A stretch of DNA of 35,327 bases from a virus: IMG/VR virus record IMGVR_UViG_3300030085_000965, positions 1 through 35,327 of that record; one strand, given 5' to 3'. Numbering within the stretch: the first letter of the stretch is position 1; every line of letters begins with the position of its first letter. Below the pieces are notes generated by a model. The model searched no databases and was not told where the DNA came from. It saw only the letters and a list, made by a program, of their open reading frames with translations. Positions 1 to 35,327 of the stretch are shown here, in pieces. The translations under genes and the position numbers were made by a program.

Positions 1-2533
1 CAACGACTAGGAGGTCAGCATCAACTAGGTCAGCACCGATATCGGTAGCGCCGTCAATGTCTAGTGAAGCAACGTCAACAGAAACAGTAGCAGCAAGTTC
101 AGAAGCACTAAGGATCTCAGTGTTGTTGACCTTGAGGACTTTACCGTCAGCGAGGTTAAGGTTCTCAGAAGAACCGAAGTTGTCACCTAGTGCTTCAAAG
201 TGGAAAGTCTTGTCACCATCGCCAGAGTCAACCGTGAAACCACCGCCGTTGGCAGCAGCATCGTTAGCAGCACCCTTAGCAACTTCGATTGCTAGGTCAG
301 CAACAGAAACCGTGGTGGAGTCAACTTGAGTCGTGGTGCCCTTGACTTGTAGGTCACCAAGGATGAACACCGTACCGCTGTTGTCGTTGAGAGCAGCAGG
401 GTCAAGGGTGATCGAAGAAGGACCAGTGATCGTGTCGCTGGTAACGACGATTGCAGAACCAGAAGCACCGGTAGCAAACGATGTAGCAGTGGCAACACCA
501 GTAGCATTGATGCCACCAGTAACACGGAGATCGTTGTCACCGTAGGTTAGACCGGAGTCATCACCCAGTTCACCACCAGCACCTGCTAGAACTACACGTC
601 CATCGGTTAGATCTTGGACAGCAGCAGAAGCAAGAGTTGCAGCACTGGTAGCAGTGACGTTTGCAGCTTGGACAGTACCAGATGCAGTAACACCACCAGT
701 AACACCCAAGTCTGAACCATCAAAGGTCAGGTTGCCGTTATCTTCTAGTTCGCCATCTGTACCTGCTAGGACAACACGACCGTCAGTTAGGTCGGAAACC
801 TTGGCAGAGTTAGCAGTTAGACCACCAGCAATATCAGCACCACCATCAACATCTAGAGCACCAGTTACGGTAGCACCAGCGGATACTACGATGTCAGTAG
901 TTCCAAGTTGGTTGGTTGTCGTAATACCAGTTGCCTGGAGGTTTACGAAGTTAGCACCAGCACCACCGCCAAGGACATAATCCTTAACGCGGGTCATGGT
1001 TGCCTTACGGTTCGTGCCGTCAGCACCGTCGTCAACTAGGATTAGGTCACCATCAGCAAGGTTTGCACCAATATCACTTGCACCATCGAGATCGATGGAT
1101 AGTGCAGGAACCGTGCCATCAGATAGACCAGCACCAGAACCAGAGAAGGAAGTGGCAGTTGCGATACCAGAGACTACAACGCCTTCGGCGTTAGTATCGA
1201 AAGCAGCAGCGTTAACTTCACCAGTTAGATCGCCGGTTACGTTACCAGTTAGTCCACCAATGAACCCACCGGTAGAAGTTGTAACACCAGAAGCACTTAC
1301 GTTACGTGTACGAACATCACCACTAACAACAGCATCGTTAGTTACCGACAAGCTGTTTGCAGAGACAGCACCAGAAGTTGTAACGGTTGTTAGACTGATG
1401 TCATCATCCAAAGCAACCGAAACGCCGTTAGAAGCGGCGGTAGTGGTTACGTTATTACCACCAGAGATCGTTAGATCTTCTGTCGCTAGTGCAATATCTT
1501 CAGAACCGCTGTCACCGTCAACTGTTAGAGTTGTAACAACGTTTGCAGTGCTTGTAGCAGTAACACGACCCTTGGCATCAACTGTGATGACTGGGATTTG
1601 AGTGGTAGAACCAACAGTTCCTGCAGAAACACCAGAGTTTGCTAGGGTTAGCGATAGGTCAACGTTGCCAGTACCGTCAAAAGAAACGTTAGGGGCAGTT
1701 GCATCTCCAGAAGCACTGAAGTTACGACCAGTTGCTAGAGCAGTTGCAGTGTCAGCATTACCGGTTACATTACCGGTTACATTACCCGTTACGTTACCAG
1801 TTACATCACCTGTTAGATCACCAGTAACATCACCAGTTACATCACCTGTTAGATCACCAGTTACGTTACCAGTGACATTACCTGTTACGTTACCTGTTAG
1901 ATCGCCAGTTACATCACCTGTTAGATCACCAGTTACGTTACCAGTGACATTACCTGTTACGTTGCCGGTAAGATTACCCTCGAACGTTGTTGCGGTAACG
2001 ACTCCGCTTACGCTGACTTGATCGGCTGTTTGAGAACCGGATACAGTTAAACCACCAGCAATATTAGCTCCACCATCGACATCAAGTGCTCCAGTAACGG
2101 TCGCGCCGCCAGAAACGTTTACTGTTGTTGATTGCAGGAAAGCAACAGTACCAACGCCAGTGGCGTTGACGTTTGTGGCATCTAGTGTGTCGTCCCAGGA
2201 AAGATTTCCCGATGAGTCTACTACAAGGTAACCACCGTCTACGACGGTTCCTGGTAGTGTGTATGTCACATTTGATGCTAGCGAAGCTGGAGATGCTAGC
2301 TCAATGTAGTTATCACCGTTGTCGGATCCTTCGACAACTCTTACAGCAGAACCCGTGCTACCGGTTTCCTTTGTCCAATATCTATGTGATCCAAAGAACT
2401 TGTTGTTCGACGTAGTTGAGTCGATACCAACGTATAGGTCATATTTGTCGGTTGTGAATCCGGGTTCACCTGCACGTAGACCCGGAAGATTCGCAAATTG
2501 ACCTCTCTTAAACTGAATTACTGGAGCAGCCAT
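1..2533 (-). CDS. Tail-fibre-like structural protein with GNVT repeats (3' end cut by window edge)
   Basis: The frame opens at the ATG at 2533 and stays open to the left edge, so at least 844 codons are present and the C-terminus is missing. It starts MAAPVIQFKRG and then reads YDLYVGID, a typical opening of cyanophage fibre proteins. The rest is low-complexity beta-type sequence rich in G, T, V, D and N. It has 18 perfect GN/DV/LT tetrapeptides (1763-1978), two copies of a LTDGRVVLAG..GEL unit (about 490-620 and 690-815) and two copies of VTGALDVDGGA. Such repeats are typical of the fibrous shafts of phage fibres, so I infer a trimeric, surface-exposed host-contact protein. A late-promoter-like ACTAAATA lies 30 nt upstream. 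Fibre or baseplate-attached structural protein is well supported. The exact T4 counterpart (gp10, gp12 or gp37 type) cannot be decided without the C-terminus. Confidence 0.8.
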   Translation of the reverse strand, partial: MAAPVIQFKRGQFANLPGLRAGEPGFTTDKYDLYVGIDSTTSNNKFFGSHRYWTKETGSTGSAVRVVEGSDNGDNYIELASPASLASNVTYTLPGTVVDGGYLVVDSSGNLSWDDTLDATNVNATGVGTVAFLQSTTVNVSGGATVTGALDVDGGANIAGGLTVSGSQTADQVSVSGVVTATTFEGNLTGNVTGNVTGNVTGDLTGDVTGDLTGNVTGNVTGNVTGDLTGDVTGDVTGDLTGDVTGNVTGNVTGNVTGNADTATALATGRNFSASGDATAPNVSFDGTGNVDLSLTLANSGVSAGTVGSTTQIPVITVDAKGRVTATSTANVVTTLTVDGDSGSEDIALATEDLTISGGNNVTTTAASNGVSVALDDDISLTTVTTSGAVSANSLSVTNDAVVSGDVRTRNVSASGVTTSTGGFIGGLTGNVTGDLTGEVNAAAFDTNAEGVVVSGIATATSFSGSGAGLSDGTVPALSIDLDGASDIGANLADGDLILVDDGADGTNRKATMTRVKDYVLGGGAGANFVNLQATGITTTNQLGTTDIVVSAGATVTGALDVDGGADIAGGLTANSAKVSDLTDGRVVLAGTDGELEDNGNLTFDGSDLGVTGGVTASGTVQAANVTATSAATLASAAVQDLTDGRVVLAGAGGELGDDSGLTYGDNDLRVTGGINATGVATATSFATGASGSAIVVTSDTITGPSSITLDPAALNDNSGTVFILGDLQVKGTTTQVDSTTVSVADLAIEVAKGAANDAAANGGGFTVDSGDGDKTFHFEALGDNFGSSENLNLADGKVLKVNNTEILSASELAATVSVDVASLDIDGATDIGADLVDADLLVV
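1763..1978 (-). repeat. 12-bp tandem repeat encoding 18 GxxT tetrapeptides
   Basis: Eighteen consecutive 12-nt units encode GNVT, GDVT, GDLT or GNLT within the fibre gene. Within the array a 59-nt stretch at 1833-1891 is repeated without mismatch at 1905-1963, an offset of 72 nt or exactly six units. Array length can therefore change by whole tetrapeptides without breaking the frame. Confidence 0.9.
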
Positions 2534-2563
2534 TGAGAGAATAGTTATTTTTTGCTACTCAAA

Positions 2564-2571
2564 TATTTAGT
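2564..2571 (-). promoter_or_regulatory. Late-promoter-like octamer ACTAAATA before the fibre gene
   Basis: Read on the minus strand this is ACTAAATA, close to the T4 late consensus TATAAATA. It lies just after the stop codon of the 137-residue gene and 30 nt before the fibre start at 2533. The first two bases differ from the consensus, as in several other copies in this window. Confidence 0.45.
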
Positions 2572-2572
2572 G

Positions 2573-2986
2573 TTACCATTCGCCTGCATCCAGGTCGATC
2601 TTATTATCAAGAACATCGTCAAGATAATCGATCGTGGAGGATGACAAACCTGCTTGTGGTGGACTCATCGTATTAATGCCTACAGCAGCATCTAGAACGT
2701 CATCCGGATTAGAGAATACAAAACGGTCTGACGATGCGTCGTACGTAAGAACAAACTTGTTAGTTGCTGCTTGACCTGCTTGTAGATTGGATGAGTTAAC
2801 ATCCAAAAGATCTCTTAGATTTGCCACTGATCCGATACCTACTCCTGTGGATGCGATTTCGACCAGAACTGGTTCGCCCAAGTCACTGACTAGATTTTCG
2901 TCTGCAACAGTAATCTGATCAACAATGACCTCTACTGATACCTCTGACCCATTACCGCCATCAGATACTAAGAAACTATCTGACAT
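2573..2986 (-). CDS. Small virion-associated protein, unknown function
   Basis: The product has 137 residues, is acidic, and begins MSDSFLVSDGG. It contains a beta-rich middle with the phrase FVLTYDASSDRFVFSNPDDVLDA, a motif style seen in cyanophage fibre and baseplate accessory proteins, and ends in DLDAGEW. No transmembrane or enzymatic motif is visible. The start lies one base after the stop codon of the upstream 112-residue gene, so the two are co-transcribed and probably coupled. Its place between the baseplate genes and the fibre gene suggests a small structural or adaptor role. I do not recognise the family. Confidence 0.7.
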   Translation of the reverse strand: MSDSFLVSDGGNGSEVSVEVIVDQITVADENLVSDLGEPVLVEIASTGVGIGSVANLRDLLDVNSSNLQAGQAATNKFVLTYDASSDRFVFSNPDDVLDAAVGINTMSPPQAGLSSSTIDYLDDVLDNKIDLDAGEW

Positions 2987-2987
2987 A

Positions 2988-3326
2988 TCATGAAACGGTA
3001 TCGTTTACTTTGACCTGACCAGTAATGACTTTTGTTTTCTTATTGTTGTTCGAGTTTTCAATCACAATATCATAGTTATAACGACCAGCTGTGATAATGC
3101 CCGTTTGAGCATTAGTTAAACTGATTGATAGTTGACCCTTTGTCGGGTCACCGTTATATGTGGTACCAAAACTGATGGATCCAACAGCGTTGGTCCATTT
3201 TCTCATCTTCGCTTCAAAGGAATAGATGGTTAAATCCAATGGCTGTCCATCAGACTTCTTCAAAGTGTAAGTTCTTTGAAAGTCTGTTCCCACTTCAACA
3301 ACAAGATTGACGACAGGAACTGCCAT
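2988..3326 (-). CDS. Small baseplate/fibre accessory protein, Ig-like fold suspected
   Basis: The product has 112 residues. The pattern GTDFQRTYTLKKSDGQPLDLT, followed by a KMRKW segment, a GQLSISLT strand and a final YNYDIVIEN..VITGQVKV pair of strands, resembles the N-terminal beta-sandwich of BppU-type phage baseplate proteins. That resemblance is by eye. A late-promoter-like AATAAATA lies 22 nt upstream, and the purine-rich stretch AAAGGAAGAAGTA just before the ATG can act as ribosome binding site. The next gene starts one base after its stop. The gene is probably real and structural; the fold is only suggested. Confidence 0.72.
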   Translation of the reverse strand: MAVPVVNLVVEVGTDFQRTYTLKKSDGQPLDLTIYSFEAKMRKWTNAVGSISFGTTYNGDPTKGQLSISLTNAQTGIITAGRYNYDIVIENSNNNKKTKVITGQVKVNDTVS

Positions 3327-3347
3327 TACTTCTTCCTTTTACTACCT

Positions 3348-3539
3348 TTATTTATTGAGCATCATTGCCTTGAGAGTTGCAATCTCAGCACGAAGTTCTT
3401 CAATTTCTCCCCTTTGTTGGAGGACTCTATTCTTCTCAATCATATATTTTTCGTAGGCAACCGTGTCTGTATTCACGATTGCCTGCGATTCTGTATCACG
3501 CTCTAGACTTTTGTGGTCCTTTACTTTCGCTCTTCTCAT
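3348..3539 (-). CDS. Small coiled-coil protein, unknown function
   Basis: The product has 63 residues and is highly charged. Residues about 30-60 (EKNRVLQQRGEIEELRAEIA and onward) show heptad spacing of L/I residues, so a coiled coil is likely. The sequence GAGGAAC lies 4 nt before the ATG and is one of the better Shine-Dalgarno sequences in the window, which supports this start. It sits between the DUF4815 structural gene and the BppU-like gene. The last codons AAT AAA TAA form the late-promoter octamer of the next gene. A small virion-assembly or adaptor protein is plausible but not shown. Confidence 0.68.
   Translation of the reverse strand: MRRAKVKDHKSLERDTESQAIVNTDTVAYEKYMIEKNRVLQQRGEIEELRAEIATLKAMMLNK
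3349..3356 (-). promoter_or_regulatory. Late promoter AATAAATA overlapping a stop codon
   Basis: The minus strand reads AATAAATA, seven of eight bases identical to the T4 late consensus. It lies 22 nt before the ATG at 3326 and is made of the last codons of the coiled-coil gene. Confidence 0.65.
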
Positions 3540-3569
3540 AAAGTTCCTCGTATAAAAATGACCAACTCA

Positions 3570-6500
3570 TTATGCAACAGCGATGGTTCTGAAATCAATC
3601 ATCTGGGCAGTTGCTGCCTGATTAGTTGATGTTACAACCAACTTGACCTGGAATGATGTAAACTGTGGTAGTTTGTCAATCGACCACTCATACTCGGTAA
3701 ATGTGTTGGATGTATTTGCAGAAATGTTTCTGTCAGGTAGACCACTGTTGTTTTTAGAGTCAATAACCTTGTCACTGGCATCTAGGTTGTTGTAACCAGG
3801 GAACGGTTCGTATACCTTAGTATCAGAACCATCAACTCGGTTGAGTCTGTAGTATGCTCTAATAGTACACTCCGAAGGACGATGTGCACCAACTAGACAC
3901 TTCAGCGAAGTCGCTGGATTATCTAGATTCACAGGTTTGGTTACGTATGTGAACGATTGAGGATCCTCATCAGTTCTAGTTCTAGAATCTGTGAGATAGT
4001 TCTCAATAGGATTATTGATTCTATTTGATCTTGTGGTGATGTTGCTGTCAAAGACATCAACGACTGGAGAAAGGTTCTCGTCAGTTGAGTCCATCGTGAT
4101 TTCGATGGTGAACGACTTACCACCAGGTAGACTGGAAGTACTATTCGTTTCATTGACCTTAGAAGCAATCATCCTAGGACTAGAGAATCTAGTCTCACCT
4201 TCTAGAGAAACTGACTCAAAACCTTGATCAACGAAGGAGGTTTCAGAGTTATCAATACTTGTGGCACTGATTGTTCTGACCTGTGCGTTAAGCGAAGTTC
4301 CGTCAACTGCTCTGTAATCGATGTTTGGAACAATCGAATCATACTGGATGTTCTGAGAAGCACGAACATTCTCACCACCTACAGACTCATCTTTGTTGAA
4401 GAACTTGTCTCCTGCAATGTTGAGTACGTAAGAATCTAGAGTGATCTTGTCAGTGATGTTATTCGTGACATCTGCAAACGTATGCTCTGTGTTGATCTTT
4501 CTTAGAGAAACACCAGCAGTCTCGTACTTTTGGATACCGTGGTTTGCAGCATATGTTTTTGGAATAGTTCCATCAATGCCGCGAGTTGTAATGCCCGTTA
4601 GTACATTGTTACCAACACCAGTGTAAGCAATAATCTCATTACCAATGCGTGCGAAACCTGGATTGGTTGGGGTAACTTGAGATCCTTCGAAGAAGTTGAA
4701 GTTTGCACTATTGCCAACACTAATGTTTTCAATAGAACTTACACCATATCCAACAGTAATCTTAGTTGGAATAGTGTCACCTTCTACATTCTTGATGATA
4801 ACTCGGTTGTTACCAGCGTGCATACTGTGATTAGCATGGTTAACACGGAAGTGTCTTCCATCAAACTCCTTGGCGTTAACATCTAGAGATGTTGGATTGA
4901 TGCCAAAGACTGTAGATCCAATACCAGCACCAGCACCAGCAGTAGGAACAAACTGGATTTGATTTGAGGTGTTAAAGTCAGATCCGTTACAACCAGTCAA
5001 CTGAAGGGTGTTGAATGATGTTACAACACCAACAGTTAGCAGTAGGTTACGACCCAGACCCTTGGTGCCAACAGTACCTGTAAGAGTATCACCGACAGCA
5101 AAACCCTTACCAGTATTGATAATGTTTACACTAGCGATACTTCCACTGGTAACAGTACATGTACCAGTTACACCATTACCTTCACCAGTCAGCGTGCTGA
5201 ATGTGAGTGCAACGTTTGAACCATCTTCGTAGTCAGAACCAGCGTTAGTGATCGTTAGACCAGTACCACCGATAGCAACAGGACCAGATTGTGCTTCAAC
5301 AAAACCAGTTGCAGAAGTGCTATCCTGTCTAATCTCAGATCCGATAACGATTTGTTCCTCGTATCCAGTCAATGCAGAAGACAAACCAAGAGTTACCTTC
5401 TTCGAATAAACTTCGATTGGGTTGGACTTGAGTTTATTTCTAGCGTTGAACGTATTGAGTTCTGGGTTGTAGAAACGGAAAGCACCAGGTTGTGAAGTAA
5501 ACTTCGCCTTTCTCAGGGTATACTTCATATCCTCCAACTGGGAAGGAGTCCAAGTTCCAGCATTCTGACCCTTATACAAAGATCCAAGTGTTGGTTGCTT
5601 GGTAATACGAACCTGCTGAGATAGGTCTAGATTTGCGGTTTCAATGTCAATATCACCGATTCTAGAAATCCACTGGTTGTAATCAGATGTATCACAGATA
5701 ACAACAACAGCGTGCTCTCCATTTTCCAGATAAACTGGTCGTGGGAAGGTAAATGTTGTTGGTACGGTTGCATCAAGGGATATGTTAACATCCGCAGGAT
5801 TCTTGTGCACGACTGAATGTGCATGGAAGTTCTTCGATGGAGTTCCGTCAACAACAGGAACCAATCGAATCTCCAGAGGCATTGTCTCCGACTTCGTTGC
5901 AAAGAAGAGGTCAATAGATGTTACAAAACAACCATTCTTCTCCTCAACAAAGAAGGACTGTGCCAGAGGATCGTCTTCCTCTTCCCTTTCAACTTCACGA
6001 ATAATCGTGTTAGTTACCGTCCTAGTAACAGTCCTATCAATAACCGTGGTGTTATTGATGATTACCGGTGGCGGTGGTGGCGGTGGTGGTGGAGGTGGCG
6101 GCGGCGTTTCTTGAGTTATAGTTATCTCTGTAACTGTAGTTCCGTTAGAGTAGAATGTCGCATTAGCAGAACTTACTTTTAGTCCAGGAATATCATTACC
6201 AGACGCTGAAGTAAGAACGATATTATTCTTACCGTTAATGAATTGAGGTTCTCCACCTGGAAGGAACACAGAACTCTGTAGTCTGCCTAGATCATCAGAA
6301 ACAAGTCGTACACCACTGATTGTTGCTTCTGCACCACTTGTTTCTCCAACCAAAGTCATACCACCCTGGGCAGAACCAGAGAAGTTTTCGTTAGACTTAT
6401 CAACTAGAGAAACTAGGTCAACGTTCAAGATTGTTGAGGTTGAACTGTACTCAGAACCCAATACTGTATTCGTATATGGGTTAATGCTGTAAGTATCTGT

Positions 6501-9500
6501 TGGATTATTGAATGGACCAGTCTTGTGATTGGCAGAACATAGTCTGAATCTGATAGACTGTACTGTATTATTGCTTGTTACACCTTCCTGTGTACCGATA
6601 ACGGTCTCACCAACCTGGAAGGAACCTTGAGTTGGAGTTACTTCTAGTAGTTTTGGAACGACAAGCGATCTTTCGATCGACATGTCAGTATCAGCAAAGA
6701 ATGTATAGTGCCTTGTAGTAGGCTTGAGCATGAATGCGTCGAGCATGATATTCTGCTCACGCATGTTAGTAATATTCGCTGAAGTATCAAAACTAAAGCT
6801 GGTGTTACTTACACCATAGAATCCATCAAGAGTCTGACTTTCTTGCTCAACAAAGACATCCTGTTCTGGAGTTAGAAGTAGTGTTCCAAACCAGTCATAC
6901 ACTGTGTATGGGTTTACGTTCTCAACTCTACTTGAGAATGGTTGCTCACGTTGAACAACTTCCTCATAATCTAGTGTTACACAGTCAAGAGTTTTCTTGA
7001 CGTTAGATGATCCGAGGTCTTCTGCAAATAGTGTGTCGATATTGGGATCTGGATCACCATTGAGACCGACTAGAGATTCTGATCCAATCTGCAGATCAAT
7101 ACTATCGAAGTATCGAGGTGCCATCATGACACCATTAGCAATGTCAAACTCTGTTCCGTTAGGATCTGCTACGTCCTTGGTGTTAAAGTTATCGACAACA
7201 AATCCAGACTTAAATCGGTCTAGTCCAGTATCGGGATCTTGGATTAGAAGAGATTCTGTCTTAGACTCTAGTAGTGATAGTGAGGTAAAGATCTCTAGAT
7301 TCTCAATACGATTCTCTAGTTTACCAATGTCCTTCATCGTGTAACGCTTGTTAGCACGGAACTCAATCTTCAGATCTTTCTTTAGATTAAAGACATATGG
7401 AGCATATGTGATCTTTGCGATCTCAAAGGCATCATCAATCTTAGATGGTTCTGCCGGGAACTTAGCAGGAGTTCCTTCAACAACAGTGAAGTTACCTGTC
7501 TTAGTCAGATAAAGACTATCGATTCTGCCAAGATAATACTTGTAATCGAATGTTAGGTTCTCATCAGAAACTAGTACACTTGGTGTAGACTGTCCAGAAC
7601 CACCAAAGTCTCTTGACTCGAACTCGAATGGAGAAAGACTACCAGTGTAATCAGCAACACGAGGTCTGATATCAATGATGTCGCTGTTGGAGATCTCTCC
7701 AATCTTAGGAATCCTGTCGTACTCAGTTCCAGAATAACTATTGACAGTTACAAGTTCTCCACTATCTTCTGCATTGATGGTTAGTTTGTCAAAGACAACC
7801 ATCAACTGCCTGGATGGAATAGCAGCACCTTTTTTCCTGACCAGTCTTGAGAAGTCATAGAACTCAGGTCTCTGACCGTTATCAAATACAAAACTATTGG
7901 CAATATTCTTATCGCCCTGATCAATAGCAGAGATATTTCCTAGAATACCACTGTCTTTGAACTTAACTTCTTCGTCTTGCTTGAAACTATTTGAGTTCTT
8001 AGCGACGATCTTAATCTTGCTAGTTGTAGATTTCTCTACGATAACTGCTGATGCACCACTATCTGATCCAATGAGGACCTCACCAACCTGAAGGTCAGTG
8101 GTGTTTGCATTAGGACCGTTTAGTGATGTAAGAGTAAGTGTTGGTAGTTCAGGTGGACCAGATGTAGAAGACTCAAATACGGCATGTACACCGATAGCGT
8201 CTGCAACATTCAAAGAGATCTCTTTGTCCTGAACACGTAGACCGTATGCAGACTTGTAAGTTAGACCATCTTGATTGGCAGTAGAAATGCCAGAATACTC
8301 ATTCTTAGATCCATCAATGATAACCGTACTACAACGATTAAGGACCTTAGACTTGGAAGTTACCTTACTCTTTTGTTGAGTTGTGATAACAACAACATTA
8401 GTCTCGGACTGAGTTAGTCCACTGATAGATCCTGTCTTTCCGCCAGACGTAATAGACAGTTGATCACTTGTCAACGCTTGGATACTTCCGTCATTATACG
8501 CAACAGTATATCTCTCTTCATCGAATGGAGTATATACAAAGTCTGTTCCTGCAAGGGATTCGAGGTCTAGTACACCATCACTATCAGTAGATGCTCCTCG
8601 GGTTTCTTTTCTGACAAAGATATCCGAAGTTGTTAGATCGATAGATTCAATGCCAGAATCTGGCATCTCCGAGAACAGGTGTCCAGATCTAGATCCTTTG
8701 ACCTTAGCAGATACTACAGATACACCAGAAACCTCAATGGTCCCTGTTGGAACGTCACCATCAGCAACATTAGTTACGTCTTCAACTTGCTCGATGGTTG
8801 CAGTCTTATTGTCTGCATTGATAGCGGTGATTCTATTGTATACATCACCGTTGTTCTGATATTGGAGAATATCACCAACTTTTAGATCTTTTGTCCAACC
8901 AGTTTTGGAGGTTACAGTGGTAGAGGTGATGGTAAATGATTGACCACCAAACTTAACTCTTGGTGTTAGAACTGCATCAGCACTGAAGATCTGAGTTCCA
9001 TTCTGCTGTCTGAATGCCTTAACATCGTCGATGCTAAACTCACTGACATCAGTGATTACACGACCGTTGTTTACACCGTTGACAATGATTGTCTCATCTT
9101 TAAGGAAGTCGCCAGAGGTTTGATTAAGAGTTAGAGTTGTTCCACTCTGACTTCTTAGGAAACCACGAGCACCAGAACGAGCACCCTCAATCAATGCAGG
9201 AGCAGTGAGTGCTAGTTCTTGGTTTAGAGTTAACTGGGTGTCTGTTTGGACATCAAAGAGATATAGGTCAAAAGTAGATGAATCGTCTGCATATGCAGCC
9301 GCCGATACTTTGTAGTCATAAACTCTTGCCCTACCAATAGACTGTCCAGATGCATTGGATTTAGTAGAACCTAGACGCTCATCACGGAGATCAATCCAAC
9401 CGGTTGTGGCAATACCGACGCTTGCAGATCCAAATGCATTATTGACAACGATTAGATTGCCTGCTTGGAAAGGAACCGAACTGGACTCAATAGTTTCGGT

Positions 9501-10643
9501 GGTTCTTGGTTTTTCAACATCAATAAAGGTATTACCAACAGTCTCAATCTCATATCCCTGAACATACGCTTTACCAGGACCGACCTCTAGAGCATATAGA
9601 TCCTTGGATGGTGTGTTACCACTCTTTGTTAACTTATCATCAAAGAATACACCAAAGGTATCAAACCTATTATTGATAGACTCTTTTGCACTGACAGAAA
9701 ACTCTTCGACGTAGTAGTTTCCAGATTCGTCGAACGTTCTACGTGCTAGTTCTGTTGCAATCTCACTGTAGATTGTTTTTTCGACAACTTTCTCTAGAGC
9801 ACCCTGGTCAACTCTTAGAAGTTCAATAAAGTTATCATCTAGGAAGTCTGTAAGGTCTTTCTTAACCAGATGTAGACTAATCTTTAGTCTGTCAGCACCT
9901 GGAGAAGTGTAGTTTGAGAATCCAGAAGCGTTATCGTATAAAGACTCATCGTCTACTGCAGAAACGATTTCCTCTGTTACATTAAAACCAACACGATAAC
10001 TTGGTGTGGTAGAATACTGATCTAGAATGATTGTTTCTGATTCTACATCAATAAATGCACCACGAGCAAACCATACACCACTGCTGATAGAGAAAGCAGA
10101 ACCTGTGGCTGCAGAGTTTGTTGCAATACAAGTTGCAAAGTCAGAATCTGTGGTGAATGTTGTATTTCCAAACTGGAAACCATCAATAGTAACCAGGTTC
10201 TCACCATCTAGGAATGCTTGCCCTACATTATCCTCGGATGATGAAGATTCATACTTAACATAAAGTGTTGTAGCGTTCTGAGAAGACTGCTCTGCAGATA
10301 GATATCCAACAATAGTCGCCTTGATACCAGAGGACTTACCTCTAATCTTAAGACCAACTAGTTGATCTTGATATAGGTCTACAGGAACACCAAAAAACGA
10401 AGATTCAATCTTGACTGCAGTATACTCATCGTCGTATACTAGAGAACCAGGGATTACAACAGATCCCTCTTTGAAGAAGTGTTTACCAAACTTCTCAATC
10501 TGGTTTTGTAGGATTGACTGAAGAGTAGTTAGTTCTCTTGCCTGGATTGGAATCCCTGCCTTGAAAAGAACACGATTAAACTGCTTCTTCTCGTCGAAGT
10601 CGTCAAAATAAGGTGTAACGTTAAGATTGGTGTTCTGTGGCAT
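3570..10643 (-). CDS. Giant DUF4815-type baseplate/tail structural protein (2357 aa)
   Basis: The N-terminus (FDEKKQFNRVLFKAGIPIQARE, then LQNQIEKFGKHFFKEGSVVIPG) is the start of the DUF4815 family, found in tail and baseplate proteins of T4-like and other phages. The N-terminal third to half probably follows this family. A run of 13 prolines (about residues 1514-1526, DNA 6066-6104) separates it from a charged segment and a DPLAQSFFVEE..FVTSIDLFFATK domain, which recurs in phage tail proteins. Further on are two glycine-rich GSDY/GKGF modules shared with neighbouring baseplate proteins. The gene lies where T4 carries gp9 and gp10, directly after gp8. Its ATG overlaps the gp8 stop as TGATG, so translation is coupled. 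A structural role is firm; equivalence to gp9 or gp10 is not. Confidence 0.85.
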   Translation of the reverse strand: MPQNTNLNVTPYFDDFDEKKQFNRVLFKAGIPIQARELTTLQSILQNQIEKFGKHFFKEGSVVIPGSLVYDDEYTAVKIESSFFGVPVDLYQDQLVGLKIRGKSSGIKATIVGYLSAEQSSQNATTLYVKYESSSSEDNVGQAFLDGENLVTIDGFQFGNTTFTTDSDFATCIATNSAATGSAFSISSGVWFARGAFIDVESETIILDQYSTTPSYRVGFNVTEEIVSAVDDESLYDNASGFSNYTSPGADRLKISLHLVKKDLTDFLDDNFIELLRVDQGALEKVVEKTIYSEIATELARRTFDESGNYYVEEFSVSAKESINNRFDTFGVFFDDKLTKSGNTPSKDLYALEVGPGKAYVQGYEIETVGNTFIDVEKPRTTETIESSSVPFQAGNLIVVNNAFGSASVGIATTGWIDLRDERLGSTKSNASGQSIGRARVYDYKVSAAAYADDSSTFDLYLFDVQTDTQLTLNQELALTAPALIEGARSGARGFLRSQSGTTLTLNQTSGDFLKDETIIVNGVNNGRVITDVSEFSIDDVKAFRQQNGTQIFSADAVLTPRVKFGGQSFTITSTTVTSKTGWTKDLKVGDILQYQNNGDVYNRITAINADNKTATIEQVEDVTNVADGDVPTGTIEVSGVSVVSAKVKGSRSGHLFSEMPDSGIESIDLTTSDIFVRKETRGASTDSDGVLDLESLAGTDFVYTPFDEERYTVAYNDGSIQALTSDQLSITSGGKTGSISGLTQSETNVVVITTQQKSKVTSKSKVLNRCSTVIIDGSKNEYSGISTANQDGLTYKSAYGLRVQDKEISLNVADAIGVHAVFESSTSGPPELPTLTLTSLNGPNANTTDLQVGEVLIGSDSGASAVIVEKSTTSKIKIVAKNSNSFKQDEEVKFKDSGILGNISAIDQGDKNIANSFVFDNGQRPEFYDFSRLVRKKGAAIPSRQLMVVFDKLTINAEDSGELVTVNSYSGTEYDRIPKIGEISNSDIIDIRPRVADYTGSLSPFEFESRDFGGSGQSTPSVLVSDENLTFDYKYYLGRIDSLYLTKTGNFTVVEGTPAKFPAEPSKIDDAFEIAKITYAPYVFNLKKDLKIEFRANKRYTMKDIGKLENRIENLEIFTSLSLLESKTESLLIQDPDTGLDRFKSGFVVDNFNTKDVADPNGTEFDIANGVMMAPRYFDSIDLQIGSESLVGLNGDPDPNIDTLFAEDLGSSNVKKTLDCVTLDYEEVVQREQPFSSRVENVNPYTVYDWFGTLLLTPEQDVFVEQESQTLDGFYGVSNTSFSFDTSANITNMREQNIMLDAFMLKPTTRHYTFFADTDMSIERSLVVPKLLEVTPTQGSFQVGETVIGTQEGVTSNNTVQSIRFRLCSANHKTGPFNNPTDTYSINPYTNTVLGSEYSSTSTILNVDLVSLVDKSNENFSGSAQGGMTLVGETSGAEATISGVRLVSDDLGRLQSSVFLPGGEPQFINGKNNIVLTSASGNDIPGLKVSSANATFYSNGTTVTEITITQETPPPPPPPPPPPPPVIINNTTVIDRTVTRTVTNTIIREVEREEEDDPLAQSFFVEEKNGCFVTSIDLFFATKSETMPLEIRLVPVVDGTPSKNFHAHSVVHKNPADVNISLDATVPTTFTFPRPVYLENGEHAVVVICDTSDYNQWISRIGDIDIETANLDLSQQVRITKQPTLGSLYKGQNAGTWTPSQLEDMKYTLRKAKFTSQPGAFRFYNPELNTFNARNKLKSNPIEVYSKKVTLGLSSALTGYEEQIVIGSEIRQDSTSATGFVEAQSGPVAIGGTGLTITNAGSDYEDGSNVALTFSTLTGEGNGVTGTCTVTSGSIASVNIINTGKGFAVGDTLTGTVGTKGLGRNLLLTVGVVTSFNTLQLTGCNGSDFNTSNQIQFVPTAGAGAGIGSTVFGINPTSLDVNAKEFDGRHFRVNHANHSMHAGNNRVIIKNVEGDTIPTKITVGYGVSSIENISVGNSANFNFFEGSQVTPTNPGFARIGNEIIAYTGVGNNVLTGITTRGIDGTIPKTYAANHGIQKYETAGVSLRKINTEHTFADVTNNITDKITLDSYVLNIAGDKFFNKDESVGGENVRASQNIQYDSIVPNIDYRAVDGTSLNAQVRTISATSIDNSETSFVDQGFESVSLEGETRFSSPRMIASKVNETNSTSSLPGGKSFTIEITMDSTDENLSPVVDVFDSNITTRSNRINNPIENYLTDSRTRTDEDPQSFTYVTKPVNLDNPATSLKCLVGAHRPSECTIRAYYRLNRVDGSDTKVYEPFPGYNNLDASDKVIDSKNNSGLPDRNISANTSNTFTEYEWSIDKLPQFTSFQVKLVVTSTNQAATAQMIDFRTIAVA
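6066..6104 (-). repeat. CCN repeat encoding a 13-proline linker
   Basis: Thirteen consecutive proline codons (a mixture of CCA, CCG and one CCT) follow the dipeptide ET. The mixed codons argue against simple slippage. The tract probably forms a rigid polyproline rod between two halves of the structural protein. Confidence 0.9.
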
Positions 10644-12181
10644 CAGAATTCTAGAACGATTTTAATATCTTCTCTTTGATTGACAGCCCTCGTTACCTCA
10701 GGTCTATTGTCAATGTAGATAATGTCTCCGGAGTTCTTTTCAATCTCTGGATTGGAGATACCATTTGTCACACTTTGTCCGAAGTAATATATGCGATTGT
10801 TTACTGTTGTGGACACTCCAGTAAATGTCGTTTCAATAGCAACAGTTTCAGTCCCAGTAGTTGTTGTAACAACTAAATCTGTACTTCCGCCACTGCCAGG
10901 TGTGCTTGTGAATTTATTTAGTCGGTATCCGTAAGTGGGTCTTCCTGCAGAAATATCATCTGTAGCAAGGGTTCTATCTTGCCAGAACTTCAAAAGTTTC
11001 GTTGTTGGATCGTAAGAGATGATTTTACCAACAGCAGTAGATCCAACACCCACGGTTTGAGTGATAAGACCGTCTGCCGAGACCGACATTGATGTGGATG
11101 CAGCACCAGTAACTCTTAGAGCATATGTACCAGAGACTGTTGATTGAGTCTGGACAATGTTTGTACCGAATACTGATGGGTTTTTAATGATGCCAACACG
11201 AGCAAACTGGTTGCCGATCGGGAAGTCTGGATTGGTAACGTCTAGGTTTTCGATTCTAGAATAGATTAGAACTCGATATGCACCTAGTTCTCTGTAGATG
11301 TCAAAACCATGACCACCAGGAGGAGGAATGATTACCTTGAATGTCGCACCAGATCCAGAAACAAATCCAGTAAGATCAAGCGTTCCAAAGGTATATCCAG
11401 ATCCACCGTTGGTTACGGTTACAGTTACTGGTTTACCATCGGTAAAGGTAACTGAGCAAAGACCATCTTGACCATCACCTTGGATTGGGATGTTGTTGAC
11501 AACGCCACTAAACTGATAGACAGCATTGATATTGCTGCTGATTAGGACGGTCTCAATCTTTCCTTCTACCGATGCATTGTATACATCACTAGTGTTTGTG
11601 TTGTTATCCCATGCATTAGGAACGGGAACATACTCAACACTATCAAACTTTACGATTTCACTAGGTTTAATACTGAAAAGATACTTCCAAACATATCCAT
11701 CACTTTCTTCTCTTGGTTGCAAGTCTGTGTGGACTGGTTCTTCTAGAGAAGTAGTTCCCTTACCAAAGTTGTCTGGATGTGCACCATTGTAGATACACTC
11801 ATAAACTCTGAAGTCAGAGTTGATTACGTAATAGTTTGTAGAATATAGGTTTGTTGAACTCGTCTGTGGAGACAGGTTATCAATACTATAATCATGTTGG
11901 TACATCTCGTAGATAGTACCACTAGTCCAAGTATTTTTCTTTACAACTCGTAGGACATCACTAGAAGAGATTCTCTTACCTGAGATAAGAGTATCACTCG
12001 CATCATAACTTTGATCGATACTATCGATCGGATCAGGTGTATTGCTATTCCAGTCAGCATCCTTTCCTACGGCGTCAGGGAGCCCTAGGAACACATAATA
12101 ACTGTTGCCTTCGGTTGTGATGCCGCTGACAAAGTTAGACGCATTCAATACTTTAATTTGATCAGTAATGATCGCTGGCAT
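10643..12181 (-). CDS. 8: Baseplate wedge subunit gp8
   Basis: The product has 512 residues; T4 gp8 has 334. Two signatures match what I recall of T4 gp8. The central DGYVWKYLFSI (residues 161-171) corresponds to DGYVWEYLFEI in T4. The C-terminal GDIIYIDNRPEV followed by a short acidic tail ending LEF corresponds to GEMIYMENRPPI ending FTF. The extra length is mainly a glycine-rich insertion (GGSGYTFGTLDL and GSGATFKVI, around residues 258-290) of the same type as in the neighbouring proteins. In T4, gp8 is part of the baseplate wedge with gp6, gp7, gp10, gp25 and gp53. A purine-rich AGAAGAGA precedes the ATG, and CCTAAATA lies 20 nt upstream. Confidence 0.9.
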   Translation of the reverse strand: MPAIITDQIKVLNASNFVSGITTEGNSYYVFLGLPDAVGKDADWNSNTPDPIDSIDQSYDASDTLISGKRISSSDVLRVVKKNTWTSGTIYEMYQHDYSIDNLSPQTSSTNLYSTNYYVINSDFRVYECIYNGAHPDNFGKGTTSLEEPVHTDLQPREESDGYVWKYLFSIKPSEIVKFDSVEYVPVPNAWDNNTNTSDVYNASVEGKIETVLISSNINAVYQFSGVVNNIPIQGDGQDGLCSVTFTDGKPVTVTVTNGGSGYTFGTLDLTGFVSGSGATFKVIIPPPGGHGFDIYRELGAYRVLIYSRIENLDVTNPDFPIGNQFARVGIIKNPSVFGTNIVQTQSTVSGTYALRVTGAASTSMSVSADGLITQTVGVGSTAVGKIISYDPTTKLLKFWQDRTLATDDISAGRPTYGYRLNKFTSTPGSGGSTDLVVTTTTGTETVAIETTFTGVSTTVNNRIYYFGQSVTNGISNPEIEKNSGDIIYIDNRPEVTRAVNQREDIKIVLEF

Positions 12182-12201
12182 TCTCTTCTAACTTTTTGTT
12201 C

Positions 12202-12209
12202 TATTTAGG
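12202..12209 (-). promoter_or_regulatory. Late-promoter-like CCTAAATA before gp8
   Basis: The minus strand reads CCTAAATA. The TAA is the stop codon of the 1045-residue structural gene (TCC TAA ATA). The motif ends about 20 nt before the gp8 ATG, the same spacing as at the other late-type motifs. Confidence 0.5.
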
Positions 12210-15200
12210 AGTAATCATTGAGGATATTTGTAGTCCTTATAACTTGTGCTGCAGTTGCCAAACCAGTCAATCCATCTTCGGTATTGCATGTGTAAGCGAG
12301 TCCTATTGTTCTAGCAGAACTAAATCTCGCCCAACTATACCTACCATAAACGTTACCTACACCGGATCCAATACCTGAGAAGTCCAAACCATGCCCTTCA
12401 GCAACGTTTGTATAGACTCTCATGGTGCCTGTTCCCACCACATCGATATGAGAAACCTCGTACACACCATCAATGCATGTAGTGGCAATACCAACCGTGC
12501 TAGATCTGTCCTGAGACAAAGCAGTTAGACCATTACCAACGTTGGAATGAGAAACTACAAAATAGTCCCCGGTAGCAATACCAGTTCTAGTTATGCCACC
12601 AAACTCATTGATCCTTAGTGGAGAACTAATAGGAACAAAGAAATCAAACTGAACACCACGATCTGTAGATCCGATACCTGCAATGATTCCCTCATCACCT
12701 TTGACAGAGACCTCATTTACGATCTCTTTCCTGATAGTAAAGGTTGTGCTTCCAAATCCAGTATCAGTGTGATCTTCAAGGATCATTACTTTGAACTCGG
12801 CAGTATCAGGTGCTTCAGTCTTACTAAAGATCAGAGAACCAGCATCTGTATAGAAAGTAGTAGCATCTGTTGTTAGTCCAGTGATTAGACGTGCAGAAGG
12901 TCTAATCGCTGCTGCATACTCAGGTCTAGACTTGCTGATCCTGGTACCACCAATGATCAAGTCATTCTGTTGCTTGCACCACTTCAGTGGTCTTAGTGGA
13001 CTTTCCTGGTCAGAGATTCCTTGTCTGCTGTATAGAGTAGTCTCAATCGTGTCGTCATTGACAATATCTGTGACGATTCTTTCATCCTGTGAAAGTGGGG
13101 TGATTGACTGTCTATTCTTTCTAATCGTTACCCCATCACCAATCTTGATTCTAGGAACAGCACTATCTGTTGTCACATCACTATCAGTTCCTCGATAGAA
13201 TATGATTTGTAATGAAGATCCTGCTACAGGAGGTTCTGTAAATGTAATCTTAGAACCACCTTCAAAAGTATAAGCATCTCCAGGTTTTTGGATGATGTCA
13301 TTGATGAAGATTAGCAAGGTCTGATCTAGATCAATAAGAGATCCAGGGTTCTTCTGAATACTAATGACCTCACCATTTTCTCTGATGCTAAAGGTTTTCT
13401 TTATACCATTAAACTCATTAGAGAAATCGTCTAGAACTTGTAACTTACCAAATACCCATCCAGATCCTTCGTCATCACGAGTTTCTTGGACAGTGAAGAT
13501 ACTATGTGCAAATGTAGTTCCTATACCTACAGATGTTGGAATACCAGCGATTCTAAGTTGCTCTCCAGCAGTGTAACCATAACCAAGATTATTAAGTTGG
13601 AAGTCAGTAATGCTTAGACCAAGACCAACCTGAAGGGATACTGATGCTCCTACACCAGTGGCAGCACTGATAAGTTCGATATCATCATATGGGATCGGTT
13701 GATCTATCTGAACAATAGGAACATTGGTCCAAGTGTAACCTACACCTGGACTATTGATGAATACATCTTCTATGTGTCCCGCTGCGACAGTGAATGTGCC
13801 AGCAGCGGCGCTTGTTGGATTTCCGCCAAGGATGCGAATGCCGTAAGTAGTTGGACCGTTTCTGTATCCACTACCAGTGAATCCCAAACTGACTGTAACA
13901 GTTCCAAATCCACTGACGACCGCAGTACCGTAACCCACATGCTGTTGTTGATACCCAAAGCCTTCGCTGTTAGCCACTGATACAATAATACCCTTACGTG
14001 GAAGTCTATTTGCATTTACATCAGTCAGCGAGTAGATTTCATTTGGGAAGTTTGATTTTCCACTAAACTGGATCGAAGTAATACCAGTAGAATCTCCACC
14101 AAGGAACTCATAATCAACTTCTGGTTTTTGGAAGATGTTGTTGATTAGGATAGCACCAAAATCACTTGTGATGCCAGTGGTATTGTTGTTATTCTCAGTA
14201 AGTGTAAAGGTTTTCGCAATACCTGTAAACTCTTGCGATAGATCATCAATAATGATGTTTCCAGTGTAATCCGATCTGGTGAAAGCACGTCCTTGGAAAG
14301 AACTGCCATTATCCTCATCAATATACGTTAGTTTATGAGTACCGATGCCTGCCGATGTAATAGTGATAGCAATGCCTGTAAGAGCATCATCTCTATTTGC
14401 TGCTAGTGAGAAGTTATTTTCTGCATTCTTAATCAAGTAATATTCGCCATTACCATCTAGTGGGTCTGGAGGAGAAAGTGATTGCAACTTCATCCTACTG
14501 CCAGTATCGAGAATCTCGATATTTGAGATAAAGCTATCGGTATCGATATCTACATCACTATTTGAAGAAATACCAACAGAGAACCTAAATCCACCAAAAG
14601 GAACACCTGCGAAGTAAATCTCATCGCCAATAATGTTATAATCACCGTAATGGGCAGTTACAGTGTCACCAGCAACGTGACCTTGTACAGCAGTACCCAA
14701 ATATCCACGATCAACCAATACTTGGTTTTGAGTGCCATTGTAGTTGTTAATCTGCACTCTCATGACCTCATCATTGATCTTGATGAAGTCATATTGCTTC
14801 AACTTGCTGCTATCTGTTAGTTCGATGATTCTCGAAGCAACAGAAACAAGAGTTGTCGTAATATCTGGGTTTGGATACAACGGAGCCTGGATAATGTTGT
14901 CCAGCGCAACAATGGACTTGGTATTCTCTTTAGTGGCAAAGAATGCGTGACTAGTTCCGATACCTACGGAAGAAATATCAATCTCTTCACCTAGTAGAGC
15001 ATATGACCTTGCCGCAGCAACTTTGAACTTATTTTCAGCAATCTTAATCGCATACACCTCAAGCGGAAGTGTAGTGGCAGCACCAACCCCAGGACTGGTT
15101 ACCGGATCAATATTTACTGGCGAGTTACCAATACCCGCCTGATAAATCAGTTTTTCTCCGGTTCTATAGAAGTGATTGTCAATGACAAATGTATTAGAAC

Positions 15201-15342
15201 CCAATAGCACTTCTGTAGTGCTCGACCCATCAAATTCTTTCTTAAAAACCGAGTCGCCCCCATGGGTCAACTTAAAGGATGTCCTAAAAGTCTCCGTAAC
15301 GGCGTTGTATTGCTTATTTACAGATCCAATCTGAAATGACAT
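12205..15342 (-). CDS. Large virion structural protein, probably baseplate (1045 aa)
   Basis: No T4 homologue is recognised by eye. The protein is beta-rich with several internal repeats. One module appears twice near the N-terminus: YAIKIAENKFKVAAARSYAL..VGIGTSHAF and YLIKNAENNFSLAANRDDAL..AGIGTHKL. A second pair is EFTGIAKTFTLTENN..INNIFQKPEVDYEFLGG and EFNGIKKTFSIRENG..INDIIQKPGDAYTFEGG. Glycine-rich GVGYTWTNVP and GYGYTAGEQ units link it to the adjacent wedge proteins. It lies between the gp7-like gene and gp8, an order not seen in T4, so it is probably a cyanophage-specific baseplate component. AATAAATA lies 16 nt before the ATG. A structural role is likely; the exact position in the virion is unknown. 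Confidence 0.8.
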   Translation of the reverse strand: MSFQIGSVNKQYNAVTETFRTSFKLTHGGDSVFKKEFDGSSTTEVLLGSNTFVIDNHFYRTGEKLIYQAGIGNSPVNIDPVTSPGVGAATTLPLEVYAIKIAENKFKVAAARSYALLGEEIDISSVGIGTSHAFFATKENTKSIVALDNIIQAPLYPNPDITTTLVSVASRIIELTDSSKLKQYDFIKINDEVMRVQINNYNGTQNQVLVDRGYLGTAVQGHVAGDTVTAHYGDYNIIGDEIYFAGVPFGGFRFSVGISSNSDVDIDTDSFISNIEILDTGSRMKLQSLSPPDPLDGNGEYYLIKNAENNFSLAANRDDALTGIAITITSAGIGTHKLTYIDEDNGSSFQGRAFTRSDYTGNIIIDDLSQEFTGIAKTFTLTENNNNTTGITSDFGAILINNIFQKPEVDYEFLGGDSTGITSIQFSGKSNFPNEIYSLTDVNANRLPRKGIIVSVANSEGFGYQQQHVGYGTAVVSGFGTVTVSLGFTGSGYRNGPTTYGIRILGGNPTSAAAGTFTVAAGHIEDVFINSPGVGYTWTNVPIVQIDQPIPYDDIELISAATGVGASVSLQVGLGLSITDFQLNNLGYGYTAGEQLRIAGIPTSVGIGTTFAHSIFTVQETRDDEGSGWVFGKLQVLDDFSNEFNGIKKTFSIRENGEVISIQKNPGSLIDLDQTLLIFINDIIQKPGDAYTFEGGSKITFTEPPVAGSSLQIIFYRGTDSDVTTDSAVPRIKIGDGVTIRKNRQSITPLSQDERIVTDIVNDDTIETTLYSRQGISDQESPLRPLKWCKQQNDLIIGGTRISKSRPEYAAAIRPSARLITGLTTDATTFYTDAGSLIFSKTEAPDTAEFKVMILEDHTDTGFGSTTFTIRKEIVNEVSVKGDEGIIAGIGSTDRGVQFDFFVPISSPLRINEFGGITRTGIATGDYFVVSHSNVGNGLTALSQDRSSTVGIATTCIDGVYEVSHIDVVGTGTMRVYTNVAEGHGLDFSGIGSGVGNVYGRYSWARFSSARTIGLAYTCNTEDGLTGLATAAQVIRTTNILNDYS

Positions 15343-15358
15343 TATCGGTTTTTAGTTG

Positions 15359-15366
15359 TATTTATT
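15359..15366 (-). promoter_or_regulatory. Late promoter AATAAATA overlapping a stop codon
   Basis: The minus strand reads CAA TAA ATA across the end of the gp7-like gene, giving the octamer AATAAATA. It ends 16 nt before the ATG at 15342, close to the spacing of T4 late promoters to their genes. Confidence 0.65.
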
Positions 15367-18300
15367 GAAGGGTTACGACCGCATCTAGGGAGATGGAGTC
15401 TGGTTTAGTGATTTTGATTTCTGATGTTCTAATAATATATTCTTTGTTTGCCCTTGGAGTAAACTTCAATAGAACATTGTTTCCAGAAACTTGAAGAGTA
15501 GTGTTCTCCATGTCTCGCTTAGGATCGTCTATATTCGTAGAAAGGTTGGCAAACTTGTTCAGGAATGTGTCGCCATTCCATGTGCTCTCTGCTAGATTGA
15601 ACACAGAGTACTCGTTGTCAGTAACGTTTTCTACTTGGATAAACAGTTTGACTGATGTAAAGATATCGTAGTTATATGTTGCAATAACTTCTGATACTGG
15701 AGAACCAGATGCTGCAATCTCTTTTCTATGAGATCCAAGTTGATTGTCACCAACTCCGTACTTATTAGTTGTAATGCCAGTATCTGCTGAAGTGGTAGCA
15801 ATGCCAACCAAGGATGCAAACGTGGATACCGTAACACCCAGTCCAGCAACAGAATGCCACTGCAACTGAAGATCATTAGTCCCAGTCATATCCATACTGA
15901 ACGTACCGATTCCGGCACCAGTATCCATCTTACCGAAAGTGGCATAATGGACAGTAGATCCAATACCAACAAATACCGCTTCATTTATATCAAAGTTGCC
16001 ATTCTCCATAGCAACGATGCTTAGATAACCACTCTTAAACTTCTCAGTATCAAAAGATTGAATCGTTTGAATCTCTGGAGTAGCACTTGGAGCAACATAC
16101 GAAGTAACACCACTTAGGTTGATGTTTGCAAATGATGTTGTTCCGAATCCAACCTGAGCAGAGATAACTTCCTTATAGAAGGTAATATCGTAAGTTAGTG
16201 CTGTATTGTATGGCGCGAAGGTGACAGAAACTGTACTGTCTTCCATATCGACATTAAACTTGCCAATATCAAAGTTCTCATAGATCTTAGAGTAGTCATT
16301 GACGTATGCAGTAGTGTCATCTCTGCCTACGATGAACTCCGCATACTGGGCAATGTTATCTGTTCTATTGGAGTCTTCACCATGAACAATCTGAGCATAA
16401 TACTTGATTGCAACAGTGCTATCTGCTTGGAAACTGTCAATCTCGATATTCCTTTCAATATCTGGATCATCGTAGAAATCTGGAGAAATATCGTCAAACT
16501 CTAGAACTCTATTGGTTAGTGCTAGAATATTGTTAGATAGACGCTCCGACTTGAATACGATCTTGTCAGACTTGGTTTGATCGTCGTTTGTTAGTTCAAA
16601 TACCGAATCGAAGTCATGCTTGCAATAAACCTTGTTACCATCGCCATTTAGAAGGAGAATAGTCGATTTATCGGAAGAAGAGATTCCACTCTTGACAGTT
16701 GCACCAATACTTGGTTGAGAATCGATGATTAGGTCAGAATGCTTCTTATATCCGGCAATATGTGCCAGTGAGTCAACTGGTTCACTCCAACTGGAAACAC
16801 CAACTCTAGACTTCAAAGAATATGCAAACTGTTGATAATAATCGCTATCTTGAATCCTTTCAGTGAATACATTCAGTTTACCGACATTATCATCCCAAGA
16901 GAAAGTCTTTTTGAAACTTTCGCTAAGCATAAACTCGCCATCGGAGTCTTGAAGCGATTTGATGCTAACAATCGATCCAGATGTCTGACCATTCAACTTA
17001 TCACCAGGTTTAAACCCTACAATGCTGTCTACAAGGATATAATCCTCATATTCTTGCTTTACGGTGTTAGTGGCAGTTAGTGTCTGGGCAGTATCGCTGT
17101 AAAGAACTTCTCCAGGGAAGATCTTAGTCTTGACCAAGTTTAGTTTGAATGTTGGAAGATCAAGTTCTCTAGAAACCGAACCAAACGTCTGTCCGTCATG
17201 AGAACCAGGATCTTCATCCAACTCATACGAAATAGTTGCTTGGTCAATCAATCCAAACGCAGTATTGACTCCAGTAAGAGTAAAGTTCTTATATCTGTAG
17301 TCTTCCGAGTTATATCCAAGACCAGATGAGACACCAACGTTCTCAACGAACACTTTTTCGCCAACTGCGAATGGAAGTGGGTTGGTAGTTGTAAAACCAG
17401 TATTTGGTGTCTTGAGTCTTAGCGTTACCGTTGGGTCTGAGTAAGTGGCACTAATAATACCAACACCGTTAGTATTATCGAGTGAAATGAGTCTAGATTC
17501 TTTCTCCGATAGCAATCCACCAGGGAAGACAACTTTTACGTCACTAACAGCGCCACCAATCAAAGATGTCTCAAGTTTTGGAGTATCATTGATAGTATCT
17601 TCTTTAGTGTTGTATACAACTACTCTTGGAGGAGTCAGATACTTGACACCACCAGAAATAACATCTACAGAGTCTACCTTCAGGTTTTTCTCAACAACGA
17701 TAACCTTTGGAACGGTTGCATTTACTGTGATTGTCTTATCTGAAGGATAATCGTATCCAGACTCGATAATCTCGGTTGTTTTGCTTACACCGACGTTAGA
17801 TCCAACAGGAAGTAACTTAGCACCATCACCAATGTCAGTTGTTACAGAAAGGATGGGTAGAATGTCATAGTTTCTACCTCTATCCAATAAGGCAACCTTA
17901 TCAATCGGTCCTCTAGCATTAAGAGACTTTGTAGTATACTCTAGAGTAGATTCTGACCCATATCCTACTCTTTCAGCGGTATCAAAAATATTGTACGTGA
18001 AAGTATTGGAACTTGTAGTAGAAATCGCATGTAGACCAGCAAATCTACTTGGGACAACATTGATCTGGTTGAAGTTGGCAATATCAATGTCAGAACTTAC
18101 GATCTTGACAAGAGACCTACTTGTAAAGTTGTAATACAGGATTGATGGGACATCCTCAGTCAAATGGATGCTTACTGTTGCAGAACTGATGCCTGGAGAT
18201 AGATTTCTCGTGATTTGAACATCTGTAGTTCCTGTTCCGTAGAACTGCTTCTCAAACTTGTTGTCTACAAAGAAATCTAGGTCTAGTTCTTCTAATGTAG

Positions 18301-21300
18301 CGTCTGATACGTCAAACTTCAAAGTATCGCCAACACAAGCGACAATCGGTGGATTGACGGATGCTCCGATACTCACATAGTTGGTAGGAGTGTCATATGT
18401 TGCAACAACAGTTCTTGTAATGCCGGATGTAATGTCTACAGTGACTTCATCGCCAGGTCTTAGTTGATGAGTCGCTCCTGTGGACACTACTACATCAAAA
18501 ATGTTGGCATCAGCGGTAACGACGTTTCTATTGGTCTTAAACGAGTGTGTATTACCAATACCAATGTTTGCATTGAAGAAAACTTTATTCCAGTTTTCAT
18601 TTGCCTGGGATTTATTGGTTACAATACCAATAAGGTCTTTTTCAATGTTGACAGCATAAACTGTCGATGGCAAATCGTGGACATCCGTTCCATTGTACGA
18701 ATATGGAAGTGATAGACCTCCATTTGTATCGTAAGTAAGTTCTTCACCAGTCCTAAACCCATGATTAGGCAAACGAATGGATCTGGTTGGGATAAAGATT
18801 TCTTTCTGCTGATTACCAGGACCAACATAAGAAACTGTTGTACCAATACCAACACCAGCGGTCATACCAACGCCAACATCGGCACTTGCGTCAAAGAAGA
18901 CTTGATAGTTCTCTTCTAGAGCATCATTACTGTAGTCTTTAAGTTCATATTTAAACTTAGTCTCTTGTCTGGTTAGTACTGATCTATTTGTATGTGCTGC
19001 TGCTACTGTACCGTTATATCCACGAGTAACTGATAGATTATTGTTGTCATGGTCTACATTGTAGACAAACATTTCCTCATCACCAACTTTGACAACATCT
19101 CCGACATTGTAATGTGTAGAATTGTCTAAAATACCAAACGTAGTGGTATCATTGTTGGATCCAAGGGCAGTATCAATCCTACTGCTCTTCTTTTCTACAG
19201 AGATTTGATATAGTCCTGTTAGAGCAGAATACTTCTCACTAGAGATACCAGCAATCTTAACGTATGTGTTGTCTAGAAGGCGGTGTGGTAGTGTTGCAAT
19301 ACCAGTGACAGTTTTACCATCAGTTATTAGTGTAATACCTTCTACACCCCTGACATTTGAGTTGATGCTATTGATACCAACACCAGCAACACTGGAAATC
19401 TTGGCGAGAGCACCAAAACCAGAAGTAGAACTATTATCAAAGACAATGCTATCATTGACAGCATAGTTGATGCCAGATTCTAGAACACTGATACGATCAA
19501 TCGGTGCTTTGGTAACAGACTTGATGATTGCCTTTGCATTTTTGATTGTGGAGACAAACTCATACAAACCAAAGTTCTGATAAGCAGTATTACGCTTATA
19601 CCCGTTAGGAATAGTGTTCTGATCGTTGAAAATATCAAAGTTCTGAGAAGGAACTTTAAACTTAAAGGTTGTACCTATGACGTATGGATATTCTGGTTTT
19701 CTACTTCCGAAGAAAGGACTTCCAGCATCAGTAACAGGATCCTTAGACACTGTAACGAAGTATGCATAAACTCCATTCGGATATTCTGGAGTAATACAGA
19801 ATCTGCCATTGTGCTCGTCTAGGTCACCACTACCTTTGACATAACTATAGTCTTCAACAAAGTATCCTGATGGGAAGTCTGCAAAGTCTGGACCGTTTAC
19901 ACGACTGAGTGCGGTAGATCTGACATAACTGGATTTCAGATACTTCAGAGGTCCAGTTCCATCAGTATTGGTAAATGCATATGGTCCGTAGATAGGAGAA
20001 CCATCATATGCCCATCCTAGAATAGGAGAGTGACCACTACCATCATCAGTTTTAAGAGTTCTTAGATTTCTAGGAGCATACAGGTTAATGTATTGCTTAC
20101 CATAGGTAGAACTTCTACCTGGCATAAAGAATCCATCATCAGACTTGATACTACCGTTTTCTGAGAACTTGAATACGTTATCTACTGTCCACTGTTCAAT
20201 CTGTGGGTTTAGAATAGCACCAATGCCAGGAGACTTCGCCTTAACAACAGTAGATGAGTCATATCCCGATCCAGGGTTGATTACCTTGACACCAACAACT
20301 TTTCCATCTAGAACTGTTGCCTTAAACTTAGCACCAACACCAGAACCTTCTGCAACAATATCTGGACTGGTAAAGAAGTCAAAACCACCACTCTTAACGA
20401 TTACTTCTTCAATACGACCGTTGACAATGTAAGGTCTCAACTCTGCTCTAGAACCGCCTAGAATGCTAACTTCTGGTTTGAAGTTGCCATTTATCACAGC
20501 ACTGCCGTAGTCTTCTCCAGGCGTCTTCACGATGCATTTGGTGATGCTTCCGCGAGCAACAGGAGTAGCAGTTGCATTACTTGTAGTGATACCTTGTCTA
20601 CCGGAGATAGAAACTGTGATATCTGGGTATTTGAAGATATGTCTAACGTTGAGTGGCAGGTTGACAATATCAACATGCGGTTTCAATGTGAATGACTCTG
20701 ACAACCTGAAGTTATCATCGTCAATCTTAATAACATAGTAGTTGGTTTCGGAAGTTAGACCAACAATAGGTGCACTACCTTCAATGTCATATGTGACGAG
20801 ATCTCCGCTACTAAATCCATGATCACGGATAGTGATCATATCTTTACCCTTAGAAATATCCTTTCTGTCTACGTAGTAAGTTTTATTTTCAAAATCTGTG
20901 GATTGTTCGACAAGAATAGAACCGACTTTGAATCTTCTACGTTTTGTTGTAAAAGTTTGCTCACCAGTACCATTTGAAGAGATTGGAATAGTTCCAATAC
21001 CCAAACGTGCCTGATCTCCAGTAGGTGAAAGGGAAATCTCAAAATCGTTCTTAACAGAAACAAAATATGACTCGCTATCTACAAGAGTTCCTGGAGTCGT
21101 GCCAATACCGATAGCTGTCGCTGTAGTAGTGCCGATTCCGTAGATAACTTCTTCACCATTGATGAAGTTGTGTGGTTTTTTGAAGACGAACTTGTCTAGG
21201 GCAGTATTAACAACTCCACCCTGAGATCCTGCGTTGAAACTTACAATCTCAGGCACCTTCTTCATAGAAGGACTTGCTACACAAGTTCCGTTACCACCAA

Positions 21301-23527
21301 ATACGCTGACAGTAGGAATCTCTTGATAATCCGTACCTGGAGTATCAACAATGATCTCAGTGATCGGTCCTTTGGTGTGGACAAGCATTGTAGCGCCGAT
21401 TCCAGACCCTACAAGGGACACTCTAGGTGAATCTACTACATCATACCCTTCACCGGAGTTCAGGACCTCTACAGACGCAATAGAACCGTATCTGACGATC
21501 TGATCAGACTTAGGAGTAAAGATTTCGACACCGTTGGCAAATAGACCAATACCACGAGTTGCTTCTACCTTAGTATCTGCATATTCCTGAGGACCAAACG
21601 TAGATAGGAGTTTCTGATCCTTAAGTTCACTAGTGGCAATGTCTACAGGTGTTAGTGTGCCCTCAAGGGTGCCAGCATTTGCCTGGAAGTCGTCATTTTC
21701 ATAGATTGTGATGTATTCTCCACGACGAACCTTATCAGGAGTCTCGGAAAGATAAATGGTGTCTTGATCTCTTACTCGTACATAGTAAGAACTGCCAGAA
21801 CTGATTCCGCTGAATGTATTTCCAGTGTTTAGAAGAAGTTCGCCATTTCTGAGGTTATGACCTGGGATTGTTAGGTAGTTTGTAGTCGCTGCAATCCCAA
21901 TATTGTTATATGAGTGTGATCTGTTGGTTGCCTGGATACCCCAGTGTGGGATACTGTTAGAAGCAACTAATAGAGAATCTCCATCATAGAGATTCTGGAC
22001 ATCTGCAACAAATCCTTCGGTAAGACGGATCTTCCTTCTTACCTTGTAGTTGGTATTCTCTGATAGTACCGTAGAGAAGACTGTAATAGTGTTTGTAGTT
22101 GAACTAACAACTGAACCCTCGATAATATTGTTCTGATTATCAATAATCTCTACTACATCTTCATTATTGAAGTATACTGGATTCTTGAGAGTTAACCTGT
22201 AGTTGAATGATCCAAGATCCTCAACTTTATCAACTTCAAGGGTTGATCTGTTGTTATGCAACCAGATTTCATGCTGAATAGACTTCTTGCTAGAACCCAA
22301 GTCCAGGACTGGGATTACAGTGTTCTTTCTCTGCAAAGAAGCATTGAGTTCGATGTCCGAAACCAATACAAGAATCTTCAGGCAGACTTTTTTGGTTAGA
22401 TCACCATCTTCGTATCCGACTAGTTCATCATACGATTCAATAGCACTACCAATACCAACAGACTCGGATAAAGCACTGGTATCCAAGAACTGGTTAAGGT
22501 TAATGCTGCCATAGGTGACTGTTTGATCGCCAATAGTCAACGTACCGGTAGTTCCAAACCCTACAGTGGAATCCACGAGGATAGAACTATCATTTACAGA
22601 AATCTCATTCAGGTTTAACGTTCTATTGATCGATTTGAACGTTCCTTCAATAGTATTGGTGGAAAGACGGATTTTATAGAATCTTCTGCCGCTAACAATG
22701 ACCTCTTCTACCCCAGTTACAGATCCACTGGTGTCTCCTTGAGTAATGGTGTACCCAATGAGTTTTTTAGGGTTGCCAAGGAAGGACTCACAGATCAATA
22801 CTGTGTCCTTTACAAAGTTTGCATCGGAAGGACGAATAACGAAGTCCTGAGGAGTGATAAGATCGACTTCCTCACCATATAGAACTTTGAATAGGATTTT
22901 AAATGATTCTTCAGTACCTTTAGACTTGAAGAAGTCCTTTGCCTGCCTAATAAACGTTGACTGATCTAAACCACCAAAGAGAGATCTATTCTCAAACCCA
23001 TTTAAGATCTGAACCTTGAGTTTGCTTAGGAACTGGTTGAGAAATACGCTACTTAGGTTTTCTACTGTGTCACCAACACCATGAGTGCCAATACCAGTAG
23101 AACTGAATGTAAGATACTCTGGTTGATTGGTTTTACTTAGGTTCTCAATGCCACTGAAACCACGAACACAACCAGTGAACGATGTTGATCCAATACCAGT
23201 GTAGGTAATGATCTCATTATTAACTTTTAGGAGACCCCACTCCTTTGGCCAACCCCTAGTGGAGTCTACATAGATGGTTTCGGCAATACCATCAGCATAT
23301 TCCGATATTTTAGTTTCTTTGGTTAGATTCTCGTTGCTAAGAAAATCTAGATTCTTGTATTGGACCAGATTTGCCGCAATATCTACCGGTCCACCCTGAA
23401 ACTCCTGAGAGTAATAGTAACTCTTTAAAAAATCCGCAAATAGTGGATTCTCCGTATCGACATACGAAGGAATCTGACTCTGAACTACGTCGGAGATCTT
23501 GATTTTGGATACAGAAGTTTCGATCAT
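15362..23527 (-). CDS. 7: Giant gp7-like baseplate wedge initiator with YHYH domain (2721 aa)
   Basis: The N-terminal 230 residues hold ESFKILFKVLYGEEV (about residues 207-221) after FFKSKGTE. This matches ASYKFLFKVLYNEEV after YSTKGIE, as I recall T4 gp7. Together with the position directly after gp6, this supports a gp7 homologue, but at 2721 residues against about 1030 in T4. The remainder is a long array of beta modules. They include about seven xxGxGYxxxP-type units, several YYVIK..GIGTH-type units, and near residues 1150-1265 a YHYH-type segment (ILGWAYDGSPIYGPY followed by DEHNGRFCITPEYPNGVYAYF). In T4, gp7 starts wedge assembly. The added domains probably decorate the baseplate rim. 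The gene starts three nt after the gp6 stop with weak AAGAG as ribosome site. No late-type motif was seen directly before it, so it is probably co-transcribed with gp25 and gp6. Confidence 0.82.
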   Translation of the reverse strand: MIETSVSKIKISDVVQSQIPSYVDTENPLFADFLKSYYYSQEFQGGPVDIAANLVQYKNLDFLSNENLTKETKISEYADGIAETIYVDSTRGWPKEWGLLKVNNEIITYTGIGSTSFTGCVRGFSGIENLSKTNQPEYLTFSSTGIGTHGVGDTVENLSSVFLNQFLSKLKVQILNGFENRSLFGGLDQSTFIRQAKDFFKSKGTEESFKILFKVLYGEEVDLITPQDFVIRPSDANFVKDTVLICESFLGNPKKLIGYTITQGDTSGSVTGVEEVIVSGRRFYKIRLSTNTIEGTFKSINRTLNLNEISVNDSSILVDSTVGFGTTGTLTIGDQTVTYGSINLNQFLDTSALSESVGIGSAIESYDELVGYEDGDLTKKVCLKILVLVSDIELNASLQRKNTVIPVLDLGSSKKSIQHEIWLHNNRSTLEVDKVEDLGSFNYRLTLKNPVYFNNEDVVEIIDNQNNIIEGSVVSSTTNTITVFSTVLSENTNYKVRRKIRLTEGFVADVQNLYDGDSLLVASNSIPHWGIQATNRSHSYNNIGIAATTNYLTIPGHNLRNGELLLNTGNTFSGISSGSSYYVRVRDQDTIYLSETPDKVRRGEYITIYENDDFQANAGTLEGTLTPVDIATSELKDQKLLSTFGPQEYADTKVEATRGIGLFANGVEIFTPKSDQIVRYGSIASVEVLNSGEGYDVVDSPRVSLVGSGIGATMLVHTKGPITEIIVDTPGTDYQEIPTVSVFGGNGTCVASPSMKKVPEIVSFNAGSQGGVVNTALDKFVFKKPHNFINGEEVIYGIGTTTATAIGIGTTPGTLVDSESYFVSVKNDFEISLSPTGDQARLGIGTIPISSNGTGEQTFTTKRRRFKVGSILVEQSTDFENKTYYVDRKDISKGKDMITIRDHGFSSGDLVTYDIEGSAPIVGLTSETNYYVIKIDDDNFRLSESFTLKPHVDIVNLPLNVRHIFKYPDITVSISGRQGITTSNATATPVARGSITKCIVKTPGEDYGSAVINGNFKPEVSILGGSRAELRPYIVNGRIEEVIVKSGGFDFFTSPDIVAEGSGVGAKFKATVLDGKVVGVKVINPGSGYDSSTVVKAKSPGIGAILNPQIEQWTVDNVFKFSENGSIKSDDGFFMPGRSSTYGKQYINLYAPRNLRTLKTDDGSGHSPILGWAYDGSPIYGPYAFTNTDGTGPLKYLKSSYVRSTALSRVNGPDFADFPSGYFVEDYSYVKGSGDLDEHNGRFCITPEYPNGVYAYFVTVSKDPVTDAGSPFFGSRKPEYPYVIGTTFKFKVPSQNFDIFNDQNTIPNGYKRNTAYQNFGLYEFVSTIKNAKAIIKSVTKAPIDRISVLESGINYAVNDSIVFDNSSTSGFGALAKISSVAGVGINSINSNVRGVEGITLITDGKTVTGIATLPHRLLDNTYVKIAGISSEKYSALTGLYQISVEKKSSRIDTALGSNNDTTTFGILDNSTHYNVGDVVKVGDEEMFVYNVDHDNNNLSVTRGYNGTVAAAHTNRSVLTRQETKFKYELKDYSNDALEENYQVFFDASADVGVGMTAGVGIGTTVSYVGPGNQQKEIFIPTRSIRLPNHGFRTGEELTYDTNGGLSLPYSYNGTDVHDLPSTVYAVNIEKDLIGIVTNKSQANENWNKVFFNANIGIGNTHSFKTNRNVVTADANIFDVVVSTGATHQLRPGDEVTVDITSGITRTVVATYDTPTNYVSIGASVNPPIVACVGDTLKFDVSDATLEELDLDFFVDNKFEKQFYGTGTTDVQITRNLSPGISSATVSIHLTEDVPSILYYNFTSRSLVKIVSSDIDIANFNQINVVPSRFAGLHAISTTSSNTFTYNIFDTAERVGYGSESTLEYTTKSLNARGPIDKVALLDRGRNYDILPILSVTTDIGDGAKLLPVGSNVGVSKTTEIIESGYDYPSDKTITVNATVPKVIVVEKNLKVDSVDVISGGVKYLTPPRVVVYNTKEDTINDTPKLETSLIGGAVSDVKVVFPGGLLSEKESRLISLDNTNGVGIISATYSDPTVTLRLKTPNTGFTTTNPLPFAVGEKVFVENVGVSSGLGYNSEDYRYKNFTLTGVNTAFGLIDQATISYELDEDPGSHDGQTFGSVSRELDLPTFKLNLVKTKIFPGEVLYSDTAQTLTATNTVKQEYEDYILVDSIVGFKPGDKLNGQTSGSIVSIKSLQDSDGEFMLSESFKKTFSWDDNVGKLNVFTERIQDSDYYQQFAYSLKSRVGVSSWSEPVDSLAHIAGYKKHSDLIIDSQPSIGATVKSGISSSDKSTILLLNGDGNKVYCKHDFDSVFELTNDDQTKSDKIVFKSERLSNNILALTNRVLEFDDISPDFYDDPDIERNIEIDSFQADSTVAIKYYAQIVHGEDSNRTDNIAQYAEFIVGRDDTTAYVNDYSKIYENFDIGKFNVDMEDSTVSVTFAPYNTALTYDITFYKEVISAQVGFGTTSFANINLSGVTSYVAPSATPEIQTIQSFDTEKFKSGYLSIVAMENGNFDINEAVFVGIGSTVHYATFGKMDTGAGIGTFSMDMTGTNDLQLQWHSVAGLGVTVSTFASLVGIATTSADTGITTNKYGVGDNQLGSHRKEIAASGSPVSEVIATYNYDIFTSVKLFIQVENVTDNEYSVFNLAESTWNGDTFLNKFANLSTNIDDPKRDMENTTLQVSGNNVLLKFTPRANKEYIIRTSEIKITKPDSISLDAVVTLQ

Positions 23528-23530
23528 CTC

Positions 23531-25411
23531 TTATCGTGTTACCTGACCGTTTTGATAACTGGACTGCGGTTGGAATCGTGTTCCGGACGTATTTCCACCA
23601 GAAGCAATGCTATCTTGCTTCATTGTAATATTACTATTCGAAATATCGAACTGTAGATAGAGGTCCTTCCTTGCCAATACGTCATTTGACATTGGAATCG
23701 CCTGAATCTCAACAATATTCTGTGGTTTTTCGGTTGACGTAATGTTAATAGTATCTAGGAGGATTTCTCCAACGTCATATTTGACTTTACCTACGTTTGA
23801 TGAGATAACAGTTCCATCTTTGTCTACAAGCATCATCGGTGCAGACTTAGCAGTTGACAACTCTGTTGCCCCATTCATATCTGAGAGATATACTGTGCCA
23901 GAAATACCTTCTACAGTAAATCCTGTAGACTTGATGTTGAACTTAGACTTCTGACGATACATTTCATTATCAAAGCACAGTTCGTACTGAGAGAACTGAT
24001 TAATCTGTGCTCTGAGGTTTCTACGCATTCTAACGGTTGTGATATTCGACGTAATCGAAGTATCTACACCGTCAATGATCGTTTGAACCTTACTATACTT
24101 AAATCTGCTGCCAAACTGATTGATTTCTGAAGAGTTGGCGTACTGTGTAAGAGCAGCAATGATGTCTGTGCGAACGTTGTCCGGATTTCCGACAAAATTC
24201 TCGTTATAATAGACACAACTGTCGATTTCTACGAACAGATACTGCAAATCGATCATCACTGGGACGATTCCAGCGACAGAATACGATTTTAGCGACCCCA
24301 AAATCTCATTTTTGGTGTAATCTGACAAATAAGCACCGTTTCTTGGTTTTGCAGCGATGAAAACACGCCCATATTGCGGTGGATTGAGGTCTTCGCCACC
24401 AAAAGCGGTCACTGATTCGATATTTGGGTACAAAGAAGGCAAAATTGCCTCATAATCGTTCGCAGTTACTGCTCTATGCTGCGAAGAATACATTCTTGGA
24501 GCATAATAGCGCACGCTTTCGACACTTTCGATGTCATCTCCACCTTCAGAAGGGTTAGCTGTGAAGATTTGGGACTCAAAAGTCAGAATTGACGCTCCAT
24601 CCTGGTCCTCAAGTGCTCCAAGGAACCTAAACTCGGAAGCTCCGTTGCCACTTTTACCATCTGTCTTGATATATTCCGCCGAAACGACGTTTCCGGACTC
24701 CAACTTCTTACCAAAAACGCCATCACCGAACAAAATCTCGTATTTTTCGTCGGTCGTTTCTTGAATTAGGAAAATATTTGACTCGGAAGTGATCCCGATG
24801 ATGTTGTCAACTAGTTTATAGTCCGTTTTTGTAGTAGAAGCGTCATTTTCTTTGACACTAACACGCAAAGTTGTGGTATCAATGCCATCATTCGGGAGAA
24901 TGTAGCGTTGATTTGGCAAAGAATCGTTTACAGTCCACTCTTTTTTGAGGTATTGACCCTGATAAATCTCCAGTATATCACTGGCAGCACCATCTTCTAC
25001 CGAAAGTGTGACCTTTTCTGGTAAAGAGAACAAATAGTTCACATCATTAATGGAACTATTGGAGATCAAACCTGGTTGAATGGTGATTGATTCTACATCA
25101 GAACCCAATCCATCGATAAAAACTTGTGTCTGTGCTCTCGCTGAACGCACAGAACGCGGAACATACCCAATATTGCGTGCTAGGGATACGACGTTCTCGC
25201 GCAAAGTGGCAGAATCAATGAAAGTTTCATTGACTGCCATGTTTGTATTGTAGGCAGTAATATATGAGTTATACGCAAGCAGGTTGATAATGATCGAAAG
25301 GTTAGAACCTTCGAAGTCAAAATCAGTAAAGTTACTATTCTGTCTTAGATAATCTTTGATTGAGGTCTTAATGTCCTCAAAGTTTAGATTAGTAAACTGT
25401 GTGAGTGCCAT
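23531..25411 (-). CDS. 6: Baseplate wedge subunit gp6
   Basis: The product has 626 residues, close to T4 gp6 (660). The N-terminus (FTNLNFEDIKTSIKDYL, then NLLAYNSYITAYNTNM and NETFIDSATLRENVVSLA) and the central YYAPRMYSSQHRAVTANDYE plus PPQYGRVFIAAKP are the hallmarks of the gp6/baseplate-J family. T4 gp6 dimers form the inner ring that joins neighbouring wedges and holds the baseplate together. The gene starts one base after the gp25 stop and is followed at once by the gp7-like gene, giving the T4 order. No frameshift or truncation is seen. Confidence 0.93.
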   Translation of the reverse strand: MALTQFTNLNFEDIKTSIKDYLRQNSNFTDFDFEGSNLSIIINLLAYNSYITAYNTNMAVNETFIDSATLRENVVSLARNIGYVPRSVRSARAQTQVFIDGLGSDVESITIQPGLISNSSINDVNYLFSLPEKVTLSVEDGAASDILEIYQGQYLKKEWTVNDSLPNQRYILPNDGIDTTTLRVSVKENDASTTKTDYKLVDNIIGITSESNIFLIQETTDEKYEILFGDGVFGKKLESGNVVSAEYIKTDGKSGNGASEFRFLGALEDQDGASILTFESQIFTANPSEGGDDIESVESVRYYAPRMYSSQHRAVTANDYEAILPSLYPNIESVTAFGGEDLNPPQYGRVFIAAKPRNGAYLSDYTKNEILGSLKSYSVAGIVPVMIDLQYLFVEIDSCVYYNENFVGNPDNVRTDIIAALTQYANSSEINQFGSRFKYSKVQTIIDGVDTSITSNITTVRMRRNLRAQINQFSQYELCFDNEMYRQKSKFNIKSTGFTVEGISGTVYLSDMNGATELSTAKSAPMMLVDKDGTVISSNVGKVKYDVGEILLDTINITSTEKPQNIVEIQAIPMSNDVLARKDLYLQFDISNSNITMKQDSIASGGNTSGTRFQPQSSYQNGQVTR

Positions 25412-25412
25412 A

Positions 25413-25817
25413 TTAGAGTCTCGTTGGTTCTAGTACAAAGTTGATTGCTTGTGTGGGAACAGATAAACCAACCACGTCGTAACGAATAGCAATGTCCAAT
25501 GCATTGTCCTCAGGCATTGCTGTAACATCAACAGCCCTTAAAAGAACTCTTGGTTCGTAGTTCTCGATTACGGTACTAATCTCGGTCTTCAGGAGATCTT
25601 CGGTCTCCCCACTCATCAACTCAAATAGAGAGTCTGATATATTCGTACCAATTCTTCTATTGAAGAAGACTTCACCTGCTTGAATCCGAACCAGATTCTG
25701 TACTGCTCTCTTAATGGCATCAACATCGCTTAATGCGTTGATGTCATTGGTTATAGGATGTCGCTTGAACGATAGAGATATATCTCTGAATCCTTGAGAT
25801 ATCCTTTGAAGAGGCAC
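25413..25817 (-). CDS. 25: Baseplate wedge subunit gp25
   Basis: The product has 134 residues, the length of T4 gp25 (132). The motif YEPRV (around residues 86-90), following LLKTEISTVIEN, is the conserved EPR signature of gp25 and of the related type VI secretion protein TssE. RIGTNISDSLFE corresponds to the gp25 core. In T4, gp25 joins the wedge to the sheath-proximal inner baseplate and helps nucleate sheath assembly. The start is GTG; no ATG occurs in frame before the conserved region. Two late-type octamers (GATAAATA and TCTAAATA) lie 17-35 nt upstream, so this gene appears to lead the baseplate transcription unit. Confidence 0.93.
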   Translation of the reverse strand: MPLQRISQGFRDISLSFKRHPITNDINALSDVDAIKRAVQNLVRIQAGEVFFNRRIGTNISDSLFELMSGETEDLLKTEISTVIENYEPRVLLRAVDVTAMPEDNALDIAIRYDVVGLSVPTQAINFVLEPTRL

Positions 25818-25834
25818 TGTCTATGGTCTTCGGT

Positions 25835-25852
25835 TATTTATCCTTATTTAGA
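25835..25852 (-). promoter_or_regulatory. Tandem late promoters GATAAATA / TCTAAATA before gp25
   Basis: Read on the minus strand, TCTAAATA (25852-25845) is followed two bases later by GATAAATA (25842-25835). The second is seven of eight to the T4 late consensus and ends 17 nt before the gp25 GTG. The pair lies immediately downstream of a strong terminator, so transcription of the baseplate block probably restarts here. Confidence 0.65.
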
Positions 25853-25856
25853 GCAC

Positions 25857-25885
25857 AAAAAAAGAGGTCTCATAGAGACCTCTTT
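25857..25885 (-). terminator. Rho-independent terminator of the accessory chain
   Basis: An 11-bp perfect stem (AAAGAGGTCTC / GAGACCTCTTT, 25861-25871 and 25875-25885) with a three-base loop is followed on the minus strand by TTTT, giving seven consecutive U residues in the RNA. It lies 11 nt after the stop of the 47-residue gene. On the plus strand no T run follows beyond the stem itself, so it works mainly for leftward transcription. Confidence 0.9.
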
Positions 25886-25896
25886 ATTACCAATCG

Positions 25897-26040
25897 TTAT
25901 TTACCTTGACCTCGATAACGTTTCTTTGCACCGTTCCGCGAGGTAGCGGAAAGTTTTGTATTTTTCGATGAACCCTGACGTGCCTTTTTAGGACGCGATT
26001 CAATCAAGTTACCACCAGTGGACGTTTTTTTGACTGCCAT
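25897..26040 (-). CDS. Small very basic protein (47 aa), unknown function
   Basis: The product has 47 residues and starts MAVKKTSTGGNLIESRPKK. Fifteen of its residues are K or R, and the end reads RNGAKKRYRGQGK. Cysteines, aromatic clusters and membrane segments are absent. The composition suggests binding to nucleic acid or another polyanion, perhaps an unstructured tail, but this is inference from charge only. The start lies two nt after the stop codon of the 54-residue gene (GAGTAATTATG), so the pair is coupled. The strong terminator follows directly. Its clean composition and tight spacing make it a real gene; I recall similar short basic proteins in other T4-like cyanophages. Confidence 0.75.
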   Translation of the reverse strand: MAVKKTSTGGNLIESRPKKARQGSSKNTKLSATSRNGAKKRYRGQGK

Positions 26041-26042
26041 AA

Positions 26043-26207
26043 TTACTCTATGTCGAAACCAAGATATTCTACAACGATATCGTCAGGGTGAGGGGTGCCT
26101 TGAGCATAGAACTGATCAGCAAGATCCTGCGTCACTTCTAGCATCTCCTCCTCATCAATAGAAGAGTAGATTTTTTTCCCCTGACAGTATATATCGTATT
26201 TTTCCAT
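26043..26207 (-). CDS. Small acidic protein (54 aa), unknown function
   Basis: The product has 54 residues and starts MEKYDIYCQGKKIYSSIDEEE. It continues with DLADQFYAQGTPHPDDIVVEY. It looks like a compact alpha/beta protein with no recognised motif. It lies 28 nt after the glycosyltransferase and two nt before the 47-residue basic gene, so the three share a transcript. The opposite charge of this protein and the next one suggests they might interact, but nothing in the sequence proves that. Confidence 0.7.
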   Translation of the reverse strand: MEKYDIYCQGKKIYSSIDEEEMLEVTQDLADQFYAQGTPHPDDIVVEYLGFDIE

Positions 26208-26235
26208 TATTCAAGCATCACGATTACATATCTAT

Positions 26236-26991
26236 CTAGATTACGCGAGTCTTCTCGTGACCGACTCGGATAGTTGGATCACACCAGATCTCGAATCCAG
26301 CTTTGATAGCGTCGAGACAGAATGAGACATCTTCACCACACATATCCTGAACTTCGCCAGAATCAAAGACTTGCATCTTAGGTGCGAACCAAGGATACTT
26401 CATCTCAGTGTGCTCGAAGACACCTTTCTTAATAAGAACCCATCCGAAACCAATATAATCGACCGTGAATGGTTTCTTACGCTTCTGGATGCCATCAACC
26501 ATTTCGTGGTTCATAACACCACCATTGGATTTGAAGTCACCTTCTTCGAGCCAGTGTGCCACTGAGGTGGTCCTACCGTCCTCTGTACAGTACCAACCGG
26601 AAGCAATGTCCCTATCCATCCAAACAAGCTTGTAGAACGCTTCTAGGTTGAATACGATGTCACTGTCGATCCATAGTTGATAGTCATACTCCAGTTTGCC
26701 GTCCCAAGGAAGTTGATCGGGACCACGTAGTACGTTTGCACCAAGGCACTTGCAACGTGCAAAGTTAACCATGGAGGAGTAGTCTTGTGAGATCTGGATG
26801 CTGGCACCAGATTGCACCAGATCAAAACAAAGTTGTACGAAGTTCTTTAGGAAGGTATATGAGACTCCACGACCAGGCAGACAGAATACGACACTCTTGC
26901 CTTTGATAAGTTCTTTTGCTTTTTCGATACTAAAAGCGTCCGGTGCTTCACCGGACGGAGGTTGGGTCACAACCTTAAAACCTTTTGCCAT
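26236..26991 (-). CDS. Glycosyltransferase-like protein, GT-A fold
   Basis: The product has 251 residues. A Rossmann-type start (KSVVFCLPGRGVSYTFLKNF, residues 32-51) is followed by LWIDSDIVF with a DSD metal-binding motif (109-111). Next come GFGWVLIKKGVF (181-192), GEDVSFCLDAIKAGF (219-233) and a final WCDPTIRVGHEK with a candidate metal-ligand His at 245. This order (DXD, then GED, then a late His) is typical of GT-A glycosyltransferases of the Anp1/GT2-like group. The donor and acceptor sugars are unknown. It is the third enzyme of the accessory chain, after the carbamoyltransferase and the radical-SAM gene, and could modify a virion or host-surface glycan. No signal peptide or membrane segment is visible. 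There is no clear Shine-Dalgarno sequence before the ATG. Confidence 0.8.
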   Translation of the reverse strand: MAKGFKVVTQPPSGEAPDAFSIEKAKELIKGKSVVFCLPGRGVSYTFLKNFVQLCFDLVQSGASIQISQDYSSMVNFARCKCLGANVLRGPDQLPWDGKLEYDYQLWIDSDIVFNLEAFYKLVWMDRDIASGWYCTEDGRTTSVAHWLEEGDFKSNGGVMNHEMVDGIQKRKKPFTVDYIGFGWVLIKKGVFEHTEMKYPWFAPKMQVFDSGEVQDMCGEDVSFCLDAIKAGFEIWCDPTIRVGHEKTRVI

Positions 26992-27020
26992 AAATGTAGT
27001 TCAAATTGTTTTCGAAAACA

Positions 27021-27035
27021 ACGGGTCATGCCCGT
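27021..27035 (-). other. Short hairpin in the leader of the glycosyltransferase
   Basis: The bases ACGGG and CCCGT flank a five-base loop, followed on the minus strand by TGTTTT and then a 16-base AT-rich palindrome around TTTTCGAAAA (27006-27020). It could be a weak terminator after the radical-SAM gene. Because a late-type motif lies upstream at 27052, it could instead be a leader structure affecting glycosyltransferase translation. Confidence 0.35.
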
Positions 27036-27051
27036 ATACATGATACCACGA

Positions 27052-27059
27052 TATTTAGT
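27052..27059 (-). promoter_or_regulatory. Late-promoter-like ACTAAATA overlapping a stop codon
   Basis: The minus strand reads TAC TAA ATA at the end of the radical-SAM gene, giving ACTAAATA. It lies 60 nt before the glycosyltransferase start, farther than the other copies. Confidence 0.4.
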
Positions 27060-28338
27060 ATCCTGCAAGTTCAGGGAATACTGCTCTCCAGTTGGTACCA
27101 CGGGATTCGTCTAGTTCATCCATATACTTTAACGCCAGTCGGAACATCTTTTCATCCCTAGGGCGCAGCATGTCAACATAGACACTTTCACTGACTGATC
27201 TTACATCATCAGCGATCTCTTTTTTGATTTCATCTGGAAGGTGATTTGGTTTTAAGAACTTGGGGTCCTCAATCTTATTGTAGACCTGGAAAGGTCTCTT
27301 TTTCAAACCACACTCTTCAAAGAACTGGAAGACTTCTTTGATCTTGTAGATGCTGAATAGTGATGGGGTATAAGTGGCATCAATAAACCCATTACCATTC
27401 GCTGCAAAGTAATCCTGAACATCATTGACGTGTTCGAGCACCGTGTCCCAGTGAGTTGGATATCTCAGATAATGATTTCTCTCATCCATACCATCACAAC
27501 TCCAATGAACACTAGTCCATCGGAAAGCATCAAGATACTTCTTCATCTGCTTCATATGGAAGACAGTCATGTTGGAGACGTATGTAAGTTCAATCTCCTT
27601 TGAGTGTCCTGATTCTATGATCCTATCAAGAAGAATAAAATGACTCTTCATCAGCATAGGTTCACCACCACAAAGCATGATGGATTTTACTCTGCCGATA
27701 TTCTTGATAACATCATTGACAACCGCATCGAACTGATCCTTATCAATCTGCTTTAGATTGTTGGACGGATATTCGACATTCCAAAGAAACTCTTTGAACT
27801 CTGGGTTCTTTGCTTCTAACTCATCTACACGCTTCTTACGAACAGTGGAGTCAAATGGTTTGCAACCATAACATTCTAGGTTACATGCGTTACCATAGAT
27901 GTTCAACTCCAACTGGATATGGCGTCCATAATCTCTAGGATCTACCAACTCCAACTCTCCTGCTGGTGGAGGTCCAATATATGCACCCTCTACGTCAAAG
28001 TTCTTGAGAACATTGCGATCAACCGGTGCCATTAGACGTGGAGACTCTGCACCTTCGCGCTCCCACTTAAGACATATCTTACATGATCTATGCATGAGAA
28101 GAGATTTCTCATTGTTTAGCATATTACTGCGGACTCTTACCGCATGATCATTATCGTAATACTCAAAAGGTAACGTATTTGTAGGATTCTCAAATCTATT
28201 TGGATTAAACCAGCAGCATGGAGCGTATCCAGACTGCATCGAGTTTCTTATATTACCGAAAGCGTACGGGCAAAAACTTCCTTCGCGCTGTTTTTCTACT
28301 AACTGATCGATAAAAGCGTCATCAATACGCTTAGCCAT
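27055..28338 (-). CDS. Radical-SAM enzyme with N-terminal twitch-type cysteines (A)
   Basis: The product has 427 residues. The canonical CX3CX2C motif lies in ACNLECYGC (C152, C156, C159) and binds the 4Fe-4S cluster that cleaves S-adenosylmethionine. CGGEP (223-227) is the usual SAM-binding strand. Before it are extra cysteines in the order CPYAF (C23), PCC (C41, C42) and CKIC (C86, C89), the layout of the N-terminal twitch/SPASM-like auxiliary cluster. Enzymes of this group usually modify peptides or small metabolites; the substrate here is not known. The gene follows the carbamoyltransferase after 23 nt, with TCTAAATA in between, and precedes the glycosyltransferase. It shares the whole cysteine plan with the plus-strand gene at 32347-33540. 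All key residues are present, so an active enzyme is likely. Confidence 0.85.
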   Translation of the reverse strand: MAKRIDDAFIDQLVEKQREGSFCPYAFGNIRNSMQSGYAPCCWFNPNRFENPTNTLPFEYYDNDHAVRVRSNMLNNEKSLLMHRSCKICLKWEREGAESPRLMAPVDRNVLKNFDVEGAYIGPPPAGELELVDPRDYGRHIQLELNIYGNACNLECYGCKPFDSTVRKKRVDELEAKNPEFKEFLWNVEYPSNNLKQIDKDQFDAVVNDVIKNIGRVKSIMLCGGEPMLMKSHFILLDRIIESGHSKEIELTYVSNMTVFHMKQMKKYLDAFRWTSVHWSCDGMDERNHYLRYPTHWDTVLEHVNDVQDYFAANGNGFIDATYTPSLFSIYKIKEVFQFFEECGLKKRPFQVYNKIEDPKFLKPNHLPDEIKKEIADDVRSVSESVYVDMLRPRDEKMFRLALKYMDELDESRGTNWRAVFPELAGY

Positions 28339-28358
28339 GATAAACTAACGATACGACT

Positions 28359-28366
28359 TATTTAGA
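28359..28366 (-). promoter_or_regulatory. Late-promoter-like TCTAAATA overlapping a stop codon
   Basis: The minus strand reads CTC TAA ATA: the TAA is the stop of the carbamoyltransferase. The motif ends 20 nt before the radical-SAM ATG at 28338, the usual distance in this window. Confidence 0.5.
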
Positions 28367-29750
28367 GTACGACTACACCATAGATTTGGGCAAACTCAAG
28401 TGCCTCATCCCAGGTGTTAACCATAGGTTGTCCGCGTACATTTAGGGATGTATTCAGTAATACTGGACATCCGGTGCGTTCAAACCAACATTCAAGGATC
28501 TGTCTAATAATACTTTGCGAGTCTTTAGGAACTGTTTGTACTCTAGCAGATCCATCAGCGTGAATGCAAGCAGGAATCTTGTCAGGTTTCTTACACTGAT
28601 AGACATATGACATATATCTAGATTCCTTTTTCGGCATATCGAACCACTGTTGAGCGTGCTCTTCCAATATGACAGGAGCAAATGGACGAAACTTCTGACG
28701 ACGCTTGATCTCATTGACTCGATCCTTCATTTCTAGGGTGCTAGGATCCGCTAGAAGACTCCTATTACCTAGTGCACGGGGACCAAACTCGGCACGTCCA
28801 TTAGCAACGCCACAGAGTCCATCTCGAAGGAGTAGATCAACCACTTGCTTTGGATCGATCTTGTGATAGATCATGTTTCCAAGGTATGGACTGAACGGAA
28901 CTTTACCTCCGTAGGATAGTAGAGCAGCACCTAACGCACCACCAGCGTCACCTGGATTGGGCATGATCCACATATTGGGATGGTCTGCCTGCAGTTTGGC
29001 GTTTACTACACAGTTTAATGCGACACCACCGCCATAACAGATGTTATCACTGTACTTTCTTGCGATCTTAAAGATATCAGAAAGGACTTCGTACAGCACA
29101 TGCTCCGCAGATTTAGCGATATTCTCCTTAGATCCCGCCAAATGAATGGGAATACCCTTATGGTTATTCATAGAGAGCAGAGTTCGCGCTCTGTTCTTAT
29201 AAATCGGCGATCCGTACGCACCCATCCCCATAAAGATGTACTCTTCGTCTAAGGGTCTTAGACCTGCCCACTTTGTAAGAGCAGAGTACCACAGTCCAAT
29301 GGAGTATGGATAACGCTTGGAAAACTTCTTTTTGTACCTAGCACGCCCATTCACCATCTCTGCTTTCCAGACAGAAACGGTATCCCATTCGCCAATGGAG
29401 TCTACGACAACACAGGCAGCCTCAGAATAAGGTCCTGTCTGAAATGCTGCAGCAGCATGGGAAAGATGATGTGAATGATACGCAGTAGGTTCTAATGCTA
29501 GGTGACGACGACCAAAGGCATGTTTGAACTGTCCTGCAAATAACTGACGTGTCCTCTTATAAAATGGACGTTCATAGAATGCTGTGATGTCATCCTCATT
29601 CGCACAACATGCTAAGAATGTTGCTACACCATCAAGATCTTTGTCATGCTTCAGTCTAGAGTATCGCTCTGAATGAGTAGCAAACTTGATTTGCCCGTCT
29701 ACTACAACAGCAACAGCAGCATCGTGAAATCCTTCACTGAAACCAATCAT
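28362..29750 (-). CDS. NodU/TobZ-family O-carbamoyltransferase
   Basis: The product has 462 residues. Family members transfer a carbamoyl group from carbamoyl phosphate, through an adenylate, to a hydroxyl of a sugar or antibiotic. The ASKHA-fold signatures are all visible: an N-terminal GFHDAAVAVVVDG; HHLSHAAAAF (residues 94-103) with the HxxxH metal pair H94/H98; VVVDSIGEWDT with D117; GGGVALNCVVNAKL (240-253); PGDAGGALGAA with D268; and EFGPRALGNRSLLADP (321-336). The C-terminal half adds RQKFRPFAPVIL and LLNTSLNVRGQPMV. The length is somewhat short for the family (often 550-600). The ATG overlaps the stop of the third SGNH-like gene as ATGA, so the two are translated together, which points to a shared job. 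The acceptor is unknown; a surface or virion glycan is a guess. Confidence 0.92.
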   Translation of the reverse strand: MIGFSEGFHDAAVAVVVDGQIKFATHSERYSRLKHDKDLDGVATFLACCANEDDITAFYERPFYKRTRQLFAGQFKHAFGRRHLALEPTAYHSHHLSHAAAAFQTGPYSEAACVVVDSIGEWDTVSVWKAEMVNGRARYKKKFSKRYPYSIGLWYSALTKWAGLRPLDEEYIFMGMGAYGSPIYKNRARTLLSMNNHKGIPIHLAGSKENIAKSAEHVLYEVLSDIFKIARKYSDNICYGGGVALNCVVNAKLQADHPNMWIMPNPGDAGGALGAALLSYGGKVPFSPYLGNMIYHKIDPKQVVDLLLRDGLCGVANGRAEFGPRALGNRSLLADPSTLEMKDRVNEIKRRQKFRPFAPVILEEHAQQWFDMPKKESRYMSYVYQCKKPDKIPACIHADGSARVQTVPKDSQSIIRQILECWFERTGCPVLLNTSLNVRGQPMVNTWDEALEFAQIYGVVVL

Positions 29751-30244
29751 ATCAGGTGCTGTTCAATGTAACTGATCATGGTAGATCCTATTCTCTTATT
29801 ATCAGATACGTATTCATCCCATTCCGTGTTAGTGACGTTAATCCAAGGAATGGAATGTTTAGTTACGTTTTGGATAGAATCCTGATCATCCATAGGGCAA
29901 GCAACTGCCATACACCTATTGAAGTCAATCTGATCGCAATGATCATCAAAGGATTTAAGTTCACTAAGGAGGAAGAACCATTCGACACCCTTAGATTCGA
30001 ACCATGTCTTGGCGTATGCAAGAGATAACCAATCTTGCCCATCATCCATGATGATAACAAGAGAATGCTTACGCTCTTTATACTTGGCGAATGAATCTTC
30101 CATCCACCTACCACTATGTGGGACTATATCAGCATATGCATTAAAATGCTCTGATACATGATGAGTGTAATGATCTGTTCGACCATACACATTGTTGAAT
30201 CGTTTTACCCCACAGAATAAAATCGAATCAATCTTCGTTTTCAT
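29747..30244 (-). CDS. SGNH-hydrolase-like protein without the nucleophile serine (third paralogue)
   Basis: The product has 165 residues. Its start SILFCG..VYG and the stretch YTHHVSEHFNAYADIVPHSG line up with ILFSGCSNTWG and YSYHVAKHFNAEEINVSDCG of the first SGNH-like protein (31568-32302). Where the paralogues have GCS with the nucleophile, this one reads GVKRFNNVYG, so the serine is gone. It is also 80-90 residues shorter, and the HPN or HLN block before the C-terminus is replaced by SDNKRIGS. I infer a non-catalytic paralogue. The 4-base ATGA overlap with the carbamoyltransferase suggests a partner or binding subunit. Its start overlaps the 33-residue gene by 17 nt. The gene is certainly real; the family assignment is moderate. 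Confidence 0.62.
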   Translation of the reverse strand: MKTKIDSILFCGVKRFNNVYGRTDHYTHHVSEHFNAYADIVPHSGRWMEDSFAKYKERKHSLVIIMDDGQDWLSLAYAKTWFESKGVEWFFLLSELKSFDDHCDQIDFNRCMAVACPMDDQDSIQNVTKHSIPWINVTNTEWDEYVSDNKRIGSTMISYIEQHLI

Positions 30245-30329
30245 AAATGAATGGATCTTGTTTACGAAGTTTTCTCAACTTAAACCAAATCCTAATGTTT
30301 CTAGGAATATTACGAATATACTTAATCAT
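30228..30329 (-). CDS. Tiny basic protein (33 aa), unknown function
   Basis: The frame encodes MIKYIRNIPRNIRIWFKLRK and continues to FIYENED. The first 24 residues are an amphipathic basic helix with spaced I/W/F residues, suggesting contact with membrane or nucleic acid. It overlaps the preceding 55-residue gene by 8 nt (its ATG lies just before that gene's TAA) and the next gene by 17 nt. This interlocking, and its residue pattern, argue for a real gene despite the length. No promoter of its own is seen. Confidence 0.55.
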   Translation of the reverse strand: MIKYIRNIPRNIRIWFKLRKLRKQDPFIYENED

Positions 30330-30489
30330 TCTTCGGTTTGATCTCGATTACTTTTACTTGCTCCTCAGTGTAGGAACTGGGGACACCAGCACGGATCATT
30401 TGCTGGAGGATCATTTGTTTATGTTCCGCTTCTTCTTTGGAGATGTTTTCAAAAGCGGGTTTTTTGTCAAGATAAACGCTGAAAGCCAT
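30322..30489 (-). CDS. Small protein (55 aa), unknown function
   Basis: The frame encodes MAFSVYLDKKPAFENISKEE, followed by a helical, glutamine-rich middle (HKQMILQQMIRAG), then YTEEQVKVIEIKPKND. The sequence reads as a normal soluble protein. Its 5' end overlaps the last 23 nt of the second SGNH gene in another frame. A good late-type octamer AATAAATA lies 21 nt upstream, inside that gene, so this small gene has its own probable promoter. Function is unknown. Confidence 0.68.
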   Translation of the reverse strand: MAFSVYLDKKPAFENISKEEAEHKQMILQQMIRAGVPSSYTEEQVKVIEIKPKND

Positions 30490-31225
30490 GAGTATAGAAA
30501 TGCTCGATACTATTTATTAGATACTTGGAGACCTTTTCGTGACCTAGTTCATTCAGATGATTACCACGGGTAACTCCTTTGACTTTAGGTACAGTATACT
30601 TCGAATGTAACCGTAATGCAAGATCTTCCTGCATTGTTTGTGAAAAGACTCTAGTTTGATCGATATAAGGATAATAGAGATCATCCTTTTGATGCGGTAT
30701 GTTGCATGTGCGAAAGAAGAAGTATTCAATACCCTTTGCACGGAACATCTCTTGAAGGAGATATGCATTCCTCCAATAGTGCATCGAAGACATTCTATCA
30801 TGATATACGTATTTGTAAAAGGCTTCCTTTGCTTCAGATAACTTCCTAGGCAGATACTCCTGCTCACTTGGCATTATATCTTCCCACCTCTTATCACTAT
30901 CATTGTATGACAGTAGTCGTGTTGAATGCGTTAACTGAACAATCGCTAGATCAACAGACTGCTGCTCAACAAAACCTACAACCTTTGCAGCAATGTGGTC
31001 ATTAGATATTCCAGGTTTAGATATGTTGTACTCTTGTGCACCATAATGATCTGCAACTAATCGTGAGTACCTATGGGATGACTGGTGCTCACCAACAACC
31101 TTTACATTATTAACCTGTTCCATACCACGGAGATGACGATGGTATGCTTCTAGATCACTACCATAAACATGAGAGCATCCACAGAATAGAATACTATTGA
31201 ATGACAGATCTTGATGCTTGTCCAT
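30467..31225 (-). CDS. SGNH-hydrolase-like protein (second paralogue)
   Basis: From the ATG at 31225 the product has 252 residues; an ATG five codons upstream (31240) is also possible. I prefer 31225 because GAGGT lies 4 nt before it. Block I is GCSHVYGSDL with nucleophile Ser18. The block II glycine is in SKPGISND (G72). VDLAIVQLTHSTR stands where block III is expected, and the C-terminal NHLNELGH gives the catalytic His223. The Asp normally three residues before this His is missing. SGNH enzymes are mostly esterases, lipases or acetyl-removing enzymes acting on glycans. The gene overlaps the HNH gene by 32 nt and the 55-residue gene by 23 nt. Substrate unknown. Confidence 0.72.
   Translation of the reverse strand: MDKHQDLSFNSILFCGCSHVYGSDLEAYHRHLRGMEQVNNVKVVGEHQSSHRYSRLVADHYGAQEYNISKPGISNDHIAAKVVGFVEQQSVDLAIVQLTHSTRLLSYNDSDKRWEDIMPSEQEYLPRKLSEAKEAFYKYVYHDRMSSMHYWRNAYLLQEMFRAKGIEYFFFRTCNIPHQKDDLYYPYIDQTRVFSQTMQEDLALRLHSKYTVPKVKGVTRGNHLNELGHEKVSKYLINSIEHFYTHGFQRLS
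30511..30518 (-). promoter_or_regulatory. Late promoter AATAAATA inside the second SGNH gene
   Basis: The minus strand reads AATAAATA, seven of eight to the T4 late consensus, located in the last codons of the SGNH gene and ending 21 nt before the ATG of the 55-residue gene. Confidence 0.6.
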
Positions 31226-31574
31226 TACGACCTCTGACATAACGTTTTCTTGTACCTTCAGTCTTCACACGTCTCCATTCTTCAATCTTGTCCCATCTGT
31301 CTTGATCAAAGAAGTATTGTTGAAAGTACCAGATCTCAACTGGTTCATGTGCTTTATCTGCATTACACCGCTGACAACAGCATAGCACATTAGTAATCTC
31401 ATCAGTCCCACCCAATGCTTGTGGTATAATATGATCTATAGTATCACCATACTCACCACAGTATGCACAGGATTCATTCCAACTTTCTTTTAAATCTTGT
31501 CGCCACATCCGAACTGCTTCAGACTTATTACATGCCTTTAGTTGATACAGATACTCGTTTGGCGAACTCAGCAT
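31194..31574 (-). CDS. HNH endonuclease, probably free-standing homing type
   Basis: The product has 126 residues. The zinc-linked HNH motif is complete: CAYCG (C36, C39), DHIIPQALGG (D47, H48), N62 and CQRCN (C67, C70) followed by K74. Such small HNH proteins nick or cut double-stranded DNA, and in T4-like phages they are often mobile. It lies between two SGNH paralogues, overlapping the first by 7 nt and the second by 32 nt or more. The overlap could mean invasion of an ancestral gene pair, or domestication. A short N-terminal helix and a basic C-terminal tail (TRKRYVRGRN) may bind DNA. Activity appears intact. Confidence 0.85.
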   Translation of the reverse strand: MLSSPNEYLYQLKACNKSEAVRMWRQDLKESWNESCAYCGEYGDTIDHIIPQALGGTDEITNVLCCCQRCNADKAHEPVEIWYFQQYFFDQDRWDKIEEWRRVKTEGTRKRYVRGRNGQASRSVIQ

Positions 31575-32302
31575 GATTCAATCTTCCCGATGATATGCTT
31601 CGCAATCTCGATATGTGCTGCTTCGTTTGGATGAGACCTTGGTTTCAACCACTTCCTCCTAAACTCTGGAGTATTGACACCTTGGTTTTCTTTCGGCAAG
31701 ATACCACCATGAATCGCTTCTGGTATCTGCTGTAAATGGTTACTGTAGATAGGACAATAGTCGATCTCATGAATCTTATTGATTGCCATGGTGATCTTAC
31801 TATGTTTATCAGGATCACAGTTATTACATGCTGATGCTGCTTTATGATGCCATTGATTATGAGAGATCGTGACATACTTAATGCCCATCTGTCTCATTAC
31901 ATTCTCCATAGCATACATCTCTAGAAACCAACGGTCACATGCTAGGGAATCATTATGAATCTCCTGAAAATAGAACTTTGCCCATGACTGATGATCATCA
32001 GGTTTGGTACTACCTTCACGGAAGTCTTGTGGTGTTAATGCTGCTAATCTTTTCTTACGAATCCGCCAGAACTCTGACCTCTGAAATGGTGGCCACTGTA
32101 TAACAACTACATCAGGTTTACCATTATACTTGATCCACTGCAATGCAAATGTAGCAACCATATGGACTGATGCGCCACAGTCGGATACATTAATCTCTTC
32201 TGCATTAAAGTGCTTTGCTACATGATAGGAATATCTTTCTGTTTCAGGATTATCTAACTCATCACCCCAGGTATTACTGCATCCAGAGAACAAGATTTTC
32301 AT
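31568..32302 (-). CDS. SGNH-hydrolase-like protein (first paralogue)
   Basis: The product has 244 residues from the ATG at 32302. An open frame reaches back to 32386, but the family begins with the strand KILFSGCSNTWG, as in the paralogues, and the longer version would run into the divergent radical-SAM gene. Block I is GCSNTWG (Ser9), the block II glycine is in SDCGAS (G43), VVVIQWPPFQR sits where block III is expected, and SHPNEAAH holds the catalytic His224. The usual Asp three residues before the His is absent, as in the second paralogue. Several extra cysteines (ACNNC) are present. It is the first gene of the leftward accessory chain, led by TCTAAATA at 32329. A hydrolase acting on an ester or acetyl group of a glycan is likely for the fold, but the substrate is unknown. 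Confidence 0.75.
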   Translation of the reverse strand: MKILFSGCSNTWGDELDNPETERYSYHVAKHFNAEEINVSDCGASVHMVATFALQWIKYNGKPDVVVIQWPPFQRSEFWRIRKKRLAALTPQDFREGSTKPDDHQSWAKFYFQEIHNDSLACDRWFLEMYAMENVMRQMGIKYVTISHNQWHHKAASACNNCDPDKHSKITMAINKIHEIDYCPIYSNHLQQIPEAIHGGILPKENQGVNTPEFRRKWLKPRSHPNEAAHIEIAKHIIGKIESC

Positions 32303-32311
32303 GCAGTGCCA

Positions 32312-32319
32312 AATAAATA
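32312..32319 (+). promoter_or_regulatory. Late promoter AATAAATA for the plus-strand radical-SAM gene
   Basis: The plus strand reads AATAAATA, seven of eight to the T4 late consensus, 27 nt before the GTG at 32347. It lies in the 44-nt gap between divergent genes. Confidence 0.55.
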
Positions 32320-32328
32320 ACCTAAGGA

Positions 32329-32336
32329 TATTTAGA
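32329..32336 (-). promoter_or_regulatory. Late-promoter-like TCTAAATA for the accessory chain
   Basis: The minus strand reads TCTAAATA, ending 26 nt before the ATG at 32302. It faces the plus-strand AATAAATA at 32312, so the two divergent late-type promoters overlap in one 44-nt gap. Confidence 0.45.
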
Positions 32337-32346
32337 TTTATACTCT

Positions 32347-33540
32347 GTGAATACGTGTACGTTCTGTCCTGCACCATGGATATCAATCTCCACAGATATT
32401 ACTGGTGAATCTCGTCCGTGCTGTAGATATGAACACACTACAGAATATAATACTGGGTATACCTATGGTATGCCTAACCTTAAAGATGGTACGATTGATG
32501 AAGTATATAACTCCCCCAAGTTTGAAGAGTTACGCGCAGCATTCCTGAGAGGTGAAAAACCCGCAGAGTGTAACGCTTGCTGGGAAGAGGAGGAAGCCGG
32601 TGTATACTCCCTACGTAGAAGATTCAATAAACGTGTAAGGATGTATGATATCGACTATAATCTAAAAGGTCCTCAGATACCTCGGATCTTTGACTTTAAG
32701 TTGTCTAATGCCTGTAACTATAGGTGTAGGATGTGTAATCCAATGACTTCTACATCTATTCAAAAAGAGATGGAGGAGCAGGGTGAGATCCAAGTAGCAT
32801 ATGATCTGATTGATAGGGAAGTTGAAACACCTGAACAGATAGAATATCGAACCTCCACTAAGATTCTTGATCTATCTCATAATCAACAGATATTCTTTGA
32901 GAAATGGTTACCACATATTCGAGAGATTGAACTTACCGGTGGGGAACCATTCATCTCTCACGAAAATCTGGAACTGATACAAATGATTTCTGAAACTCCT
33001 TTTGTTTCGGATATTACTTTATGCATTACAACCAATGGTTCAGTATATAATGAACATCTGGTTGCATCCCTTAAAAAGTTTAAACGTGTCGTTCTGGTTA
33101 TCTCCTGTGATGATATGGGAGAACGCTTGGAGTATTCTAGAGATCAATCTTCATGGGACACCGTGATCTCTAACTACCATAAGTTTAACTCACACGGCTT
33201 CGGTGAGGTTAAGTTATACTCTACCATCTCCAACTATAATGTATGGTACCAGATGGAGTTCTTAGAATACTGTAAGGCGAACAAAATAAGATTGTCTCAT
33301 GGATTCCTATGGGGACCTTCGCATCTTTGTGTACATAACATCTCCCGTAAACTAAAAGATATCATCATCGACAAATATAAAGATCATAAGAAGTTTCAAA
33401 CACTCATTAACTTTATTAATATTGATGGTCCGGACCTTACTTATAGGTTCCTCGGACATATCAAAGCATATGATATGATTCGTAACCAGGATCATGCTAA
33501 GACTTATCCAGAATATCATAAGATCTTGATGGACCTCTGA
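32347..33540 (+). CDS. Radical-SAM enzyme with N-terminal twitch-type cysteines (B)
   Basis: The product has 397 residues and starts at GTG. The family's expected N-terminal motif CTFCPAPWIS begins at residue 4, so the start is near complete even though the Shine-Dalgarno sequence (AAGGA, about 17 nt away) is poorly placed. The twitch-type cysteines are C7 (CPAPW), C25/C26 (PCC) and C75/C78 (CNACW). The radical-SAM motif is ACNYRCRMC (C123, C127, C130) and the SAM-binding TGGEP is at 197-201. The plan is the same as in the minus-strand enzyme at 27055-28338, so both probably belong to one family and may act in one pathway. It is the only convincing plus-strand gene in the window. Substrate unknown; peptide or sugar modification is usual for relatives. 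Confidence 0.87.
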   Translation: MNTCTFCPAPWISISTDITGESRPCCRYEHTTEYNTGYTYGMPNLKDGTIDEVYNSPKFEELRAAFLRGEKPAECNACWEEEEAGVYSLRRRFNKRVRMYDIDYNLKGPQIPRIFDFKLSNACNYRCRMCNPMTSTSIQKEMEEQGEIQVAYDLIDREVETPEQIEYRTSTKILDLSHNQQIFFEKWLPHIREIELTGGEPFISHENLELIQMISETPFVSDITLCITTNGSVYNEHLVASLKKFKRVVLVISCDDMGERLEYSRDQSSWDTVISNYHKFNSHGFGEVKLYSTISNYNVWYQMEFLEYCKANKIRLSHGFLWGPSHLCVHNISRKLKDIIIDKYKDHKKFQTLINFINIDGPDLTYRFLGHIKAYDMIRNQDHAKTYPEYHKILMDL

Positions 33541-33675
33541 GCGGATTTTTTACTGCGAAAAAAATTTTGATATCTCTGGGGACGGGGGAGTCGTTTATTA
33601 TATCTCTCGGTCGGTGAAACGTTTGTAGGTTAGAAAGAAGGTACTTATTAATTACGGGGGCACGCCCAGGGGGCG

Positions 33676-33705
33676 ATCATAACATAAGGACGCCAAGACT
33701 GTCAA
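33676..33705 (-). promoter_or_regulatory. Sigma70-type promoter, leftward (TTGACA-N18-TATGAT)
   Basis: On the minus strand, TTGACA (33705-33700) is followed after 18 nt by TATGAT (33681-33676): a perfect -35 and a five-of-six -10. No leftward gene follows before the 3' end of the plus-strand radical-SAM gene, so any transcript would be antisense to it. Confidence 0.5.
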
Positions 33706-33709
33706 CTGC

Positions 33710-33738
33710 TTGACAACATTCACCCCCATTCTTATAAG
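33710..33738 (+). promoter_or_regulatory. Sigma70-type promoter, rightward, copy 1 (TTGACA-N17-TATAAG)
   Basis: Perfect -35 TTGACA (33710-33715), 17-nt spacer, TATAAG (33733-33738). The -35 is the right half of an inverted repeat TGTCAA-N4-TTGACA starting at 33700. Confidence 0.6.
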
Positions 33739-33758
33739 TATCACGCAGAGACTGTCAA
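33731..33758 (-). promoter_or_regulatory. Sigma70-type promoter, leftward, copy 2 (TTGACA-N16-TATAAG)
   Basis: On the minus strand, TTGACA (33758-33753) is followed after 16 nt by TATAAG (33736-33731). The palindrome CTTATAAG thus serves as -10 for both strands. Confidence 0.45.
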
Positions 33759-33767
33759 TCCCCCCGG

Positions 33768-33796
33768 TTGACAATCCCTGCGAGTTCACTTATAAT
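33768..33796 (+). promoter_or_regulatory. Consensus sigma70 promoter, rightward, copy 2 (TTGACA-N17-TATAAT)
   Basis: Both hexamers match the bacterial consensus perfectly and the spacer is 17 nt (33774-33790). Transcription would start near 33803 and run rightward, antisense to the 30-residue gene and the small-gene operon. Early promoters of T4-like phages are of this type. Confidence 0.7.
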
Positions 33797-33799
33797 GGA

Positions 33800-33892
33800 T
33801 CAAAAAAGTTCAGCAATGGCATCCAAGACGAGCATAAGATCTGCTGCTGTTTCAGTGTTGCTGAGTGCTTCAATCGCCTGCTGCTTACTCAT
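33800..33892 (-). CDS. Very small protein (30 aa), unknown function
   Basis: The frame encodes MSKQQAIEALSNTETAADLM followed by LVLDAIAELF. It is a single amphipathic helix pair with good protein-like composition. GGAG lies 5 nt before the ATG, a clear ribosome binding site, which is the main reason to accept so short a gene. Its last base adjoins the consensus rightward promoter. Similar helical mini-proteins are frequent among early genes of T4-like cyanophages. An alternative reading on the plus strand (30 residues, hydrophobic) lacks a ribosome site. Confidence 0.6.
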   Translation of the reverse strand: MSKQQAIEALSNTETAADLMLVLDAIAELF

Positions 33893-33911
33893 AATAACTC
33901 CGTGGTGATAA

Positions 33912-33941
33912 GTGTGAGAATCCTGGGAAAATGTGTGAGAA
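33912..33941. repeat. Direct repeat GTGTGAGAA, two copies 21 nt apart
   Basis: GTGTGAGAA occurs at 33912-33920 and 33933-33941, with a further TGTGAG at 33944-33949. The 21-nt period equals two turns of the helix. The repeats lie just upstream of the 30-residue gene (minus strand), where an operator would be expected. No known binding protein is suggested. Confidence 0.45.
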
Positions 33942-34062
33942 CTGTGAGTCTTATACCGAGCACGCTAAGGTAACAACGGCAGAAGACATTTAAGGACGAT
34001 TGATCACATAGGCGGTGGATGATGGACGAAAGAGAATAATAACGAACTTTTACACAATCTTA

Positions 34063-34131
34063 TCATTCACGCACAAACCTTTTATTTAACATTTCTAAAA
34101 AGGTGCGCTTTTCTGAATGTAAGTAACTCAT
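34063..34131 (-). CDS. Possible micro-protein (22 aa)
   Basis: The frame encodes MSYLHSEKRTFLEMLNKRFV plus RE and a stop. It starts 9 nt after the stop of the 63-residue gene. The composition is that of a short charged helix, but there is no strong ribosome site and the length is too small for certainty. It overlaps an AT-rich imperfect hairpin. Confidence 0.25.
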   Translation of the reverse strand: MSYLHSEKRTFLEMLNKRFVRE

Positions 34132-34139
34132 GGGTATCT

Positions 34140-34331
34140 TCAGAGGTACTGTGGAGATGCTTTGGAGTATTCTAAGACTTGATCATACTCACACGGTGGT
34201 GATTGTGGTGGTGATAGTGTGAACTTCATCATGATAGATTCGAAGTCTGATTGTTCCTCATCAGTGAAGTCTGAGGAGCATTGTTCTAGACAGTAGACTA
34301 TCAGTTCTTGTTGCATTGGTGTGAAATACAT
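34140..34331 (-). CDS. Small acidic protein (63 aa), unknown function
   Basis: The product begins MYFTPMQQELIVYCLEQCSS and has an acidic, helical N-terminal half, then a proline-rich segment (LSPPQSPPCEY). No known domain is recognised. Its ATG overlaps the stop of the 77-residue gene as TGATG, so it is translated as the last member of a three-gene coupled operon. An early takeover-type protein is a guess from position and size. Confidence 0.6.
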   Translation of the reverse strand: MYFTPMQQELIVYCLEQCSSDFTDEEQSDFESIMMKFTLSPPQSPPCEYDQVLEYSKASPQYL

Positions 34332-34564
34332 CAGCGGAAGTTGTTAATGTATTGGATAGTTTCACCATCATAGTTGTCTTTGATTGTCTCTTCTTCGAGT
34401 GATGCAAGGAGATCAGATTTATCCTCCCATTCACCACTGTAGTCAAAATCTGCTTCGTAGTTTGTGTAATCGTCGTTCATGATGTCTGAAGAGGTAGTGT
34501 CAGTGAGTGGATCAGGATTGTGCCAGAAATCTTGATAGTCTGCTGGCGTGGATGATGTAATCAT
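34331..34564 (-). CDS. Small very acidic protein (77 aa), unknown function
   Basis: The product begins MITSSTPADYQDFWHNPDPL and contains about 20 D/E residues and many Y/N residues; it is probably disordered or a DNA-mimic-like acidic protein. It is coupled on both sides: ATGA with the 119-residue gene upstream and TGATG with the 63-residue gene downstream. Nothing more can be said about function. Confidence 0.6.
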   Translation of the reverse strand: MITSSTPADYQDFWHNPDPLTDTTSSDIMNDDYTNYEADFDYSGEWEDKSDLLASLEEETIKDNYDGETIQYINNFR

Positions 34565-34920
34565 GCGAGAAGATCAGCGGTAGCAAGTGCACCCAAACGC
34601 ATACCAGATGTGAAGTTCATAGTGAAGAACTCAGTGCCATTATACAGGCGGATGAACCATTGGAAATCCTTCTGGAATACACCTTCGCCAGCAATACCAT
34701 GCTCTGAGAGAATAGCATTGAGACGTGATTTGGTGGTGTTTGACTGCCAACCGCCGTCGAAAAGTTTGATGCCGTCGTTGTCAACCTCAGCGATCTTGTT
34801 GCCGTGGAGACGTACTACACTGGTGTTAGTTTCGGGATCGAAGTGAACAGAAGTGTTGTCTTTCTGCCAGTCAGCGTTGTTGCTGATAGCGGCGTTCATT
34901 TGGGTTTCGATCTTACGCAT
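34561..34920 (-). CDS. Conserved-looking cyanophage/cyanobacterial small protein (119 aa)
   Basis: The product begins MRKIETQMNAAISNNADWQK. The middle VVRLHGNKIAEVDNDGIKLFDGGWQSNTTKSRLNAIL followed by VFQKDFQWFI is a well-formed alpha/beta protein core. I recall close relatives in cyanophages and marine Synechococcus, with no function assigned. The C-terminal FTSGMRLGALATADLLA looks like a short helix. It leads a three-gene coupled operon. The leader (34921-35023) is C-rich on the sense strand with a possible -10 TATATT. A role in host takeover is speculative. Confidence 0.75.
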   Translation of the reverse strand: MRKIETQMNAAISNNADWQKDNTSVHFDPETNTSVVRLHGNKIAEVDNDGIKLFDGGWQSNTTKSRLNAILSEHGIAGEGVFQKDFQWFIRLYNGTEFFTMNFTSGMRLGALATADLLA

Positions 34921-35023
34921 GATGCTCTGTGTGGGGGGTTAGTGGTGGGTGAGGTGTGATCCCCTCCCGATGAAACTAATATAGGGCATATGGGGCGTCT
35001 GTGGGGGTTTGGTGGACAGTTCG

Positions 35024-35305
35024 CTAGGTGTCCTGCTCCTGCTGCTGTTGCATGTATTTCTCTTCAGTAACCTCGTCTACACATTCTTGAATAACAGTGT
35101 AAATATGATCGATATTTCCGACTTCATTGAAAATCGCTTTTGTTAGTTCTGGGTTACCATCACACACATATTCTGGGTTGCCGTCTTCATCATAAATCGC
35201 GCAATCCTCTGCTGTGTAGATCCATGCTCCACATTGTGCATCTTCACCTTGCATTGCAATCATATTGTTTACTAGATTGCTAATCTCTTTGAGTGTGTAG
35301 TTCAT
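35024..35305 (-). CDS. Small acidic protein (93 aa), unknown function
   Basis: The product begins MNYTLKEISNLVNNMIAMQG and contains CGAWIYTAEDCAIYDEDGNP with two spaced cysteines, then a helical acidic tail ending in a run of Q/E. No known domain is recognised. No clear ribosome site precedes the ATG. It is probably co-transcribed with the operon to its left across a 103-nt gap. The gene looks real by composition; function is unknown. Confidence 0.65.
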   Translation of the reverse strand: MNYTLKEISNLVNNMIAMQGEDAQCGAWIYTAEDCAIYDEDGNPEYVCDGNPELTKAIFNEVGNIDHIYTVIQECVDEVTEEKYMQQQQEQDT

Positions 35306-35327
35306 GTGATTTTAGTGTGTGTTATTA

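Follow-up and report, generated by a model that had tools for sequence, protein, structure and literature searches.

A patch of four TTGACA boxes in the sequence analysed here (35,327 nt in all, hereafter the window) contains, in the interpretation that we favour, one conserved rightward sigma-70 promoter, termed P2, which would make a short non-coding RNA, and the other boxes would be recent. As a whole, this interpretation has in our estimate about an even chance of being correct, and part of its interest is that it sets one conserved promoter apart from three lineage-specific look-alikes. From the features presented below we infer that P2 is active, when it would be used, what its RNA would do and how the duplication arose. 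Unmodified host RNA polymerase would use P2 early in infection, producing a short non-coding RNA that would begin near 33803, run antisense to a 30-aa leftward ORF and head towards an A+T-rich block (block B). The three other boxes would be recent: an imperfect duplication of 53-58 bp may have produced P1 and the second TGTCAA box, and a leftward RNA would now have the second inverted pair as its 3'-end hairpin.

Location of the patch and clustering of promoter-like sites

The window is a portion of an 80.3-kb record from a T4-like cyanophage of the Kyanoviridae kind, a phage infecting ocean cyanobacteria. It encodes a gp25-like baseplate wedge (25.4 kb) and, at 34.6 kb, a Kyano_Gp96 protein. 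The patch occupies the junction between the leftward early gene cluster and the cargo-baseplate block of this phage (Table 1). Its neighbours are convergent, as noted in the preliminary description: the radical SAM gene runs rightward and ends at 33540, and on the other side are small leftward genes, namely the 30-aa ORF that ends at 33800, the next one (34331-34140) and then more. Between gp25 and the conserved element discussed below, positions 26236-33540 form a cargo block with a carbamoyltransferase, two radical SAM genes and an HNH endonuclease. The rightward cargo to the left of this element varies from phage to phage in a comparison with L192/L207, L214, L033 and L092, with sulfotransferase-like genes in relatives and radical SAM in the window, and in isolate phages leftward genes occupy this slot. 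The radical SAM protein used as a query returned no close relatives. The 30-aa ORF matched no family in Pfam or PHROG and has look-alikes in L092, L038, L229 and L230, the similarity of small leftward ORFs across loci being a judgement made by eye. An Rfam search gave nothing credible and a tRNA search found none.

Table 1. Coordinates of the features in and around the patch.
Feature	Position	Strand	Remarks
Radical SAM/SPASM gene	32347..33540	+	convergent left neighbour of the patch
Single-copy non-coding Kyanoviridae element	33584..33690	.	core TTTGTAGGTTAGAAAGAAGGTACTT at 33622-33646
Leftward promoter-like TTGACA-N18-TATGAT	33676..33705	-	11/12; TG ahead of the -10
P1, rightward promoter-like TTGACA-N17-TATAAG	33710..33738	+	11/12; window-specific among close orthologues
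Leftward promoter-like TTGACA-N16-TATAAG	33731..33758	-	11/12; within window-specific 41-nt stretch
15-bp hairpin (second inverted pair)	33744..33782	-	17 nt past the stop of the 30-aa ORF
P2, rightward sigma-70 type TTGACA-N17-TATAAT	33768..33796	+	12/12; kept in L192/L207 and L214
30-aa ORF (MSKQQAIEALSNTETAADLMLVLDAIAELF)	33800..33892	-	L092 and L038 have small leftward ORFs in the corresponding position that look similar by eye
Block C, non-coding (GTCTTATAnnGnGnnCGCTAAGGnnACAACG)	33905..33990	.	common to window, L207, L214, L229 and L230
Block B, non-coding, A+T-rich (69-71% AT)	34024..34137	.	75% identical in L192/L207; recognisable in L229/L230

All the sequence words previously reported for the patch are present where they were said to be: four TTGACA boxes, on the plus strand at 33710 and 33768 (58 nt apart) and on the minus strand at 33700-33705 and 33753-33758, two inverted TGTCAA/TTGACA pairs with gaps of 4 nt (first) and 9 nt (second), and AGACTGTCAA twice, at 33696 and 33749. 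Each copy can indeed be read as overlapping rightward and leftward promoters, giving four sites that each match at least 11 of the 12 consensus letters, the second rightward site (33768-33796) is a perfect TTGACA-N17-TATAAT as first described, and the palindrome CTTATAAG at 33731-33738 can be read as a -10 box on both strands.

This clustering of promoter-like sites is not due to chance. None of 1000 shuffles of the window reached four TTGACA within 74 bp. The 80.3-kb record has 12 sites with at least 11/12 matches to the sigma-70 consensus, where shuffles average 3.1. Four of these sites lie here inside 121 bp, two per strand, the maximum in 200 shuffles being two in 125 bp. Across the whole window, TTGACA is not over-represented (40 occurrences for 37.2 expected). 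A second cluster, located outside the window (G000:C1:42425-42824, minus strand), consists of four leftward promoter-like sites of at least 11/12. One of them, a TTGACA-N16-TATAAT, is apart from P2 the record's sole perfect site and precedes a leftward gene start by 110 nt; the cluster is probably an early promoter array.

Conservation and putative product of P2

P2, which is the sole perfect TTGACA-N17-TATAAT on the plus strand of the 80.3-kb record, has the two hexamers and an optimal spacing within the 16-18 bp expected of a sigma-70 promoter, and its predicted transcription start is at about 33803. That it is a real promoter is supported by its conservation in both sequence and place. L192, which is the same as L207, was located via a search with a neighbouring protein, a query devoid of promoter letters, and has a TTGACA-N17-TATAATG on the same strand and at the same place as P2. 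The gene to the left of this site is sulfotransferase-like and points rightward, facing the leftward genes on the other side. L214 likewise retains P2, although it was retrieved by a pattern that included promoter letters and is closely related to L207. In the three-way alignment of the window, L207 and L214 the GARTTCACTTATAATG block and the -35 box are retained, and in the P2 orthologues (window, L192/L207 and L214, i.e. few independent lineages) the -35 and -10 boxes are identical while the spacer interior varies.

None of the other promoter-like sites is conserved in this way. P1 is absent from L207 and L214, and so are the two leftward sites. Other letters stand in place of the first inverted pair, and the 41-nt stretch where the hairpin's left arm and the second TGTCAA box are located is missing from both. 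At the place of the 33676..33705 site, many relatives have instead the tail of a leftward terminator hairpin. Conservation of the boxes in relatives had been named in the preliminary description as one check on its proposal, and one box in four (P2) was kept and three were not: a promoter in the patch is supported for P2, and P1 and the two leftward sites find no counterpart in L192/L207 and L214.

A rightward promoter of at least 11/12 is uncommon at this position. Among the element-bearing loci listed it is found only in the window, L038, L091 and L092; among the relatives from the protein search, only L192 has one at the place of P2, and most of the remaining element-bearing loci have no rightward promoter at the position of the patch. 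No isolate phage was found to carry P2. The sites in L038, L091 and L092, which are distant relatives, read TTGACA-N17-TATAAC and lie at an offset similar to that of P1. A promoter role for the TTGACA of L229/L230 was rejected, since on reading the sequence the box falls within a leftward ORF of these loci.

Early use of P2 by the host enzyme would be in line with what has been reported for other cyanophages. Early genes of S-PM2 and Syn9 bear sigma-70-like motifs, and for T4-like cyanophages, which have no alt, modA, modB, motA or asi, it is assumed that the host polymerase works unmodified in early infection (PMC2984593). P2 is similar to these early promoters in its -35 and -10 hexamers and in their spacing; however, they sit upstream of early genes, whereas P2 is directed into the leftward cluster from its 3' side, with no gene of its own to transcribe. 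A convincing rightward ORF was sought after P2 in both the window and L207, and only overlapping or short ORFs were found; downstream are about 13 kb of leftward genes, and rightward genes restart only at 47.2 kb. The lack of a downstream gene on the same strand counts against a gene promoter but not against the promoter of a non-coding RNA, and since P2 has no convincing rightward ORF and faces these 13 kb of leftward genes, its predicted product is most likely a short non-coding or antisense RNA. We saw no clear intrinsic terminator for a rightward transcript. A precedent exists in CfrI of cyanophage S-PM2, a short RNA antisense to phage genes (PMC2984593), which the RNA from P2 would resemble, although the latter is a prediction and originates at a different locus, CfrI being antisense to psbA and to a homing endonuclease gene (PMC2984593). 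If P2 does make an antisense RNA, this would be a further case alongside CfrI.

The inverted pairs and the leftward hairpin

The preliminary description saw in the patch a symmetric hub, with two divergent promoter pairs and TGTCAA/TTGACA palindromes that would be bound by a regulator. Four sites of such quality, overlapping in pairs and clustered far past chance, count in favour of this proposal, as does L092, where TGTCAA...TTGACA stand back to back with much the same offset. A search of IMG/VR with a pattern combining the element with TGTCAA...TTGACA returned, besides L092, mainly unrelated phages. The symmetry is, however, not preserved in L192/L207 and L214, where three of the four boxes are missing, and the operators fare no better because both palindromes are absent from L207 and L214. 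Furthermore, the arms of the first palindrome are only 6 bp long and its folding hardly differs from that of shuffled sequences (z -0.7 to -1.2), and the second has arms of 15 nt that extend well past the hexamers, with mismatches of the G.U type, typical of RNA, on one strand. We therefore regard a hub of paired promoters and operators as improbable.

The second inverted pair is better described as a strand-biased hairpin. On the minus strand all 15 of 15 positions pair, two of them as G.U (-26.9 kcal/mol, z -7.3), and on the plus strand these two G.U become A.C mismatches (-19.3 kcal/mol). Since full 15-bp pairing occurs on the minus strand only, the structure under selection is probably in a leftward RNA, to which the hairpin would thus belong, and it is likely to be the 3'-end hairpin of the transcript of the 30-aa ORF. 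It is a stable, G+C-containing hairpin 3' of a gene, as expected of a leftward terminator, but the tail that follows its stem, UGAUACUUAUAAG, is no good U-tract (those of L092 and L038 are T-richer), so that termination at this hairpin is something we infer.

Could the patch be a terminator region and nothing else? Leftward transcripts would then have the inverted pairs as their 3' hairpins, and the resemblance to promoters would be incidental, because TTGACA and TGTCAA are reverse complementary. A leftward hairpin, often with a T-rich tail, occurs approximately 43-70 nt to the right of the core of the element in many of the relatives scanned, and in L092 and L038 hairpins with the same G.U bias as in the window, as read from their sequences, come after a small leftward ORF, all of which is consistent with such a region. 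This explanation nevertheless fails to account for the -10 boxes located at exactly N17 and for the conservation of P2 in L207/L214, which have no hairpin, and it sits uneasily with a window hairpin that is without a U-tract. We consider it just as improbable as the hub, and retain the combination of a conserved P2 with a leftward 3'-end hairpin.

A conserved element and a possible replication origin

The P2 patch adjoins a conserved element, and P2 itself is part of a conserved region without genes. Matches to the exact core of this element came from about 100 IMG/VR stretches and several isolate phages, and the form TTNTAGSTTAG was found in 10/10 isolate cyanophage genomes scanned. In the isolates inspected it is intergenic and on the early-gene side of gp25, with the exception of the S-CAM7 isolate KU686212, in which a small hypothetical gene is annotated across it; the Syn9 copy is at 53.5 kb. 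No consensus RNA structure was found on either strand in 54 diverse copies. These results draw notice to a single-copy element that is apparently unannotated and present in every isolate cyanophage genome scanned.

The leading rival to a promoter for a short non-coding RNA is that the region is an origin module, in which the RNA from P2 would form an R-loop in block B, which is A+T-rich, and prime the leading strand as in T4 oriF/oriG, or, in a variant, in which priming would occur from an early promoter as at oriE, with host DnaA participating in some relatives. T4 oriF/oriG require a promoter and a downstream A+T-rich element, and oriE consists of iterons and an early promoter (PMC3016281); in Syn9, one theta origin has been predicted (PMC2984593). 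The patch may resemble oriF/oriG/oriE in that P2 is followed, at some distance, by an A+T-rich stretch, and repeats, in the form of DnaA boxes, are present in L229/L230. A MotA box, in contrast to T4, is not expected here since cyanophages have no motA, and the distance from promoter to A+T-rich stretch is larger. A single-copy non-coding element found in all the isolate genomes scanned would suit an origin, as would the sharing of blocks B and C by the window, L207, L229 and L230. So would the exact TTTTCCACA boxes, 7 in L229 and 5 in L230, that lie in the stretch of about 270 bp separating the element from block B, where none of 500 shuffles gave more than one box. TTTTCCACA is the cyanobacterial DnaA box (PMC4674748), and these two loci are in this respect similar to the arrays of cyanobacterial oriC.

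However, such arrays are limited to L229/L230 and the window has no exact TTTTCCACA box. Block B, for which an unwinding element and the end of the rightward RNA are both candidate roles, lies about 220-330 nt downstream of the predicted P2 start, beyond the approximately 100 bp of minimal T4 origins. Skew in the 80-kb record and five isolate genomes does not put the origin at the element: in 4/5 complete genomes the GC-skew extremum is 8-14 kb away from it, in S-RSM4 the distance is about 39 kb, and third-position skew has no clean flip. An origin module is in our view unlikely, although it ranks first among the alternatives. Its most explicit form, in which the interval from the TTNTAGSTTAG element to block B is the origin of T4-like cyanophages, with P2 supplying the primer and DnaA being recruited in L229/L230 through TTTTCCACA, is very slightly less probable. 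If it were true, Kyanoviridae would gain a sequence-defined origin, and one could test directly where cyanophage replication starts.

A few minor observations concern the same interval. Block C and the stretch downstream had no match in a search of isolate phages, and block B folds slightly better on the minus strand. The DnaA-box arrays beside the element (L229:4109-4380 and L230:665-935) are intermixed with TTATAA words and origin-like in appearance, TTATAA iterons near the element being enriched only in some lineages rather than a general feature. Finally, the element is often followed by GATAAATATT on the minus strand, which resembles a T4-type late promoter, and two letters of its core covary (G..G or A..C).
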